DNA of 64,000 bases from the NCBI RefSeq assembly GCF_900176355.1, contig NZ_FWXI01000007.1, positions 124,001 to 188,000 on the forward strand, in the 5' to 3' direction. Origin of the DNA: Sporomusa malonica. GTDB lineage: Bacteria > Bacillota > Negativicutes > Sporomusales > Sporomusaceae. Positions 1-64,000 of this stretch are shown here, one piece after another (within the stretch, counting starts at the first letter, position 1; every line of letters begins with the position of its first letter). The notes under the pieces are model-generated. The model was given only the letters and a program-made list of their open reading frames with translations, was not told the DNA's origin and searched no databases. The position numbers were made by a program, and so were the translations under genes.

Positions 1-691
1 TTACTTCGGTGCCATAGCCTTTGCGTTTGCCAATCATTAATGCAAACACCAGTCCGGAGACACCTGAAATGATATGTACTACAGTGCCGCCGGCGAAGTC
101 CAGAACACCATATTCGCGCAACCAGCCGCCGACACCCCATACCCAGTGCGCTACTGGGTCATATACTAAAGTAGCCCAGAGTACTACGAAGGCGATATAT
201 GCAGGAAATTTAACCCGTCCGGCGACAGAGCCGGAAATAATTGCAGGGGTAATAATAGCAAATACTCCTTGGAAGATCATGAAAGCCAGTTGAGGAATGG
301 TAGCTGAGTAGTCAGGATTAGGATCTGCCCCCACACCATTCAAACCAAGCCAATCAAGACCGCCGATCAAATGGTTGATATCAGGACCAAAGGCGAGAGA
401 ATATCCCCAGAGAACCCATTGAAGGGAAATGACACCAAGACAAATGAAGCTTTGCATGATGATGCTTAGTACGTTCTTGGTACGGACCATGCCTCCGTAA
501 AAGAGTGCCAGAGCTGGAGTCATTAACATTACAAGTGCTGCGCTGAGTAATACAAAAGTAGTGTCGCCAGTATCAATTTTCGGTGGCTCAGCTGGTGCTG
601 CCGGAGCCTCTCCTTCGGCGGCCAAAACGAGGGGAGTTAAGAATAGGGTTAAAACCAGGAGCATACCTAAGATGGTATATAGCTTTTTCAT
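1..691 (-). CDS. amtB: Ammonium/methylammonium channel, Amt family (partial, 3' end outside window)
   Basis: The N-terminal 230 residues of an Amt/MEP channel run off the left edge. The start at 691 has an AAGGAG box upstream. A hydrophobic signal-like segment (residues ~1-25) and an Ala/Pro-rich linker precede the membrane core. The core shows family motifs FYGGMVR near residue 65 and DFAGGTVVHI near 200, which holds the first pore His of the twin-His pair. Amt channels conduct ammonium and also methylammonium. The gene diverges from corrinoid and methylamine methyltransferase genes, so methylamine uptake is a plausible role (inference). A 375-nt leader with a terminator lies upstream. Family assignment is firm; the substrate is not proven. 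Confidence 0.93.
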   Translation of the reverse strand, partial: MKKLYTILGMLLVLTLFLTPLVLAAEGEAPAAPAEPPKIDTGDTTFVLLSAALVMLMTPALALFYGGMVRTKNVLSIIMQSFICLGVISLQWVLWGYSLAFGPDINHLIGGLDWLGLNGVGADPNPDYSATIPQLAFMIFQGVFAIITPAIISGSVAGRVKFPAYIAFVVLWATLVYDPVAHWVWGVGGWLREYGVLDFAGGTVVHIISGVSGLVFALMIGKRKGYGTEV

Positions 692-836
692 ATAGTTAAT
701 CTCCTTTCTATCAACTGAAGTTTTTCTGAATTTTTTTGCTAATTCGCAGTTTGATGTTAAATCAAAAATCTCTGCAACAGAGAAAGCAGATCCTTCATCA
801 ACAATCACCTCCTGATAATTGATAGCTGAAAATGAA

Positions 837-865
837 ATGTCCTGGAGGGGAATCCTCCAGGACAT
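837..865 (-). other. 12-bp hairpin in amt leader
   Basis: A perfect 12-bp inverted repeat with a 5-nt loop lies between the leader terminator and the amt ribosome-binding site. It has no T-run on either strand, so it is not an ordinary terminator. It may be part of an expression platform or an mRNA-stability element. Confidence 0.5.
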
Positions 866-891
866 CATTGTCCTTGATAGAAAGAAAAAAA

Positions 892-931
892 CGCTTATAT
901 AGGTTCGTAATAACTAGAACCTATATAAGCG
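892..931 (-). terminator. Intrinsic terminator within amt leader (possible attenuator)
   Basis: Arms 892-906 and 917-931 form a 15-bp perfect stem. Read on the minus strand it is followed directly by seven T residues. It lies between the predicted amt promoter and the amt start, so transcription of amt must pass it. This is the layout of an attenuator or riboswitch-controlled terminator. Confidence 0.75.
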
Positions 932-973
932 CCGTTGCTTACCGTAGTTGACAAAACATCTATTAAGTTTTTC

Positions 974-1050
974 CCGTTATTTTAAACTAATAGCTAAGGT
1001 AGTATAGTTTTGGCTGGCAATCAACATTTCTATAATAACGGTAATTATTT
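974..1050 (-). promoter_or_regulatory. Structured 5' leader element of amt, shared with mtmC leader
   Basis: On the minus strand positions 1050-1032 match the mtmC leader (2896-2914) at 17 of 19 bases, around the core TACCGTTAT. A complementary ATAACGG lies at 980-974, so a closing stem over ~54 nt can form. The element begins about 17 nt after the predicted start of transcription. It may be an RNA sensor or a protein operator; I cannot tell which. Confidence 0.45.
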
Positions 1051-1072
1051 GCCTGTTGTGGCTATGGAGTGA

Positions 1073-1101
1073 ATTATAACACCTTTGGATGCTAAATGCA
1101 A
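1073..1101 (-). promoter_or_regulatory. Predicted sigma-A promoter of amt
   Basis: On the minus strand TTGCAT (1101-1096) and TATAAT (1078-1073) are separated by 17 nt. The predicted transcript start is near 1066, giving a leader of about 375 nt before amt. Confidence 0.6.
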
Positions 1102-1189
1102 TAGTTCTTTTTACAGAATTATGGCAAGAATTATAACAGCACTAATTTGCTTGAATTTATAATTTTTAGCATAGTGATTTGGTAAATTG

Positions 1190-1218
1190 TTGACATTATT
1201 TGCATGGCTTGTTATTAT
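1190..1218 (+). promoter_or_regulatory. Predicted sigma-A promoter of mtmC1
   Basis: A consensus TTGACA (1190-1195) lies 17 nt from TATTAT (1213-1218). It drives the corrinoid-protein gene at 1380 through a ~150-nt leader that contains a terminator-like hairpin. Confidence 0.75.
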
Positions 1219-1283
1219 AGATTTAATAGAATTTCAGATTTTTCGATGATTTAATTATATATGCATATAGTGTTTAGGAACAA

Positions 1284-1326
1284 AGACGTTCTAGCGGGTA
1301 CAACGCAGAACGTCTATTTTATTTTG
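1284..1326 (+). terminator. Terminator-like hairpin in mtmC1 leader
   Basis: Arms AGACGTTCT (1284-1292) and AGAACGTCT (1307-1315) enclose an inner GCG/CGC pairing and are followed by a T-rich tract. The hairpin lies after the promoter and before the gene, so it may attenuate expression. Confidence 0.6.
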
Positions 1327-1379
1327 CCTATATTTGGTTACCCTGTTCCGGAGGAACTAATGATTGGGGGCTTTGTTCG

Positions 1380-2069
1380 ATGCGACCGGATAAGATTTTG
1401 AAAAGGTTAAAAAAATCGGTTGAGGAAATGGAAGTATCCCTGGCAGAAAGGGCAGCTAAAGCTGCGATTGCAGCAGGGACTGATCCTGTTATTGCCATTA
1501 ATGAAGGACTGGCAAAAGGGATGAAGACAGTCAGCGATTTGTTTGATGAGGGAGAAGCGTTTATCCCGCACCTGCTAGTTGCAGCAGAGGCTTTTGAGAC
1601 AGGGGCAGCTATACTGACAGATTCGATGTCGCAAGAGGGAAAGGCTCGGACTTTGCAAGGTAAGGTATTGATTTTTACTGTACAGGGTGATATTCATGAT
1701 ATTGGTAAAAACATTGTAAAGACAATGCTGCTTGCCAATGGATTCCAAGTAATAGATCTTGGTAGAGATGTAACTACTGCTGAAGCCGTCGAAAAAGCCA
1801 AAGAATATGCTGTTGATATTATAGTGGCTGCAGCGCTGATGCGAACGACTATGCCTGCACAGCGTGAAATTCTTCAAGCCTTAGAGGAAGAGGGGATACG
1901 CGGTCAATTTAAATGCATGTTTGGGGGTTCGCCGGTATCGGCTGAGTGGGTGAAAAAAATCGGTGGGGATGCTTATGCTGAATCGGCTTCTGAAGCTGTT
2001 GAAAAAGCCAAAGAGTTAATGGGGGAAATACGGTCACTCCAATGTCTGGCTAAAACCCATACAGCATGA
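1380..2069 (+). CDS. Orphan methylamine-type corrinoid protein
   Basis: A 229-residue MtmC/MttC-family protein that carries a methyl group on cobalamin. It has an N-terminal helical cap domain (residues ~1-85) and a B12-binding Rossmann domain with the GDIHDIGKNIV signature (DxHxxG) near residue 105. It closely resembles the MtmC at 3111 but has a 10-15-residue C-terminal extension, and no methyltransferase gene follows it; an IS630 remnant does. The ATG at 1380 has only a weak GGGGG box. A stronger GGAGGA site instead serves an overlapping 13-codon frame starting at 1360. It may be a second acceptor for MtmB or the leftover of a lost operon. Confidence 0.85.
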   Translation: MRPDKILKRLKKSVEEMEVSLAERAAKAAIAAGTDPVIAINEGLAKGMKTVSDLFDEGEAFIPHLLVAAEAFETGAAILTDSMSQEGKARTLQGKVLIFTVQGDIHDIGKNIVKTMLLANGFQVIDLGRDVTTAEAVEKAKEYAVDIIVAAALMRTTMPAQREILQALEEEGIRGQFKCMFGGSPVSAEWVKKIGGDAYAESASEAVEKAKELMGEIRSLQCLAKTHTA

Positions 2070-2181
2070 TCTTGACAAATTTTCAGAAAGCTGATATTAT
2101 ACGCCTGCATAGAAATGCTGTTAAGCCAAAGCACTTGAGGTGTGCGGCTTATCGGGGGCAGCCCAAGGAAAGGTTGAGTTT

Positions 2182-2682
2182 ATGCCTAGGGTAGCGGTCA
2201 AAATTGAATTGACTGATGAAGAAAGAACAGAATTAGAAAAAAATATCAAAGGGCATAAAGTTGAAAAGCGGCTCTATATCAGGTCGAAGATCATTCTTTT
2301 GGCGGCAGAGGGTAAAGAATGTATTGAAATTGCCAAGATATTAGATGTTTCTGAAAAAACCTGCCGTAAGTGGCGAAACCGGTTTGCCGACAAAAGGCTT
2401 GAGGGAATACTTGACTTGGAAAGAAGTGGTGCTCCTGACACTTTTACCGAGGCAGAGCGTCTGGAAATTATCAGACTTGCGTGCAGTCCGCCTGAGGTGC
2501 CCAAAAATTGGACGCTGGCTTATTTAACTGAACTTGCTAAAGAAAGAATAGGCCGGTCGATTTCAATTGAAACCGTACGTCAAATTTTGAAATCGGCAGA
2601 CAAGAGGACAAGTGTTACTCCTCCCAGTGAACATAGCATGTATATAAAATTGCCCTCAGAATCAACTGAGAAATCTCAGTGA
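2182..2682 (+). CDS. IS630-type helix-turn-helix protein lacking the DDE domain
   Basis: A 166-residue protein matching the N-terminal half of IS630/Tc1-type transposases: two helix-turn-helix units (residues ~30-75 and ~90-135, including IAKILDVSEKTCRKWRNRF). It ends where the DDE/RNase H-like nuclease should begin. Full family members are about twice as long. ATG 2182 is chosen because a purine-rich box precedes it; an earlier in-frame start exists at 2140. It sits between two corrinoid-protein genes and ends at a strong bidirectional terminator. It is either a decayed transposase or a DNA-binding half kept as a regulator. Confidence 0.65.
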   Translation: MPRVAVKIELTDEERTELEKNIKGHKVEKRLYIRSKIILLAAEGKECIEIAKILDVSEKTCRKWRNRFADKRLEGILDLERSGAPDTFTEAERLEIIRLACSPPEVPKNWTLAYLTELAKERIGRSISIETVRQILKSADKRTSVTPPSEHSMYIKLPSESTEKSQ

Positions 2683-2711
2683 GATTTCGTGTGTTAATTT
2701 AATATAGACAT

Positions 2712-2750
2712 AAAAAAGCAATGGCGCTTAATACCGGCCATTGCTTTTTT
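2712..2750. terminator. Bidirectional terminator
   Basis: A 14-bp perfect stem, AAAAAAGCAATGGC with its complement, has A and T tracts at its base. It separates the IS630 remnant from the mtm operon promoter. Confidence 0.85.
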
Positions 2751-2845
2751 GCATTGTATTAATGTTTTAGGTAAACTGCTAAGAAAGAAGAGGATGCAAT
2801 ATTTCAAATAAATTAATTACTTTATAAAAACACAAAAATTAAGTA

Positions 2846-2874
2846 TTGCAAATAGAAAATGATGGTGATATAAT
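2846..2874 (+). promoter_or_regulatory. Predicted sigma-A promoter of mtmCB-pyl operon
   Basis: TTGCAA (2846-2851) and consensus TATAAT (2869-2874) are 17 nt apart. The predicted start near 2881 leaves a ~230-nt structured leader before mtmC. No other clear promoter is visible before the end of the pyl genes. Confidence 0.65.
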
Positions 2875-2895
2875 ACGACCCATAGAATATCAAGT

Positions 2896-2965
2896 AAATA
2901 AATACCGTTATAATTTGAAAATGTTTTCTAACAGAGTGTGGATGGCTTGAATAATAACGGTATTT
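2896..2965 (+). promoter_or_regulatory. Structured 5' leader element of mtmC, shared with amt leader
   Basis: Positions 2896-2914 match the amt leader at 17 of 19 bases. Arms 2900-2911 and 2954-2965 form a perfect 12-bp stem around 42 nt. The element starts about 16 nt after the predicted transcript start, the same offset as in amt. The rest of the leader to 3110 holds a GGGGT/ACCCC hairpin near 3041-3054 but no clear terminator. I recognise no known riboswitch class. Confidence 0.5.
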
Positions 2966-3110
2966 AATTGCGTGAAAAAACTTGAATTCTAGGTGGTGGG
3001 TTATTCGGGAAAGTTTCATATAATCCTTATAAGCAGAGGGGTGAACAAACCCCAAAGCAATATGAAGCTAACCTGGAGATTAGAAAAAAGAATGGAGGGG
3101 ATTTACTTCA

Positions 3111-3770
3111 ATGAGTCAGGTGGAGATTTTAGGAAAACTTAAAACTGCAATTGAAGAAATGGACAGTGATCTTGCTGAAGCAGCAGCTAAAGAGGCGATA
3201 GCGGCCGGAGTTGATCCGCTAGTTGCCATCAATGATGGACTTGCGGCAGGAATGCAAACAATGAGTGACCTTTTTGATGAAGGGGAAGCCTTTGTTCCTC
3301 AACTTGTTGTTGCCGCCGAGGCCTTTGATGCGGCGGTAGCTATACTGAAAGAGGCTATTCCTGAAGACCAAAAGGGCAAAACCTGCAAGGGAAAGGTTCT
3401 TCTATATACCGTCCATGGCGATATCCATGACATTGGTAAAAACATTGTTAAAACAATGCTGTCAGCCAGCGGTTTTGAGGTGTTTGACTTAGGCCGGGAT
3501 GTGCCGACAGACGAAGTCGTAGCCAAAGCCAAAGAATACAATGTTGATATTATTGCCGGTGCTGCCCTCATGACAACAACAATGCCTGGTCAGCGGGATG
3601 TTGTTGCCATCTTGAAAGAAGAAGGTATCCGCGATAAATTCAAATGTATGTTTGGCGGTGCGCCGGTGTCTGCTGAATGGGTAACGAAAATCGGCGGCGA
3701 TGCCTATGCCGAGACCGCGTCTGAAGCAGTCAATAAAGCAAAAGCCTTAGTGGCAGAATTACGGGGGTGA
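3111..3770 (+). CDS. mtmC: Monomethylamine corrinoid protein
   Basis: A 219-residue cobalamin protein that takes the methyl group from MtmB. It has a helical N-terminal domain (~1-85) and a B12-binding Rossmann domain with GDIHDIGKNIV near residue 104; the His is the lower cobalt ligand. The length is typical of MtmC/MtbC/MttC. Specificity for monomethylamine is assigned because mtmB begins 4 nt after its stop. A strong GGAGGGG box precedes ATG 3111. It heads the operon that continues into tRNA-Pyl and the pyl genes. Confidence 0.92.
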   Translation: MSQVEILGKLKTAIEEMDSDLAEAAAKEAIAAGVDPLVAINDGLAAGMQTMSDLFDEGEAFVPQLVVAAEAFDAAVAILKEAIPEDQKGKTCKGKVLLYTVHGDIHDIGKNIVKTMLSASGFEVFDLGRDVPTDEVVAKAKEYNVDIIAGAALMTTTMPGQRDVVAILKEEGIRDKFKCMFGGAPVSAEWVTKIGGDAYAETASEAVNKAKALVAELRG

Positions 3771-3774
3771 TGTA

Positions 3775-5166
3775 ATGGCGATTCCTAAAGTGCTAACAGT
3801 ATTCGATATTTATGAAAGAGCAAAAACCGGTCCCAAGGTGGAAGAGAAAGAATGGGATTTTAAGATTATTCCACAGACTGCAGCCAAGCTGAAGAAAAAA
3901 TACGACATTAAAATGGACAAAAAGCAGATTGTTCCTACCGACAAAACATTGATGAACAATCTGTTCCAAGCCGGCTTGGAAATGCTGGTAGAATGCGGTA
4001 TATACTGCATTGATACCAACCGGGTCATTAAGTATCGCAAAGACGAAGTGATGGCAGCCATAACTTCGGCACCGACACGCGCAATTTACGGCGAGGGTAA
4101 ACAGGCAGTAGTACTGGCGCCTCGCAGCTATACTGAAAAGAGACCACCCATTATCCAGGGAGGCCCGACAGGCGCGCCTTGTTCAGAGGACCAGTTCTTG
4201 GCCATCCATCAGTCATACGCCCAGGAGCCGTTAGTGGATACCATTGTTGACGGAGTGCTCCAAACAATCAAGGGCTATGACCCAATCCCTGGCAGCCCAT
4301 GGGAAATCGCCGCAGTAAAATCAGAAGCTATTTTAGTACGGGCGGCGCAAGACAGAGCCGGACGTACCGGTATGGGGCTCTAGGGGAATGAAACTTCACT
4401 TTCGCCAGCAGGAGTAATCGCAGCCGATTTCCCTGGTGGTATGAGGCCTTCTGACAGCCATGAAGTATCCCAGCTAAATGAGCTGAAGATCGATGTAGGT
4501 GCATTGGTATTCACTGCTCATTATCAACTAGCTGGCAACCTCATCATGTGCGAGCAGATGCCTATCTATGGAGGTTACGCAGGTGGTTTGGAAGAAACAA
4601 CCATCGTTGACGTGGCAACCACGATTAATGCCTTTGTCATGACAGGGGCAACCTGGCACTTGGACGGCCCGGTTCATGTACGTTGGGGTATCACTACAGC
4701 CAGAGAGGCTCTTGCTGTAGCTGGACACTGCGCCATGGCAATTGAGGCCAATACCAATTTGATGCTAGGCAATCAATACTATACTTTGGCAGGTCCTTGT
4801 ACTGTTATGTGCCTCTTGGAAACAGCAGCCCAAGCCATTACTGATACGGCCAGCGGCCGGGAGGTATTGTCCGGGGTAGCTGCCAGCAAAGGCGTAGCCA
4901 CTAATTTCACTACAGGTATGGAAGCAAGAATGATGGCCGAAGCGGCCCGGGCAGTAGCAGGTATGGAGACCGAGAAGGTAAACGAGATACTGGATAAGCT
5001 TGTAGCCTTATATGAAAAAGATTACAAGACTGCCCCGAAAGGTAAGTCGTTCGAAGAGTGTTATGATGTAGTAAAACTTGTGCCTACCCAGGAATACCTG
5101 GATGTGTACGATGAAGCCGTTAAGATACTTACTGGTCTAGGTCTGGATTACTGGACAGAAAAATAA
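3775..5166 (+). CDS. mtmB: Monomethylamine methyltransferase with in-frame UAG (pyrrolysine)
   Basis: Two open frames, 3775-4380 and 4384-5166, lie in the same frame and are separated only by TAG at 4381-4383. Reading it as pyrrolysine (residue 203) gives 463 residues, matching the ~458-residue MtmB with Pyl at 202. The sequence before and after the codon aligns to MtmB landmarks: QGGPTG, AGRTGMGL-Pyl-GNETSLS, DSHEVSQLNELKID, YGGYAGGLEETTIVDVAT and GNQYYTLAGPC. The enzyme transfers the methyl group of methylamine to the Co(I) corrinoid of MtmC, and Pyl binds the amine. Start ATG 3775 follows mtmC closely with a GGGGGTG box. A hairpin can form directly at the UAG (4382-4434). It is not MttB or MtbB: length and Pyl position differ. 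Confidence 0.95.
4382..4434 (+). promoter_or_regulatory. Possible stem-loop immediately at the mtmB UAG codon
   Basis: Bases 4382-4389 can pair with 4427-4434 (8 bp, one G-U). The stem begins inside the UAG itself and encloses a small GAAA/TTTC hairpin. Archaeal mtmB has a proposed stem-loop (PYLIS) at this place. Whether this one affects read-through is unknown. Confidence 0.35.
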
Positions 5167-5181
5167 CAGCTGGAGATTCCT

Positions 5182-5222
5182 CAGCAGGGAATTTACAGCC
5201 TGTTATTAGGAATTTCCTGCTG
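5182..5222 (+). other. Intergenic hairpin between mtmB and pylT
   Basis: Arms 5182-5193 and 5211-5222 pair over 12 positions with one wobble. No T-run follows, so transcription should continue into the tRNA. It may mark an RNA-processing site that frees tRNA-Pyl from the operon transcript. Confidence 0.45.
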
Positions 5223-5242
5223 GGGGAAACCCTATTAAATTT

Positions 5243-5314
5243 GGAGGGTGGATCGTAGAGATCGCATGGACTCTAAATTCATGCAGCCGGGTGCGACTCC
5301 CGGACTCTCCGCCA
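5243..5314 (+). tRNA. pylT: tRNA-Pyl (anticodon CUA)
   Basis: The 72-nt gene folds with a 7-bp acceptor stem (5243-5249 with 5304-5310), one nucleotide before a 4-bp D stem (GATC/GATC) and a 5-nt D loop. It has an extended anticodon stem, loop 5271-5277 with anticodon CTA at 5273-5275, a very short variable region, a 5-bp T stem and an encoded CCA. Short D loop, long anticodon stem and minimal variable loop are hallmarks of tRNA-Pyl. It decodes UAG. It lies inside the operon between mtmB and the activator gene. Confidence 0.96.
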
Positions 5315-5331
5315 TTATGGAGATAAATGCT

Positions 5332-7269
5332 ATGCAATATACTGTGATTTTTCAGCCGTCAGGCTGCCAGGCAATGGTTGACAGCGGAAAAAATCTGCTT
5401 GCAGCTTCACGGGAAGTAGGTGCTGATATTGAAGCTCCTTGCGGAGGTAGTGAGATTTGCGGTAAATGCAAGGTTAAAATTGAGGAGAGCTGCCTTGCGG
5501 GGATTGGTATTCATTCCAAAATGGTGCATTTGTCGCCAGTGACTGACAAAGAGAGAAAAATGCTGAGCCCTGAGGAGTTGGCTGATCATTACAGATTGGC
5601 GTGTTGCGCCCAGATATATGGAGATGTCTTGGTAGTTGTTCCAGAACAAAGCCAGGCATTAAAGCAGGTTGTGTTAGAAGCGGGAACGGCAAGGGAATTT
5701 CGTATAAATCCGGCCGTACGCAAGTATTATGTGGAACTGAATAAGCCTACTTTGGCTGATTGCCGCGATGATTTTGCCCGCTTAAAAGAGGTTTTGCAAA
5801 GTCGGTTTATTCAGCTTGACAAGACTATGCAGATAGACTACAAGGTGCTCGCAAAGCTGCCAGATATCTTACGGCAAGGTGGTTGGAAGGTTACGGCTAC
5901 ATTGTGGAATGACAGCGAGATTATTGCTGTTGAGCCAGGCCGGGCAGAGAAAGCCTATGGTATTGCTATCGATATTGGCACAACGACAATTGCTGCTTAC
6001 TTGTGTGATCTTACAGTGGGTCAGGTGTTAGCTCAGGACTCGTTGATGAACAGTCAAGTGCGCTATGGGGATGATGTGCTGGCGCGCATCACTTACTGCA
6101 TGGCCAATGACGACGGCCTTGCTAAACTGCATCAAACGATAATTAATGATATAAATGACCTGATTCAGAAAATGACTACAACCGCCAATGTAAATCCTGA
6201 AACTGTTATGGAAGTAGTACTTGTATTTAATACAGTTATGCACCATATTACTCTTGGTATAAATCCTCAATATATTGGCAGTGCTCCGTTTGCTTCAGTT
6301 ATTAGAGAAGCTGTAAACATCAAGGCCAGAGAGCTTGGGATAAACATTGCTGAAAGCGGGTATGTCCATTGCCTGCCGCTCGAAGCCGGTTTTGTCGGTG
6401 CTGACAATGTTGCAGTACTTATTGCCGAGCAGCCGTATAAGCAGGACAAGATGAAGCTTGTTGTCGATATAGGCACAAACGGTGAAATTAATTTTGGCAA
6501 TAAAGAGGGCATCTTCTCAACCTCGTGTGCAACTGGTCCGGCGCTAGAGGGGGCACAAATTAAATTTGGCATGCGGGCGGCGCCAGGAGCTATTGCTCAG
6601 ATAACCATAAATCCTGAAACCCAGGAACCTGAATTTGAAGTCATTGGCGCAGATGCCAGGGCGGCACTACGCGCCAGAGGAATATGCGGCTCGGGAATTA
6701 TTGATGCTGTTGCTGAATTATTTAAGGCAGGTATCATTAAACGAGATGGCGGGTTTGACAAGAATATCCGATCACCGCGCGTCCGGAAAGGGACAGACGG
6801 TAAGTTTGAATATGTTTTGGCCTGGGCAGCCGAGACCGCCCTTGGGCAGGACATCACGATAACCCAGAAGGATGTGCGTGCTGTTCAGCTGGCTAAGGCA
6901 GCACTTTATGCTGGAGCCAAGATTCTTATGCGGAAAAAAGGTGTAGATAAAGTAGACGCAGTGACATTGGCAGGCGCGTTTGGCAGTTATATTAACAAGG
7001 TAAATGCGTTGGTTATTGGGATGGTGCCTGATTGTAATCCTGAGGCTGTCATTGCAGTAGGGAACGCCGCTGGAGAAGGTGCGAAATTGGCGCTGTTTGA
7101 CCTTGATAAAAGAGGTGAAGCGCAAGCTGTTGCCAGTGTTGTGCACTTTGTGGAAACGGCTACCGAGGCTGATTTCCAGAAGGAGTTTATGGATGCCATG
7201 TTCCTACCCCATGCCAGCGACCGTTTCCCCCATATTGATCCTATACTTGAGCGAATTCCCCGGAGATAG
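5332..7269 (+). CDS. RamA-like corrinoid activation ATPase (2Fe-2S / ASKHA, DUF4445)
   Basis: About 645 residues. An N-terminal plant-type 2Fe-2S ferredoxin domain has the cysteine set CGGSEICGKC (residues ~30-39) plus a downstream Cys. It is followed by a linker and an ASKHA-fold ATPase with GIAIDIGTTTIAAYL near 210 and VVDIGTNGEI near 380. The family reduces inactive Co(II) corrinoid proteins to Co(I) at the cost of ATP, so it should reactivate MtmC. ATG 5332 is chosen because GGAG precedes it by 9 nt; the longest open frame begins inside tRNA-Pyl and is not credible. It ends in TAG; read-through would add 14 residues. Confidence 0.9.
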   Translation: MQYTVIFQPSGCQAMVDSGKNLLAASREVGADIEAPCGGSEICGKCKVKIEESCLAGIGIHSKMVHLSPVTDKERKMLSPEELADHYRLACCAQIYGDVLVVVPEQSQALKQVVLEAGTAREFRINPAVRKYYVELNKPTLADCRDDFARLKEVLQSRFIQLDKTMQIDYKVLAKLPDILRQGGWKVTATLWNDSEIIAVEPGRAEKAYGIAIDIGTTTIAAYLCDLTVGQVLAQDSLMNSQVRYGDDVLARITYCMANDDGLAKLHQTIINDINDLIQKMTTTANVNPETVMEVVLVFNTVMHHITLGINPQYIGSAPFASVIREAVNIKARELGINIAESGYVHCLPLEAGFVGADNVAVLIAEQPYKQDKMKLVVDIGTNGEINFGNKEGIFSTSCATGPALEGAQIKFGMRAAPGAIAQITINPETQEPEFEVIGADARAALRARGICGSGIIDAVAELFKAGIIKRDGGFDKNIRSPRVRKGTDGKFEYVLAWAAETALGQDITITQKDVRAVQLAKAALYAGAKILMRKKGVDKVDAVTLAGAFGSYINKVNALVIGMVPDCNPEAVIAVGNAAGEGAKLALFDLDKRGEAQAVASVVHFVETATEADFQKEFMDAMFLPHASDRFPHIDPILERIPRR

Positions 7270-7307
7270 CAATGGTTGAAAAAGTTGGGAATGGAGGAGA
7301 TTGTGGT

Positions 7308-8183
7308 ATGAGCAAACCGATTAACTTTCAATGTAAATGGGATAGTGCTGAAGTAATGCCGGTAGCTATGCTTGAAGCTGTCGGTATCAGTTTTTATCAA
7401 GCCCATACCGAGCGGCATGCTATGGCGTTTGTTGCCGAAGAAAAGAAGAGACTTGAAGGTGACTCAATCTGCAGAATCCCTTTTTGTGTAATGGTAGAAG
7501 CCCAGGCATTTGGCGCTAACGTCGTAATTCCGGACAATGAGTCTGGCCCAACTTTACGAGACTATAGATTTACTAGTATGGAACAGCTAGCCGAGCTGGA
7601 CGAGATAGACTTAACTAGCGGCAGAATTAATGAGGTTTTGCACTGTGCTCAGATACTGAAAAATAAGGGCAATGTAGTAGCTGTTAATGTGGAGGGCCCG
7701 TTTACGATTTTAGGGTTGCTTATTGACTCGGTGGAGCTATTTAAGGGGATTTACCTGCACCGGCAGTTGCTTGAAAAAGCACTGGAAACCATAGAAAACA
7801 GTATTGTGAAATACATGTTAACTGCTGCAGAAAAGGGGGCGCAGATCATCTCGTATGCCGATCCTACCGGCGCGCGCGAGCTGGTGGGGCCTGAGTTGTT
7901 CAGAGAGATAAGCGGCCAGAGTACCTACAATATACTTAAAAAGGTAGAAGCGCGGCTAGACGGGGCCGTTGTCCACCTGTGCGGCATAACGTCGCTGAGT
8001 CTGGAGAAATCAGGATTTTGCCAAGCCAAATCTGTCGCGGTTCCTGACGCTCGGACATATGGAGAAAGTATATGTCAGGTGTTAGCACAGGATAAGACGA
8101 TCAAATTGCTGGGGCATAACTGTATGAAAAGTACACCGGCTGTCCTGAAAAATCCGGTCGTATGGCAGATTGAACTGAACTGA
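7308..8183 (+). CDS. MtbA-like methylcorrinoid methyltransferase (UroD family)
   Basis: A 291-residue member of the uroporphyrinogen decarboxylase / MtaA-MtbA fold. It keeps the zinc ligands of methylcobamide:thiol methyltransferases: HLCG near residue 222 and a Cys in GHNCMKSTP near 275. It should move the methyl group from MtmC to an acceptor. In methanogens this is coenzyme M; in an acetogen tetrahydrofolate is more likely, which is inference. It is somewhat shorter than MtbA (~340 residues). ATG 7308 follows a GGAGGAG box. It lies between the activator and pylSc genes. Confidence 0.82.
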   Translation: MSKPINFQCKWDSAEVMPVAMLEAVGISFYQAHTERHAMAFVAEEKKRLEGDSICRIPFCVMVEAQAFGANVVIPDNESGPTLRDYRFTSMEQLAELDEIDLTSGRINEVLHCAQILKNKGNVVAVNVEGPFTILGLLIDSVELFKGIYLHRQLLEKALETIENSIVKYMLTAAEKGAQIISYADPTGARELVGPELFREISGQSTYNILKKVEARLDGAVVHLCGITSLSLEKSGFCQAKSVAVPDARTYGESICQVLAQDKTIKLLGHNCMKSTPAVLKNPVVWQIELN

Positions 8184-8210
8184 CCTGTGCCATTAATGGA
8201 GGTATGTGTT

Positions 8211-9047
8211 ATGTCGCTGACTTGGACTGATATCCAGCGAAAAAGGCTGACCGAACTAAATGCAACTGAAATGCAAAAGGAAAGATTCTTTTCAGTCGAA
8301 AAGGATCGAGATGAAGCTTTTAAAAAACAGGAATTGTCTTTGGTTAGTGCAGGTAAACAGAGGCTGAATCAACTGCGTACTGAAAAAAAACGTCCCTCGT
8401 TAAGTGTGCTTGAGACAAATTTAGTTGCTGCGCTGACTGACAGCGGGTTTGTGCAAGTGACCACTCCGATCATTCTTGCTAAAAGCCTGCTGGCGAAAAT
8501 GACGATTGATGATGAACATGCCCTTTTTTCACAGGTGTTTTGGCTTGATAGTAAAAAGTGTCTAAGACCCATGCTGGCCCCCAATTTGTATTATATTCTA
8601 AAAGATCTATTGCGGTTATGGGAAAAGCCTGTACGCATTTTTGAAATAGGCTCCTGCTTTCGTAAAGAATCACAAGGAAATAATCATCTAAATGAGTTTA
8701 CCATGTTGAATCTGGTGGAATGGGGCCTGCCGGAAGAGAGCCGGCATGAACGGCTGGCTGAGCTTGCCGAAGTAGTCATGCAGGCAGCAGGCGTTCCCAG
8801 CTACCGGCTGGAGCAAACTTCTTCAGTTGTCTACGGGGATACAATTGATGTTATGTATGAGGATATAGAGCTGGGCTCAGGCGCTATGGGGCCGCATTTT
8901 CTTGATGGCAAATGGGGGATGTCCGGCCCGTGGGTAGGTATTGGTTTTGGGTTAGAACGGCTGGTCATGGTCAAAGAGGGCGGGCAAAATGTGCGCAGTA
9001 CGGGAAAGAGTCTGTCTTACTTGGATGGGGTGCGGTTAAATATCTGA
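8211..9047 (+). CDS. pylSc: Pyrrolysyl-tRNA synthetase, catalytic (C-terminal) subunit
   Basis: A 278-residue class II synthetase core that charges tRNA-Pyl with pyrrolysine. Motif 2 appears as RIFEIGSCFRKE near residue 145 and motif 3 as GIGFGLERLVMV near 250. LRPMLAPNLYY is the family's substrate-pocket helix. The N-terminal tRNA-binding part found in archaeal PylS is absent and is encoded separately by pylSn at 12220, the split arrangement known from Desulfitobacterium. ATG 8211 has a GGAGGT box; an upstream in-frame start at 8187 lacks one. Confidence 0.95.
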   Translation: MSLTWTDIQRKRLTELNATEMQKERFFSVEKDRDEAFKKQELSLVSAGKQRLNQLRTEKKRPSLSVLETNLVAALTDSGFVQVTTPIILAKSLLAKMTIDDEHALFSQVFWLDSKKCLRPMLAPNLYYILKDLLRLWEKPVRIFEIGSCFRKESQGNNHLNEFTMLNLVEWGLPEESRHERLAELAEVVMQAAGVPSYRLEQTSSVVYGDTIDVMYEDIELGSGAMGPHFLDGKWGMSGPWVGIGFGLERLVMVKEGGQNVRSTGKSLSYLDGVRLNI

Positions 9048-9085
9048 GCAGTTACTTCTGCTCCCGGAAGGGGAGGATTTTACCT

Positions 9086-10174
9086 ATGAAAAATCTCGAT
9101 AAAATCTTAGAAAAATTACTACATAATGTCCCAGTAACCTCTCAGGATATCTCGTATTTATTGCAGCTTACCCATCCTGAAGCCAGGGAGCGGCTTTTTC
9201 GGGCAGCCAGATTGCTGCGGAAAAGATATTTTAACGACAAAATATTTCTTTATGGATTTGTCTACTTTTCCACCTATTGCCGCAATAACTGCACTTTCTG
9301 TTATTATCGTACCTCGAATAGCGCTTGTATCAGATACCGTAAAACTACTCAGGAGATTGTTGATATAGCCTCAGCGTTGGCTGAGTCAGGTGTGCATTTA
9401 ATTGATTTGACAATGGGTGAAGATCCGCAGTATCTGTCAAATGATAATGAGGGATATCAAAAGCTGATCGAAGTGGTTAAGTTGGTAAAACAGCAAACCA
9501 ATCTGCCAATAATGATTTCCCCGGGTGTTGTCCCTAAGGAAATCTTACAAGAGTTAAAGCGAGCCGGCGCTGGTTGGTATGCCTGCTACCAGGAGACCCA
9601 TAACCGCCGACTGTATGATACATTGCGACTTAATCAGAGCTATGACGAGAGATGGTCAATCAAAGTATTTGCCAAAACAACAGGCATGCTGGTGGAAGAG
9701 GGGCTGCTTGTTGGTATTGGCGACAGTGTCAAGGATGCTGTGCATTCCTTACAGGAAATGAAAAAGCTCGGTGCTGAGCAGATTCGCACCATGAGCTTTG
9801 TACCGCAAAAGGGAACGCCTTTATATAATGCTGCGACAATTAATAATAGGTACGAACTCAATGTAATTGCCGTTATGCGCTTGTTATTTCCAGATAAATT
9901 AATACCGGCATCACTGGATGTTGAAGGTATTGAAGGGCTGAAAGAACGTTTGGATGCCGGTGCCAATGTGGTTACATCAATCATTCCCCCTGAGGCTGGG
10001 TTGGCCGGGGTTTCCCAAAGTACCCTGGATATTTCCGAAGGATACAGGACAGTCAAGGGAATTACGCCAATTCTAGAGGCCTGCGGACTGACTCCAGCCA
10101 CACTTGAGGAGTATGTAAGCTGGATGGACAACAGGCTGGGCTATGGTGGCAAGGAGGGCGTACTATGCGAATAG
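9086..10174 (+). CDS. pylB: 3-methylornithine synthase (radical SAM)
   Basis: A 362-residue radical SAM enzyme that rearranges lysine to (3R)-3-methyl-D-ornithine, the first step of pyrrolysine synthesis. The cluster motif reads YCRNNCTFCYY (CxxxCxxC) near residue 75. The rest follows the BioB-like TIM barrel, including PPEAGLAGVSQS near the C-terminus. ATG 9086 has GGGGAGG upstream; the longer frame starts inside pylSc and is discarded. The TAG stop (10172-10174) overlaps the start of pylC by 10 nt. Confidence 0.96.
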   Translation: MKNLDKILEKLLHNVPVTSQDISYLLQLTHPEARERLFRAARLLRKRYFNDKIFLYGFVYFSTYCRNNCTFCYYRTSNSACIRYRKTTQEIVDIASALAESGVHLIDLTMGEDPQYLSNDNEGYQKLIEVVKLVKQQTNLPIMISPGVVPKEILQELKRAGAGWYACYQETHNRRLYDTLRLNQSYDERWSIKVFAKTTGMLVEEGLLVGIGDSVKDAVHSLQEMKKLGAEQIRTMSFVPQKGTPLYNAATINNRYELNVIAVMRLLFPDKLIPASLDVEGIEGLKERLDAGANVVTSIIPPEAGLAGVSQSTLDISEGYRTVKGITPILEACGLTPATLEEYVSWMDNRLGYGGKEGVLCE

Positions 10175-11343
10175 CTGTGCTGGGAGGGAAGCTCCAGGGA
10201 GTAGAGGCCTGCTATCTTGCGAAGAAAGCGGGTTGGACAATTGCGCTTGTCGATAAAAACCCGGCAGCACCGGCGGCTAAGCTTTGTGACGATTTCTATG
10301 TGTTTGATCTTATGGACACCGAAAAGCTTACCCACCTCTTGAAAAACGTGGAGCTGGCAGTGCCTGCCTTAGAAGATAAGGCTGTCTTGGATCATATCTA
10401 TCAATGCGCGCAGCTGGCTGGGGTTAAGGTTATGTATGACCAACAGGCCTATCTGCTTTCCTCTTCTAAACTTGAGTCAGATAAATTGTTTGCTGAACTT
10501 GGTGTTCCGGCACCAAGACCCTGGCCTTTGTGCCAGTTTCCGGTTACGGTAAAACCATCAGGTGCAAGCGGCAGCGAGGGTGTCTACCAGGTTAATAATC
10601 GACTGGAACTCGAACTGCTGCAACAGAGATTAGGCGGCTTTGACGATTGGGTGGTGCAGGAATTTTTGGATGGACCATCTTATTCGATTGAAGTTGTTGG
10701 CTGTAATGGTAACTACCGGACTTTTCAAGTTACAGAGCTGGCGATGGATGAAGAATATGACTGTAAACGAGTATTAGCGCCTGCAGTACTGGCACTTGAT
10801 AAAGTGCAGGCGTTTGCCGACATCGCAATTACAATCGCTAAGCAATTACAGCTAAACGGAATTATGGATGTCGAGGTCATTTACCATGATGAACAGCTTA
10901 AAGTGTTGGAGGTAGACGCAAGATTGCCGAGTCAGACGCTAACGGCTGTGTACCAATCTACCGGAATCAACGTATTGGAACTGTTGTGGGCAGGCTTTAG
11001 TGAGACAGATGACCCGAAATGTTTCACAATAACCGCTGCTCAGGGTGTCATTTATGAACACATAAAAGTAACGCAAGATCGTATTGAGGTATGTGGCGAA
11101 CATATTATGGCTAACGCCGGCTGCCTACGCCTCTACAAAGATTTTTTCGGGGCCGACGAGGCAATATCCAACTATGATGAAGCCAAGCAAGAATGGGTAG
11201 CCACCTTGATTGTAACAGGCCAAACCCGCCAGGAGGCCTGGCAGCGGCGCTGTGCTGTGATTAATACGATTATGGACAAATACAATATCAGTGAATGCCG
11301 GGATGGTACACCAACTTTGCTGTCAAAACACTGTGATCACTGA
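10165..11343 (+). CDS. pylC: 3-methylornithine-L-lysine ligase (ATP-grasp)
   Basis: A 392-residue ATP-grasp ligase that joins 3-methylornithine to the epsilon-amine of lysine. It has an N-terminal Rossmann-like segment MRIAVLGGKLQGVEACYLAK, a central ATP-grasp domain with VKPSGASGSEGVY near residue 130 and VLEVDARLPSQT near 250. The start ATG 10165 overlaps pylB, which suggests translational coupling. Its product feeds PylD. Confidence 0.95.
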   Translation: MRIAVLGGKLQGVEACYLAKKAGWTIALVDKNPAAPAAKLCDDFYVFDLMDTEKLTHLLKNVELAVPALEDKAVLDHIYQCAQLAGVKVMYDQQAYLLSSSKLESDKLFAELGVPAPRPWPLCQFPVTVKPSGASGSEGVYQVNNRLELELLQQRLGGFDDWVVQEFLDGPSYSIEVVGCNGNYRTFQVTELAMDEEYDCKRVLAPAVLALDKVQAFADIAITIAKQLQLNGIMDVEVIYHDEQLKVLEVDARLPSQTLTAVYQSTGINVLELLWAGFSETDDPKCFTITAAQGVIYEHIKVTQDRIEVCGEHIMANAGCLRLYKDFFGADEAISNYDEAKQEWVATLIVTGQTRQEAWQRRCAVINTIMDKYNISECRDGTPTLLSKHCDH

Positions 11344-11360
11344 ACAATCTGTTGAAAAGT

Positions 11361-12200
11361 ATGGCGCAGGAGGTGAGGGCTCTGACAAGACTGCGGGAAG
11401 AGGATATTTGTCATGTCGATGAAATGTTAAGTGAATATGACCAGCGCTTATGTAAGCGAGTGGGGCAAGGCTTGGCAGGGATTGCCGCCCACTCCCTGGG
11501 AAGAAGTGCTGAAGAGTTTGCCGGCTTGCGCCAGCATGTTTCCATCGGGGTTATCCCGATTGCTTACGGCCAGGGTATTATTCATGGCTTTTCGCGATCG
11601 GTGCAAAAGATAATTGAGTTTTTGGGCTTCAACGCTTTCGTCACAGATCAGAATAATATAGCTGGTCTGGCAGAGGCTGCAGCTAAAGGCGCAAAAATCA
11701 TTTTTCTTGCCGACGATGATAAGTTTGTCGCTATCAATGTTGCTAGCGGCAAGGTCAGTGACAATGGGGAAGCAACCGGACGGGGGTACGCCGCCGCGCT
11801 GGATTTAATGTCAGGCGGGCTGCAGGGAGAGTCTGTGCTGCTTGTCGGCACCGGCCCGGTAGGTACTGGGGCAGCGCTGTTTATGGCGGCGAGGGGTGCA
11901 CAAGTTTTTGCCTATGATGTCAGTGCTGACAGGGTAAGGCAATTGCAGCAATTAATACCGGGAGTTGAAGCCGTGCGGCACATAGGCGACGCCTTGTCTG
12001 TATGCAAACTAGTGGTTGAGGCAACTCCGGCTGCAAATACCATTAATAAAAAATACATTACCCCAGCTACCATGATTGCAGCGCCGGGAATACCATTAGG
12101 GCTTGACCAGCACTGCTGCCTGCTGCTTGGTGACAGGTGGATCCATGATGTTTTGGAAATCGGGGTAGCAACTATGTTGTTTACGGTGTTGGCAGATTGA
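11361..12200 (+). CDS. pylD: Pyrrolysine synthase (dehydrogenase)
   Basis: About 279 residues. It oxidises the lysine-methylornithine dipeptide to pyrrolysine with NAD+. Visible parts are an N-terminal domain with SIGVIPIAYGQGIIHGFS near residue 55 and a Rossmann domain with VLLVGTGPVGTGAALFMAARG near 155, then EATPAANTI near 215. The start is uncertain. ATG 11361 and TTG 11352 have weak boxes. A strong AGGAGGTGAGG lies just inside and would suit a CTG at 11382, giving MTRLREEDI, where related PylD proteins begin. Confidence 0.94.
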   Translation: MAQEVRALTRLREEDICHVDEMLSEYDQRLCKRVGQGLAGIAAHSLGRSAEEFAGLRQHVSIGVIPIAYGQGIIHGFSRSVQKIIEFLGFNAFVTDQNNIAGLAEAAAKGAKIIFLADDDKFVAINVASGKVSDNGEATGRGYAAALDLMSGGLQGESVLLVGTGPVGTGAALFMAARGAQVFAYDVSADRVRQLQQLIPGVEAVRHIGDALSVCKLVVEATPAANTINKKYITPATMIAAPGIPLGLDQHCCLLLGDRWIHDVLEIGVATMLFTVLAD

Positions 12201-12219
12201 TTGCTAAGGAGGGGTTTAG

Positions 12220-12582
12220 ATGGCGGCAAAAAGTAGTGTTGTTCTTGTCAAAGAGCCTTCGGTGGAAGCAGTCAATAAAAAGAAAAAATACTACAGGAAG
12301 AATGTTGATTTTTTCAAGCTTGTAGAAAAAATCAAGCTGTGGCCGTCACGATCCGGTATCTTACATGGTATTAAGTCAATTAAAATTACCGGTGAAATTG
12401 CAGAAATTATCACCCATTGTGATGAAAAATTTGTTGTCTGGAATTCGCGTAACAGCAGGGCTGCCAGATGGCTTCGCAATAAATGGTGTGTCTGTGGCTG
12501 TAAAGCCTGTAAGATACCCCAATGGAAACTAGAAAAATATACCAGCACCATGATGACGCAAAAATGGGGTTCTAGTTTGTAG
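12220..12582 (+). CDS. pylSn: Pyrrolysyl-tRNA synthetase N-terminal tRNA-binding protein
   Basis: A 120-residue basic protein equal to the N-terminal domain of archaeal PylS. It binds tRNA-Pyl tightly and assists PylSc. A Lys-rich start leads into KIKLWPSRSGILHGIKSI (residues ~32-49), and a Cys cluster WCVCGCKAC near residue 90 probably binds zinc. ATG 12220 has an AAGGAGGGG box. The gene ends at TAG 12580, and the next methyltransferase gene continues in the same frame with no other stop between. Confidence 0.94.
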   Translation: MAAKSSVVLVKEPSVEAVNKKKKYYRKNVDFFKLVEKIKLWPSRSGILHGIKSIKITGEIAEIITHCDEKFVVWNSRNSRAARWLRNKWCVCGCKACKIPQWKLEKYTSTMMTQKWGSSL

Positions 12583-12612
12583 AAGTTATTAAATTTTATG
12601 GGGGATGAGAAG

Positions 12613-13965
12613 ATGAATGGTAAAGAGAGAGTGCTAAAAACGTTAAGTTTTGAACCGGTAGACAGAACGCCGTGGGTACCTTATGCCGGTGTTCAGACTG
12701 CCAATCTAATTGGTGTTGACGCTGAGACCTACCTAAAAGATGCCGACATGATTGTAAAGGGCATAGTAAAAGCCTATGAGCTGTATCAGCCAGATGGTCT
12801 GCCGATTGTGTTTGACGTGCAAATGGAGGCCGAGGCTTTGGGTTGTAAACTCAAATGGGCCAAAGATAACCCGCCTGCCGTAGATACCCACATTTTGGAA
12901 CAGGTAGAACTCTCTGAACTAAAACTGCCTACTGAGAAAGATGGCCGGTATCCTATAGCACTGGAAGCCGCGCGCAGGCTGGTAGCTGAACTTGGTGACA
13001 AGATTGCTTTATATGCATTGATCTGCGGGCCGTTTACCCTGGCGCTGCACTTAAAAGGTACAGATCTTTTCTCCGATATGATCAAAAGACATGAAAAAGT
13101 CGATGTTCTGCTTGAGTTTTGTACTACCGTATGTAAAGACTTGGCCAGAATGTATGCTGCAACCGGTGTGGACATTATTGCCGTTGTTGACCCGATGACT
13201 TCACAGATTGCACCCAAACAGTTTGACCGTTTTGTCAAACCTGTCACGATTGAGTTAAACCGGTATGTAAAATCCTTAGGCCTTAAAGTCACCAGTTTCT
13301 GCTGCGGCAACGCGACCAAAAATATTGAGCTTATGTGCCAGACAGAAACCGATGGTATCGCCTTTGACGAACAAGTCGGCCTTACTTATGCTAAAGAAAT
13401 TGCCGCAAAGTATAAGGTGTCCTATGGCGGCAATTTGCCGTTAACCACAGTAATGATGTTTGGCTCACCGCTGGAAAACGTAGAAGAAGCACGCAAAGAG
13501 ATTGAACTTGGGCAGGGAGTAGGCTATATCTTATCGCCTGGGTGTGATATACCATTTGATACCCCAATCAACAACCTTGTTGCTATCTCCAATTTTATTA
13601 ATGGCAAGCCAGCTTCCTTAGAAATGCTGGAATCTGATCAGCAATTCCGTGAAGAGGAAGAAGTAGTCCTGGAGGATGTTGAAATAAAACCAGGTCAGGT
13701 ATTTATTGAGATCGTCACCTTGGATTCAGAGGGCTGTCCACCTTGCCAGTATATGTGTGAATCAGTCAAGAAGGTGCTGCCGCGTTATGAGGGCAAACTA
13801 ATCTGGCGTGAGTCGCTAGTCAAGACCCGGGCTGGTATAAATAGAATGGCCAAACTAGGGGTGCAAAACCTGCCAGCTATGCTTATCAACAACGACGTTG
13901 TGTTTGACAACATTGTTCCGTCTGACGATGAATTGATTGAGGCCATTGAAAAGCGAATAGGCTAG
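12613..13965 (+). CDS. UroD/MtaA-family methyltransferase fused to a thioredoxin domain
   Basis: A 450-residue fusion. Residues ~1-335 are a UroD/MtaA-type TIM barrel. The usual His-x-Cys zinc motif reads FCCG near residue 230, so the His is replaced by Phe with an extra Cys beside it; GCDIP near 310 supplies the last Cys. Residues ~365-450 form a thioredoxin/glutaredoxin-like domain with CPPC near 376 and a cis-Pro region GVQNLPAMLI. It probably accepts or delivers methyl groups, or maintains thiol redox for the corrinoid system (inference). ATG 12613 has a GGGGGA box. The gene is in frame with pylSn through one UAG. Confidence 0.75.
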   Translation: MNGKERVLKTLSFEPVDRTPWVPYAGVQTANLIGVDAETYLKDADMIVKGIVKAYELYQPDGLPIVFDVQMEAEALGCKLKWAKDNPPAVDTHILEQVELSELKLPTEKDGRYPIALEAARRLVAELGDKIALYALICGPFTLALHLKGTDLFSDMIKRHEKVDVLLEFCTTVCKDLARMYAATGVDIIAVVDPMTSQIAPKQFDRFVKPVTIELNRYVKSLGLKVTSFCCGNATKNIELMCQTETDGIAFDEQVGLTYAKEIAAKYKVSYGGNLPLTTVMMFGSPLENVEEARKEIELGQGVGYILSPGCDIPFDTPINNLVAISNFINGKPASLEMLESDQQFREEEEVVLEDVEIKPGQVFIEIVTLDSEGCPPCQYMCESVKKVLPRYEGKLIWRESLVKTRAGINRMAKLGVQNLPAMLINNDVVFDNIVPSDDELIEAIEKRIG

Positions 13966-13972
13966 TGCGGAG

Positions 13973-14007
13973 GTACTATAGCCTAGCTTTGCCTTAGGCT
14001 ATAGTAC
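13973..14007. other. 12-bp intergenic hairpin
   Basis: Arms 13973-13984 and 13996-14007 pair perfectly around an 11-nt loop, between the methyltransferase fusion and the GTPase gene. No T-run follows on either strand, so termination is doubtful. An mRNA-processing or stability role is possible. Confidence 0.45.
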
Positions 14008-14033
14008 AAAATTAATGGCAGGGGAGGGTGTCT

Positions 14034-14972
14034 ATGGAAAATCGTCCGATAAAACTTTATTTGCTAACAGGATTTTTGGGGTCAGGTAAGACTACATTTT
14101 TAAAAAAAATTATGGCTGTGCTGGCTGACAAGAAAACGGGTATTCTGATGAATGAATTCGGTAAAATCAGTGTAGATGGAATTTTATTAAAGCAAAACGG
14201 GATTGACATTGTGGAAATTAACAATGGGTCGGTGTTCTGCAGTTGTTTGAAAGGGGCGTTTATTGACGCCCTAATTGCCTATTCAGAATTGCCGATAGAA
14301 TATTTGTTTGTCGAAGCATCGGGCATGGCCGACCCCTCTAGCATTGAGCACATACTACATACTGTTGTCGGCAAAGTAAAGGGGAAGCAGTATGATTATC
14401 AGGGAGCTATTTGTGTGGTTGATGCTCTCAACTTCTTAGACCAAGCCGATGTGCTGCTTGCCATCGAGCGACAGGTTGCGGCAAGCAACTTAATCATTAT
14501 CAACAAAGTAGATTTGATTGAGGAGCCGGTTTTACAGGAAGTAGAACAAAGAATTCTTACTATTAATCCGGCAGCAGAAGTGCTGAAGGCTAGTCATTGT
14601 GAGATTAGCACTGAGTTTTTGAACCGAAAATTAAAAAAGACAGAGTACACAAGCTTTCAAGAAAGCTGTAATACATCTGCTAACAGGCCGGTCGCTCATA
14701 TTATTACTGCTGATGGGGTATTTGACCAAGAAGTATTTGGAGACTTTTTACAGGCATTGGTACCTTGGGCGCTGCGGATAAAAGGTTTTTTTCGGCTTAC
14801 AGATGGCTGGAAGCAGGTTGACGTAGTTGGCACCCAGATTGAGATTAAACCTACTGCTATATCACGACCGGTATCCGAACTGGTGGTTATTTCGGCACAG
14901 GGGCTGCCGGCATTGAATGAGATTTATGCGAATTGGGATAAAAGATTTACCGCGAAAATGTCATTACAATAA
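14034..14972 (+). CDS. COG0523 (CobW/HypB-like) metallochaperone GTPase
   Basis: A 312-residue G3E P-loop GTPase: Walker A GFLGSGKTTFLKK near residue 12, a Cys motif near 67, and the NKVD guanine motif near 158. The metal-binding motif, usually CxCC, reads CSCL here, lacking the third Cys. A C-terminal CobW_C-like domain follows. Such proteins deliver metals (Co, Zn, Ni) or support corrinoid enzymes. Its place behind the methyl-transfer genes suggests service to a corrinoid or zinc protein (inference). ATG 14034 follows GGGGAGGG. Confidence 0.8.
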   Translation: MENRPIKLYLLTGFLGSGKTTFLKKIMAVLADKKTGILMNEFGKISVDGILLKQNGIDIVEINNGSVFCSCLKGAFIDALIAYSELPIEYLFVEASGMADPSSIEHILHTVVGKVKGKQYDYQGAICVVDALNFLDQADVLLAIERQVAASNLIIINKVDLIEEPVLQEVEQRILTINPAAEVLKASHCEISTEFLNRKLKKTEYTSFQESCNTSANRPVAHIITADGVFDQEVFGDFLQALVPWALRIKGFFRLTDGWKQVDVVGTQIEIKPTAISRPVSELVVISAQGLPALNEIYANWDKRFTAKMSLQ

Positions 14973-14986
14973 AGGGTGTGAGTAGA

Positions 14987-15445
14987 ATGACAGCGGTGGA
15001 TATTGTAGTTAGGAAAGCATTACCCAAGGACATTGACGCTATGTGTGGACTGCTGAAATTGTTGTTTGCCATTGAAACAGACTTTGCTTATGACGGTGGC
15101 AAGCAGCGGTGCGGTTTAGAACTGATGCTTCAACAGGAAAATGCAGGTTGCGTGTTGGTAGCTGAACTCAACCAAACAATCATTGGCATGTGTTCTGCAC
15201 AACTCTTAGTTTCAACCGCAGAGGGCGGGTTAAAAGCAGTGATTGAAGATGTTGTCATAATGGAGAGTTATCGGGGACAGAGGATTGGCCGACGTCTGTT
15301 GACAACTATGGCTGAATGGGCTGTCAGCCAGGGAGCCAAACGGTTGGATCTATTAGCAGATCAGAGAAATCAAGCTGCACTAAGTTTTTATCGAAAGTTG
15401 GGCTGGTGCCAGACCGAATTAGTTTGTCTGCAAAAAAAGCTGTAA
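14987..15445 (+). CDS. GNAT-family N-acetyltransferase
   Basis: A 152-residue GNAT protein. The acetyl-CoA motif reads RGQRIGRRLLTTMAEWA near residue 95, followed by NQAALSFYRKLGW. It starts 14 nt after the GTPase gene. The substrate cannot be read from the sequence. ATG 14987 is preferred to GTG 14978 on ribosome-site spacing. Confidence 0.8.
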   Translation: MTAVDIVVRKALPKDIDAMCGLLKLLFAIETDFAYDGGKQRCGLELMLQQENAGCVLVAELNQTIIGMCSAQLLVSTAEGGLKAVIEDVVIMESYRGQRIGRRLLTTMAEWAVSQGAKRLDLLADQRNQAALSFYRKLGWCQTELVCLQKKL

Positions 15446-15462
15446 TACTGATAACGGTATCT

Positions 15463-15636
15463 TCAGAGCAGTTTTAGGCTGCGTGTATAGAGCAAATATT
15501 GGTAGATCAACTTATCCAGTTTACGGCTTAGGCGCATAATATCAGGATGTGACAGCCCTACCTTCTCAGATCGTTTGTGCATATGCTCGCGCAGTATCTC
15601 GATTTCTACAGAAATTCGGCTAAGTGTCTTATCCAT
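15463..15636 (-). CDS. Spo0E-like aspartyl-phosphate phosphatase
   Basis: A 57-residue protein of the Spo0E family, which dephosphorylates Spo0A~P and so delays sporulation. It shows the two-helix pattern and the signature SRKLDKLIYQY near residue 38 (family SxxLDxLI). ATG 15636 has an AAGAGGTGG box at 15641-15649. It converges on the GNAT gene. Length is typical of the family, and it fits a spore-former. Confidence 0.82.
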   Translation of the reverse strand: MDKTLSRISVEIEILREHMHKRSEKVGLSHPDIMRLSRKLDKLIYQYLLYTRSLKLL

Positions 15637-15792
15637 ACAACCACCTCTTTAACATATTTTACTAAAAGACAAAGCAAAACTATATGATCCATATCACACA
15701 GCAATTTTAAAAATAGTAGGATGGTTAATCGACTCAGAGGTGCGCGGATTAATCGGCTATAATGAGAGAGATTTTGAAAGACGGTGAAATAA

Positions 15793-15999
15793 ATGGCAGT
15801 AGAGCGCATGGCGGTGCGTAAGCGAAATCAAATCACATTACCCAAAGCGTTGATTAAGGCACTAGCAATTCACGAAGGCGATATTTTGGAGTATACCATC
15901 GAAAATGGCAGGCTTATCATTACACCGACGGCGCTGATACCTAAAGAGCAGGCTGTTTGCCGGAATAGCGAATGCCAAAGATGTAAAAAGGAAGGGTAG
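15793..15999 (+). CDS. AbrB/MazE-type swapped-hairpin DNA-binding protein
   Basis: A 68-residue protein with an AbrB-type domain (RKRNQITLPKALIKALAI, then GDILEYTIENGRLII). A Cys-containing tail (CRNSECQRCKK) could bind a metal. It lacks the C-terminal part of true AbrB. It may be a stand-alone repressor or the antitoxin half of a pair, but no toxin gene follows. A TATAAT-like box lies about 35 nt upstream. Confidence 0.75.
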   Translation: MAVERMAVRKRNQITLPKALIKALAIHEGDILEYTIENGRLIITPTALIPKEQAVCRNSECQRCKKEG

Positions 16000-16005
16000 C
16001 TATTG

Positions 16006-16035
16006 AAAAGCAGGTGCTATGGCAGCCTGCTTTTT
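16006..16035 (+). terminator. Intrinsic terminator
   Basis: The stem AAAAGCAGG with its complement has an 11-nt loop and ends in five T residues, just after the AbrB-like gene. The following 240 nt up to 16276 are AT-rich and hold nothing else I can recognise. Confidence 0.8.
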
Positions 16036-16276
16036 GCATTATATTGTTGCAGGCACAGGAGCTGCTTTGAGTCAATTAGAGTCCGGGAAAAGAATGACAA
16101 TTGCGAATATTTTTTTTTATTGCGCAGGAAAAATGGGGCAATATAGCGAATTGTATCTAATGCTTGTCTAGACGTGCATGCCAATTACAAATTGTTGCAA
16201 GGTTTTTAGTAACGAAATTTTGGTAAGAATTTAGTTGAGTACAAAGCCAACTAAATCTACGAAAGGGGTTATAATA

Positions 16277-17092
16277 ATGACTAAACTGGAAGCTGCAATT
16301 GCCGCAGCAGAGTTGTATCGTGATCTAAATGCCTTTGACTGTTCCGTTTTAGTGACAAATGCCGAGGGTGTTATTATTCATTATACTGAAGCAAAAACTT
16401 TTCAGGCTAAAGTAAAAATAGGTGAGCCGGCGCCGGGAGCATCAGTAAAGGAATGTATTGCCACCAAACAGATAGTCAAAACAATAATTCCGGAGCATAT
16501 TTACGGAGTTAAGCTGCGCTCAATTGTCCGGCCTATTTTTGAAAAAGATGGGACGTTTTCCGGGGTGGTGGGCATGGCAATCAGTCTTCTGACAGAACAA
16601 GTTTTACATAATGCTGCTCATACTATTGCATCTATGACAGAGGAAATAACGGCGACTACTGAAGAACTGGCCGCTTCGGCTAGCCGTTTGTCACACGATC
16701 TTGCGAAGGTGAAAAGCGGCAGCGAACGCGTTATCACCGAGATTAACAAGACAGATGAGATTTTGCGATTTGTGAGTGATGTTGCCGCAAATTCCAATCT
16801 ATTGGGGCTTAACGCCGCTATTGAAGCCGCACGGGCCGGTGAACAAGGTCGTGGTTTTGCGGTTGTCGCAGACGAGATACGCAAAATGGCGATTAACAGC
16901 TCCCAGTCGGTAAATGACATCAAAAAAATTCTTCAAAATATTGAGCGGGAAGCTGTTTCTGTTGTAGAAGTCATAGGCAGTACGGCGCAATTGAGCGAGC
17001 ATCAGGCGATAGCTACCGAGCAGATCGGAAAAACGATGCAGGAGCTGACTGCTACTGCTAATGAAGTGGAAAACATTGCAAATATGGTATAG
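16277..17092 (+). CDS. Soluble methyl-accepting chemotaxis-like sensor
   Basis: About 271 residues with no membrane segment. An N-terminal sensory domain (residues ~1-110) is followed by a short MCP signalling domain with the hairpin tip [30 protein letters not shown] near residue 175 (only part quoted is conserved core). It should signal through CheA/CheW in the cytoplasm. ATG 16277 has a GAAAGGGG box; the earlier GTG-type start lacks one. A paralogue lies at 24784. The ligand is unknown. Confidence 0.82.
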
Positions 17093-17132
17093 GCAAATAA
17101 AGTAGCTGAAGAAGCGGCTGGGTTTACTGATA

Positions 17133-17192
17133 ACAAACTACCCCTAAAGGCAATGCAGGGAGATATCCTGTAGGCCGTTAGGGGTAGTTTGT
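17133..17192. terminator. Large hairpin between convergent genes
   Basis: Arms 17133-17147 and 17178-17192 form a 15-bp perfect stem around 30 nt, between the sensor (+) and hbd (-). It carries T residues mainly within the stem and could end transcription from both sides. Confidence 0.6.
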
Positions 17193-17212
17193 ACGTATGG
17201 AGAGACTTGCGA

Positions 17213-18070
17213 TTACCGGGTATATTCGAAGAACCCTTTGCCTGTTTTACGGCCGAGATGTCCGGCTTGCACCATTTTCTTAAGCAACGGACATGGACGG
17301 TACTTGGGGTCGCCATAACCGGCATATAGGACTTCCATGATATATAGTACAGTATCATTGCCGATTAAATCAGACAACGCCAGTGGCCCCATAGGGTGAT
17401 TAAACCCTAGTTTGGCTACCGTATCAATGTCCTCGGCACTGGCTACTCCCTCCATTAGGGTGAAGATGGCCTCGTTAATCATGGGAATCATAATCCGGTT
17501 ACCGACAAAGCCAGGGAAATCTGCGACTTTGACAGGGGTTTTGCCTAGTTTAACGGCTAATTCCTGGACAGCTAAAAAGGTCTCTTCACTGGTAGCCAAC
17601 CCGTTGATTATTTCTACAAGCTTCATAACAGGTGCCGGGTTGAAAAAGTGCATACCAACTACTTTTTCGGGGCGTTTAGTCATTGCAGCTACGGCAGTGA
17701 GCGGCAGGGAAGAGGTATTTGTTGCCAATAGGGTGTGAGCAGGGCAGAGTTTGTCAAGTGTTTGGAAGATATCCCGCTTGATATCTATGCTTTCAACAGC
17801 AGCTTCGATAACTAAATCTACGTTACAGGCTGAGGCATCCAGATCCACTACACCGGAGATTCTTCCCATAATGGCTGCCTGATCTTCCTGACTCAATTTG
17901 CCTTTTAGAGCGGCCTTTGTCAGGTTTTTTTCAATATTATTTATGCCTTTTTGTACATATTCCCCGGCGATGTCTCTGAGTGTAACAGTAAGTCCGCCTT
18001 GAGCCATTACCTGAGCAATACCGCTGCCCATTTGTCCGGCTCCGATAACTAATACTCTAGTAATTTTCAC
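17213..18070 (-). CDS. hbd: 3-hydroxybutyryl-CoA dehydrogenase
   Basis: About 285 residues. It interconverts acetoacetyl-CoA and (S)-3-hydroxybutyryl-CoA with NAD(P)H. The N-terminal Rossmann motif [19 protein letters not shown] and the C-terminal helical domain with [18 protein letters not shown] are clear. The start is taken as GTG 18070 behind GGGAGGA; an earlier TTG would cover that box. It is the last gene of a seven-gene minus-strand operon for C4 acyl-CoA metabolism. Confidence 0.95.
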
Positions 18071-18112
18071 AATTAATACGATCCTCCCGGCCAAAATCTA
18101 ATGGAAGATAAG

Positions 18113-18532
18113 CTAGTCTTTTTTCATTACGGTAGCTTTGCCGTCAAGCACAAGCGTACCTTCTTGATTAGTTACTGTAGTTTTTAAGATTAACCGGCTT
18201 TTTGCTTCGATTTTTTCTATAACTTCTACTGTGGCAGTTACGGTGTCACCGATTTTTACCGGAGCTTTGAAGGCCAGTTCCTGGGCAAGGTAAATGGTAT
18301 TGGCGCCAGGCAGTGTAGTGCCAAGTAAAGCTGAGATGAAAGCAGCAGATAACATGCCATGGGCGATACGCTCTTTGAACATGGTGGTTTTGGCAAACTC
18401 GGCATTGATGTGTACCGGGTTAAAGTCGCCGCTGAGTCCGGCAAAGGTATATACGTCATACTCGGATACTGTTTTGGCCATACTGGCCTTGTCGCCAATC
18501 TTGATGTCGGCAAATTTTACATCTTGCACCAT
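18113..18532 (-). CDS. MaoC-like (R)-specific enoyl-CoA hydratase
   Basis: A 139-residue hot-dog-fold protein of the MaoC/PhaJ type. The hydratase motif AGLSGDFNPVHINAEFAK near residue 31 contains the catalytic Asp/His. It hydrates crotonyl-CoA to (R)-3-hydroxybutyryl-CoA. No crotonase (crt) gene is in the operon, so it takes that position. ATG 18532 has AAGGGGTG upstream. The stereochemistry it produces does not match Hbd but would match the FabG/PhaB-type reductase at 27669. Confidence 0.88.
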   Translation of the reverse strand: MVQDVKFADIKIGDKASMAKTVSEYDVYTFAGLSGDFNPVHINAEFAKTTMFKERIAHGMLSAAFISALLGTTLPGANTIYLAQELAFKAPVKIGDTVTATVEVIEKIEAKSRLILKTTVTNQEGTLVLDGKATVMKKD

Positions 18533-18569
18533 AGAAAACACCCCTTGTTATAGAATTTTGATCTCTTGC

Positions 18570-19769
18570 TTAGTTTGCAGCCTTGAGCTTTTTAAACTCG
18601 GCAATCAGGGCTGGAATTACTTCCAGTACATCGCCGACAATGCCATAGTCAGCCATTTTGAAGATAGGAGCATCAGCGTCCTTGTTAATAGCAATAACAA
18701 TATCAGAGGAGGACATGCCGGCTAAGTGCTGAATAGCTCCAGAAATGCCACAGGCAAAATATACTTTAGGGCCAACAGTCTTGCCTGTTTGCCCAACCTG
18801 ATTTAAGGCCGGTATCCAGCCTGCATCAACAGCAGCACGGGAAGCGCCTACAGCACCACCTAAGACGTTGGCAAGCTCCTCGATCAGAGTGAAGTTTTCA
18901 GGCTTGCACATGCCGCGACCACCAGAGACAATGATTTCGGCTTCTTCCAGATTGCAGGAAGCGGTACAGGCTTGAATGACTTCGATAAGCTCGGTACGGA
19001 TATCTTCTGGCTTAACTTTGCTGGCTACCTTAATAATTTCGCCAGTGTGGGAGAAATCCTGTTCCGGACGCTTAAATACTTTGGGACGAATGGTACCCAT
19101 TTGCGGCCGGTGATCAGGGCACAAGATGGTAGCCATGATGTTGCCGCCAAAAGCCGGACGAGTCCAGGCAACCAAACCGGTCGCTTCATCAATGCCCAGA
19201 TTGGTGCAGTCTGCGGTAAGTCCGGTTCCTACCCGGCAGGCAACCCGTGGGCCAAGATCGCGGCCGTCGTTAGTTGCCCCCATAAGGATAACAGAGGGAC
19301 GGTACGTATTGATCAGGTCAGTCATTGTGATGGTATAACCATCGGTAGAATAATGCTTAAATTCAGTGCCCTCAACCAGATAGATTTTGTCAGCCCCGCT
19401 GGCAAAAACATCTTTGGTTAGGCTGGCCACGTCTTGGCCGATTAATACGGCTGCCAATTCCTGCCCCATGGCGTCAGCCAGTTTGCGGCCTTCGCCTAAA
19501 AGCTCGTGGCTTACATTGCGGATATGTCCGTTTACTTGCTCGATATATACCCAAACACCCTTGTAGAGGTTTTTGTCAACAGCTACAGTTTTTTCTTCTA
19601 CTTCCCGCAGGATGGCCCCTACCGGACATACGTCCACGCAAGCACCGCAGGCAGTGCAGGCTTCGGTGATTATTGCTTTATCGTTTTCCATGATGATGGC
19701 ACCGAACGGGCAGGCGCCTACACAGGCACTGCAGCCGATGCATTGATCAGAAATTACTTTTACAGCCAT
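18570..19769 (-). CDS. etfA: Electron-transfer flavoprotein alpha subunit with N-terminal ferredoxin domain
   Basis: A 399-residue EtfA. Residues 1-60 hold two 4Fe-4S motifs, [16 protein letters not shown] and [16 protein letters not shown]. An ETF alpha domain and FAD-binding domain follow, with [11 protein letters not shown] near 285 and [22 protein letters not shown] near 335. Ferredoxin-bearing EtfA occurs in electron-bifurcating acyl-CoA dehydrogenase complexes such as caffeyl-CoA reductase. With etfB and the dehydrogenase here it could couple crotonyl-CoA reduction to ferredoxin reduction, or run in reverse (inference). Confidence 0.95.
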
Positions 19770-19772
19770 GTT

Positions 19773-20567
19773 CTATACCCCCTGGACAATCTTGGCATCA
19801 GCTAGTTTTTGAATCAACAGCGCAGCCGCTTCGCGGGCTGTGTCTGCTTGAATAATTTCACCTTGAGTACGCTGCTTGGGGGTAAAAATACGCCGTACCT
19901 GGGTAGGTGAGCCTTTAAGCCCAATTTTTTCGGCTTCTACCGTAACCTCATTTACCGTCCAGACAGGAATCTCTTTGCGATTGGCTTTCATGGTACCTTT
20001 AACTGTAGGAGAGCGGGGAATGTTGATAGATTTTACCACCGTCAGCATGACTGGGGTAGAGACGGCAATGACTTCGTAACCTTCTTCCTGCTCCCGTTCA
20101 ACTTTGAGCTTGTCGCCTTCCACTTCGATTTTTGCTACATAGGTTACCTGCGGGATGTCAAGGTGCTCAGCAATCTCCGGGCCGACCTGGGCGGTATCGC
20201 CATCAATGGCTTGCTTGCCGCAGAGGATAACGTCTACCTTGCCCAGTTTCTTGATACCGGCAGCCAGGGTGTGACTGGTCGCCAAGGTGTCAGCGCCGCC
20301 GAAGGCGCGGTCGCTCAGCAGAATGGCTTCATCAGCCCCCATAGCCAGGCATTCTTTGAGCGCCTCTTTGGCCTGAGGCGGTCCCATGGAAATGACGGTT
20401 ACTTTGCCGCCATGTTTATCTTTAAGCTGCAGGGCTGCTTCAACGGCATTTTTATCAAACGGGTTGACAATGCTTGGTACGCCTTGGCGGATTAAGGTAT
20501 TTGTGACTGGATCGATTTTTACTTCGGTAGTGTCAGGCACTTGCTTGACACAAACTACTATTTCCAT
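19773..20567 (-). CDS. etfB: Electron-transfer flavoprotein beta subunit
   Basis: A 264-residue EtfB starting MEIVVCVKQVPDTTEVKI, with an AMP/FAD-binding segment and the recognition loop VMLTVVKSINIPRSPTVKG near residue 185 that contacts the partner dehydrogenase. It binds EtfA and passes electrons between NADH, ferredoxin and the acyl-CoA dehydrogenase. ATG 20567 has GGAGG upstream. It lies 3 nt from etfA. Confidence 0.95.
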   Translation of the reverse strand: MEIVVCVKQVPDTTEVKIDPVTNTLIRQGVPSIVNPFDKNAVEAALQLKDKHGGKVTVISMGPPQAKEALKECLAMGADEAILLSDRAFGGADTLATSHTLAAGIKKLGKVDVILCGKQAIDGDTAQVGPEIAEHLDIPQVTYVAKIEVEGDKLKVEREQEEGYEVIAVSTPVMLTVVKSINIPRSPTVKGTMKANRKEIPVWTVNEVTVEAEKIGLKGSPTQVRRIFTPKQRTQGEIIQADTAREAAALLIQKLADAKIVQGV

Positions 20568-20605
20568 ACTTGATAGCCTCCTGTTAGTATCCAATAAAAT
20601 TTATA

Positions 20606-21745
20606 CTACCGTAAGAGCGCGCCTGAAATGACCATGCGCTGTACTTGGTTTGTTCCTTCATAGATTTGAGTGATCTTGGCATTACGCATAAGGCGCTCAA
20701 CCGGATACTCACGGCTGTAGCCATAACCGCCAAAGATTTGTACGGCATCGGTAGTAACAGCCATGGCAGCGTCAGAAGCATACATTTTAGCCATGGCAGC
20801 TTCTTTGGAGTAGGGCAGGCCTTTGTCTTTGAGGTAGGCAGCGCGATAAACTAACAGGCGAGCTGCTTCTACTTTGGTGGACATGTCAGCAAGCATGAAG
20901 GCGATGGCCTGGTTGCTTGCAATTGGTTTGCCGAATTGCACCCGTTCTTTGGAATATTTAACAGCATGGTCAAGAGCCGCCTGAGCAATACCAAGAGCTT
21001 GCGCAGCTACGCCGATGCGGCCGCCGTCAAGAGTAGCCATAGCGATTTTAAAGCCGTCGCCTTCTTTGCTCAAGAGGTTTTCTTTGGGTACTTTGACATC
21101 CTGGAATACAAGCTCCATGGTAATTGAGGTATTAATGCCCATTTTGTGTTCTTTTTTGCCAAAGGTGAAACCAGGCATGCCTTTTTCGATAATGAAAGCG
21201 GAGATACCTTTAACGCCTTTAGTTTTGTCAGTCATGGCAAACACAACATAGGTCTCGGCTTCACCGGCGTTAGTAATGAAAATCTTGCTGCCGTTTAGCA
21301 CATAGTGGTCGCCCTCTAAGATAGCGACTGTCTGTTGGGAGGCTGCGTCAGTACCGGCATTAGGCTCAGTCAGGCCGAAGGCGCCCATTTTTGTACCCTC
21401 AAGGAGGGGTGCCAGGTATTTTTGTTTTTGCTCTTCATTGCCAAAGGCATAGATCGGCCATGCACATAACGATACGGTCGCGGAGAGGGTGATGCCGATG
21501 CCGTCGTCCACTCTGGAGAGTTCTTCTACGGCCAGAATGTAGCTGAGCACATCGCCGTCAGCGCCACCGTATTGTTCAGGAAAGCAAATGCCGGTTAGGC
21601 CCATTTCGCCCATGGCATCAAAGAGTTCGCGGGAAAATACTTCGTTTTCATCGCGTTCGGCAACGCTGGGTGCGACCTGCTTTTCGGCAAATTCCCGTAC
21701 CAGTTTTTGTGTCATCTTTTGGTCATCAGTAAGTTCAAACAACAT
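20606..21745 (-). CDS. bcd: Short-chain acyl-CoA dehydrogenase (butyryl-CoA type)
   Basis: A 379-residue flavoprotein that interconverts butyryl-CoA and crotonyl-CoA. It carries family motifs [12 protein letters not shown] near residue 133, [19 protein letters not shown]-like near 340, and the catalytic Glu in [11 protein letters not shown] near 364. It sits next to etfB/etfA, its electron partners. AAGGGGGT precedes ATG 21745. Chain-length preference for C4 is inferred from the operon. Confidence 0.93.
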
Positions 21746-21775
21746 ATAAAGACCCCCTTATATAAATTATATATA

Positions 21776-21806
21776 CCACCTCCCTGTCTGGATGAGAGGG
21801 AGGTGG
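21776..21806 (-). other. Hairpin between thiolase and acyl-CoA dehydrogenase genes
   Basis: Arms CCACCTCCCT and AGGGAGGTGG form a 10-bp stem with an 11-nt loop in the thl-bcd gap. No T-run follows, only a TATATATA tract. It could be an mRNA-processing site or a partial terminator that tunes the gene ratio. Confidence 0.5.
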
Positions 21807-21824
21807 TGGCTAACCTGATTTAAT

Positions 21825-23006
21825 TTAGATACGCTCGATGATGGTGGCAACGCCTTGGCCGCCGCCGATGCACAGGGTGGCCAGGCCAAGCTTAGCCTCT
21901 CTGGCCTGCATGGAATGCAGCAGGGTAACAAGTATCCGCGCGCCGCTGGCGCCGATAGGATGGCCTAGTGCAATTGCACCGCCGTTAACATTGACTTTTT
22001 CCTTGGTAAATCCAAGCTCTTTGCCTACTGCGAGAAACTGAGCGGCGAAAGCCTCGTTGGCTTCGATTAAGTCGATGTCGGCTATAGTGAGACCGGCTTT
22101 CTTCAGCGCTTTGCGGGTTGCTGGTACAGGGCCCATTCCCATGAGGGAAGGGTCAACGCCGCCTGAGGCAAAGGAACGAATGCGGGCCAATGGCTTAAGC
22201 CCCAGTTCATTCGCCTTGTCGGCAGACATGAGGATCAGGGCGGCAGCCCCGTCATTAATACCTGAGGCATTACCGGCAGTAATGGAACCGTCTTTTTTAA
22301 AGGCAGGTTTTAAACCGCACAGCGACTGAGCTGTTGTGCCTGCTTTGGGATATTCGTCAGTAGCGAAAATGGTATCGCCTTTTCTGCCTTTGATGACCAC
22401 TGGGCATATCTCTTCTTTAAAAGTGCCAGCCTCGATGGCTTTGAGTGCTTTTGTTTGAGATTCAAAGGCAAGTTGATCCTGATCTTCCCGGCTAATGCTG
22501 TACTTGTCAGCCACATTTTCGGCTGTGATTCCCATATGGTAGTCGTTAAAGGCGCACCAGAGACCGTCGTGAATCATGACATCGGTCAGTTTGGCATGTC
22601 CCATGCGGTAGCCCCAGCGAGCTTTGCTGTCCATGAGATAGGGGGCTTGCGTCATATTTTCCATGCCACCGGCTACTACGATGTCTGCGTCACAGGTCAT
22701 AATGGCTTGAGCTGCCAAATTTACTGTTTTTAGGCCGGAGCCGCAAACTTTATTCACTGTGTAGGAAGGAACTTCAAACGGGAGACCGGCCTTTATGGCT
22801 GCCTGACGGGCTGGGTTTTGTCCTAAGCCTGCCTGAAGCACGTTGCCGAAGATGACTTCATCAACTGCTTCTTTATTAATACCGGCTTTTTCAATTGCTG
22901 TTTTAATGGTTAAGGCTCCTAGCTCTGTTGCGGCTACAGAGGCCAGGGAACCGTTGAAACTCCCTATGGCAGTACGTACTGCGCTGACGATTACTACTTC
23001 TTTCAT
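21825..23006 (-). CDS. thlA: Acetyl-CoA acetyltransferase (thiolase)
   Basis: A 393-residue thiolase that condenses or cleaves acetoacetyl-CoA. It has the nucleophilic Cys in [11 protein letters not shown] near residue 88, the His in [11 protein letters not shown] near 349 and the second Cys in LCIGGGQG near 379. ATG 23006 gives the usual N-terminus [15 protein letters not shown]. It is the second gene of the operon. Confidence 0.95.
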
Positions 23007-23044
23007 TAATTGCACCATCCTTTGAGCGTGTTTAAATGTAGATG

Positions 23045-24598
23045 CTATTGCTTGTCAAGGCCCATGGGCTTAGCGCTGAAGATGCGCTCATCCATGGTTT
23101 TTAAGTTAGGGGAGATGATTGGTTTGAAGTCCATCAGTGAAAGAATGTCTTTTTCCAGCTCAACACCTGGGGCTATTTCAGTAAGCATCATGCCGTCGGC
23201 GGTAAGCTCAAATACGGCTCTTTCAGTAATGTACATGACAGGCTGTTTTACTTTCTGAGCGTACTGACCACTGAAGGTAATTTGCTCTACTTGGTCAAGG
23301 AATTTTTTCATTTTACCTTCGTTTAATATAGATAGTTTCCCATCAGCAATCTCTACTTTGAGACCACCGGCTGTGAAGGTACCGCAAAAGAAGACTCGTT
23401 TGGCGTTTTGTGTGATATTAATGAAGCCGCCGCAGCCTGCTACCCGCCCCTTAAATTTGCTGACATTGATATTGCCTTGTTTGTCGGTTTCTGCCAGTCC
23501 AAGGAAGGCAAGGTCTAAGCCGCCGCCGTCATAAAAATCGAATTGGTAAGGCTGATCCAGGATGGCCTCTGCATTGATGGCTGCACCAAAGCTCTGCCCG
23601 CCAGCAGGAACGCCGCCGATAGGACCTGCTTCCACTGTCAGGGTCAATGTATCGCCGATACACTCCTCATTAGCTACAAGGGCTACTCCTTCGGGAACGC
23701 CGATGCCTAAATTCACTTTGGCATTGGGAATCAATTCCAGCGCGGCTCGTCTTGCGATTACCTTCCGCTCATCAAGCGGCAGCGGGGCGATGGCCGATAG
23801 TGGTACGCGGACTTCCCCTGAGTAGGCGGGGTTATATTGTTCGCCAAAGGTCTGCATATGCAAGGCGGGAGAGGCAGCCACTACGATATAGTCAACGCTG
23901 ATGCCTGGGATTTTAACATCCATGGGCTTAAGACTGCCGTTGGCCACAAGCCGCTCGACCTGGACGATGACAATACCACCAGAACGTTTAACTGCCTGAG
24001 CGATGGATAACTGCTCTAAAGAAACAGCTTCGCGTTCAATGGTGATATTGCCGCGTTCATCTGCGCTCGTGCCTCTGAGTACCGCGACATCTACCGGGAA
24101 AGGCTTGTACCATAACCATTCTTCGCCGCCCAGTTCGATGACTTCGACCAGATCTTCAGTTGTAATGCTATTAATTTTTCCGCCCTCTACCCGCGGGTCA
24201 ACAAAAGTATTCAGGCCAACCTTGGTGATGACACCCGGCTTATTGCCAGCTACACTGCGGAACCAGTGGGTGAGAGTGCCCTGGGGGAAGTTGTAGGCTT
24301 CTATTTTGTTTTCAACAACGAGTTTGCCAAGTTTTGGCGCAAGGTTCCAGTGTCCGCCGACAGCTCTTTTAACCATACCTTCTAAACCGAAGTGGTTGAG
24401 GCCGCGATCTTTTCCGTCGCCTTGTCCGGCACAGTAAATAAGAGTTAAATTTTTTGGAGCACCTTGTTCTATGAAGCGTTCCTCTAAGGCTGCAGTCAAT
24501 GCCTCAGGGTGACCATTGCCGACGAAACCGCTGGTGGCAAGCGTGGCGCCGTCTTGTATTAGTTTGGCGGCTTCCTGCGCGCTAATTATCTTTGCCAT
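23045..24598 (-). CDS. Fused acyl-CoA:carboxylate CoA-transferase
   Basis: A 517-residue protein joining both halves of a 3-oxoacid/propionate-type CoA-transferase. The alpha half has [11 protein letters not shown] near the start and the beta half has the catalytic Glu context [20 protein letters not shown] near residue 325. Length matches propionate CoA-transferase and YdiF (~520). As first gene of the operon it should activate short-chain acids (butyrate, acetoacetate, 3-hydroxybutyrate) with acetyl-CoA, or release them. ATG 24598 has AAGGAG 9 nt upstream. Confidence 0.9.
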
Positions 24599-24638
24599 AT
24601 GCCCACTCTCCTTGATGAAGTATTTCAAATTAACTTAA

Positions 24639-24654
24639 TGCAAGGATTGTGCCA
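24639..24654 (-). promoter_or_regulatory. Sigma-54 promoter of C4 acyl-CoA operon
   Basis: On the minus strand TGGCAC, 5 nt, TTGCA matches the -24/-12 consensus with correct spacing. It lies about 40 nt before the CoA-transferase start. Confidence 0.85.
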
Positions 24655-24783
24655 ATTGATGTATAGGGGCACAAAGAACGCTAATGCCAAAGTTGACGAC
24701 CTAATCAGAATGTTTTTTACGGGCTTTATTTGTAGGCGTGTGTTTATTGGCATGAACACATCGTCTATTTTTTTGTACAACTC

Positions 24784-25662
24784 TTATGTAGTGGTTTCCG
24801 AGCCTGTTTCTTTGTATAAGGCATCGGCTATTTTATCCAGATGCTGAGCCATACTGCTCATTTGCTGAGCCGTTCCTGCGATATTGCTGATCGCTTGAGC
24901 TACTTGCGTTAGCGCGCTGTCGATTTGGTTAATTTGAGATTTTGAGCTATGACTATCTGCTTGAATTGTCTTGATGATAGTGTCTATTTTCTTAATAGAA
25001 TCAGCGCTAGTAGCGGCTAGTTTGCGAATTTCTCCAGCAACTACGCTAAAACCCCGTCCGTGTTCTCCGACCCGCGCCGCCTCAATGGCAGCATTTAATC
25101 CAAGTAAATTTGTCTGTCCTGCGATAGTTTTTATAAGTCCAAGGATATGGTCTGTTTCACCAACTCTTGCTTCAGACTCTTGTGACAGTTGGGCTAGTGT
25201 TCGACTTACAACTGACAATTCTTGGGTCTGAGCGGAAATATCTTGGGTTGCGTCAGCAAGAATGGCTATGGTTGCCGATAATTGAGCGGCCATCGCCTTC
25301 AAAGATTCTTGCCGTTCGACAGTTTCCTGGATACATACGGCACCTACTGCCTGATGACTATCGTCAAACAGGGGGACAGCTACAGCAACATAAGGCTGGC
25401 CAAATAATGATTTGCTGACACGGATCAATACGCGGCGCTTTTCATGTATGGCACGGTAAACGGCACTCTCCGGTTTAATAGGCGAATCTTTGCTTACTTT
25501 TAAATCCAGGGATTTAGCCGGTTTGTAAAAGAGATATTTTTCCCGGTCGGTAAGACTTATACCAATGTCACCTATTGATAAATCGGCCAGATACGGAAAC
25601 ACTTTTACGAAGTGTTCAAGAATGGCAGGCAGGCTTTGGTTGGGATAAGTAGTGTTAGTCAT
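24784..25662 (-). CDS. Soluble methyl-accepting chemotaxis-like sensor
   Basis: A 292-residue cytoplasmic MCP relative with no membrane segment. The N-terminal half is a sensory domain (residues ~1-125). The signalling half has the tip [20 protein letters not shown] near residue 190 and long heptad helices. It lies upstream of the C4 operon on the same strand, so it may sense a substrate of that pathway (inference). Domain order and size match the paralogue at 16277. Confidence 0.82.
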
Positions 25663-25704
25663 AGGTTATTTCCTCACAGTTTATTGATAGGTTAATTTGC
25701 TTGT

Positions 25705-25745
25705 AAAAACCCCTGCGCTAACTCACATCAGCACAGGGGCTTTAA
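25705..25745 (-). terminator. Terminator downstream of the GntP permease
   Basis: On the minus strand a GC-rich stem (CCCCTG with CAGGGG plus flanking pairs) is followed by five T residues. It lies between the permease stop and the chemoreceptor gene. Confidence 0.7.
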
Positions 25746-25750
25746 GCTTG

Positions 25751-25848
25751 GTCTACCAGAATTTATAACGCAATTCTGTTGACATAAGAACGACTAAGGC
25801 TTCTGCCGGCGTCCTGAAGGACTTGGCACAAGCCAAGTCTTTTCTTAT
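25751..25848 (-). repeat. 98-bp intergenic repeat, family A copy 1
   Basis: This segment is the reverse complement of 58723-58820 with 2 differences in 98 positions. It contains two consecutive short hairpins (GTCC/GGAC and CTTGGC/GCCAAG) followed by a T-rich tract. It lies just after the permease gene. It resembles family B (43630 and 53335) in layout and in scattered identical blocks. Confidence 0.9.
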
Positions 25849-25862
25849 GGGATAGATTGTTT

Positions 25863-27263
25863 TTAGAGAATTCCGGTCATAGCGTGGAGTGCGATTATTA
25901 CAAATACCATCAATGTTTTTAGACATGTCAGTACGAAGATATCGCCGTAGGAATCCTTGTGAGTGAGACCGCATACAGCAAGCAGCGTAATAACCGCTCC
26001 GTTGTGAGGCAGGGTGTCCATGCCGCCCGAAGCCATGGAAGCAACCCGGTGAAGTATTTCGGGTGACATACCAATCGAGTTTGCCCAGGCCAACCAATCT
26101 TTGGCCATCAGATCGAGTGCAATTGACATACCACCTGAAGCAGAACCGGTTACACCAGCAAGGATATTTACAGTTACTGCTTCGGAGACTAAGGGCGAGC
26201 CACCGACTTTGATACTCATTAAAGCAGCAGATATCGATTTAAAACCTGAAAGAGAGGCGACAACATTGCCGTAACCTACTTCGGAGGCAGTATTCATGAT
26301 GGCTAAGAGCGAACCGATGGCACCGGCGTTCAAAGATTTGGCTAATACGCTGGTGGAGCCAAGGTTTCTAAAGCCAAGTGCAATGGCCAAGCCAACACCT
26401 GCTACTAATGCAATAATCAGTGACCAGATGCTGATTACGTTTTTAACTGCGGGTGCAGTCATCGGTAGTTTCATCGCTTTGAAAGGCTCAAGCATTGCTG
26501 GATCCCAGGTAAACATACGGGTCATAAGGAAGTTTACTACAAGTACGGTTAATAACGGTAAAATGGCTAACTGCCAAGATGGGAGAACAACATCGTTTTT
26601 GATTTCCGGCTCATTAATCGTATGGTTACCATAACCCTCGCCAGCTGCGGCAGCTTTTTTGCGGCGATGTTCCAGCCAAGCGACACCTAAGCCTAAAATC
26701 GCGGTTCCGCCTAATAGACCAAGAATTGGGGCTGCATAGATATTGGTGCCGAAAAAGTTAGTAGGGATAAGATTTTGGATTTGCGGGGTTCCCGGAATGC
26801 AATCCATGGTTGCTGTAAATGCACCTAATGCAATTGTTGCCGGCAGCAGCCTTTTGGGAATATCAGCCTCTTTAAACAAGGCGGATGCAAATGGGTAGAT
26901 GGCAAAAACAACAACAAACAGGCTTACTCCGCCGTAGGTAAGTACACAACCGGCTAATACAATGGAGAGAATAGCCCGGTCTCTGCCCAAACCCTTAATG
27001 ATAGATTGTGCTAAGCCTTTAGCTAAACCGGTATCTTCCATAATCTTGCCGAAAACAGCACCAAGCAAGAATACCGGAAAGAAGGATTTAATATAGGTGA
27101 CGGCTTTAGCCATAAATAATTCTGTATAGGCCGGCATAAGCGATAGTCCAGACATAGAAGCCGCAAGCAGGGCAAATACCGGGGCAAACAAAATTACTGA
27201 AAAACCGCGGTAAGCAAAAAACATTAATAGAAATAAACTAAGGAGAATTCCAAATACTTCCAT
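25863..27263 (-). CDS. GntP-family permease
   Basis: A 466-residue membrane protein of the gluconate/H+ symporter (GntP) family, with about 12 hydrophobic segments. Family-type stretches include YGGVSLFVVVFAIYPFA near residue 108 and GSASGGMSIALDLM near 375. Members carry gluconate or related hydroxy acids, and some clusters pair them with 3-hydroxybutyrate genes. A sigma-54 promoter and a divergent PhaB/FabG-type reductase suggest transport of 3-hydroxybutyrate or a similar acid (inference). The AGGAGGT box supports the ATG at 27263. Confidence 0.88.
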   Translation of the reverse strand: MEVFGILLSLFLLMFFAYRGFSVILFAPVFALLAASMSGLSLMPAYTELFMAKAVTYIKSFFPVFLLGAVFGKIMEDTGLAKGLAQSIIKGLGRDRAILSIVLAGCVLTYGGVSLFVVVFAIYPFASALFKEADIPKRLLPATIALGAFTATMDCIPGTPQIQNLIPTNFFGTNIYAAPILGLLGGTAILGLGVAWLEHRRKKAAAAGEGYGNHTINEPEIKNDVVLPSWQLAILPLLTVLVVNFLMTRMFTWDPAMLEPFKAMKLPMTAPAVKNVISIWSLIIALVAGVGLAIALGFRNLGSTSVLAKSLNAGAIGSLLAIMNTASEVGYGNVVASLSGFKSISAALMSIKVGGSPLVSEAVTVNILAGVTGSASGGMSIALDLMAKDWLAWANSIGMSPEILHRVASMASGGMDTLPHNGAVITLLAVCGLTHKDSYGDIFVLTCLKTLMVFVIIALHAMTGIL

Positions 27264-27349
27264 TTAAAAATAACCTCCTGATTAATAGTTATTATTTGCA
27301 TTTAGGTCAGTAATAATTTTACTGAGAGCGGCCTCCCTTCGTGTGTGAT

Positions 27350-27359
27350 GAAACGTTTC
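27350..27359. promoter_or_regulatory. Perfect 10-bp palindrome GAAACGTTTC
   Basis: The palindrome lies just downstream of the predicted start of the permease transcript, in the 405-nt gap between permease and reductase. The shape recalls LacI-family operators. It may be chance. The rest of the gap holds two sigma-54 promoters and no gene. Confidence 0.25.
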
Positions 27360-27372
27360 GAAACTATTCATA

Positions 27373-27388
27373 AGCAAGTATCATGCCA
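27373..27388 (-). promoter_or_regulatory. Sigma-54 promoter of GntP permease
   Basis: On the minus strand TGGCAT, 5 nt, TTGCT is one base off the -24/-12 consensus. It lies 110 nt before the permease start, facing away from the reductase promoter. Confidence 0.8.
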
Positions 27389-27585
27389 AGAGAACAAGTC
27401 GGCTGAAACAATCGCGAAATCAATATTTTCTGTTTTCTATAAGGATCTTTGCTAGCGATAATGCAATACCAGTGTACACAATGCTAGACAGTATGTTTAA
27501 GAAGCAAGACAGATGGTGTCAAGCAAAGCTGCTGCTTTGGTGTGTATATTGAGATATGGCCTTGATTCATGCGGGGAAAAAAAGT

Positions 27586-27601
27586 TGGCACGATTATTGC
27601 T
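27586..27601 (+). promoter_or_regulatory. Sigma-54 promoter of 3-oxoacyl reductase gene
   Basis: TGGCAC, 5 nt, TTGCT matches the consensus exactly, 68 nt before the GTG start at 27669. Confidence 0.88.
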
Positions 27602-27668
27602 TTACTTTGATTTTGATTCTGGCCTTATATGAGTCTGACAATCTTGTAATTCGAAGGAGGTATTTATT

Positions 27669-28409
27669 GTGAGAGGCTTAAAAGACAAAGTTGTAATTAT
27701 CACCGGAGCTGCAAGTGGGATAGGTAAAGCAACGGCTTTGCGTTTTGCTGAAGAGGGCGCTCATATTGTTGTTGCCGATTTTGCCGACGGCACGGCGGTT
27801 GTAGATCAAGTGATGGAAAAAGGCGTACAGGCTTTGTATGTTTCGGTTAATGTGACAGATCCAGACAGTGTGGCGACTATGGTTGCTAAAACCATAGAAG
27901 TTTTCGGCAGAGTAGATATACTTATTAACAATGCCGGTATTACTAAAGATGCCATGATGAAGAAGATGACAAAAGAAGCTTGGGACGCAGTAATCAATGT
28001 TAACTTGACAGGCGTATTTAACTGTACATCTGCCATTTTACCCCATATGTTGGAGAAGAAGGAAGGGGTGGTGTTGACTACTTCTTCAGTAGTTGGCATT
28101 TATGGCAACTTGGGTCAAACCAACTATGCCGCGGCTAAATGGGGAGTCATTGGCATGACTAAATCCTGGGCTAAAGAAATGGCGAAGAACGGACTGCGCT
28201 TTAATTGTGTGGCACCAGGCTTTATCGCTACTGAAATGGTTAAGAAAATTCCTGATCAAGTATTGAATGAAAGAATATTAGTTAAAGTACCTGCGGGACG
28301 GCTGGGTGAGCCGGAAGAGATTGCTGCGGCTTTTGCTTTTCTTGCTTCTGATGATGCTAAATTTATTAACGGCACGGTACTTAGTGTGGATGGTGCCTGC
28401 ACGCTGTAA
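27669..28409 (+). CDS. SDR-family 3-oxoacyl/acetoacetyl-CoA reductase (FabG/PhaB type)
   Basis: A 246-residue short-chain dehydrogenase with GAASGIGKAT near residue 12, NNAGI near 88, and catalytic Ser and YAAAK near 150. Such enzymes reduce acetoacetyl-CoA to (R)-3-hydroxybutyryl-CoA, oxidise 3-hydroxybutyrate, or act in fatty-acid synthesis. The sigma-54 promoter and neighbours favour C4 metabolism rather than lipid synthesis. GTG 27669 follows a GGAGGT box. A single-gene unit closed by a strong terminator. Confidence 0.87.
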   Translation: MRGLKDKVVIITGAASGIGKATALRFAEEGAHIVVADFADGTAVVDQVMEKGVQALYVSVNVTDPDSVATMVAKTIEVFGRVDILINNAGITKDAMMKKMTKEAWDAVINVNLTGVFNCTSAILPHMLEKKEGVVLTTSSVVGIYGNLGQTNYAAAKWGVIGMTKSWAKEMAKNGLRFNCVAPGFIATEMVKKIPDQVLNERILVKVPAGRLGEPEEIAAAFAFLASDDAKFINGTVLSVDGACTL

Positions 28410-28447
28410 TATCAGATCAGCTTGGCTGTTGACGTTCATAGAATAAG

Positions 28448-28490
28448 AAAAGGTGGCGAAGAGAGATACTACCCTCTTCGCCACCTTTTT
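28448..28490. terminator. Strong bidirectional terminator
   Basis: A 16-bp stem, AAAAGGTGGCGAAGAG with its complement and a 10-nt loop, is followed by a T tract. It ends the reductase transcript. Confidence 0.9.
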
Positions 28491-28628
28491 ATTGACAATT
28501 TTTATGCTTTTCCGACTTTTGAGTAGACAGTATTATGGACACCATCTATAATTGTCTTTGAAAGACGTATTTGGAGGAGCAGGGAATTTTCGCGACACTT
28601 TTTTGTTAAAGATAGGAGGGGTCTCGGG

Positions 28629-30395
28629 ATGCATAAACATGAATTGGCGAGTTTGGCAGACGTATTCTCGTCGACTGGCATGACAGAAATGAGAGTTGTG
28701 CTTGACTCAGTTTGCAATGGGGTAGTTGTAGTAAATGCCCACGGTATTATTACCTTTTTTAATACTGCCGCCGAGACTATCAGTGGTTTAAAAGCCAAAA
28801 ATGTCATAGGACAAATAGTGGATGACGTAATACCCAATACTGGACTCATACGGGTTATGGAAACTGGGCTGGCTGAGATTAATCAGCGCCAAAATATAGG
28901 AAAATGCGAAATATTAACAAACCGTACGCCCATTCTAAAAGATAATATCCTTGTCGGAGCGGTTGCCATCTTCCAGGATATTACCGAATTTAATGAGGTT
29001 GTTACTCAGCTTGAAGAAAACAAAAGGCTCAAAAGTACATTGGAATCTATTGTTGACAGTCTGCATGAGGGGATTGTAGTTGTCGATAAAGCCGGTTGTA
29101 TTACCCTGCTGAACAAAGCATATGGCGAATTCCTCAATGTTGTTCCCAAGGCAGTTATCGGAAAACATGTTGCTGAGGTTATACCCAATACAAGGATGCA
29201 TCTGGTAGCCCAGGAAGGTAAGGCTGAAGTAACAGATATACAAAAAATCCAGACAAATACCTGTGTTGTCACCAGGATTCCTATTGTCAAAGATGGCGAA
29301 ATCATTGGCGCTGTCGGTAACATGGTGTTTAAAGATGTTAAGGATTTAAAGTCGCTTGCCGGGAAAATTAACAAACTGGAATCAGAACTGGAATATTATA
29401 AGGAAGAATTGCTCAAAGCCAACGGCGGTAAATATACGTTTGATAGTATTGTTGGCAACAGTGACACTATGAAGTGGCTGAGGGATGTCGCTGCCAAAGC
29501 AGCAAGAGGTACCTCGACAGTACTGATATTAGGTGAAAGCGGTACAGGTAAAGAATTGTTTGCTCATGCTGTGCATAACGGCAGCCGCCGGTGGCAGGGG
29601 CCTTTTATCAAGGTTAATTGTGCGGCTCTGCCTGAACAGCTTTTGGAAGCCGAGCTATTCGGTTATGAAGAAGGCGCATTTACCGGAGCCCGTAAGGGCG
29701 GAAAACCGGGTAAATTCGAACTTGCCAACGGTGGGACAATTTTTCTGGATGAAATTGGCGAAATGACACTTGCTATGCAAGTCAAGCTGCTCAGGGTGCT
29801 GCAGGAACGGGAGCTGGAGCGTCTGGGTGGAACTAAGACTACCAAGTTGGATATTCGTGTGATTGCAGCAACAAACCGCGATTTAGAAAAAATGATTGAG
29901 CAGAACCAATTCAGGCAGGATTTATATTATCGGCTAAATATATTTACGCTCAATATTCCCCCTCTCAGAGAGCGAACCGAGGACATACCTGTGCTGTGTC
30001 AGATGTTGCTAAAAAAGATAAATAATCAGGTTGAGCATTGGGTTGAAAGTGTATCGCCAGAAGCTGTGGCGTTACTCATGCAGTACAAATGGCCTGGTAA
30101 TGTCCGGGAACTCGAGAATGTACTTGAACGTACTATTAATTTAATGGAAGATGAGATCAGCATTGCCCCTGAGCATTTGCCGCCGATGATAAAAAAAGGT
30201 AATCGACTTAAGGTGGACAACCAGGATGGGGAGAATCCGAATGATTTAGCCGAGATTAAAGATGATGCTGAAAAACAAGCCATTATGCGGGCTCTGGCTG
30301 CGGCAGGTGGTAATAAGAGTAAAGCGGCCAGATTATTGGGTATTCATCGCTCTGGTTTTTATCAGAAGATGCAGAAGTATAATTTGATAAAATAG
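28629..30395 (+). CDS. Sigma-54-dependent transcriptional activator (PAS-PAS-AAA-Fis)
   Basis: A 588-residue enhancer-binding protein. PAS domains lie at ~20-120 and ~135-240, a coiled coil at ~245-265, the AAA+ domain at ~275-510 and a Fis-type helix-turn-helix at the end. Visible motifs are Walker A GESGTGKE, the sigma-54 contact loop GAFTGA, Walker B FLDEIGEM, and [21 protein letters not shown]. It should open the three sigma-54 promoters nearby in response to a small-molecule or redox cue sensed by PAS. A GGAGGGG box precedes ATG 28629. Linkage to those targets is inference from proximity. Confidence 0.93.
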
Positions 30396-30425
30396 TTATG
30401 TAATTGACTGAAAGTTCATAAAGGG

Positions 30426-30470
30426 AAAATATGTAAGGAAGGAGAACATCTTTCTTTACATATTTTTTTT
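30426..30470 (+). terminator. Intrinsic terminator
   Basis: A ~15-bp stem from 30426-30440 and 30451-30466 runs into eight T residues. It ends the activator gene and lies just before corA. Confidence 0.8.
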
Positions 30471-30482
30471 GCGAGGTGTGCT

Positions 30483-31553
30483 ATGCCTAAATTTAAGAGA
30501 ACCAGAGCTTCTAAGGTTGGTTTACCACCAGGAACGCTGGTGCATATTGGTGATACACGCGCCGACAAGGCGCATATTAGCGTATTACAGTATAACGACG
30601 ATACGTTCACAGAAACAAAGGATGTTTCGCTGAATGAGTTAGCACAGCTGGAGACGCAATCAGGCGTTACCTGGATTAGTGTACAAGGACTTACTTCTGC
30701 GGCTGTCGAAAGTATTGGTCAACAGTTCTCGGTTCATCCCTTGGTGCTTGAAGACATCTTGAACACCAATCAGCGTCCAAAGCTTGAGGATTATGGCGAT
30801 TATTTATGCATAATCCTCAAATCGCTGGAGGTGACAGCTGGCGCGGCCGACTATGAGGCTGAGCAGGTTAGTCTTATCCTGGGTCCAAACTATGTAATCT
30901 CTTTTTCGGAAAATTTGCCAGGTGACAGAGATGTTTTCGCCGGTGTCTATACGCGTGTTATTAGCGGGAAGAGCAAAATAAGAAAGCTGGGAGCAGACTA
31001 TTTGCTATATGCCTTGATTGATAGCGTGGTAGACCATTATTTTTTGGTGCTTGAACATTTAGGTGAAAAAATCGAAATGGTAGAAGATCAGATTGTCGTC
31101 CAACCACGCCCTGAACTCCTGCATGAGCTACATGCACTTAAACATGATATGCTGTTTATGCGCAAGTCGGTGTGGCCTGTGCGTGAGTTAGTCAATGCGC
31201 TTGACCGTGGGGAATCCGCTCATATCCAGGAATCAACGCTTATTTATTTGCGAGATGTGTATGATCATGCGATTCAAGTCATTGAGACTGTTGAGATCTA
31301 CCGTGATATGCTGTCTGGTATGATGGATATCTATTTATCAAGTATTAGTAATAAGATGAGTGAAGTGATGAAAATGCTGACAATTATTTCAACTATTTTT
31401 ATTCCACTCACCTTCATCGCTGGGGTATATGGCATGAATTTTGAGAATCTACCTGAACTAAAGTGGGAGTACGGCTACCCGCTGGTTCTTTCAGTTATGC
31501 TGGGGATAAGCCTGTTTATGTTACGGTATTTCCGTCAGAAACAATGGCTCTAA
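30483..31553 (+). CDS. corA: CorA-type magnesium/cobalt transporter
   Basis: A 356-residue CorA. It has a large N-terminal cytoplasmic domain and two C-terminal membrane helices (residues ~295-320 and ~330-350), with the selectivity motif GMN in GVYGMNFENLPEL near 318. CorA channels carry Mg2+ and can admit Co2+, relevant to a corrinoid-dependent organism but not proof of such a role. GAGGTG precedes ATG 30483. Confidence 0.95.
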   Translation: MPKFKRTRASKVGLPPGTLVHIGDTRADKAHISVLQYNDDTFTETKDVSLNELAQLETQSGVTWISVQGLTSAAVESIGQQFSVHPLVLEDILNTNQRPKLEDYGDYLCIILKSLEVTAGAADYEAEQVSLILGPNYVISFSENLPGDRDVFAGVYTRVISGKSKIRKLGADYLLYALIDSVVDHYFLVLEHLGEKIEMVEDQIVVQPRPELLHELHALKHDMLFMRKSVWPVRELVNALDRGESAHIQESTLIYLRDVYDHAIQVIETVEIYRDMLSGMMDIYLSSISNKMSEVMKMLTIISTIFIPLTFIAGVYGMNFENLPELKWEYGYPLVLSVMLGISLFMLRYFRQKQWL

Positions 31554-31663
31554 GGGGGGCAGGCCCAAAGTCCTAGGAAATTAAACGGTAGGTCTGATAG
31601 GTTGCAGCGCGTTCCCCGGTTAAAATTAGATTATAGAGATGAGTAACAGGCAGGGGGGACGAC

Positions 31664-32515
31664 ATGCTCAAACTTTCTAATAAAGGACTCTTGATTATTG
31701 CAGTCAGTCTTAGTTTGTTAACAACCGGACTTGTATACAGCTATTTGATGAAGACAAGCAGTAGTCAGCCCAAAGATACGGGTTCAGTCGTGGTGGCAAA
31801 GGTTGACATCGGTGCTAAGACCAGAATTACTCCCGAAATGGTGCAGGTAATAAAGGTTCCGGTCCCGTATCTGCAGCCTGGCGTAGTAACGGACAGCAAA
31901 GAGGTTATCGGTACCCTGTCCAAGGAGCAGATTGTGTCTGGTGAGCAGATAACGGCAAGGCGGCTTATTAGCGAGGGCAAGTCAGCAGGTTTTACTGGGA
32001 TTATTCCCCCTGATAAGCGGGCGGTAACGGTCGGTGTCAACGAGGTCACCGGGGTGGCGGGATTTGTTAAGGCCGGTGATTATGTGGATGTTGTTGTGAC
32101 GTTTGATCAGAATACTGTCGGTGATAATGTTGGTCATTTGGTATTACAGAACATACTGGTACTGGCCTCTAACCGCGAAACCGAAGGGGGAGCTGTTGAA
32201 ACGGCCAATAGCAATAATTCTAAAGAAAAGAAAGATATTATTAAAACAGCAACTGTAACGCTGGCCGTAGCGCCAGAGGAAGCCGCCAAACTGGCACTAT
32301 CTGAAGATAAAGGAAAAGTACGCCTGGCCCTCAGGCCGTTCCTGCAGAATGCAGGTATCAGTATAGCTGGCCCGGTGACCCCGCGAGATCTTGTCGGAAT
32401 TCACAGTTCGCCAGTGCCAGAAGGCCCGCGGGAACAGAAGCCTAAAGTTAAACAGCCGGTTCCAGGTATTCAAATGATTCGCGGCACCAAAACCGAGATA
32501 GTGCCCATTAACTAG
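31664..32515 (+). CDS. cpaB: Flp pilus assembly protein CpaB/RcpC
   Basis: A 283-residue periplasmic component of Tad/Flp pili. One N-terminal membrane segment (residues ~8-27) is followed by a SAF domain (~40-105) and an RcpC domain containing GITGIIPPDKRAVTV-like sequence near 110. It is the first gene of the cpaB-cpaC-cpaE-tadB unit. The family is thought to stabilise the outer-membrane secretin. GGGGGGAC precedes ATG 31664. Confidence 0.92.
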   Translation: MLKLSNKGLLIIAVSLSLLTTGLVYSYLMKTSSSQPKDTGSVVVAKVDIGAKTRITPEMVQVIKVPVPYLQPGVVTDSKEVIGTLSKEQIVSGEQITARRLISEGKSAGFTGIIPPDKRAVTVGVNEVTGVAGFVKAGDYVDVVVTFDQNTVGDNVGHLVLQNILVLASNRETEGGAVETANSNNSKEKKDIIKTATVTLAVAPEEAAKLALSEDKGKVRLALRPFLQNAGISIAGPVTPRDLVGIHSSPVPEGPREQKPKVKQPVPGIQMIRGTKTEIVPIN

Positions 32516-32558
32516 CAGAATCCCTGTAAGTGAAGGCGGACAGAAAGGCAGGACTCTT

Positions 32559-33788
32559 ATGAAAAAATTTAGATTGCCTGTTGCAGTTGTTGTTATACTA
32601 GCCATCATGCTGATCAGTGCTGTGGCATCAGCTGGTGACGATAAACTGGCGGTGGCTGTAAACCAGTCGCGTATTCTTAACTTTAACATCGTCGAGCGTG
32701 TCGCGGTGGCTAATCCTGAGATCGCCGATGTATTAGTGGTATCTGGCGTTGAAGTGCTTTTAATCGGCAAATCGCCAGGCTTAACAACCCTCCATATTTG
32801 GGCTGGCGGCAGCCGGTATAGCTACTTGGTGGAGGTTGGTGCCGCCGATGTCACCATTGCCAACGATATTAAGAATATTCTCGGGTTATCCGATATTACT
32901 GTAAGTAAGGTAAATAAGACCATTATTCTCGAAGGCACAGTCAATGATCAATACCAGAAAACCAGGGCCGAAAAGGTAGCAGCAGCCTATGCCGACAAAG
33001 TGGTTAATTTACTGGAAATTACTCGACCGGTACAGGTGAAAATTGAAGCAAGAGTGCTTGAAATCAACCGGGAAGCCTCAAAAAACCTGGGTATTAAATG
33101 GTCGGGGAATACTGCTGGAACGCCTGGCAACTTTTCCTTTGGTCAATCCTCGATAAACTCACTGGCACCAACGGCTTTTGGTAACTTGGGCACATATACC
33201 CCCATCAATGCTCAGGTTGATGCACTGGTAAAAAACGGGCTGGCCAAGATACTGTCGCAGCCCAATATGATTACCTTAAGCGGTGATAAAGCGAATATCA
33301 TGGTAGGCGGGCAAATACCGATACCTGTGGGCTTAGATAATGGCCGGATTACGATTGAGTGGAAAGAGTATGGTATTAAGCTCGACATCGCGCCTGAAGT
33401 CAACGCCGAAAAACTCATTCAGAGTAAAATTAAGGCAGAGGTCAGTACGCTTGATTGGACGAGTGAACATAAAATCGAGCTTGGCGTGGGGATGAAGATT
33501 CCACCGATAAAAATGCGCAAGGCCGAAACCTCAATTGCGATGTCTTCCGGCCAAACCATGGCCATTGGCGGTCTGATTTCGTCTGAAGCGACCAAAGATG
33601 TACAGAAGGTGCCGCTATTAGGTGATATTCCTATTCTTGGCAACTTGTTCAAGAGTAGCTCGTTTAGCCGGGGTGAGACAGAAGTAATTATCTTGGTGAC
33701 TCCGACTATCGTTAATCCTAACGAATACCTTCCGGCGGAAACAAAGGAAATGAAGGAGTTTGCTAAAGAAAACCCATATAGGGGGTAA
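32559..33788 (+). CDS. cpaC: Tad/Flp pilus secretin CpaC/RcpA
   Basis: A 409-residue secretin that forms the outer-membrane pore for the pilus. It has a signal peptide (residues ~1-25), an N-terminal pilus-assembly domain with RILNFNIVERVAVANPEIADV, a BON-like segment, and the C-terminal secretin domain with VPLLGDIPILGNLFKS near residue 348. A secretin needs an outer membrane, so it supports a diderm cell. It follows cpaB by 43 nt. Confidence 0.94.
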   Translation: MKKFRLPVAVVVILAIMLISAVASAGDDKLAVAVNQSRILNFNIVERVAVANPEIADVLVVSGVEVLLIGKSPGLTTLHIWAGGSRYSYLVEVGAADVTIANDIKNILGLSDITVSKVNKTIILEGTVNDQYQKTRAEKVAAAYADKVVNLLEITRPVQVKIEARVLEINREASKNLGIKWSGNTAGTPGNFSFGQSSINSLAPTAFGNLGTYTPINAQVDALVKNGLAKILSQPNMITLSGDKANIMVGGQIPIPVGLDNGRITIEWKEYGIKLDIAPEVNAEKLIQSKIKAEVSTLDWTSEHKIELGVGMKIPPIKMRKAETSIAMSSGQTMAIGGLISSEATKDVQKVPLLGDIPILGNLFKSSSFSRGETEVIILVTPTIVNPNEYLPAETKEMKEFAKENPYRG

Positions 33789-33794
33789 AGGTAA

Positions 33795-35012
33795 ATGGAT
33801 GAAAGAATAAAAGTGTTTATCGCTGACGATATTGCCGCAACCAGAGAAAACATTTGCAAATTGATGGAATTTGACCCGGAGATGACGGTGATTGGCCAAG
33901 CTGAGTCAGGCCGCGAGGCCGTGGAAAAGGTCAAGGTACTGCAGCCTGATGTCATTTTAATGGATATAAATATGCCAGGCATGGATGGTATTGCTGCTAC
34001 CGAGCAGATTGCTGCAGAATCTCCGAGCTCTTGTATCATCATTATGAGTGTGCAAGGTGAGCAGGAGTACTTGAGACGGGCCATGGTGGCAGGTGCTAAA
34101 AACTACCTGGTAAAACCCTTTAGTGGTGATGAGCTGCTGCAGGCTATTAAGCAAAGTTTTGCGAATGAGAAGAAGCGCCGCAATATTGTCAAGTTTGAGC
34201 CCAAGCGGGAAGAACAGGGCAAAATCATTACAGTATTCAGCACCAAAGGTGGTATTGGCAAAACAACAATATCAACAAATTTGGCAGTGGCTCTGGCAGC
34301 CAAGACTGGAGCAAATGTGGGAATTGTGGATGCTGATCTGCAGTTCGGGGATGTAGCTCTGTTCTTAAATCTTATGCCACGTGCCACAATTGCCGACTTG
34401 GTGAGGGATATCGAACACCTGGATATGAACGTTCTTGATGGCTATATGGCGCAGTTTAACAGTAGTGTAAAAGTACTGCCGGCACCAACTCGCCCTGAAC
34501 AAGCTGAGACAGTGACCAGCAGCCACTTGTCAGCCATCCTTAAGACCATGCGATCGAGTTTTAAGTATACCGTGATTGATACGGCGCCGACTTTTTCGGA
34601 TAATATGCTGGCAGTACTTGATGCTTCAGATATCATCCTGGTAGTAGCCGCGCTTGACCTGCCGACAATTAAGAATGTCAAGCTGTGTTTGGAGATCATG
34701 GAATCGCTCAAATATGGCGAAGATAAGGTCAAAGTAGTCTTAAACAGGGCCAACACCGATGCTGGCATGGACATCTCTGAGGTGGAAGAAAGCCTGAGAT
34801 ATAAGTTTTCAGCTACTGTACCCAGCGATGGTAAGGTAGTTGTGGCTTCCGTCAACAGGGGTGTACCGTTCGTTGTCAGTCACCCGGACGCGCCGGTTAC
34901 CCAAAGCATTGTTAATTTGGCCCGCCTGGTTGCCGGTAGTGACTGGCCGGACCGGCACGAGGAACAGCCAGCAGCGGGGGTTGTAAGTCGGTTTAAGCGG
35001 CTATTTGGCTAG
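33795..35012 (+). CDS. cpaE: CpaE/TadZ-like ATPase with intact N-terminal receiver domain
   Basis: A 405-residue fusion. Residues ~1-125 form a response-regulator receiver with acidic pair ADD, phospho-acceptor Asp in LMDINMPGMDG near 55 and Lys in YLVKPF near 107. Residues ~138-390 form a MinD/ParA-like ATPase with the deviant Walker A STKGGIGKTT. CpaE/TadZ proteins place the pilus machine at the cell pole. In many family members the receiver lacks key residues, but here all are present, so phosphorylation control is likely. The DegS-like kinase at 36117 is a candidate donor (inference). Confidence 0.92.
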   Translation: MDERIKVFIADDIAATRENICKLMEFDPEMTVIGQAESGREAVEKVKVLQPDVILMDINMPGMDGIAATEQIAAESPSSCIIIMSVQGEQEYLRRAMVAGAKNYLVKPFSGDELLQAIKQSFANEKKRRNIVKFEPKREEQGKIITVFSTKGGIGKTTISTNLAVALAAKTGANVGIVDADLQFGDVALFLNLMPRATIADLVRDIEHLDMNVLDGYMAQFNSSVKVLPAPTRPEQAETVTSSHLSAILKTMRSSFKYTVIDTAPTFSDNMLAVLDASDIILVVAALDLPTIKNVKLCLEIMESLKYGEDKVKVVLNRANTDAGMDISEVEESLRYKFSATVPSDGKVVVASVNRGVPFVVSHPDAPVTQSIVNLARLVAGSDWPDRHEEQPAAGVVSRFKRLFG

Positions 35013-35027
35013 AGAGGAGATAGTAGC

Positions 35028-35999
35028 ATGCTGCTCTTAATCGGAATTATCCTATTTGTTAACCTGCTGGTTATCTGCCTGCTGCTCTATCGATGGCAGA
35101 TACGGAACAAAGAAGCCGTCAGCCAGCGTATTAGCTACTATATCGAGCCAGATTTGGCAAGCCAGCCTCAATTTCAAACAGCCACAGGGCGCCAATTGAC
35201 GGGCTGGCGGGCATTAATAAGGCAACTGAGTAAACTATTCACACTTTCCGATGGATCATGGTCAAGAGGCGTTGAGCACCGTCTCATTCAGGCCGGATTG
35301 CCGCTAAAAAGTTCCGAGTTTCTGGTTATATGCCTGGCAACAGCCATTGTGGGAGCAGTTCTGTGTATTCTCAAGGGCGGGTTGGCCGGTGCAGCGGTTG
35401 GTGGTATTGCCGGCTACTTTTCGCCGTTTTTATTCCTAAGAGTAAAGATTAAACGGCGGGCCAAAGCTTTTAATGATCAGCTAGGGGATACGCTTATTCT
35501 CATTGCTAACGCACTTAGAACAGGCTATAGCTTTATGCAGGCGATTGAAATGGTATCCCGGGAGATGCTGCCACCTATTTCTGTTGAATTTGGCAGGATG
35601 CTGAAAGAGATGAATTTAGGAGTCCCTACCGAAGACGCTATGAACAACATGGCTAAGCGCGTGGATAGTGATGACCTCGACCTGGTTATTACAGCAGTCT
35701 TAATTCAGCGGCAGGTTGGTGGTAACTTGGCCGAAGTCCTTGATAATATTGCTGGGACCATTCGGGAGCGGATTCGCATTAAAGGTCAGATTAAAACACT
35801 AACCGCTCAAGGACGAATGTCAGGAATCATCGTGAGTTTGCTGCCGATCGCTATGCTGCTTATGCTTCAGGTTCTTAATCCCGGGTATAGTAATATCCTT
35901 TTCGCACATCCGACAGGGCAGCTTATGCTGGGGGCCGCTGTTGTTGGCCAGTTTTTGGGAATTGTGGCCATCCAAAAAATTGTCAATATTGACATTTAG
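35028..35999 (+). CDS. tadB: Tad pilus inner-membrane platform protein TadB
   Basis: A 323-residue type II secretion F-domain protein with membrane helices near residues 1-20, 100-135, 265-285 and 300-320. GDTLILIANALRTGYSFMQA near 153 starts the F domain. It pairs with TadC (40702) to form the platform that CpaF drives. Here it is separated from cpaF-tadC by the kinase and pilin genes. A terminator follows. Confidence 0.9.
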   Translation: MLLLIGIILFVNLLVICLLLYRWQIRNKEAVSQRISYYIEPDLASQPQFQTATGRQLTGWRALIRQLSKLFTLSDGSWSRGVEHRLIQAGLPLKSSEFLVICLATAIVGAVLCILKGGLAGAAVGGIAGYFSPFLFLRVKIKRRAKAFNDQLGDTLILIANALRTGYSFMQAIEMVSREMLPPISVEFGRMLKEMNLGVPTEDAMNNMAKRVDSDDLDLVITAVLIQRQVGGNLAEVLDNIAGTIRERIRIKGQIKTLTAQGRMSGIIVSLLPIAMLLMLQVLNPGYSNILFAHPTGQLMLGAAVVGQFLGIVAIQKIVNIDI

Positions 36000-36006
36000 G
36001 AGAAGC

Positions 36007-36035
36007 AAAAGAGGGGGATTTTTCCACCCTCTTTT
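36007..36035 (+). terminator. Terminator after tadB
   Basis: The stem AAAAGAGGG with its complement has an 11-nt loop and ends in four T residues. It closes the cpaB-tadB unit. Confidence 0.75.
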
Positions 36036-36116
36036 GGTGCGTTTTATTAGCAGGAGATAGGGCTGATATGGCGAATCTGCTTATAATGCTTAATTTAGTA
36101 GTAGTGAGGGGCCAGC

Positions 36117-37250
36117 ATGAAGAATCTTGATGTAAAAGTGTTAGATAAGATCGTAAAAGGAACAATTGCTGCGGTAGAGAAAAGCAAAACGCAGATTTTC
36201 GATATATATGAAGCTGCCCGCGCTGAGATGGAGAAAGTGCGGCGGGATGTTGACCGAATCAAGCAGGAAACGGCCGATATCATTTTTAAGGTTGACGAAT
36301 TGGAAAAAAAGGAGCGGCGCTCGCGGCTCAGACTAATGGAGGTTAGCCGGAATTTTCGTCAATATACCGAAAGTGACATTAAAGGTGCCTATGAGGATAC
36401 CAGCAATGTCCAGCTCGAATTGGCCATGGCGAGACTGCAGGAGCAAAATCTGCGTCGCCAGCGCGATGATTTGGAGCTAAGGCTTAAGTCGCTGAAAGAT
36501 ACCGTTGAGAAAGCCGAAGGTCTTGTGTCGCAGGTGGGAGCCGTGCTCGGGTATCTAGGCAATCAGATGGGAGAGGTTGTCACTCAGATCGAATCCCTAC
36601 AGGCAAGTCAGATTTTTGGTGCAAAAATAATTAGAGCCCAAGAAGAAGAACGGCGGCGGGTGGCCCGGGAGATTCATGATGGGCCGGCCCAGGCAATGGC
36701 CAATATCGTTTTTCGGGCAGAGGTATGTGAGCGCCTGATAGATACTGATATTGCACGGTCAAAAAACGAACTCAAGGATCTCCGTGAACAAGTACGGGTG
36801 GCTCTTAGAGAGACCAGGAAGATTATCTTTGATTTGAGGCCTATGACGCTTGATGACTTAGGGCTTGTGCCTACCATCAGACGGGTGCTTGATACGCTGA
36901 AAGAGCGGAGTGGTATTTTCCCCGAAGTCAAAATAATGGGGGAGGAAAAACGACTGGATTCACATATTGAGATAGGCCTGTTTCGCATTATTCAGGAGGC
37001 GCTCAATAATGTGGAAAAACATTCGCAGGCCTCCCTGGTATGGGTGCGGATTGACTTTCGCCCCAGTGTGGTTTCGGCCGTTGTTGAAGATGATGGGCGG
37101 GGCTTTGATTCAGCAGAGAATATTGGTAATGAAAGCTTTGGTTTAATGGGTATGCGCGAACGGATTAATCTCCTAAGCGGCGAGCTAAATATAAAATCAG
37201 AATCAGGCAAAGGTACGAGGATTTTTGTTACCGTACCGCTCAAACAGTAG
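36117..37250 (+). CDS. DegS-like sensor histidine kinase (HisKA_3)
   Basis: A 377-residue soluble kinase. Residues ~1-160 form a long coiled coil as in DegS. The H-box RRRVAREIHDGPAQAMANIV lies near 180-199 and the HATPase has EALNNVEKHSQA near 290, DDGRGF near 320 and GLMGMRERI near 340. There is no membrane segment. HisKA_3 kinases normally act on NarL/DegU-type regulators, but no such gene is adjacent. The receiver of CpaE, two genes upstream, is the nearest possible target. It stands between the two halves of the Tad cluster. Confidence 0.9.
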   Translation: MKNLDVKVLDKIVKGTIAAVEKSKTQIFDIYEAARAEMEKVRRDVDRIKQETADIIFKVDELEKKERRSRLRLMEVSRNFRQYTESDIKGAYEDTSNVQLELAMARLQEQNLRRQRDDLELRLKSLKDTVEKAEGLVSQVGAVLGYLGNQMGEVVTQIESLQASQIFGAKIIRAQEEERRRVAREIHDGPAQAMANIVFRAEVCERLIDTDIARSKNELKDLREQVRVALRETRKIIFDLRPMTLDDLGLVPTIRRVLDTLKERSGIFPEVKIMGEEKRLDSHIEIGLFRIIQEALNNVEKHSQASLVWVRIDFRPSVVSAVVEDDGRGFDSAENIGNESFGLMGMRERINLLSGELNIKSESGKGTRIFVTVPLKQ

Positions 37251-37382
37251 GTCTGCCCAATACTTAATAGGACTTTTTCCTTGGTGTGGCTGGGACCCAG
37301 CACCTACCAAATTGATTACCAGAATAAGCCTCAATGCCTACTGTAATTGAGACTCTAGGACGATGTTAACATACCTTCTCAC

Positions 37383-37391
37383 TGGTATAAT
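37383..37391 (+). promoter_or_regulatory. Extended -10 promoter upstream of flp pilin gene
   Basis: TGGTATAAT is an extended -10 box (TGn plus TATAAT). No well-spaced -35 is visible. It lies 66 nt before the pilin start and would give the separate strong expression a pilin needs. Confidence 0.55.
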
Positions 37392-37456
37392 GAAATCAGA
37401 ACCAGACGAGATTACCTAAATAAAATACAACCATAAAAATTTAGGAGGTATGGCAA

Positions 37457-37642
37457 ATGTTGAAAATGTACTGGGAAATGATCCAAGCTCGTTACCTGAA
37501 TGAGAAAGGCCAAGGCATGGTAGAGTACGGTTTGATCCTGGCAGTAATTGCTGCAATCGCGTTGGCATCGTTTACAAGTATGGGAACCGGCTTGGTCGCT
37601 AAGATGGCAGATATAGTCACTAAACTTGGCGGCGGAACCTGA
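37457..37642 (+). CDS. flp: Flp-type major pilin
   Basis: A 61-residue prepilin. A short basic leader ends in KGQG, then MVEYGLILAVIAAIALASF forms the hydrophobic helix with the conserved Glu at +3 and Tyr at +4 of the processing site. The C-terminus is short and Gly-rich. It forms the Flp fibre. The prepilin peptidase (TadV/CpaA) it needs is not in the window. AGGAGGT precedes ATG 37457, and a terminator follows. Confidence 0.93.
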   Translation: MLKMYWEMIQARYLNEKGQGMVEYGLILAVIAAIALASFTSMGTGLVAKMADIVTKLGGGT

Positions 37643-37707
37643 TCCTAGTTGCCAGCAAAGTCTTATCTCTTAGCACTCATAGCTCGAAATATTATAGTAA
37701 GAAGCTC

Positions 37708-37748
37708 AAAATATCCCTCTGGCCGTTGGTTGGAAGGGATATTTTTTT
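37708..37748 (+). terminator. Terminator after flp
   Basis: AATATCCCT pairs with AGGGATATT around a 16-nt loop and runs into seven T residues. It separates the pilin transcript from tadE. Confidence 0.82.
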
Positions 37749-37900
37749 ATAATAAATAATGTTGGGACTATACGCCTATTTCTCTAGGGACTAAGTTCCT
37801 TGAAGAGATAAGACTCAGGCATGATATTATCGTCAACCTATTGATGTTACAATTAAATTACCGATAGTAACCCCCATAAATATCTGTCAGGGGTGATCAT

Positions 37901-38317
37901 ATGAATACTATTTATTATCTTAAGCAAAAACGCGGCCAGGCCATGGTTGAGACAGCGCTTGTTTTACCTGTCGTCGTGCTAATTTTATTTGCTATCCTAG
38001 AGTTTGGGCTGGTAATGAATCAGTATCTGGTACTGACGGCAGCCGCCCGGGAAGGGGCGCGAATTGCGGCAGTGAGTGACGATGCTGCAGCACGGACGGT
38101 CGTCAACGATGCAGTCGCCAGCATTGGTAGTGCTGGTTTGCAAGTTAATATTGCCTATCCAGGCGGCAAACGCGAGCAGGGTAAATCAGTCACTGTGACA
38201 GTCAGTAAACCAGTTGAAGTAACGACACCGGTGATTAAGGATATCATTGACAGTGCTTTTGCACCTGATGCACCGGTGCTTACAGGCCGCTCGGTTATGC
38301 GGGTAGAACTGCCATGA
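37901..38317 (+). CDS. tadE: TadE-like pseudopilin
   Basis: A 138-residue minor pilin. The prepilin-type N-terminus RGQAMVETALVLPVVVLILF includes the conserved Glu. AAAREGARIAAV near residue 46 is typical of TadE. The remaining domain is periplasmic. It overlaps tadG by 4 nt (ATGA). Confidence 0.9.
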   Translation: MNTIYYLKQKRGQAMVETALVLPVVVLILFAILEFGLVMNQYLVLTAAAREGARIAAVSDDAAARTVVNDAVASIGSAGLQVNIAYPGGKREQGKSVTVTVSKPVEVTTPVIKDIIDSAFAPDAPVLTGRSVMRVELP

Positions 38318-39237
38318 TGACATTTGTTAATAATCAAAAGGGTACGATAACAGTGTTAACTGTTTTTGCGCTCACTGCCCTGCTCGGTTTTACCGCCCTT
38401 ATCGTGGATGTTGGATTTTTATATGTAAACAGGGCGGAGCTTGTTAATATAGCCGATGCCGCAGCTCTAGCCGGTGTCCAGGATCTGCCTAATGATACTG
38501 CTCAAGCTGAGGCCAGCGGCAGAGAATATGCCGCCCAAAACGGTCATCCCGGCGATGTGGTAGAGGTCGCTGTTCCAACAAATAAGGTAGTTACCGCTAC
38601 CGCTAAACGGACAGTTAACATGACATTTGCCAAAATCATTGGTCTGAACTCAGTCGATGTCCGGGCAGAAGCGGCAGCCGTTTTAAGACCCACTAGCGGG
38701 GTTATTGGGGTGGTGCCGTTCGGAGTAGTCTGGCAGGAGTTTATTTATGGACAGACTTATGCTTTGAAAGTCGGGGCTGGTGATGGCTACGCCGGCAACT
38801 ACGATGCGTTGGCTTTAGGCGGTACCGGTTCGCGTAATTATACCGATAATATTAAGTTGGGCTATGATGCCAAGTTGTCGGTAGATCAATGGGTATCAAC
38901 TGAAACCGGTAATATGTCAGGTGGTACCAGTGAAGGAGTTAACTACCGTATAGACCTTGATCCGTATGCTACCTTTAATACGGTAGAGATTGGCTCGCCA
39001 CGGATAGTAATTGTGCCATTGATTGAATCAATCACTAATGATACAGGGCGGCATGATGTAAAGATTGTTGGCTTTGCCGGCTTTTTTCTAGAGGGAGTAG
39101 CTGGCTCAGGGAATGACAACCTTGTAAGCGGCAAGTTCATGCAGACTGTAGTCGCTGGTGACACGTCTGGTACCGCGACCGATTACGGTGTGTATAGCGC
39201 TGCACTTGTTCCGTATGAATCAGTAGCGCCAAACTAG
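38314..39237 (+). CDS. tadG: TadG-like pilus-associated protein
   Basis: A 307-residue protein with the N-terminal Flp/TadE_G-like helix (GTITVLTVFALTALLGFTAL, then VDVGFLYVNRAELVNIADAAALAG) followed by a beta-rich exported domain. Such proteins sit in the envelope and aid pilus assembly. The von Willebrand-type domain of long TadG proteins is absent, so this is a short form. Start ATG 38314 overlaps the tadE stop. Confidence 0.87.
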   Translation: MMTFVNNQKGTITVLTVFALTALLGFTALIVDVGFLYVNRAELVNIADAAALAGVQDLPNDTAQAEASGREYAAQNGHPGDVVEVAVPTNKVVTATAKRTVNMTFAKIIGLNSVDVRAEAAAVLRPTSGVIGVVPFGVVWQEFIYGQTYALKVGAGDGYAGNYDALALGGTGSRNYTDNIKLGYDAKLSVDQWVSTETGNMSGGTSEGVNYRIDLDPYATFNTVEIGSPRIVIVPLIESITNDTGRHDVKIVGFAGFFLEGVAGSGNDNLVSGKFMQTVVAGDTSGTATDYGVYSAALVPYESVAPN

Positions 39238-39313
39238 TGGCGCAGCAACAGTGCATCCACTGACCCGGTAACTACGGAATAACGCCATCAGCCATAGGGC
39301 GAGGAGGAACACT

Positions 39314-40684
39314 ATGTCGCTGTTAAGACGCTTGGAACAAGCTCAGATAAAGCAGGAGCAGCCGCCCAAAGGTATAGAAAAGCCAAAAACGGCAGCGCCG
39401 CCCAAAATTGATCCTTATCAAAGCCTTAAAGGCAAGATTCACAAAAAGATAGTCGAAGAAATGAGCCTGGAAGAAAGCAAAGTGCTTGTTGATAAGGACG
39501 CTGACCGCAAAATGTTGGAAGAGGTTGTAGCCCGTATTGCCAATGCGGTTATGGATGAAGAAACGCTACCAGTGCCTAGAAGCGAGCGGGCGCGGATTAT
39601 TACCGAAATTGTCGATGAGGTTTTAGGCTATGGACCGATTGACCCATTATTAAAAGATGAGTCTATTTCCGAGGTTATGGTTAATAGTCCGACCCAGGTA
39701 TATGTTGAGCGCAAAGGGAAATTAGTGCTTAGCGATGTGCAGTTTCGCGATGATGCGCATGTCATGCATGTGATTGAAAAAATTGTTGCGCCGCTGGGGC
39801 GCCGTATTGACGAGAGTTCGCCGATGGTTGACGCCCGGCTGCCGGACGGCTCCCGGGTGAATGCCATTATTCCCCCGCTGGCTCTAAGAGGGCCGTGCCT
39901 GACCATCCGGAAATTTGCCAAGAACCCATTGCTGGTGGAGGATCTAATAAAATTCGGTACATTGACCCAGGAAATGGCTGACTTCTTACTGGCCTGCGTA
40001 GAAGGAAAACTTAACATTGTGGTATCAGGCGGCACCGGTTCAGGAAAAACAACCACCCTCAACATCCTTTCGTCATTTATTCCACATGATGAGCGGATTG
40101 TTACCATTGAGGACGCTGCTGAGCTGCAGCTTAGACAAGATCATGTTGTTACCCTTGAGACCCGACCGGCTAATATCGAGGGTAAAGGCGCCATCTCTAT
40201 GCGCGATCTTGTACGAAACAGCCTCAGGATGCGACCAGACCGCATTGTCGTCGGCGAGGTCAGAAGCGGTGAGGCGCTTGATATGCTGCAGGCCATGAAT
40301 ACCGGCCATGACGGCTCCTTAACCACTGGCCATGCCAACACGCCGCGTGATATGCTCAGTCGCTTGGAAACTATGGTGCTGATGGCGGGGATGGATTTGC
40401 CAGTCAGGGCTATCAGGGAACAAATTGCATCAGCGGTTGACCTAATTCTGCAGCAGTCCCGTCTACAGGATGGCAGCAGGCGGATTACCCATCTAACAGA
40501 GGTTCAGGGCATGGAAGGGGACGTAATTACCCTGCAGGATATCTTTGTCTTTGAACAGACCGGACGGGACGCAGCTGGTAAAATTACCGGCTATTTTAAG
40601 CCGACAGGCATCAGACCCAAGTTCCTGGAAAAGCTGTCTGCTAACGGAATTAACTTGCCAAACGAAACCTTCTGGCCTAAATAA
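39314..40684 (+). CDS. cpaF: Tad pilus ATPase CpaF/TadA
   Basis: A 456-residue type II/IV secretion ATPase with an N-terminal helical domain (~50-125). Walker A VSGGTGSGKTTTLN lies near 236, the Asp box and VTIEDAAELQL near 260, and Walker B VGEVRSGEALDML near 315, with His-box TTGHANTPRDML near 338. It powers pilus extension. It is followed 17 nt later by tadC. Confidence 0.96.
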   Translation: MSLLRRLEQAQIKQEQPPKGIEKPKTAAPPKIDPYQSLKGKIHKKIVEEMSLEESKVLVDKDADRKMLEEVVARIANAVMDEETLPVPRSERARIITEIVDEVLGYGPIDPLLKDESISEVMVNSPTQVYVERKGKLVLSDVQFRDDAHVMHVIEKIVAPLGRRIDESSPMVDARLPDGSRVNAIIPPLALRGPCLTIRKFAKNPLLVEDLIKFGTLTQEMADFLLACVEGKLNIVVSGGTGSGKTTTLNILSSFIPHDERIVTIEDAAELQLRQDHVVTLETRPANIEGKGAISMRDLVRNSLRMRPDRIVVGEVRSGEALDMLQAMNTGHDGSLTTGHANTPRDMLSRLETMVLMAGMDLPVRAIREQIASAVDLILQQSRLQDGSRRITHLTEVQGMEGDVITLQDIFVFEQTGRDAAGKITGYFKPTGIRPKFLEKLSANGINLPNETFWPK

Positions 40685-40701
40685 AAGGAGGGTAAAGGCA
40701 T

Positions 40702-41628
40702 ATGCTTATTGTCATAATAGCGCTCACCTTCATAACTGCATTTGTGCTCCTTTACCTAGTTCTTCATACCTTTGTACCTATCGCTGGTCCAGTCGAAATG
40801 CGGCTTAAGGCCTTGGATGGCATTATTTCAGGCCGCAGTGACATTGATGACGAGCTGGCCAAACCATTCCGGCAGCGCATCTTAGCGCCACTCAGCGGTG
40901 ATATGGCCGGAATTCTGACCAAGCTGACACCAAAAGCCGTACGGGCCACAATTGAGCAAAAACTCATCATGGCTGGCGGATTTGGTAATTTAACAAGTGA
41001 TGAGTTTCTGCTTTTAATGGGTTTTTTAGCAGTGGCCCTGCCGGTGATTGCTGGAACGCTAAGCATACTGGCTGGCGCTGTCGGCGGTAAAGTCATTGGC
41101 TTTGTACTCATAGCCTTTCTGATAAGCCAGGTGCTGCCCTTTGTGCTCTTAAATCATAAAATTGCAGCCCGGAAGCTAAGTATTCAAAAAGACCTGCCAG
41201 ATGTTCTGGATCTGCTAACAGTTAGTGTGGAAGCTGGCCTGGCCTTTGACGGGGCGCTGGCTAAGCTGTCGGAAAAAATGAAAGGTGCGCTTGTTGAAGA
41301 GTTTAACAGGGTACTCCAGGAGATCCGTATGGGGATAGCCCGGCGGGAAGCGCTAAGTGCTATGGGCACACGCTGTGATGTACCTGATCTGTCACTGTTT
41401 ACCACTTCGCTTGTGCAGGCTGACCAATTGGGTGTAAGCATTGGCAATGTCCTGCGGGTGCAGTCGGCCTCCATGCGGGAAAAACGCCGCCAGCGAGCAG
41501 AAGAAAAAGCCATGAAAGCGCCGATAAAAATGCTGTTGCCGCTGGTTCTCTTTATTTTTCCTGCACTGTTTGTCGTGCTGCTTGGCCCAGCCGTCATCCA
41601 GATGGCTAACAGTTTAATGAGTAAATAA
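40702..41628 (+). CDS. tadC: Tad pilus inner-membrane platform protein TadC
   Basis: A 308-residue type II secretion F-domain protein with helices near residues 1-25, 95-115, 120-140 and 275-300. The core LPDVLDLLTVSVEAGLAFDGAL near residue 170 is typical of TadC. It partners TadB and CpaF. It is the last gene of the cluster, followed by a terminator. Confidence 0.92.
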   Translation: MLIVIIALTFITAFVLLYLVLHTFVPIAGPVEMRLKALDGIISGRSDIDDELAKPFRQRILAPLSGDMAGILTKLTPKAVRATIEQKLIMAGGFGNLTSDEFLLLMGFLAVALPVIAGTLSILAGAVGGKVIGFVLIAFLISQVLPFVLLNHKIAARKLSIQKDLPDVLDLLTVSVEAGLAFDGALAKLSEKMKGALVEEFNRVLQEIRMGIARREALSAMGTRCDVPDLSLFTTSLVQADQLGVSIGNVLRVQSASMREKRRQRAEEKAMKAPIKMLLPLVLFIFPALFVVLLGPAVIQMANSLMSK

Positions 41629-41632
41629 AAAA

Positions 41633-41673
41633 ACAGAAGGAGCCCTGGCAATCAATCAGCCGGCTCCTTCTGT
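41633..41673. terminator. Bidirectional terminator between tadC and ppnP-like gene
   Basis: ACAGAAGGAGCC (41633-41644) pairs with 41662-41673 over 12 bp. An A-rich tract upstream acts as T-run for the minus strand, serving the convergent gene. Confidence 0.7.
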
Positions 41674-41683
41674 CGTAAGATAT

Positions 41684-42001
41684 TTATTTTGAGACATAAG
41701 AACAGCAATAGTCTGCTACTGTTGGTACCTTGAGTTTAAAGCGTGAATCAGCGGGAACGTCGAAGCTGTCTCCTGCTTTATAAGTAATCCAGTCGCTTTG
41801 TCCTGGCAACAATACGATTAGCTCACCTGCTAAAACCTCCATAACCTCAGCTGCCGCCGTACCAAACTCATATTCACCAGGGAGCATAATTCCCAGTGTT
41901 TTTTTGCTGCCATCGGCAAAAATCACTGTACGGCTGGTCACCTTGCCTTCGAAATATACATTGGCCTTCTTAACAACAGATACTTTTTCAAATTGCTCCA
42001 T
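41684..42001 (-). CDS. ppnP: Pyrimidine/purine nucleoside phosphorylase, PpnP-like cupin
   Basis: A 105-residue cupin of the YaiE/PpnP (DUF1255) family, which cleaves nucleosides with phosphate. Landmarks are [13 protein letters not shown] near residue 14, [25 protein letters not shown] near 37 and [14 protein letters not shown] near 78. ATG 42001 has a GAGGAATT box; a longer frame upstream covers the divergent gene and is rejected. It stands alone. Confidence 0.88.
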
Positions 42002-42089
42002 CTTCCAATTCCTCCTAATGCAAAAGTTATATTTTTCATTATAATTTAATAGCGGTGTTAAGTAAAACAGAAAACGATTGGGTGACATT

Positions 42090-42431
42090 ATGAAAGCCAT
42101 TAACACAACAAGGCAACAGCGGCTAGGTGACAATATCAAAGTAGCAGCCAATTTTTTTTCTCGACTGGTGGGGCTGTTGGCTACACCCCGCCTGCAGGCC
42201 GGGGCGGGGCTTTTAATTAAGCCCTGCAACAGTGTCCATACGTTCGGTATGCGCTATCCGATTGATGTAGTGTTTGTTGATTCATCCCATACGGTTGTTA
42301 AAGTTGTGTCTGGGCTGAAGCCTTGTCGTTTGGCAGCTGTGCGGGGGGCTGCTTATGTGATCGAACTTCCTGAAGGAATGGCTTCAGCCACCTTTACTCA
42401 AAAAGGTGATAAGTTGGAAATTATTAATTAG
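42090..42431 (+). CDS. DUF192 family protein
   Basis: A 113-residue DUF192 protein with signature [37 protein letters not shown] (core GLLIKPC and [12 protein letters not shown]). The family has no settled function. In Tad clusters of other bacteria a DUF192 gene is often nearby, and it may belong to the pilus region here. It has no signal peptide. ATG 42090 has a GGGTGA box; a TTG 12 nt upstream is less likely. Confidence 0.85.
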
Positions 42432-42550
42432 TGCATCTTAGGGCTTTGCGAGGGCTGGCCAATGTCTGGAGCCTCAAGAGGGATCTACTATCAAACTAAT
42501 GAATGAGAGCTTAGTTGTTTTAGCTAAGAGGATATGGATCAAACAGCGCA

Positions 42551-42580
42551 GGAAGAGGGCCTTTTTTAAGGCCCTCTTCC
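42551..42580. terminator. Bidirectional terminator
   Basis: A 13-bp stem GGAAGAGGGCCTT with its complement has a T4 loop, shared by the convergent DUF192 gene and small minus-strand gene. The 120 nt before it hold no gene. Confidence 0.8.
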
Positions 42581-42585
42581 ATTTA

Positions 42586-42732
42586 TTATTCTCTCGTTTT
42601 AAAGTCCGCCTTTTCTCTCTCTTCCTGTAATTGCTTCAAGGTGTCTATATATGCTCCATCAGTGGGTCCGGTTCTCGGTATTACTGGATTAATCGGATTT
42701 CCCTGAGAACTTTTTTTAATTGTCTTATTCAC
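42586..42732 (-). CDS. Small hypothetical protein (48 aa)
   Basis: A 48-residue hydrophilic protein beginning MNKTIKKSSQGNPINPVIPRT, with a charged C-terminal helix (LKQLQEEREKADFKTRE). The GTG at 42732 is preferred to ATG 42777 because GAGGTGA lies 5 nt before it. I recognise no family. The gene is bounded by a terminator. Confidence 0.5.
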   Translation of the reverse strand: MNKTIKKSSQGNPINPVIPRTGPTDGAYIDTLKQLQEEREKADFKTRE

Positions 42733-42908
42733 GAATGTCACCTCTAGTATTAGTTTCCCCACGTTTGAAATGGACATACTGGTGGCGAGAAGAGTAAAAC
42801 TTACAAACTAAAACTAAACTAAAAATTAACATATTACCGGTAAAATAATATTAGGACTAGAAGGTGGCGTTTTATGAGGCGGGATCCTATTAAGTAAGGA
42901 GAACTCAC

Positions 42909-43184
42909 ATGAATGTAAAACCAAAGCAAATTGAAATTGCGCTGTCAGTCCCGGCAATTGTCGGAATACTGCCAGCACAAAGGCAGACATTGGTAGCGAA
43001 CGCAGGGCGGCAGGCAGCTGCGCTGCTAACGCAGGCTGGATTAACGATACGAGAACAGCAAGCGGCTATGGCGATAGCAGATTTGTATTTGCAATTCTGC
43101 CAGCAAGACGAAAATAATCAGAAGTGGAGCGCGCTTATGGAAGCTGCTATTCGACATGATGAGGAAAAGGCGACAAGTATGTAG
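42909..43184 (+). CDS. Small hypothetical protein (91 aa)
   Basis: A 91-residue, mostly helical, Ala/Gln-rich protein (GRQAAALLTQAGLTIREQQAAMAIADLY core) with one Cys and no membrane segment or signal. AAGGAG precedes ATG 42909. It lies 17 nt before the Cys-containing protein gene at 43202, probably co-transcribed. No family recognised. Confidence 0.6.
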   Translation: MNVKPKQIEIALSVPAIVGILPAQRQTLVANAGRQAAALLTQAGLTIREQQAAMAIADLYLQFCQQDENNQKWSALMEAAIRHDEEKATSM

Positions 43185-43201
43185 GGAAAGGAGGTTTGAA
43201 C

Positions 43202-43564
43202 ATGAGTGTTTCGTCAATTACCGGTAGTTCCAGTTTTGACTATCTAACTCAATCAGTACAGAAAAGTAATCAAACTGAAACCCAATACAGTAGTTCAAGT
43301 ATTGGTGAAGCTGCGACTTTAGAGTTAAGCAGCACAGCTGCAACAAGTGCAGTTGCTCAAGGAAGTGGTGCACCAACCAGCAGTTCCTCATGTCCTTTGG
43401 GCAGTAATGTTTGTATGGGATGTGGAAGCTGCAGCAAAACATCGAAAACCAGTGAAAGCTACAGTTTAACTCAGAGTAATACAGACACCCAAGAAAGCGC
43501 CAATACTAATTATCTAACAACTGCTGCGACAAATGCATACGAAATGAATACCAAATTCCTATAA
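43202..43564 (+). CDS. Ser/Thr-rich hypothetical protein with Cys cluster
   Basis: A 120-residue low-complexity protein rich in Ser, Thr and Gln. A Cys cluster CPLGSNVCMGCGSCSK lies near residues 63-78. The N-terminus SSITGSSSFDYLTQSVQ recalls short flagellar/FlhB-tail-linked or secreted proteins but no match is firm. No signal peptide. AGGAGG precedes ATG 43202; a terminator follows. The Cys set could hold a metal or an Fe-S cluster. Confidence 0.6.
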   Translation: MSVSSITGSSSFDYLTQSVQKSNQTETQYSSSSIGEAATLELSSTAATSAVAQGSGAPTSSSSCPLGSNVCMGCGSCSKTSKTSESYSLTQSNTDTQESANTNYLTTAATNAYEMNTKFL

Positions 43565-43596
43565 ACATATTTTAGTACTTTATAAGGAAAACACAA

Positions 43597-43627
43597 GCTG
43601 GCGTTTCTATTAGCGCCAGCCTTTTTC
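43597..43627 (+). terminator. Intrinsic terminator
   Basis: GCTGGCG pairs with CGCCAGC, followed by five T residues, after the Cys-cluster gene and immediately before a family-B repeat. Confidence 0.8.
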
Positions 43628-43629
43628 TT

Positions 43630-43719
43630 CCTGTTAGAAAGTATAACTTTCCGTCTGGATAAGGGCAACATCGGCTTCCACTGTCGCCAAAGGCTCGGCG
43701 CAAGCCGTGTTTTCTTTAT
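43630..43719 (-). repeat. 90-bp intergenic repeat, family B copy 1
   Basis: It matches 53335-53423 with one indel and two substitutions in about 90 positions, in the same orientation. It contains short GCC/GGC and CGGC/GCCG hairpins before a T-rich tract, the same order as in family A. It abuts the terminator of the previous gene. Confidence 0.9.
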
Positions 43720-43809
43720 TTGGAATCTTGTACCAGATAACGCTGTGTGTTAAAATATTTACAACCTGCAAGGACATAATATAGGAATGAACTAAAAGGT
43801 GGTGGCGGC

Positions 43810-45279
43810 ATGCTTGACCAGACGAAAGTACCATTGCTGGCAGCCATGAATACTTATGTAAACGATGAAGTAATTCCTTTTCATACACCCGGGCACAAGA
43901 TGGGCAAAGGCATGCATCAGGCGTTAGCTGATTTAGTGCCGCAGAAAACGCTGGCACTTGATTTGGCGTTAATGGCTGAGCTTGATGACCTGCACGAACC
44001 GCACGGGCCTGTAAAAGCAGCCCAGGATTTGGCTGCTGACCTCTATGGGGCTGACCACAGCTATTTTGTAGTTAACGGGACAACCGGCGGCATTTATGCC
44101 ATGATTTTGACCATTGCCGGGCCAGGCGACAAAATTATCGTGCCGCGCAATGCCCACCGCTCTATTATCGGGGGTATTATTTTGAGTGGGGCTATCCCCG
44201 TGTTTATGCAGCCTGAGGTGGACAACGAGCTGGGACTGGCCATGGGGGTTACGCCTGAGACGGTCTCTGAGGCATTGGCACAGCATCCTGACGCTAAGGG
44301 TGTGCTGATTATAAATCCCACCTATTATGGTGTAGCTACCGATCTGAAAAAAATTGTTGATATTGTTCATAGCTATGATATCCCGGTTGTTGTCGATGAG
44401 GCTCATGGCCCTCACCTTAAATTCTCTGGCAGGCTGCCAGTACAGGCGCTTGATGCGGGTGCTGATATTGTGGCTCAAAGCACCCACAAAATTATCGGGG
44501 CGCTGACCCAGTGCTCGCTGGTGCATTGTCGGGAAGGACGCATCCGGGTGCCCCGCCTTAAGGCTATGTTGCAACTAGTGCAGTCTACCAGTCCGAACTA
44601 TATCCTCCTAGCCTCGCTGGATGTTGCCAGAATGCAGATGGCTACAGAAGGGCGGCAGCTGATTGAACGGGCTGTTGACTTGGCTAACCTGGCAAGGCAA
44701 GAGATAAATAAAATCCCAGGTTTGTATTGTTTTGGTGAAGAAAAATTGGGTAACCCTGGCGTATATAGTATTGATCCGACCAAGGTGACAGTTACCGTCA
44801 AGGGTTTGGGGCTCAAGGGCGCAGAGGCTGAACGCATTCTGCGTTATACATATAAAATTCAGGCAGAGTTGTCTGATGTGTATAATCTTCTATTTCTTAT
44901 TACGCTAGGCGACACTGAGCGAGAAGTAGCTGCACTGGTAGCTGCCTTAAAAGACATGGCTGCCCGCCATCATGGTACCCGTGACTTTGCTGCCATTAGC
45001 CAGATCTATGCAGCAGGCAAGCACCCTCAGCCGCCTGAGCAAGTGATTTCACCCCGGGATGCCCTGTTCGGCAATACCTGCATGGTGCCGTTCAATGATG
45101 CTGCAGGCATGATTTGTGCTGAAATTGTTACTTTTTACCCGCCAGGTATCCCGATGCTTTGTCCAGGGGAGCGGATTACTCAGGAGATTATTGACTACTG
45201 CCATGTTTTGCAAAACGCCGGTCTTCATATCTCCGGACCGGAAGATTATTTGCTCAAAACCGTTAAGGTGGTCGACTAA
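43810..45279 (+). CDS. Orn/Lys/Arg decarboxylase family protein (YaaO/SpeA-like)
   Basis: A 489-residue PLP fold-type I decarboxylase. The PLP Lys is in STHKIIGALTQCSLVH near residue 225, with TTGGIYAMI near 76 and VDEAHGPHLKFSG near 195. The C-terminal domain has TCMVPFNDAAGMICAEIVTFYPPGIP. The family makes agmatine, cadaverine or putrescine; exact substrate cannot be told. In Bacillus the homologue yaaO also precedes tmk. A GGTGGTGG box precedes ATG 43810. Confidence 0.9.
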   Translation: MLDQTKVPLLAAMNTYVNDEVIPFHTPGHKMGKGMHQALADLVPQKTLALDLALMAELDDLHEPHGPVKAAQDLAADLYGADHSYFVVNGTTGGIYAMILTIAGPGDKIIVPRNAHRSIIGGIILSGAIPVFMQPEVDNELGLAMGVTPETVSEALAQHPDAKGVLIINPTYYGVATDLKKIVDIVHSYDIPVVVDEAHGPHLKFSGRLPVQALDAGADIVAQSTHKIIGALTQCSLVHCREGRIRVPRLKAMLQLVQSTSPNYILLASLDVARMQMATEGRQLIERAVDLANLARQEINKIPGLYCFGEEKLGNPGVYSIDPTKVTVTVKGLGLKGAEAERILRYTYKIQAELSDVYNLLFLITLGDTEREVAALVAALKDMAARHHGTRDFAAISQIYAAGKHPQPPEQVISPRDALFGNTCMVPFNDAAGMICAEIVTFYPPGIPMLCPGERITQEIIDYCHVLQNAGLHISGPEDYLLKTVKVVD

Positions 45280-45289
45280 TGGAGGTAAC

Positions 45290-45970
45290 ATGCGAGGTAA
45301 ACTAATTGTAATTGACGGAACTGACGGCAGCGGTAAGGCAACCCAGGCAGGGCAGTTGGTGTCGCGGCTTCAGGCAGAAGGGTTTAATGTCCGTAAGGTC
45401 GATTATCCTAACTATCAGAGTCAGTCCTCGGCTTTGGTTAAGATGTATTTAAACGGCGAGTTCGGCAATCGTCCTGAGGATGTCAACGCATACGCCGCTT
45501 CGGCATTTTATGCTGTTGACCGCATTGCTTCTTATAAAAAGGACTGGGAAGAATTCTACTTGAGCGGCGGTATCGTTATCGCCGACCGCTACACCACCTC
45601 GAATATGATTCACCAGGCAGTCAAAATCACTGATGAACCAGAGCAAGTTCGCTATCTGGAGTGGTTGTGGGATTTTGAATTTACTAAATGTGGCCTGCCT
45701 GTTCCTGACACCGTTATTTTTCTGGCTATGCCGCCGGAAGCGAGTAGAGAGCTTATGCGCGGACGAGAAAACAAGGCTGGCGGCGTCAAAGATATCCATG
45801 AACAAGATAGCGGGTATTTGGCCCATTGTTATGCCAATGCCTGTAATATTGCTGTAAAGTTTGGCTGGCACAAAATCGACTGTGCCAGGGACGGAACGGT
45901 TAAGCCGGTTGAACAGATTCATGATGAAATCGTTCAGCAGGTTAGGACGCTTATTGGCAGGGCTTACTAG
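45290..45970 (+). CDS. tmk: Thymidylate kinase
   Basis: A 226-residue kinase that phosphorylates dTMP. The P-loop reads DGTDGSGKATQ near residue 8, the DR(Y/F) motif is IADRYTTSNM near 95, and a LID-type region follows near 150. Ala replaces the usual Ser/Thr after the P-loop Lys, as in a clostridial variant group. ATG 45290 has GGAGGT; a longer frame inside the decarboxylase gene is rejected. Confidence 0.92.
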   Translation: MRGKLIVIDGTDGSGKATQAGQLVSRLQAEGFNVRKVDYPNYQSQSSALVKMYLNGEFGNRPEDVNAYAASAFYAVDRIASYKKDWEEFYLSGGIVIADRYTTSNMIHQAVKITDEPEQVRYLEWLWDFEFTKCGLPVPDTVIFLAMPPEASRELMRGRENKAGGVKDIHEQDSGYLAHCYANACNIAVKFGWHKIDCARDGTVKPVEQIHDEIVQQVRTLIGRAY

Positions 45971-46098
45971 TGAGCCTCTGCCTTTTTATTTCCGCTATTC
46001 TGGCAAATATTTGATTATTTCACTAAAACCATTTATAATTTAAAGGATAAGAAGAATGTAGCTGCCGTGTATTTTCTGGGCAGGAGGACTATAGTACC

Positions 46099-46551
46099 AT
46101 GAGTATGAAAATAAATAAATTTGGGTTAGGCAGTCAGCCTATGGCTGCTGAACGTGAGCAGGGTGGCAAGGCCGAAAAAGTGGGCGACTATTTTGCTGCC
46201 GATCTGTTAAAAACCCAGGAAAAGCAGTCAACCGAGCGGCTGCAGGGGCTGCTGGCGGACATCGACGAGAGTGGGCGCCGGTTATCCACTATGCCAACCT
46301 ACGGCGAGCTTAAATCGTACCGGGAGCTTGTCCGTAAATTTATTGGTGAGGCTGTATCCCGTATGTATTCGTTGGAATCGCGTACCGGTTGGGACCGCCA
46401 TGGCCGGCAGAAGATGTTTACAACCATTCGACAAATCGACGAAAAGCTGGCTGGGATGGCTGAAGATGTGCGCAGTGGTCAGGAGCGCCAATTGTCGATA
46501 ATGTCTAAACATGACGCAGTGCGCGGTATGTTGGTTGACTTATACACGTAG
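46099..46551 (+). CDS. yaaR: YaaR family protein (DUF327)
   Basis: A 150-residue helical protein of the YaaR/DUF327 family with the C-terminal core LKSYRELVRKFIGEAVSRMYSLE near residue 71. Its function is unsettled. Position between tmk and holB is the same as in Bacillus. GGAGGA precedes ATG 46099, and its stop is adjacent to the holB start. Confidence 0.88.
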   Translation: MSMKINKFGLGSQPMAAEREQGGKAEKVGDYFAADLLKTQEKQSTERLQGLLADIDESGRRLSTMPTYGELKSYRELVRKFIGEAVSRMYSLESRTGWDRHGRQKMFTTIRQIDEKLAGMAEDVRSGQERQLSIMSKHDAVRGMLVDLYT

Positions 46552-47550
46552 ATGATGATGAATTGGGATGAGGTAAGCGGCCATCAAGAGGTCATAAGCA
46601 GAGTAAAAGCTATGTTGGCGGCTGATCGAATACCGCATGCATTGTTATTTCTCGGTCCGGCGGGAATCGGTAAAAGCTTAATAGCCACGCTATTAGCTGC
46701 CGGGATCTTATGTGGTGGTAACAGCGATAGGCCTTGTGGACATTGCCAAACGTGCATACTATTCAACCGTAACGCACACCCTGATTTTACATTAGTACGG
46801 CCTGAAGGTGCGACGATTAAAATTGATCAAATTCGCGCCTTGCAGCATTATGCCGCCTTAGCGCCGTCTGTGAGTTCAAGACGGGTATGCATAATTGAGG
46901 ACGCCGAGCTTATGACAGTTCAGGCAGCTAACAGTTTGCTCAAACTGTTAGAAGAGCCGCCGCCCGGCTTTGTTTTTATTCTGGTGGCGGGAACAGCTCA
47001 GCCGCTGCTTCCAACCATTTTGTCGCGTTGCCGTAAGCTTCAATTTCAGCCGCTGGCTGCAAGTATTCTTGCCAAAGCACTTGAGGCCAAAGGCCATGTG
47101 CCTGAGGCCGCTAATGTTGCCGCTCGTTTAAGCGGCGGCCGTATGGGAACGGCGCTGGGATTACTGGCACCTGATGGTTTGGCAGCCAGGAATATGGCTG
47201 CAGACTTGCTAGAGAACCTCCATGATAGCAAAATGACAGCTATCTGGGACAAGGCATTAAAGCTTGACAGCCTGGAAACCAAAGAAATTGTGGCAGTACT
47301 GGAGTTTTTATTATATTTATTTCGTGATATAGTATTAGTTGCCGGCAGACATAGTGAGCACTTGGTATATAATATCGACCTTGTTCCTAAACTTGCAGAC
47401 TGGGCGATCCATTGGTCTGAAGGACAAGGTATTTCGGCAATCAACGCAGTTAAGAATACGATTCGCGCTATTGGGGGTAATGCCAATACCCGGCTGGCGC
47501 TGGAAGCGTTACTAATAAATTTAAAGGATTTGGCGGAAAAAGGAGATTAA
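46552..47550 (+). CDS. holB: DNA polymerase III delta' subunit
   Basis: A 332-residue clamp-loader subunit. Residues ~25-55 carry the P-loop GPAGIGKSLIA, and zinc-ligand cysteines follow (CGHCQTC near 63). IEDAELMTVQAANSLLKLLEEPP near 120 is the family core. It works in the replisome clamp loader. It is in the conserved yaaR-holB-yaaT order and directly follows yaaR. Confidence 0.94.
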   Translation: MMMNWDEVSGHQEVISRVKAMLAADRIPHALLFLGPAGIGKSLIATLLAAGILCGGNSDRPCGHCQTCILFNRNAHPDFTLVRPEGATIKIDQIRALQHYAALAPSVSSRRVCIIEDAELMTVQAANSLLKLLEEPPPGFVFILVAGTAQPLLPTILSRCRKLQFQPLAASILAKALEAKGHVPEAANVAARLSGGRMGTALGLLAPDGLAARNMAADLLENLHDSKMTAIWDKALKLDSLETKEIVAVLEFLLYLFRDIVLVAGRHSEHLVYNIDLVPKLADWAIHWSEGQGISAINAVKNTIRAIGGNANTRLALEALLINLKDLAEKGD

Positions 47551-47552
47551 GT

Positions 47553-48362
47553 ATGTTGACAGTAGTGGGTATCCGCTTTAAAAAGGCAGGTAAAATATAC
47601 TATTTTGATCCAGGCGGTATTGAAATTATCGCAGGGGATCATGTTATTGTCGAAACAGCCAGAGGGCTGGAGTTTGGCGATGTTGTTGTTGGGCCGCGTG
47701 AGGTAGAAGATAATCAGATTGTTGCGCCGCTAAAGCCGGTTTTGCGTAAAGCGACCCCGGAAGATGAGGAAAAGGTCAAAGACAACCGAAAAAAAGAGAA
47801 AGAGGCTTTTAAAGTTTGTGAGCAAAAAATTCAGGTACATGGCTTGCCGATGAACCTGGTTGATGTTGAATATACATTTGATGTGAACAAGATTATTTTT
47901 TATTTTACTGCGGAAGGGCGTATCGACTTCCGTGAATTGGTAAAAGATTTGGCCAGTGTATTTAGGACCCGTATCGAACTTAGACAGATTGGTGTGCGGG
48001 ATGAAGCTAAACTGATGAACGGTATTGGCTGCTGCGGCAGATCGCTGTGCTGTGCCACTTTTCTCGGAGACTTTGAGCCGGTGTCGATCCGTATGGCTAA
48101 AGACCAGCATTTATCGCTCAATCCGACCAAGATTTCAGGGATTTGCGGACGGTTGATGTGTTGCCTGAAGTATGAAAATGACTGCTATGGTGGTTGTTGC
48201 GCCAAGAAGGTTGTGCCGCCGACAGTGGGTAAAGAGGTAGTTACTATCGACGGTGAAGGCCGGGTGCTCACTATAAATCAGCAAAAACGAACAGCAACAA
48301 TTGCTTTGGCTGAGGGAAAAACGCTAGTCATTCCATGGGATGAGGTAGTGGAAAAGGAATAA
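47553..48362 (+). CDS. yaaT: PSP1-domain protein YaaT (RicT)
   Basis: A 269-residue PSP1 protein. The PSP1 core (~60-150) is followed by Cys-rich GCCGRSLCCATFLGDF near 152 and MCCLKYENDCYGGCC near 203. In Bacillus it belongs to the RicAFT (Y) complex that binds Fe-S clusters and guides RNase Y and sporulation phosphorelay. Its stop overlaps the yabB start. Confidence 0.94.
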   Translation: MLTVVGIRFKKAGKIYYFDPGGIEIIAGDHVIVETARGLEFGDVVVGPREVEDNQIVAPLKPVLRKATPEDEEKVKDNRKKEKEAFKVCEQKIQVHGLPMNLVDVEYTFDVNKIIFYFTAEGRIDFRELVKDLASVFRTRIELRQIGVRDEAKLMNGIGCCGRSLCCATFLGDFEPVSIRMAKDQHLSLNPTKISGICGRLMCCLKYENDCYGGCCAKKVVPPTVGKEVVTIDGEGRVLTINQQKRTATIALAEGKTLVIPWDEVVEKE

Positions 48363-49111
48363 TGACATCCACCGAATTTAGGCTAAAATCCGGTGAACGG
48401 ATAGATGAGCTGGTTATTAACAATCTGAAACTGATACAGCATCCTGACGAGTTTTGTTTCTCACTGGACGCTGTATTGCTCGCCCATTTTGCCAGCGTAC
48501 GGTGTGGGGGCTCGGCAATAGACCTTGGTACCGGAACAGGGGTTATCGGCCTGCTGCTTTTGGCGCGGGGATCAGCCGCAGTTACTGGTATTGAGATCAA
48601 TCCGGATATGGCTGATCGGGCCTGCCGCTCGGCCGAAGGTAATGGTCTTGCCGACAGGTTCAGGATTATTCATGGTGACATGCGCGACATAAAAGAGCTT
48701 TTACCAGGAGGCGGCTTTGAACTTGTTGTTTCAAATCCGCCTTACCGCCCTGTGGGGGGCGGATACATAAGCCCTAATGACAGGGTGGCGATGGCGCGCC
48801 ACGAAGTGACTGCAAGCCTTGTTGATGTTGTTGCTGCCGCCAAATATCTTGTGAAGTACCGCGGACGGTTTGCTATGGTGCACTTGCCGGAACGGCTGGC
48901 TGAGATTACAGTGGCCATGTGCGCGGCAGGGATTGAACCCAAGAGGTTGCAGCTTGTGTATCCGGCTGTTGGTAAAAAACCTAATATGCTGTTAATTGAG
49001 GGTGTGAGGGGAGCCAGACCCGGGCTTGATGTATTACCGCCTTTAATTGTATATACTACAGATGGGAGCTATAGTGAAGATATTATGAAGCTCTATAGGC
49101 AGGACAGGTGA
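48362..49111 (+). CDS. yabB: tRNA1(Val) adenine-N6 methyltransferase-like protein
   Basis: A 249-residue SAM-dependent methyltransferase, with SAM motif AIDLGTGTGVIGLLLL near residue 47 and catalytic NPPY in VVSNPPYRP near 124. The family methylates A37 of tRNA1(Val). The Bacillus gene yabA, usually between yaaT and yabB, is missing here. Starts and stops overlap on both sides. Confidence 0.9.
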   Translation: MTSTEFRLKSGERIDELVINNLKLIQHPDEFCFSLDAVLLAHFASVRCGGSAIDLGTGTGVIGLLLLARGSAAVTGIEINPDMADRACRSAEGNGLADRFRIIHGDMRDIKELLPGGGFELVVSNPPYRPVGGGYISPNDRVAMARHEVTASLVDVVAAAKYLVKYRGRFAMVHLPERLAEITVAMCAAGIEPKRLQLVYPAVGKKPNMLLIEGVRGARPGLDVLPPLIVYTTDGSYSEDIMKLYRQDR

Positions 49112-49974
49112 TTTCTGTGACTAAGCCAGGGACGCTCTATTTATGTCCCACGCCGCTCGGCAATCTGGAAGATATGACATTTCGGGCTGTGCGGGTGCTA
49201 AAAGAGGCGGCAGCCATTGCTGCCGAGGATACCAGACATACGATTAAGTTGTTAAACCATTTTGATATCCATGTGCCGCTGATTAGCTATCACGAGCATA
49301 ACAAAGATGAACGAGGGCCTGAGATCATTGATCGTCTCTTAAATGGGGATACGATAGCCTTGGTGAGTGACGCTGGGATGCCTGGCATATCCGACCCTGG
49401 CGTCGATTTGGTGCGTTTGGCAGTAGCCAGTGGTGTACAAGTTGTTCCCCTGCCGGGGCCGAATGCGGCGCTGACAGCACTCATTGCGTCAGGGCTGGAT
49501 ACAACCATGTTTACTTTTGTCGGTTTTTTGCCTAAGACCAATAAGCATCGGCGGGAAATGCTGGCCAAACTAGCTAAACATCCTTATACAATGGTGTTTT
49601 ATGAGTCGCCGCACCGGGTGCGGGCGACACTGGGTGAGCTCACTGAGGCCTTTGGCGACCGGCAAGCTGTTGCCGCGCGGGAGCTGACCAAAAAGTTTGA
49701 GGAATTTATTCGTGGCAGTCTAGACAGCGTAAATCGGCATTTTAGTGAGAATCAGCCCAGGGGTGAATTTACCCTGATAGTAGCTGGTTGCCCTGTTGGC
49801 CAAGAGTTGGCAGAAGAACAGGACAAGCTGGCAGGTCTTACGCTTGTACAAGCTGTAGGTGAGCTTATGAGTCGGGGTATAAATAAAAAAGACGCCATCC
49901 GTGAGGTGGCGTCTCAAAAAGGTCTACCGAAAAGACAGGTATACCAAGCTGTTCTGGAAAGCGACTTAGTTTAA
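49108..49974 (+). CDS. rsmI: 16S rRNA (cytidine1402-2'-O)-methyltransferase
   Basis: A 288-residue tetrapyrrole-methylase-fold enzyme acting on 16S rRNA C1402. It has LYLCPTPLGNLEDMTFRAVR at the start, EDTRHTIKLLNHF near 40, and SDAGMPGISDPG near 88. The C-terminal domain ends in KKDAIREVASQKGLPKRQVY. A GTG start at 49108 overlaps yabB; GTG 49117 is an alternative. Confidence 0.94.
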   Translation: MISVTKPGTLYLCPTPLGNLEDMTFRAVRVLKEAAAIAAEDTRHTIKLLNHFDIHVPLISYHEHNKDERGPEIIDRLLNGDTIALVSDAGMPGISDPGVDLVRLAVASGVQVVPLPGPNAALTALIASGLDTTMFTFVGFLPKTNKHRREMLAKLAKHPYTMVFYESPHRVRATLGELTEAFGDRQAVAARELTKKFEEFIRGSLDSVNRHFSENQPRGEFTLIVAGCPVGQELAEEQDKLAGLTLVQAVGELMSRGINKKDAIREVASQKGLPKRQVYQAVLESDLV

Positions 49975-49983
49975 TGTAAGACT

Positions 49984-50232
49984 TTATACAGCCTTTTGCC
50001 CCATGCTGTCCAGGCATTCTTTGCATACATTCTTGTTTTTGAAGTTTGTAACATCGGCAGCGTTGCCACAGAATACGCAAGCTGGCTCATATTTCCGAAG
50101 AATGATGCGGTCGCTGTCTACATAAATTTCAAGAGCATCTTTTTCCTCGATATCTAGAGTGCGGCGCAATTCGATAGGAATAACCACCCTACCCAGCTCG
50201 TCCACTTTACGTACAATACCAGTTGATTTCAT
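49984..50232 (-). CDS. abrB: Transition-state regulator AbrB
   Basis: An 82-residue AbrB. The N-terminal swapped-hairpin DNA-binding domain reads STGIVRKVDELGRVVIPIEL, then LDIEEKDALEIYVDSDRIIL. The C-terminal part has four Cys (CVFC and CKEC), which could bind zinc. It represses post-exponential genes. Position opposite metG matches Bacillus. A full -35/-10 promoter lies upstream. Confidence 0.95.
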   Translation of the reverse strand: MKSTGIVRKVDELGRVVIPIELRRTLDIEEKDALEIYVDSDRIILRKYEPACVFCGNAADVTNFKNKNVCKECLDSMGQKAV

Positions 50233-50315
50233 TTTTTCCTTACTCCCTTCACACTACTATAATTTTTAAAAATAACATTCAATGCAACAAGATTCGACAA
50301 AACCTGCTCAACTAA

Positions 50316-50344
50316 ATAATACCAAATATTACAAAGCTTGTCAA
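50316..50344 (-). promoter_or_regulatory. Predicted sigma-A promoter of abrB
   Basis: On the minus strand TTGACA (50344-50339) and TATTAT (50321-50316) are separated by 17 nt. It lies ~85 nt before abrB. Confidence 0.75.
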
Positions 50345-50451
50345 CCTAGATTCTTCCAATTGGTAAAATTTTTTTAATTACCGCCTCACACAGTGCATAA
50401 GAGCGCTGTACAATGTCATATAATACTACTTTATGTCGAAAAATACAACTA

Positions 50452-50480
50452 TTGACAATTATTTTACTAATGTCTATAAT
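50452..50480 (+). promoter_or_regulatory. Predicted sigma-A promoter of metG
   Basis: TTGACA (50452-50457) and TATAAT (50475-50480) have 17-nt spacing, 45 nt before metG. The short leader leaves no room for a T-box. Confidence 0.85.
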
Positions 50481-50524
50481 TGGTAAAACATATGAAACGT
50501 GCGTCAATACTTAAGGAGGAAATT

Positions 50525-52459
50525 ATGTCGAAAAAACCTTTTTATATTACTACACCGATTTATTATCCGAGTGACCGGCTACACATTGGTCACGCGTACT
50601 GCACTACGGTGGCTGACACCATTGCCCGCTATAAGCGTCTGGCTGGGTTTGACGTGTTTTTCCTGACCGGTTCGGACGAGCATGGCCAAAAAATTCAGCG
50701 CAAGGCTGAGGAAACTAATACGACACCGCAAGCATATGTAGATAAGATTGTGGCGTCTTTTAAACATTTATGGGAAAAACTTAATATTTCTCATGATGAC
50801 TTTATCCGTACCACTGAGCAACGTCATCATGAGCTAGTGCAGGCAGTATTTCAAAAAATTTATGATCAGGGTGATATATACAAAGCTGAGTACGAGGGCT
50901 GGTATTGTACCCCCTGTGAAACTTTTTGGCTGGAACGCCAGCTCACTGATGGCAAATGCCCTGATTGCGGGCGCCCTGTTGAGATTGTAAAAGAAGAAAG
51001 CTATTTCTTCCGTATGTCCAAATACCAGGAACGGCTGCTTACCTATATCGAGGAAAACCCTGAGTTTATCCAGCCGACCTCCAGGCGTAATGAGATGATC
51101 AACTTTATTAAAGGCGGACTGGAAGACCTATGTGTATCGAGGACAACCTTTGACTGGGGTATTCCAGTGCCGTTTGACACTAAACATGTAGTGTATGTAT
51201 GGTTTGACGCGCTGACCAACTACATAACAGCTGCCGGGTATCTAGACGACAGGGAAAAGTTCGCAAAATACTGGCCGGCTGATATTCATTTGGTTGGCAA
51301 GGAGATTGTCCGGTTTCACAGCATAATCTGGCCGGTTATTTTGATGGCGCTTGACGCTCCTTTGCCCAAAATGGTGTACGGTCATGGCTGGCTGGTCGTT
51401 GAAGGCGACAAGATGTCCAAATCCAAGGGAAATGTCATTGATCCCTTGGCCTTAATTGACGAGTTTGGCCCTGATGCCATCCGTTATTTCCTTCTGCGGG
51501 AGATCACACTGGGGCTTGATGGCAACTTCTCGCGCGATGCGCTTATTAACCGGATTAATGCTGATCTGGCTAATGATCTGGGCAATTTGCTGCATCGGAG
51601 TCTGAGTATGATCGGCCGGTTCAATGGTGGGGTAATTGAAGCACCAGGTGAAACTGAGGCCATAGATCTGGAACTTATCGAACTGGCTCGAAGTACTGCG
51701 GCTCAGTATGAGAAACATATGGAGCACCAGGATATTAATGCTGCGCTGAAGGATATGTGGGCGCTCATCGGGCGTACGAATAAATATATTGATGAGACTG
51801 GGCCATGGGCGTTGGCCAAAGATCCAGCAAAAAAAAGCCGGCTTAATACTGTGCTGTACAATCTGGCCGAGGTACTCAGAATTGTGGCTATCCTGATTTC
51901 GCCGTTTATGCCGGTAACGGCCCCGAAGGTTTGGAGTCAGCTTGGTCTTACCACTGATTTCGCCAGCGTAACACTGGGTGAGGCGCAGGCCTGGGGCCGG
52001 CTGGCTGCAGGTACTACTGTTGCCAAGCCTGAGCCTATTTTCCCACGGATAGAGGAAAAGCAGGAAGAACAAGCTGAAGCCAAACCGGCTGAAGCAGCAG
52101 TTGCTGCTGTGCCGGAGGCCGCGCCTCTTGAGCCGGGGACACCAGAGATCACTATTGATGAATTTGCCAAAGTTGACCTTAGAGTAGCTAAAGTACTAGC
52201 TGCTGAAAAGGTTAAGAAGGCAGATAAACTGCTGTTATTGACGGTTGATTTAGGTACTGAACAACGTACCATTATCTCAGGTATTGCCAAGCATTATGAG
52301 CCTGAGCAGCTGGTCGGCCAAAATGTTGTTATGGTAGTTAATCTAAAACCGGCCAAAATCCGGGGTATTGAATCCCGCGGTATGGTGTTGGCTGCGTCCT
52401 GTGATGACAAACTGCAACTTGTCACAGCTGATATGCCGCCAGGCAGCAAGGTGAAGTAA
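50525..52459 (+). CDS. metG: Methionyl-tRNA synthetase
   Basis: A 644-residue class I synthetase. HIGH-type HIGHAYCT lies near residue 19, the zinc knuckle is CTPCETFW and CPDCGRP near 125-145, and the KMSKS loop is DKMSKSKGNVIDP near 298. After an Ala/Glu/Pro-rich linker (~515-540) comes a C-terminal EMAP-type tRNA-binding domain (FAKVDLRVAKVLAAEKV, ~545-644) that dimerises the enzyme. ATG 50525 follows AAGGAGG. Confidence 0.97.
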   Translation: MSKKPFYITTPIYYPSDRLHIGHAYCTTVADTIARYKRLAGFDVFFLTGSDEHGQKIQRKAEETNTTPQAYVDKIVASFKHLWEKLNISHDDFIRTTEQRHHELVQAVFQKIYDQGDIYKAEYEGWYCTPCETFWLERQLTDGKCPDCGRPVEIVKEESYFFRMSKYQERLLTYIEENPEFIQPTSRRNEMINFIKGGLEDLCVSRTTFDWGIPVPFDTKHVVYVWFDALTNYITAAGYLDDREKFAKYWPADIHLVGKEIVRFHSIIWPVILMALDAPLPKMVYGHGWLVVEGDKMSKSKGNVIDPLALIDEFGPDAIRYFLLREITLGLDGNFSRDALINRINADLANDLGNLLHRSLSMIGRFNGGVIEAPGETEAIDLELIELARSTAAQYEKHMEHQDINAALKDMWALIGRTNKYIDETGPWALAKDPAKKSRLNTVLYNLAEVLRIVAILISPFMPVTAPKVWSQLGLTTDFASVTLGEAQAWGRLAAGTTVAKPEPIFPRIEEKQEEQAEAKPAEAAVAAVPEAAPLEPGTPEITIDEFAKVDLRVAKVLAAEKVKKADKLLLLTVDLGTEQRTIISGIAKHYEPEQLVGQNVVMVVNLKPAKIRGIESRGMVLAASCDDKLQLVTADMPPGSKVK

Positions 52460-52460
52460 G

Positions 52461-53228
52461 ATGCTGTTTGATTCACATGCTCACCTTGACGACAAACGGT
52501 TTGATGAAGACCGGGATGAGGTCATTGCGCGTGCGGCAGCGGCCGGACTTGTGGGGATAATAAATGCCGGAGCTTGTATGCAGTCGTCAGCCCGGTCAGT
52601 GGCACTTGCTCAGAAACATGACATAATTTACGCAGCTGTTGGGATTCACCCTCATGATGCGAAAGAAGCGAAAGATACAGATTATGGCCAGTTGGCTGAG
52701 TGGCATTCTCTCTCGAAGGTTGTGGCTATCGGTGAGATTGGGCTTGACTATTACTATGACTTGTCACCGCGTGAGGTGCAGCAGCAGGTATTTATCCGTC
52801 AGATTGATGTAGCGCGCCAGCTGAATAAGCCGATCATTATTCATGACAGAGATGCGCATGGCGATGTACTCCGCATTATAAAAAAAGAGGCCAAAGGTTT
52901 GACAGGTGTATTTCACTGTTTTTCCGGCAGCCTGGAGATGGCTAAAGAGGTTATCAGATTAGGATTCTATGTATCTTTTGCCGGCCCGGTAACCTATGCT
53001 AAAGACGGCAAGCTCAAAGAGGTGGCAGCCAATATACCACTTGATCGTTTGCTGGTAGAAACCGACTGCCCATATCTGACGCCGCAGCCGTTTAGGGGCC
53101 GCCGTAATGAACCTGCCCATGTTAAGTTTACTGCTGAAGAGGTAGCCAGGGTGCGGGGCATTGAGTTTGAGGTATTGGCACAAGCGGCAACTGCCAATAC
53201 CAAGCAGTTGTTTGGTATTGGCCTATAG
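52461..53228 (+). CDS. tatD: TatD-family metal-dependent deoxyribonuclease
   Basis: A 255-residue amidohydrolase-fold nuclease with metal ligands in FDSHAHLDD near the start, GEIGLDYYYD near 90, HDRDAHGD near 128, FHCFSGS near 150 and ETDCPYLTP near 200. It starts immediately after metG, the yabD position in Bacillus. Confidence 0.95.
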   Translation: MLFDSHAHLDDKRFDEDRDEVIARAAAAGLVGIINAGACMQSSARSVALAQKHDIIYAAVGIHPHDAKEAKDTDYGQLAEWHSLSKVVAIGEIGLDYYYDLSPREVQQQVFIRQIDVARQLNKPIIIHDRDAHGDVLRIIKKEAKGLTGVFHCFSGSLEMAKEVIRLGFYVSFAGPVTYAKDGKLKEVAANIPLDRLLVETDCPYLTPQPFRGRRNEPAHVKFTAEEVARVRGIEFEVLAQAATANTKQLFGIGL

Positions 53229-53280
53229 CTTTTTTGCAACGCTAGTATAATAAAAAAATATATCAGCAGGAATAATTTGG

Positions 53281-53328
53281 AAACTCGGCGAATATGTTAA
53301 GGTAAACATACATATGCGCCGAGTTTTT
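53281..53328 (+). terminator. Terminator after tatD
   Basis: AAACTCGGCG pairs with CGCCGAGTTT; the loop holds a second ATATGTT/AAACAT pairing. Five T residues follow. The rest of the 53.23-53.55 kb gap holds a family-B repeat and no gene. Confidence 0.78.
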
Positions 53329-53334
53329 CTCTAT

Positions 53335-53423
53335 CCTGTTAGAAAGTATAACTTTCCGTCTGGATAAGGCAACATCGGCTTCCGCTTTCGCCAAAGGCTC
53401 GGCGCAAGCCGTGTTTTCTTTAT
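53335..53423 (-). repeat. 89-bp intergenic repeat, family B copy 2
   Basis: Matches 43630-43719 apart from one deletion and two substitutions. It again sits directly behind a gene terminator. Tandem small hairpins precede a T-rich end. Confidence 0.9.
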
Positions 53424-53552
53424 GTATAGTCTTAACATATATTGGTAATACTCCTAATGTAGAGTGGATAATAATGGTTAATTTCATGTCTAAAGTTGAC
53501 TGAATAACCATGTTATGGTATAATTGATAGGCTCGCAGAAAGGGGGGTATTC

Positions 53553-54542
53553 ATGGGTGGTGAAACGTCTGTACTGGCAAAGTACAGGAAGAGCAAAGCG
53601 ATAATTATTGTCGCGCTGCTCCTGGCATCACTGGTGGCAACCGGATTTGTTTGGGCGTATAAGAAAGTGCAAATTGTAGCAGATGGTCAAAACTATAGCG
53701 TGAATACGCTATATAAAAGCCCGCACAAAATATTAAAACAGGCAGGGATTACGCTCAGCCCTGAGGACGAAATTAGGTTGTCGACAGTAAAGGTTAATAC
53801 CGGAACAGTTATTGAGGTATTCCGTGCAGTACCTGTAATGGTAACCTATCAGGGAAAAAACACCAGCTTAATTACTGGTAAGCCTACTGTTCGCGAAGTT
53901 GCTGATCAGCTGGGGATTCCTCAAGACAAGGTAAAGCTGATTCCTGGGGAGGACAGCAGACCGGTTGCTGGGATGAACATTAAGGCCGTTACACTAAGTG
54001 AAAAAATCGAGGAACAAGAAAGTCCAGATTTGTATCAGGTCGTCCGTCAGCCTGATGCCACGTTAGAAAAGGGCGTGGAAGAGGTTGTCCAAGCTGGGGA
54101 AAACGGACTAAAAAAAGCTACGGTACGCGTGCGCTTTGAAGATGGCATCAAGGTATCTGCCGATGTGCTTTCAGAAATTGTGGCAGTAGGCTCCAAACCG
54201 CAGATTATTCGGGTCGGTACTAGGGATATTGTAGATACGTCCCGGGGTGCTATGCGGTTTAGGGACATCCGCTATATGGAGGCCACAGCCTATCTGCCGA
54301 CAGATGGTTCGGCTCTCGGACTGACAGCCACCGGCATTTCCGCCCGGCGGGGAGTTGTCGCTGTTGACCCGGATGTTATCCCGCTTGGCACACGTGTATA
54401 TGTGCCAGGCTATGGCATGGGGTTGGCAGCTGACACCGGCGGCGCCATTGTGGGTGACAAGATTGATTTATGTGTGGAAGATGCCAGTGAGGCCTGGCGG
54501 TTTGGCCGCCGGACAGTAAAAGTATATGTTTTAGCTGAGTAA
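53553..54542 (+). CDS. yabE: Resuscitation-factor-like cell-wall protein (DUF348-G5-3D)
   Basis: A 329-residue exported protein. An N-terminal membrane anchor (~15-35) is followed by ubiquitin-like DUF348 units (~45-145), a G5-like domain (~150-225) and a C-terminal 3D domain with the three Asp (GVVAVDPDVIPLGT near 268, ADTGG near 293, DLCVED near 306). It resembles YabE/RpfB-type wall hydrolases. The last 23 bp of the gene recur at 57767, marking an integration site. Confidence 0.92.
   Translation: MGGETSVLAKYRKSKAIIIVALLLASLVATGFVWAYKKVQIVADGQNYSVNTLYKSPHKILKQAGITLSPEDEIRLSTVKVNTGTVIEVFRAVPVMVTYQGKNTSLITGKPTVREVADQLGIPQDKVKLIPGEDSRPVAGMNIKAVTLSEKIEEQESPDLYQVVRQPDATLEKGVEEVVQAGENGLKKATVRVRFEDGIKVSADVLSEIVAVGSKPQIIRVGTRDIVDTSRGAMRFRDIRYMEATAYLPTDGSALGLTATGISARRGVVAVDPDVIPLGTRVYVPGYGMGLAADTGGAIVGDKIDLCVEDASEAWRFGRRTVKVYVLAE
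54520..54542 (+). repeat. Left copy of 23-bp direct repeat (attL-like)
   Basis: The final 23 bp of yabE, including its TAA, recur exactly at 57767-57789. The interval carries a recombinase remnant, so the pair looks like att sites of an integrated element that preserved the host gene end. Confidence 0.75.
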
Positions 54543-54553
54543 GAAAGAAGTAT

Positions 54554-54600
54554 AGCCTATAGACCCGCGAAATTGTTGGGTTTATGGGCTTTCTCTTTTT
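54554..54600 (+). terminator. Terminator after yabE
   Basis: A 13-bp stem (54554-54566 with 54578-54590) is followed by TTCTCTTTTT. It lies inside the element and so now serves yabE in place of the original terminator at 57793. Confidence 0.75.
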
Positions 54601-54659
54601 GCGGTGAGCGGGGCTTGGGATGAAGTTAGGCAGCTGTTTTTCTAGCGATTTGGCTATAA

Positions 54660-54907
54660 GTTCCTGGAGTGGTTAGCGATAGTTTTAGACGAGTTGTAAA
54701 GAGGGTAAAGGTAGAATATAGGAACTTCCACCACTTACGGCATACATTCGCCAGTATAGCCATAACCAGCGGTATAGGTATAAAGCTATATCTGTAACGA
54801 TGGGACATGCAACGGTGGTAGAGACTATAGACACCTATGGACACTTAATGCCAGGTGATAACCAGGCGGTAACGGCGGCAGTTGCGAATTTTTTGGCAGG
54901 CTTGTAG
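54660..54907 (+). pseudogene. Tyrosine recombinase (integrase) C-terminal remnant, frameshifted
   Basis: Conceptual translation gives FRRVVKRVKVEYRNFHHLRHTFAS and, after a one-base frameshift near 54787, VTMGHATVVETIDTYGHL (shortened quotes of a longer match). These are the HxLR, GH and active-site Tyr motifs of phage-type integrases. The N-terminal two thirds are missing. It is inactive. It lies just inside the left direct repeat, where integrases usually sit. Confidence 0.85.
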
Positions 54908-54920
54908 CCTGCTATTTTTA

Positions 54921-55040
54921 TTGATTTCTCTTAAGGCCATTGAGACTGAAGCGCTCCAGGATGCCGATAATATTAAAAAAAATGTTGGTTGGGAAGTAAA
55001 GGCTGTTTGGAAAACTGATAAGCTGTTTATATTGTTCTGA
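54921..55040 (+). pseudogene. Possible gene fragment (39 codons)
   Basis: An open frame from TTG 54921 encodes a short charged peptide (IETEALQDADNIKKNVGWEV...) ending at TGA 55038. No ribosome site or family is visible. It may be the tail of a lost element gene. Confidence 0.25.
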
Positions 55041-55045
55041 TTTTG

Positions 55046-55074
55046 GCCGCTCGGGGAAACCTGGGCGGCTTTAT
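55046..55074 (+). terminator. Terminator inside decayed element
   Basis: GCCGCTC pairs with GGGCGGC around a 10-nt loop, followed by TTTATTATT. Confidence 0.6.
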
Positions 55075-55146
55075 TATTAATTACAAAGGGGAAATATGGA
55101 TAATAGCGAATACTTTTTATTAATATATTTTGCAATGGAGGAAAAT

Positions 55147-55377
55147 ATGGATACTCTTTTAGCAATGATATTAAGTTATCTTACGTGGTTCATAATTCTC
55201 GTTATAATCGGGTATTTTATTTCTCCGACTATGTCCAAGAACAAACTTACACCAAAAGAGAGAAAGAAACAAACTTTATCATTTGCTCGTAGGGCACTGT
55301 TTTTGCTAATTATAATTGATATTGGTTCAGAGTTTATGGGCTTCATTTTTGGAAATTTATCAGGCAAGCCTAAATAG
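55147..55377 (+). CDS. Small membrane protein (76 aa)
   Basis: A 76-residue protein with two hydrophobic segments (residues ~3-27 and ~52-70) separated by a very basic loop (KNKLTPKERKKQTLSFARR). GGAGG lies 5 nt before ATG 55147, better than the earlier ATG 55096. No family recognised. It lies inside the decayed element. Confidence 0.55.
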   Translation: MDTLLAMILSYLTWFIILVIIGYFISPTMSKNKLTPKERKKQTLSFARRALFLLIIIDIGSEFMGFIFGNLSGKPK

Positions 55378-55469
55378 GTTTGCTTATTTAGATAAACCTG
55401 AATAGGTGAAGTTAAGCCTTCGGTATCGAGGTTACCCCTCGGGAAACCGGGGGCTTATTACTTTTCCGG

Positions 55470-55965
55470 GAGGGGAGTCAAATAGATAAACAACTTATTT
55501 GTCAGCAATTTAAACCGCTTGTTAAGAAGTACGCAGGTATATATAGAAAATCCGTTCCGGATGCTGAGTCAGAAGCTTGGCTGGCTTTGATTCAAGCACT
55601 GCATACCTATAATCCCGATCTTGGCGTTCCGCTGGCCGGTTATCTCGAAAGTCGGGTTAGGTATACATTGTTGAATCTCTGGAAACGTGAGATGAAGCGA
55701 AGACGGCAAGAATATCAAACAGAAAATGTCTTTGAGTATCTAGCAGCTCCGGACAATCCTCAGGCCACGATTGAACGGAAAGAAGTCATTGCCAGTATTC
55801 TGGCGGCACTGAAAGAAATCACAACGGCAACTGTTTGTAGTAGTTCATACTGTGGTTTATGGTTCTAGATTGGTATATATAGCGTAGGTATTAAGAATTA
55901 CAGCCCAGGCGGTATATCAACTGAAAAAGAGAGCATTAAGCCGTTTAAAAAGCCAGCTAGTTTGA
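55470..55965 (+). pseudogene. Broken sigma-70-like factor
   Basis: The frame from about 55482 encodes a sigma region 2-like stretch (QQFKPLVKKYAGIYRK, EAWLALIQALHTYNP) and then loses frame near 55835. The other frame resumes with a region 4-like helix-turn-helix (ITAQAVYQLKKRALSRLKSQL) after an internal TAG. An AGGGGA box precedes an ATA, not a normal start. Such small sigma factors occur in phage and integrative elements. It is non-functional as read. Confidence 0.7.
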
Positions 55966-56060
55966 ATGTATCTAAGTGAAAGCCGATATACAGGAAACAC
56001 ACAGTAAAAAGGAGCTCCTTGGCTGTCGGCGCTCAAATAATTAATTTGGAGGAATGTAAA

Positions 56061-57110
56061 ATGAGTTGTAAATGGGTTAAAGTAGATTCCCAACGTTATC
56101 TGCTTTCAAACAACGATCTTACTGTATTCGGTGGAGAAACAGTATCTGCCTATGCCATATTGGCGGATATCAGCTACGATTCAGGAAAGAAATATTTTGA
56201 GGTCAAAATAGATAGACTGGATAAAGGTGGTGATCCTAATATTGCAATAGGTGTAGCAATAGAGAATTCCATGCTAGCGTATGGGTTGGAAGGAGATCCA
56301 GTAATGAGATGCTATACGTCCGGTGGAAATTTGCTTGCTGGAACAAACGTTAGACCTTTGCCAAATTATGGGGAAATATTTACTGTTGGAGATGTAATTG
56401 GCGTAGCGTTAAATCTGGATGACGGTATTCTGACATTTTATAAAAACGGAGTTAGCCAAGGCGTAGCTTGCAGTGATATGACAGCTTTTAGACAGGAAGT
56501 TAAATTGTGTCCGACACATAGAAGCTATGGCACATCAACAGCACAAGTCACTGCGAATTTTGGTGCAACTCCTTTTTCATATCCAATTCCCGATGGATAT
56601 GAAAAATGGGACTCTATAAATGATGTTGTTCCTCGATTATCAGCTACAGCAGGTGACGCCAGGGTAACGCTCTCTTGGACGACAGTCATCGGCGCAACCG
56701 GCTATAACGTAAAACGAGCCACCACAGCAGGCGGCCCGTACACAACCATTGCGAGCAACGTTACCGGTCCTAGCTATACCGATAATGCAGTCACAAACGG
56801 TACCACCTATTATTATGTTGTAACTGCAATTACTGCTGACAGCGAAAGCGGAAATTCCAATGAAGCTTCTGCTACGCCGATTGCAACATCGGTCGAAGAT
56901 GAAAATGTCTTACTCCGCATCACTATGAATGATTCCAGTGAACGTGAATATAAGGTATCCAAGACCATTGCGGATGACCTTGCAAATTGGTGCAATCGCA
57001 CACTTGGAACCGGCAACTCATGCTTTGTATTTAACAAAGGTATTCAAAATAGCAAAGAATATCTATTTTACGAAAAAATCATCAGTTTTGAAGTGATACC
57101 GGTAGCGTAA
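56061..57110 (+). CDS. SPRY domain - fibronectin type III protein
   Basis: A 349-residue protein. Residues ~1-185 form a SPRY (B30.2-like) domain with KKYFEVKIDRL near 41 and GVALNLDDGILTFYKNGV near 115. Residues ~190-278 form one FN3 domain with ATAGDARVTLSWTTVIGATGYNVKRA. A ~65-residue C-terminal domain follows. There is no signal peptide. SPRY plus FN3 is typical of phage or element surface/tail proteins and of baseplate decorations. GGAGG precedes ATG 56061. It is the only long intact gene in the element. Confidence 0.8.
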   Translation: MSCKWVKVDSQRYLLSNNDLTVFGGETVSAYAILADISYDSGKKYFEVKIDRLDKGGDPNIAIGVAIENSMLAYGLEGDPVMRCYTSGGNLLAGTNVRPLPNYGEIFTVGDVIGVALNLDDGILTFYKNGVSQGVACSDMTAFRQEVKLCPTHRSYGTSTAQVTANFGATPFSYPIPDGYEKWDSINDVVPRLSATAGDARVTLSWTTVIGATGYNVKRATTAGGPYTTIASNVTGPSYTDNAVTNGTTYYYVVTAITADSESGNSNEASATPIATSVEDENVLLRITMNDSSEREYKVSKTIADDLANWCNRTLGTGNSCFVFNKGIQNSKEYLFYEKIISFEVIPVA

Positions 57111-57128
57111 TAAGCTACCCTTACTGCA

Positions 57129-57165
57129 GCCGCCTACCGGGTTCATCCTGGTGGGCGGCTTTTTG
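57129..57165 (+). terminator. Terminator after SPRY-FN3 gene
   Basis: GCCGCCTACC pairs with GGTGGGCGGC (one G-U), followed by TTTTTGC. Confidence 0.85.
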
Positions 57166-57261
57166 CTTCTCTAAACAAATTCTAAAATTTGGCGATTATT
57201 ATATGCATATGAACTCAGAGCGCAACGCTCTGTTAATATAAATTTCTTCCCCTTTTTTAGC

Positions 57262-57297
57262 GGCTCTGTCCTTCGGGATGGGGCGGCTTTTTGTTTT
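57262..57297 (+). terminator. UUCG-tetraloop terminator, copy 1
   Basis: A hairpin with a TTCG loop runs into a T-rich tract. Its 27-nt core from 57267 is identical to 58266-58292, while the outer stem bases differ yet still pair. Confidence 0.75.
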
Positions 57298-57407
57298 TAA
57301 AGAGGAATATCAAAAAAACTTACAGAATTTATCTGGAAAAAGAAAGAACCCCAGCAGTAGCCGGAGAGAACAGTGTGAACTCTTATTCCGTTAGTGGAGT
57401 TGATTTT

Positions 57408-57641
57408 ATGGATAATGACAATGAAACAAAATTAGAGCAAGAACGAATTCTCGCAAAGTATAATGCAAATAACCAAATTGGCCTAGCGTTGATTACCATG
57501 GGGCAAAATGCTTTAAAAAGTGCAACTTTGATTAACGGTGGAGCAGCGATCACGCTTCTTGCTTTTGTGGGGAATATATGGGATAAAGGTATAGACCACG
57601 AAACTGCAGTTTTCTTGGCAAAGTCTTCCAGCCGCCAATAA
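57408..57641 (+). CDS. Truncated membrane protein (77 aa)
   Basis: A 77-residue protein starting MDNDNETKLEQERILAKYN with one hydrophobic segment (LINGGAAITLLAFVGNIW, ~42-60). The NALKSATLINGGAA stretch matches the N-terminal half of a longer two-helix family of unknown function; the second half is missing. ATG 57408 has a GTGGAG box. It lies near the right end of the element and is probably a remnant. Confidence 0.5.
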   Translation: MDNDNETKLEQERILAKYNANNQIGLALITMGQNALKSATLINGGAAITLLAFVGNIWDKGIDHETAVFLAKSSSRQ

Positions 57642-57766
57642 GACGCTTTGTTTTATTATGATAATTATTACAATCGAAGATAAAGACCGATAATCTTATA
57701 ATGGAGCAAAGGGGACAATCTTAGTATCTACGGGCCTTGACGGGCAACCATAAACGGGATAAATGT

Positions 57767-57789
57767 AAGTATATGTTTTAGCTGAGTAA
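57767..57789 (+). repeat. Right copy of 23-bp direct repeat (attR-like)
   Basis: An exact copy of the last 23 bp of yabE (54520-54542). It is followed at once by a terminator that would have been the original yabE terminator before insertion. Confidence 0.75.
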
Positions 57790-57792
57790 AAT

Positions 57793-57820
57793 AGCAGGGC
57801 CTTGAGCCCTGTTATTTTTT
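57793..57820 (+). terminator. Presumed original yabE terminator
   Basis: AGCAGGGC pairs with GCCCTGTT around CTTGA, followed by ATTTTTTG, four bases after the right repeat. Confidence 0.8.
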
Positions 57821-57918
57821 GATTTGACAACACACCTAGTATCTAAAGTTATTCTAATAAATGGAGTTTATTATTAAATTATGGGATTCGATATTAAATA
57901 CAAAAGGGAAGTGTTCCT

Positions 57919-58239
57919 ATGAAAATTGTAGCGAAAAAAGTAATCATATACTCAATGGTAGGCCTAATGCAAATTGGCATGTTTGCCTCTGCCGCTGAAG
58001 CAGCCGCCCCAAGACAGGAGGAACCGCCACGCTTCGAACAGCGGAATGAGCATCGTAATGACCACCAGCAGCGAGACCTGGAAAAAGAGCGGAGATTACA
58101 CGAAGAAAATAAACGACACGAGCAAGAAATGAAACGACGTCCGCATGAGTCAAGGAAGAAATGGCATGAGCGACAGCAACGTGAGATTGAGCGCCATGAA
58201 AGAGCTATACATGAGATTATGGAAATGAGGCATAGATAA
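57919..58239 (+). CDS. Secreted highly charged protein (106 aa)
   Basis: A signal peptide (residues ~1-29, cleavage near ASAAEAAA) is followed by a chain of Arg, Glu, His and Gln with almost no hydrophobic residues (EKERRLHEENKRHEQEMKRR). The mature part is probably a long charged helix exported to the periplasm. No family recognised; metal or proton buffering is conceivable. A GGGAAG box precedes ATG 57919. Confidence 0.65.
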   Translation: MKIVAKKVIIYSMVGLMQIGMFASAAEAAAPRQEEPPRFEQRNEHRNDHQQRDLEKERRLHEENKRHEQEMKRRPHESRKKWHERQQREIERHERAIHEIMEMRHR

Positions 58240-58257
58240 TAGATACATAATTGGAGC

Positions 58258-58294
58258 AGGCCGATCTGTCCTTCGGGATGGGGCGGCTTTTTTA
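58258..58294 (+). terminator. UUCG-tetraloop terminator, copy 2
   Basis: Same 27-nt core as 57267-57293, with outer stem pairs changed on both sides. Six T residues follow. It ends the secreted-protein gene. Confidence 0.8.
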
Positions 58295-58423
58295 TTCTGG
58301 TTAGAAAGCTAGGTTATTATATTTATTTATAAAACTAGCCTATGAATGGGGTATATAAGGAGGAGTTTGATTATTAAATCTAAAAATATAATTATAATTA
58401 ATGAAAGGCAAGGGGACAAAAAA

Positions 58424-58594
58424 ATGGTTGCAAAATGCATGAAATGCGGAAAAGTATTTAATGTCGACGGAACAGTATTGAAACCAATAGGTGACGGTGG
58501 ATATTTAGAATGTTGTCCTAAATGCGGCAGTACGAATGTTTATTATACGGATTGCTTCTCAAGTGAAGAGGAGAACTCATGGCGAGATGATTGA
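58424..58594 (+). CDS. Small zinc-ribbon protein (56 aa)
   Basis: A 56-residue protein with CMKCGKVF and CCPKCGSTN, a CxxC...CxxC zinc ribbon, and an acidic tail. AAGGGGAC precedes ATG 58424. Zinc ribbons of this size bind nucleic acid or act as rubredoxin-like metal sites; the role is unknown. Confidence 0.65.
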   Translation: MVAKCMKCGKVFNVDGTVLKPIGDGGYLECCPKCGSTNVYYTDCFSSEEENSWRDD

Positions 58595-58616
58595 GAAGGA
58601 AATAAAGACGTCTTTT

Positions 58617-58645
58617 GCCGCATCCTCCGAGGTGCGGCTTTTTCT
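58617..58645 (+). terminator. Intrinsic terminator
   Basis: GCCGCA with flanking pairs and its complement TGCGGC enclose a short loop and run into TTTTTCTC, after the zinc-ribbon gene. Confidence 0.75.
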
Positions 58646-58722
58646 CTTACGGTAAGGGAATAAAGAAGCCGATAGAAAATTTCGGGCAGGAGTAGGGACA
58701 GAGTGCAGCGAATTCTTAGAGG

Positions 58723-58820
58723 ATAAGAAAAGACTTGGTTTGTGCCAAGTCCTTCAGGACGCCGGCAGAAGCCTTAGTCGTTCTTATGTCAACAGAATTG
58801 CATTATAAATTCTGGTAGAC
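58723..58820 (+). repeat. 98-bp intergenic repeat, family A copy 2
   Basis: The inverted copy of 25751-25848, 96 of 98 positions the same. It sits between the zinc-ribbon gene and the ABC transporter gene, 25 nt before the latter's start. Confidence 0.9.
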
Positions 58821-58844
58821 TCAAAAATCCAATGGCCGAAGGGA

Positions 58845-60572
58845 ATGATGTGCTTGCCTGGCTTAAATCGCAAATTTTTACAAGATACCTGGCATTTGAC
58901 CCGTGAATACTGGCGTTCGGAGGAAAAATGGCGGGCGGGAGGGTTGCTTGCCGTAATTATAACCCTTAATCTGACCTATGTTTATATTTTAGTGCTGATT
59001 AATACCTGGTTCAACCGGTTTTATAACGCACTTCAGAATTTTGATAAAGAGGAAGTTTTCAGTGCGCTGGGTGAATTTTGCCTGCTGGCTGCTTTTTACA
59101 TCATTGTAGCTGTTTATCAGCTTTATCTCAGGCAGATGCTTGAGATAAAATGGCGGCAATGGATGACGGGTAAATACCTTAATGTGTGGCTTAAAGATCA
59201 GATGTATTACCGGTTGCAGCTGACGGAGAATTATACGGATAATCCGGATCAGCGTATTAGCGAGGATTTAAGGTTATTTACTAATTACACCCTGCAATTG
59301 TCGCTAGGCCTGCTCAAAGCGGTTGTAACCCTGGTATCATTTATCGCTATCTTATGGCAGCTGTCCGGCACGTTGGTGATTCCTTTCGGTAATCACCAAC
59401 TGGCTGTCTCCGGTTATATGGTGTGGGTGGCCATTGTATATGCGGTAATTGGTACCTGGCTGACCCATAAAATTGGCAAGCCGCTGGCGCAGCTTAATTT
59501 TGATCAACAGCGCTATGAGGCCGACTTCCGGTTTAGTCTGGTACGGCTGCGTGAAAACAGCGAAAGTATTGCCTTCTATGGGGGTGAGGCCCGTGAGGAA
59601 CGAGCCTTTATATCACGATTTGGCAAGGTGTTTGATAATTATTGGCAGATTATGCAGCGCCAGAAGCACCTGACATGGTTTGCTTCCGGCTATGGTCAGA
59701 TTGCGATTATCTTTCCCTTGGTGGTAGCCATGCCACGCTATTTTACCAAAGAAATTCAGCTTGGTGGCTTATTGCAGACGTCCCAGGCTTTTAGCAAAGT
59801 GCAAGATTCCTTGTCCTTTTTTGTCGAGAGCTATTCCACGCTGGCAGAATGGAAGGCAGTAGTTGACCGTCTTACCGGTTTTGTGTGTAATATCCAGCAG
59901 GTGAGCGAGTTGCCTCAGAGCAGCACGATTATTCGGACAGAACCTGCACCGGTATTGGCTGTAAACCAATTGGACATTGACCTGCCTGATGGTCGGCGAA
60001 TCCTTTCTGGGCTTAATTTATCCATTCAGGCCGGTGAATCGCTGTTAGTGGCAGGGCCGTCAGGCAGCGGAAAAAGTACGCTCTTAAGAACCTTGTCTGG
60101 GCTATGGCCGTATGCGCAAGGCAGTATAGTCATACCGGAGGGTCACAGTTTTTTGTTTCTGCCCCAGAAGTCGTATCTGCCGCTGGGGACGCTTCGTGAC
60201 ACCCTGTTGTATCCAGGCCCTAAGCGGAGTGTAACAGATGAAGAAATTATGGCTGCTATGTTACTCTGTAAGCTTGATTGGCTGAAAGGCCAGCTTGATA
60301 AAATAGAGGACTGGTCTCGTGTATTATCTTTAGGTGAACAGCAGCGGATTGCTTTTGTCAGGGTACTTATCCACCAACCTGAATGGCTGTTTATGGATGA
60401 AGCCACGTCAGCGCTTGATGAACCAACCGAGCGGGTATTATATACTTTGTTGCGGGAACGCTTGGCCGGGACTGCTATGATTAGTGTTGGTCATAGAAAT
60501 ACCCTAAACAGCTATCACAAAAAGAAGCTGACACTTGATGGGGCAGGCCGTTGGAGTCTTCTTACTATGTAG
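58845..60572 (+). CDS. ABC transporter, fused permease-ATPase (YddA / SbmA-BacA-like)
   Basis: A 575-residue half-transporter of the ABC_membrane_2 (ABCD-like) type. Six membrane helices lie within ~30-330. The ATPase (~365-575) has Walker A GPSGSGKSTLLRTL near 405, signature SLGEQQRIAF near 490 and Walker B WLFMDEATSALDE near 512. Relatives import peptides, long-chain acyl chains or, in one mycobacterial case, vitamin B12. The substrate here is unknown. ATG 58848, one codon later, suits the GAAGGGA box better. It separates yabE from rnmV, which are neighbours in Bacillus. Confidence 0.85.
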   Translation: MMCLPGLNRKFLQDTWHLTREYWRSEEKWRAGGLLAVIITLNLTYVYILVLINTWFNRFYNALQNFDKEEVFSALGEFCLLAAFYIIVAVYQLYLRQMLEIKWRQWMTGKYLNVWLKDQMYYRLQLTENYTDNPDQRISEDLRLFTNYTLQLSLGLLKAVVTLVSFIAILWQLSGTLVIPFGNHQLAVSGYMVWVAIVYAVIGTWLTHKIGKPLAQLNFDQQRYEADFRFSLVRLRENSESIAFYGGEAREERAFISRFGKVFDNYWQIMQRQKHLTWFASGYGQIAIIFPLVVAMPRYFTKEIQLGGLLQTSQAFSKVQDSLSFFVESYSTLAEWKAVVDRLTGFVCNIQQVSELPQSSTIIRTEPAPVLAVNQLDIDLPDGRRILSGLNLSIQAGESLLVAGPSGSGKSTLLRTLSGLWPYAQGSIVIPEGHSFLFLPQKSYLPLGTLRDTLLYPGPKRSVTDEEIMAAMLLCKLDWLKGQLDKIEDWSRVLSLGEQQRIAFVRVLIHQPEWLFMDEATSALDEPTERVLYTLLRERLAGTAMISVGHRNTLNSYHKKKLTLDGAGRWSLLTM

Positions 60573-60582
60573 GTGTAAAATA

Positions 60583-60609
60583 ACAAAGCCGCCTTATAGG
60601 CGGTTTTGT
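60583..60609 (+). terminator. Terminator after ABC transporter gene
   Basis: ACAAAGCCGCC pairs with GGCGGTTTTGT around a 5-nt loop. Confidence 0.85.
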
Positions 60610-60687
60610 ATTGTAAAAACCTAGATAAAAAATCGGTAACTGTGGTAAGATATTCATATTGTGGATGTTGAATGGTGGAGTAGATAA

Positions 60688-61269
60688 ATGATTAAAGAAG
60701 TAATTGTAGTGGAAGGTAAACAGGATATTGCCGCTGTTAAGCGGGCAGTGGAGGCCGAATGTATTGCGACCGAGGGCTTCAATTTGCTGCCGCGCTGCTT
60801 AAGCCGGATTGAGCAGGCATATAAAAAACGGGGTATTATCATTCTGACCGACCCCGACAGCGCAGGAGAACGTATCCGGAAATTTCTTGCCGAGCGGTTT
60901 CCCGAGGCTAAGCATGCATTTGTGCCGAGGGAGCAAGCCGAGGCCAATGACGATATTGGCATTGAGCAAGCCAAACCTGCTGCCATTAGAGAAGCACTCA
61001 GTAAAGTGCGGCTGCATGAGTGGCAGCCAACAGGTGAATTTGGTTTGCAGGATATTATGGCCTGTAGACTGAGTGGGGTGCCAGATGCGACAGCGCGGCG
61101 AGCAGCTGTGGGCGAAAGTCTGGGTATTGGTTATGCCAATGCCAAAAGCTTTTTATATCGGCTAAATCACTATGGTGTTACCCGTGCTGAGTTTAATGCA
61201 GCACTTGAGAGATTGGAGGCTGCGGCCAGTAAAGGCAGTGGCGTGGAGGAAACAGAGTATGGCGATTAA
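60688..61269 (+). CDS. rnmV: Ribonuclease M5
   Basis: A 193-residue Toprim-domain RNase that matures 5S rRNA. The Toprim core shows VEGKQDIAAV near residue 6 and LTDPDSAGERIR near 55, and a DUF4093 C-terminal domain follows. It overlaps ksgA by 11 nt, the usual pairing. Confidence 0.93.
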   Translation: MIKEVIVVEGKQDIAAVKRAVEAECIATEGFNLLPRCLSRIEQAYKKRGIIILTDPDSAGERIRKFLAERFPEAKHAFVPREQAEANDDIGIEQAKPAAIREALSKVRLHEWQPTGEFGLQDIMACRLSGVPDATARRAAVGESLGIGYANAKSFLYRLNHYGVTRAEFNAALERLEAAASKGSGVEETEYGD

Positions 61270-62113
61270 GCCGCGTATTGCGCAAAAAGATGTAACACTA
61301 CATATCTTGAAGACGTTCGGTATTCATATGAGCAAGAAATTAGGCCAGAATTTTCTTATTGACGACAATGTCGTTGATGGCATTGTATCAGCCGCCAAGG
61401 TAGCTGAGGGTGATACTGTACTGGAAATTGGGCCAGGGATAGGAACGTTAACCCAGGGGCTTGCTGAAGCCGGCGCACATGTAACGGCTGTTGAACTTGA
61501 TCGACGGTTGTTAGATGTGCTCGGTAAAACGCTGGATGGCTATGATAATGTCAAAGTTGTACATGGCGATATATTGAAAATCGACATTTCCCAGGAAATA
61601 AACAAGGAAAAATACAAGGTTGTCGCCAATCTGCCCTACTATATTACGACACCAATCATTATGAAGCTCTTAGAGGACCGGCTGCCGATAGAGCTTTTAG
61701 TGACCATGGTACAAAAAGAGGTAGCTGAACGGATGGCAGCCAAGCCAGGCGGCAAAGAATATGGCGCATTGTCTGTTGCTGTTCAGTATTATACTGAGCC
61801 TGAAATTATGTTTATTGTACCGCCTAAAGCCTTTATCCCTGCACCTGCGGTAGAATCAGCGGTTATTCGTTGCACTGTGCGCACTGAGCCGCCAGTCAAA
61901 CTTGAAAGTGAAAAAATGTTTTTCCGAGTTGTTAAAGCGGCGTTTGCTCAACGGCGGAAAACCTTGGCGAATACGCTTAAAGCGGGTGGTTTAGAGAAGG
62001 AATTGTTAAACCAGGTATTAGCTCAGGCTGGAATCGACGGTATGCGCCGCGGCGAGCAGTTGTCGATTGAGGAGTTTGCTGCTATTGCCAACGCCTGGAC
62101 GAACCTGAAATAA
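61259..62113 (+). CDS. rsmA: 16S rRNA dimethyladenosine transferase
   Basis: A 284-residue KsgA that dimethylates A1518 and A1519 of 16S rRNA. KLGQNFLIDDNVVDGIV lies near residue 23, SAM motif VLEIGPGIGTLTQGLAEAG near 54 and catalytic NLPYYITTPI near 122. ATG 61259 lies inside the rnmV end; longer frames upstream overlap rnmV fully and are rejected. Confidence 0.96.
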   Translation: MAIKPRIAQKDVTLHILKTFGIHMSKKLGQNFLIDDNVVDGIVSAAKVAEGDTVLEIGPGIGTLTQGLAEAGAHVTAVELDRRLLDVLGKTLDGYDNVKVVHGDILKIDISQEINKEKYKVVANLPYYITTPIIMKLLEDRLPIELLVTMVQKEVAERMAAKPGGKEYGALSVAVQYYTEPEIMFIVPPKAFIPAPAVESAVIRCTVRTEPPVKLESEKMFFRVVKAAFAQRRKTLANTLKAGGLEKELLNQVLAQAGIDGMRRGEQLSIEEFAAIANAWTNLK

Positions 62114-62122
62114 AGAAAACTG

Positions 62123-62153
62123 AAAGCCCTGCTCATTTTGAGCAGGGCTTTTC
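62123..62153. terminator. Bidirectional terminator
   Basis: AAAGCCCTGCTC pairs with GAGCAGGGCTTT with a short ATTTT loop, between convergent rsmA and the glycosyltransferase gene. It overlaps the last codons of the latter. Confidence 0.85.
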
Positions 62154-62933
62154 GCTTAAAAAGAGGTCAAGCAAGTCAAAACGACGGTCAATATGATACC
62201 CTAAGTATGTTTTGTTTTGCCATTGGCGGGTGCGACTCTGGTCGTGGAAAGCGGCAATGGCTTCAAGGCAATCACCGACAATAGTGTCAATGATCTTGTT
62301 GGTGTGAATTTGATTTTTTACTGATGAACCCAGACGGTAGTGGGGGATGGTTGTAGCTACGTCAATTTTCAATTTTTGTATGCGGGCAAGCGCCATGGTA
62401 ACTGGGGGGACTGCCAGCTCGCGCATGGGGATTGTTTCCAGGAGGCGGCGGGATACGGCGTGCGGTCCATGGGCTGGGCTTGCTAAATTGATTTTTTTAT
62501 CCAGCCCCAGTTCCTTGTTGAGGTTAAGCCGCCACTGAAAGGTCGGGTTATGCCGCTCGATATGGCGCGGAGGCGAAGGATAACAGTTGGTTAGTGCCAT
62601 ATCCATATGTTTCAATAATACGCCGTCGACAAGTTCCATCAAGTTTTCATTAAAGGTACCTACCATGTCGCCGTCAACAAAGACGACAACGTCGCTGCCC
62701 AGAGCCAGAGCCGCTTTAGCGCCAACAGCGCGCGGGGTGTCAATTCCTAAGCATTCGTGGAAGTAGATAATCTGCAGCTTAGGGAGACGCATTGCTAAGG
62801 CTTCGCGCATGGTGCTGTCTTTTGAACCGTTTGCCACCAGGATAATGTGATCAATTGGTAAAGTTCCTAAATTTTGCAATACAGTAGTAATGCGACCTCC
62901 CTCATTTTTGGCCGGTACGACCACGCAAATCAC
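62133..62933 (-). CDS. Family 2-like glycosyltransferase
   Basis: A 266-residue GT-A fold protein beginning MICVVVPAKNEGGRITTVL, with the metal-binding region VVFVDGDMVGTF near residue 80. It uses a nucleotide-sugar; acceptor unknown. GTG 62933 is preferred because GAGGTG lies 6 nt upstream, while ATG 62939 abuts that box. There is no membrane segment. It is inserted between ksgA and yabG, which adjoin in Bacillus. Confidence 0.78.
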   Translation of the reverse strand: MICVVVPAKNEGGRITTVLQNLGTLPIDHIILVANGSKDSTMREALAMRLPKLQIIYFHECLGIDTPRAVGAKAALALGSDVVVFVDGDMVGTFNENLMELVDGVLLKHMDMALTNCYPSPPRHIERHNPTFQWRLNLNKELGLDKKINLASPAHGPHAVSRRLLETIPMRELAVPPVTMALARIQKLKIDVATTIPHYRLGSSVKNQIHTNKIIDTIVGDCLEAIAAFHDQSRTRQWQNKTYLGYHIDRRFDLLDLFLSEKPCSK

Positions 62934-63115
62934 GTACATCACCTCGGAAAGTATGCGTGTAATATGCCACATTATAAAGCGGTCTCATGGGGGCTCACTA
63001 TAGTATATAGTGGGGATAGGGCGTTTGCCACTGGCCGCGCGGGGATAATTTGTGGCACTTTAGCTAGGCGATACATAGGATGTAATAGCTATAGGCACTA
63101 GCTAAGGGGGGAATT

Positions 63116-63994
63116 GTGGTGGACATTCAAGTAGGTGACCTGGTCGTCAGGAAATCTCACGGCGGTGATATTGTTTTCAAAGTAGTTGATATTTTTGTTG
63201 ATGATAGTGCGCAGACGCATTGTGTTTTAAAAGGCCTTCATCTTCGGTTAATGGCCGACTCGCCCATAGATGATTTACAGCGAATTGCGGCTGAGGATTT
63301 GCGGAATGAGATTGTACGCATGGAAGGTATGCACAATGATACGCTAAAGAGGGTTATGGTACGCCGCAGTCGTGAACGGGAGCAAGTCGAGCTAAGGCGA
63401 TCTGAGGCAACCAAGAAGTTTAGTTTTTTTGATTTACCTGGCCGGGTATTACATCTTGATGGTGATGAGGAATATCTAAAAATGTGCTTGAAAACCTATA
63501 GTCAGCTTAACGTTCAGGCAGAAGGACGATGGATAGAAGAAGCTAAGCAGGCTGAGGTCGTCCTTGATTTATTAGATGAGATTAGGCCTGATATTCTAGT
63601 ACTTACCGGACATGACGCGCTGGTGGGCAACGGCAAAAAAGACCTGAGTGACCTTAATAACTATCGCAACTCCAAACATTTTGTGGCGGCAGTAAAAAAG
63701 GCCAGGACATTTGAGCCTTCACGTGATGATCTGGTTATCTTTGCTGGAGCCTGTCAATCCCACTTTGAGGCCATTTTGTCATCGGGTGCAAATTTTGCCA
63801 GTTCACCTAACCGTATTTTTATTCATGCGTATGATCCGGTTTTTATTGCTGAGAAGGTGGCTTTTACCCCAATAAACAAGACTGTTGATGTAAGTGATGC
63901 TATTACGGCTTCGGTAACTGGCGTTGACGGCGTAGGCGGCCTTGAAACAAGAGGGAAATTCCGCCTGGGAATGCCCAAGACTCCAATCAGATAA
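63116..63994 (+). CDS. yabG: Sporulation-specific protease YabG
   Basis: A 292-residue YabG peptidase that processes spore coat proteins during spore maturation. The N-terminal KOW-like stretch DIQVGDLVVRKSHGGDIVFKV is followed by the protease domain with VLHLDGDEEYLKMCLKTY near 115, VLTGHDALVG near 160 and IFAGACQSHFEAI near 210 (conserved Cys and His). GTG 63116 has GGGGGGAA upstream. It is direct evidence for endospore formation. Confidence 0.94.
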   Translation: MVDIQVGDLVVRKSHGGDIVFKVVDIFVDDSAQTHCVLKGLHLRLMADSPIDDLQRIAAEDLRNEIVRMEGMHNDTLKRVMVRRSREREQVELRRSEATKKFSFFDLPGRVLHLDGDEEYLKMCLKTYSQLNVQAEGRWIEEAKQAEVVLDLLDEIRPDILVLTGHDALVGNGKKDLSDLNNYRNSKHFVAAVKKARTFEPSRDDLVIFAGACQSHFEAILSSGANFASSPNRIFIHAYDPVFIAEKVAFTPINKTVDVSDAITASVTGVDGVGGLETRGKFRLGMPKTPIR

Positions 63995-64000
63995 TTGTAA

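Follow-up and report, generated by a model that had tools for sequence, protein, structure and literature searches.

The window analysed here (64,000 nucleotides of Sporomusa malonica, positions 124,001 to 188,000 of the forward strand of contig NZ_FWXI01000007.1, assembly GCF_900176355.1) carries a monomethylamine methyltransferase gene, mtmB, which we read as a single gene whose internal UAG at codon 203 is translated as pyrrolysine (Pyl) by the decoding genes adjoining it, in an operon that is one of two pyl sets in the genome, each presumably switched by its substrate. We put the probability of this reading at about 0.9. The features of the operon are collected in Table 1.

Table 1. Features of the mtmB-type pyl operon (positions counted from the first base of the window)
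Feature	Position	Strand	Evidence
mtmC-like corrinoid protein (upstream paralogue)	1380..2069	+	TIGR02370, 224.6 bits (over cut-off); counterpart upstream of mtmC in S. acidovorans (L115)
Small HTH protein, candidate regulator	2140..2682	+	HTH domains only, without transposase catalytic domain
mtmC, monomethylamine corrinoid protein	3111..3770	+	TIGR02370, 240.9 bits (over cut-off); named by position before mtmB
mtmB, monomethylamine methyltransferase read through UAG	3775..5166	+	PF05369, 755-758 bits, 450/450 positions; 1tv2, 578 bits
UAG codon 203, pyrrolysine site	4381..4383	+	Opposite M. barkeri MtmB1 residue 202 in alignment; TAG in 26/27 loci
PYLIS_1 match (RF01982), candidate RNA element	4381..4480	+	81.5 bits (gathering 70)
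pylT, tRNA-Pyl, anticodon CUA, discriminator G	5243..5314	+	ARAGORN
Corrinoid-activating iron-sulfur protein (RamA/AcsV-like)	5323..7269	+	NF040756, 476 bits; TIGR04270, 109 bits (both below cut-offs)
URO-D-type methyltransferase (MtbA/MtaA-like, short)	7308..8183	+	PF01208, 93 bits; PRK06252, 133 bits (below cut-off)
pylSc, catalytic part of pyrrolysyl-tRNA synthetase	8211..9047	+	TIGR02367, 389.7 bits (over cut-off)
pylB, methylornithine synthase	9086..10174	+	TIGR03910, 535.7 bits (over cut-off)
pylC	10165..11343	+	TIGR03909, 485.7 bits (over cut-off)
pylD	11352..12200	+	TIGR03911, 294.9 bits (over cut-off)
pylSn, tRNA-binding part of synthetase	12220..12582	+	TIGR03912, 137.8 bits (over cut-off)
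URO-D methyltransferase with C-terminal thioredoxin-like domain	12598..13965	+	PF01208, 206 bits; PF13192, 26 bits

The mtmB frame spans 463 codons, with the TAG as its one internal stop, and its full read-through translation matches the Pfam MtmB family from position 1 to position 450. A preliminary description of this DNA had seen two same-frame halves around a single TAG, had equated residue 203 with Pyl202 of Methanosarcina, and had placed the genes for Pyl synthesis and insertion behind mtmB, all of which holds: in the alignment of the joined translation to M. barkeri MtmB1, the TAG stands opposite residue 202 (printed as X in 1l2q and 1nth and as K in 1tv2), ARAGORN finds pylT, and five pyl proteins, each where it had been placed, score over curated cut-offs. 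Residue 202 of the M. barkeri enzyme is named Pyl202 in the accessible part of one report (PMC9842639). Given the position of the codon, the gene family, the use of TAG but never TAA or TGA, the purifying selection downstream, a tRNA-Pyl(CUA), a split PylRS, and three biosynthesis genes, UAG-203 is very probably decoded as pyrrolysine, the identity of the residue being deduced from sequence, and Pyl is clearly the best-supported reading of the codon.

Among 398 genomes sampled from the phylum, 28 contain a match to the MtmB family. All 12 places scoring above 540 bits (in nine genomes, that of the window included) hold exactly one TAG each, and the remaining listed places, which score at most 347 bits and some of which are fragments, hold no internal stop. 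The TAG lies in the motif GM(G/A)LOGNETS at 26 of the 27 mtmB loci of named genomes; the 27th (L072) crosses an N stretch, and this copy carries the TAG when read as L019. Record titles of the TAG-mtmB loci name several families, and a chance origin of the codon is excluded. For the selection comparison we used 23 relatives, leaving out four loci (L072, L073, L077, and L079) as broken or partial. In all 23 comparisons, pN/pS is lower downstream of the TAG than upstream, and dN/dS downstream is 0.017 to 0.051 in the 15 with estimable dS, a rough figure since most dS values exceed 1. Behind a genuine stop, the sequence would not be expected to be more strongly conserved than the half in front of it.

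Were UAG-203 nevertheless a true stop, mtmB would be broken or would yield a 202-residue product, and the second half would start separately, from an ATG at 4441. That internal ATG exists, the genome encodes RF1 (545 bits), and TAG is a common terminator, ending 18 of 51 window genes (genes and starts picked by hand), four of them in the pyl operon itself (ramA, pylB, pylSn, and the last URO-D gene). Against this stand the retention of the TAG at the same codon in loci from several families, the uniformly lower pN/pS behind it, and the complete pyl genes attached, and we consider termination highly improbable. We think just as little of near-cognate suppression, in which an ordinary amino acid rather than Pyl would be inserted: a tRNA(CUA) gene begins 77 bases past the end of mtmB and is followed by synthetase and biosynthesis genes, and the UAG occupies the position of Pyl in a solved enzyme, although nothing in the sequence excludes some readthrough of this type. 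The presence of RF1 and the 18 TAG-ended genes do indicate that UAG is neither globally reassigned nor avoided as a stop. We infer that its decoding as pyrrolysine is confined by the timing of pyl expression and by competition with RF1.

Decoding of UAG-203 would fall to the tRNA-Pyl and the split PylRS encoded directly behind mtmB, with PylBCD making pyrrolysine from lysine. MtmB, we assume, transfers methyl from monomethylamine to MtmC, the corrinoid protein, whose corrinoid is presumably kept reduced by the activating protein, and the URO-D-type methyltransferases presumably pass the methyl group on; the acceptor is probably tetrahydrofolate. Each pyl set is presumed to be switched on with its own substrate, such that UAG would become a sense codon only as required.

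We also considered whether the RNA downstream of the codon acts as a PYLIS recoding element, a role that it may have but on which our case for decoding does not draw: the Rfam match is real, but the changes in paired positions do not support the structure predicted by RNAalifold, and the accompanying dip in synonymous variation is broad. In that structure (22 bacterial sequences), a double change occurs in only 1 of 16 pairs, several pairs are broken in 4 or 5 of the 22 sequences, and the covariation term is unfavourable (+0.43). The 34 codons that follow the TAG vary mildly less than average at synonymous sites: 0.61, where the mean is 0.75, with all pairs (rank 21 of 432 windows), and 0.38, where it is 0.62, among six close sequences (rank 32 of 432). 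The dip is not centred on PYLIS, with the lowest windows starting 17 to 26 codons past the TAG in all pairs and 4 to 22 codons before it in close relatives.

Separately, the second mtmB copy of S. silvacetica (L057, the same copy as L020) has an extra in-frame TAG at codon 260. In this one sequence, the codon aligns with residue 259 of M. barkeri MtmB, which we take to be an active-site Glu, and the sister copy in S. silvacetica has Glu there. Within the window, the TAG of pylSn is in frame with the following gene; read-through was dropped because in S. acidovorans the gap between the same two genes, computed from coordinates, is not a multiple of three.

Two gene starts in the operon probably or possibly differ from those of the open reading frame caller. 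pylT overlaps the long start called for the gene after it, which more probably begins at 5323, and the HTH gene may in reality start at 2182. The HTH protein, which we believe resembles the DNA-binding parts of IS630-type transposases, is 81 to 82% identical in the four relatives compared (pN/pS, 0.14 to 0.17), and its gene is conserved and constrained beside mtmB-type pyl operons. For this reason, we rejected its interpretation as an insertion-sequence remnant; it is perhaps a domesticated regulator.

The genome of the window (G000) contains a second pyl set. MttB-family matches occur at 10 places, of which only one (L008) has a TAG inside the gene; the stops at L002 (TAG) and at L007 and L011 (TAA) lie upstream of the likely start codon and were dismissed. 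The Pyl-mttB (G000:C27:410963-412372; L082:7964-9373, minus strand) has its internal TAG at codon 312 of P0002, which aligns with residue 334, the Pyl of M. barkeri MttB. The accessible text on that enzyme names Pyl334 and describes Gly110 and Tyr364 as conserved (PMC9842639); both are kept in the G000 protein, and Thr111 is replaced by Glu (alignment read by eye). Adjoining this gene on contig C27 are pylB2, pylC2, pylD2, and pylSn2; pylT2 and pylSc2 (L109:1011-1962) lie right behind eutC on C65, a contig of 10,922 bases with a second copy of the C27 eut genes, 93 to 99% identical to the first. When C65 is placed on C27, its ends abut within eutB, as those of a circle or tandem copy would, with no exact overlap of at least 15. 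The second set presumably serves trimethylamine, via the Pyl-mttB; the genome has no match to MtbB (PF09505) at an E value of 0.001. PylSc1 and PylSc2 are 62.1% identical, and the two tRNAs are 82% identical and share G73. No deletion separates the two PylSc in the stretch FEIG.C.RKESQG..HLNEFTM, which we take to hold motif 2.

In a tree of 37 PylSc, PylSc1 groups with seven other Sporomusaceae sequences (support, 100/99), and PylSc2 shares a clade with copy b of S. acidovorans and with sequences from two genomes of a different family (100/99). A tree joining both G000 sequences as sisters is rejected (AU test, P = 1.6e-7), as is one uniting all 14 Sporomusaceae PylSc (P = 0.0013), so the second set of this genome was gained or kept separately rather than duplicated in place. 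The PylSc of Sporomusa sp. KB1 fall into two lineages and those of S. acidovorans into three. The two PylSc of S. sphaeroides are sisters (88.8% identical), and as such its second set looks like a duplicate; its mtmB-linked PylSc sits in a third lineage, otherwise seen mttB-linked. In 12 tRNAs compared, tRNA type (A or G as the third acceptor base) tracks PylSc lineage, and all 12 have G73. As a side note, the S. acidovorans genome has three pyl sets (L113, L114, and L115), whose PylSc are those of the three lineages.

The number of PylSc copies (0, 1, or 2 to 3) matches the UAG methyltransferases present in 12 of 12 family genomes, a pattern that was noticed before being stated, in genomes that are related and thus do not amount to 12 independent tests. 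Three (G001, 72% complete, G008, and G010) have no PylSc over the cut-off, no MtmB match, and no TAG-mttB; five (G002, G004, G005, G007, 58% complete, and G011) have one PylSc and TAG-mtmB, with no TAG-mttB; and four (G000, G003, G006, and G009) have both TAG-mtmB and TAG-mttB, with 2, 3, 2, and 2 PylSc, respectively. The mttB search was made against P0002 at an E value of 1e-60, a threshold at which more distant Pyl-MttB could be missed. With at most 6 or 7 candidates scored per genome, PylSc occurs in 21 of 380 genomes of the class, with more than one copy only in the same four, and in 23 of the 398 phylum genomes, where G282 (84% complete) is the only genome besides G000 to have two, which are nearly alike.

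The sets also differ in the sequences ahead of pylT. We searched for TGGCAY-N5-TTGCW, which we take to be the sigma-54 motif. A perfect element lies 28, 33, 35, and 48 nt before pylT in four mttB-type sets in which pylT stands beside methyltransferase genes (S. acidovorans b and c, KB1 b, and S. sphaeroides b), and none lies in the 250 nt upstream of a fifth, pylT2 of G000. With up to one mismatch allowed, no element occurs within 250 nt (for one gene, 241 nt) upstream of 15 mtmB-linked pylT genes, one of them behind an mtmB fragment, or, for the four sets examined, within roughly 600 nt upstream of mtmC. L113 of S. acidovorans has four perfect sites against 0.06 expected, and in G000 perfect sites precede pylB2 and mttB (L082, 4208 and 9539). 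A gene for a PAS/sigma-54 activator lies near the second set (L109, 3724-5166), with a homologous frame in S. acidovorans. The pyl operon of the window has no sigma-54 site and contains sigma-70-like consensus sites only (26, versus 23.4 in shuffles).

Elsewhere in the window, three perfect sigma-54-type sites (24639, 27373, and 27586; 0.35 expected) surround an apparent acyl-CoA degradation and transport cluster, near a gene resembling a PAS/sigma-54 activator (28629-30395; names by reading).

Could the two sets be simply redundant, expressed together, each synthetase charging both tRNAs, with no assignment to substrates? Synthetases at least 55% identical were active on each other's tRNA in roughly 90% of cases (PMC11467909, in the part available), and the published clustering threshold for tRNA-Pyl is 75% (PMC7615293, likewise in part); with PylSc and tRNA identities above these orthogonality thresholds, each synthetase may accept the tRNA of the other set, and from their sequences the two would be expected to cross-charge. 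The marks of orthogonality described for HMET1, namely, discriminator bases that differ between the tRNAs and a motif-2 loop shortened as in its PylRS2, are absent from the two pairs of G000. On the other side, copy number tracks the substrate genes throughout the family genomes, and perfect sigma-54 elements occur solely before mttB-type pylT. Separate regulation does not need orthogonality, and since cross-charging is compatible with separate switching, these counterpoints bear on joint expression only. We regard redundancy as a serious contender, if the less favoured one. Contamination or a strain mixture in the assembly, as a source of the second set, is unlikely. The assembly has an estimated contamination of 6.11%, and pylSc2 and pylT2 sit on the small C65 with its duplicated eut genes; yet five of eight other genomes of the genus score 7 to 10% (the rest score 1, 2, and 5%), and the C65-type gene order is kept over about 8 kb in S. 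acidovorans, which also has pylBCDSn, mttB, pylT, and pylSc on one contig. At 75 to 77% DNA identity over that stretch, C65 is not carry-over from S. acidovorans. Moreover, in S. sphaeroides 12 kb separate the two sets on a single chromosome, which is reported to be closed at 4,956,256 bp in the available text of PMC11385720.

From these observations, we infer that UAG decoding comes as a kit with each methylamine operon, one kit per operon and each switched separately. Extended to Sporomusa at large, namely, a private and separately switched kit for each methylamine, in which the mtmB operon and every mttB locus have a tRNA-Pyl, a PylRS, and Pyl biosynthesis genes to themselves, with lineages mixed in three of the four multi-set genomes and the pylT of the trimethylamine kit under sigma-54 control in relatives, this proposal stands, in our estimation, at even odds.

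The Pyl-mtmB arrangement itself is not new and is already known for Sporomusa. In sources available to us in part, S. ovata DSM 2662 was described in 2013 as having a pylTScBCDSn cluster preceded by Pyl methylamine methyltransferases (PMC3772150), manual annotation of Pyl genes in both S. ovata and S. sphaeroides had appeared by 2024 in a paper that calls the genus exclusively acetogenic (PMC11385720), Pyl-mtmB is listed for Acetohalobium and Desulfotomaculum acetoxidans (PMC3941956), and 23 Pyl methyltransferases were counted in strain DCMF (PMC6778437); the pyl genes of S. silvacetica were reported in 2017 (PMC5609420). The preliminary description had called a bacterial MtmB with Pyl in a likely acetogen uncommon, which is true of the phylum (TAG-mtmB in 9 of 398 genomes) but not of the family (9 of 12), and the cluster was already in print for S. 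ovata. That strain shares with the window an MtmB of 94% identity with the same TAG, an identical pylT, and the same upstream HTH gene, but a single PylSc is present in its genome (G004), where no TAG-mttB is detected at an E value of 1e-60; the genome of the window has two PylSc and one TAG-mttB. With M. barkeri mtmB1 and its Pyl202 (1l2q, 1nth, and 1tv2-4), the window has in common the full-length MtmB match and the position of Pyl; here, by contrast, the synthetase is split into PylSc and PylSn, the host is a bacterium, and the methyl acceptor is presumably not coenzyme M.

What is newer is the coexistence of the mtmB operon with a further pyl set in a single bacterium, the sets here having separate origins and each being linked to its own methylamine methyltransferase. 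Two PylRS per organism are described for two archaea, called the only known such organisms in the accessible part of PMC9071458, and HMET1 resembles G000 further in having two tRNA-Pyl. The archaeal PylRS lack the N-terminal part, whereas here PylRS is split into PylSc and PylSn; the tRNAs of HMET1 differ in their discriminator base, whereas both of those in G000 have G73; and here the PylSc come from two lineages, with sigma-54 elements marking one kind of set in relatives. Acetohalobium arabaticum, in which Pyl decoding depends on growth conditions, likewise has bacterial pyl genes, and by analogy regulation of the Sporomusa pyl genes by methylamines is presumed; one pylTSBCD set is described there (PMC11467909, as far as its available text goes), versus two to three sets in four Sporomusa. 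Among the matches listed in our literature search, which mostly covered papers outside subscription, there is no report of several pyl sets in one bacterium or of sigma-54 in connection with pyrrolysine.

The presence of several PylRS/tRNA-Pyl pairs for one codon makes it testable whether they are used interchangeably or switched substrate by substrate, and would supply natural bacterial pairs of approximately 60% identity for genetic-code engineering. The sigma-54 element before pylT would offer a promoter handle on conditional decoding in a cell in which UAG also ends 18 of the 51 genes examined here. If each methylamine operon does bring its private kit, the meaning of UAG in these bacteria would be set substrate by substrate.
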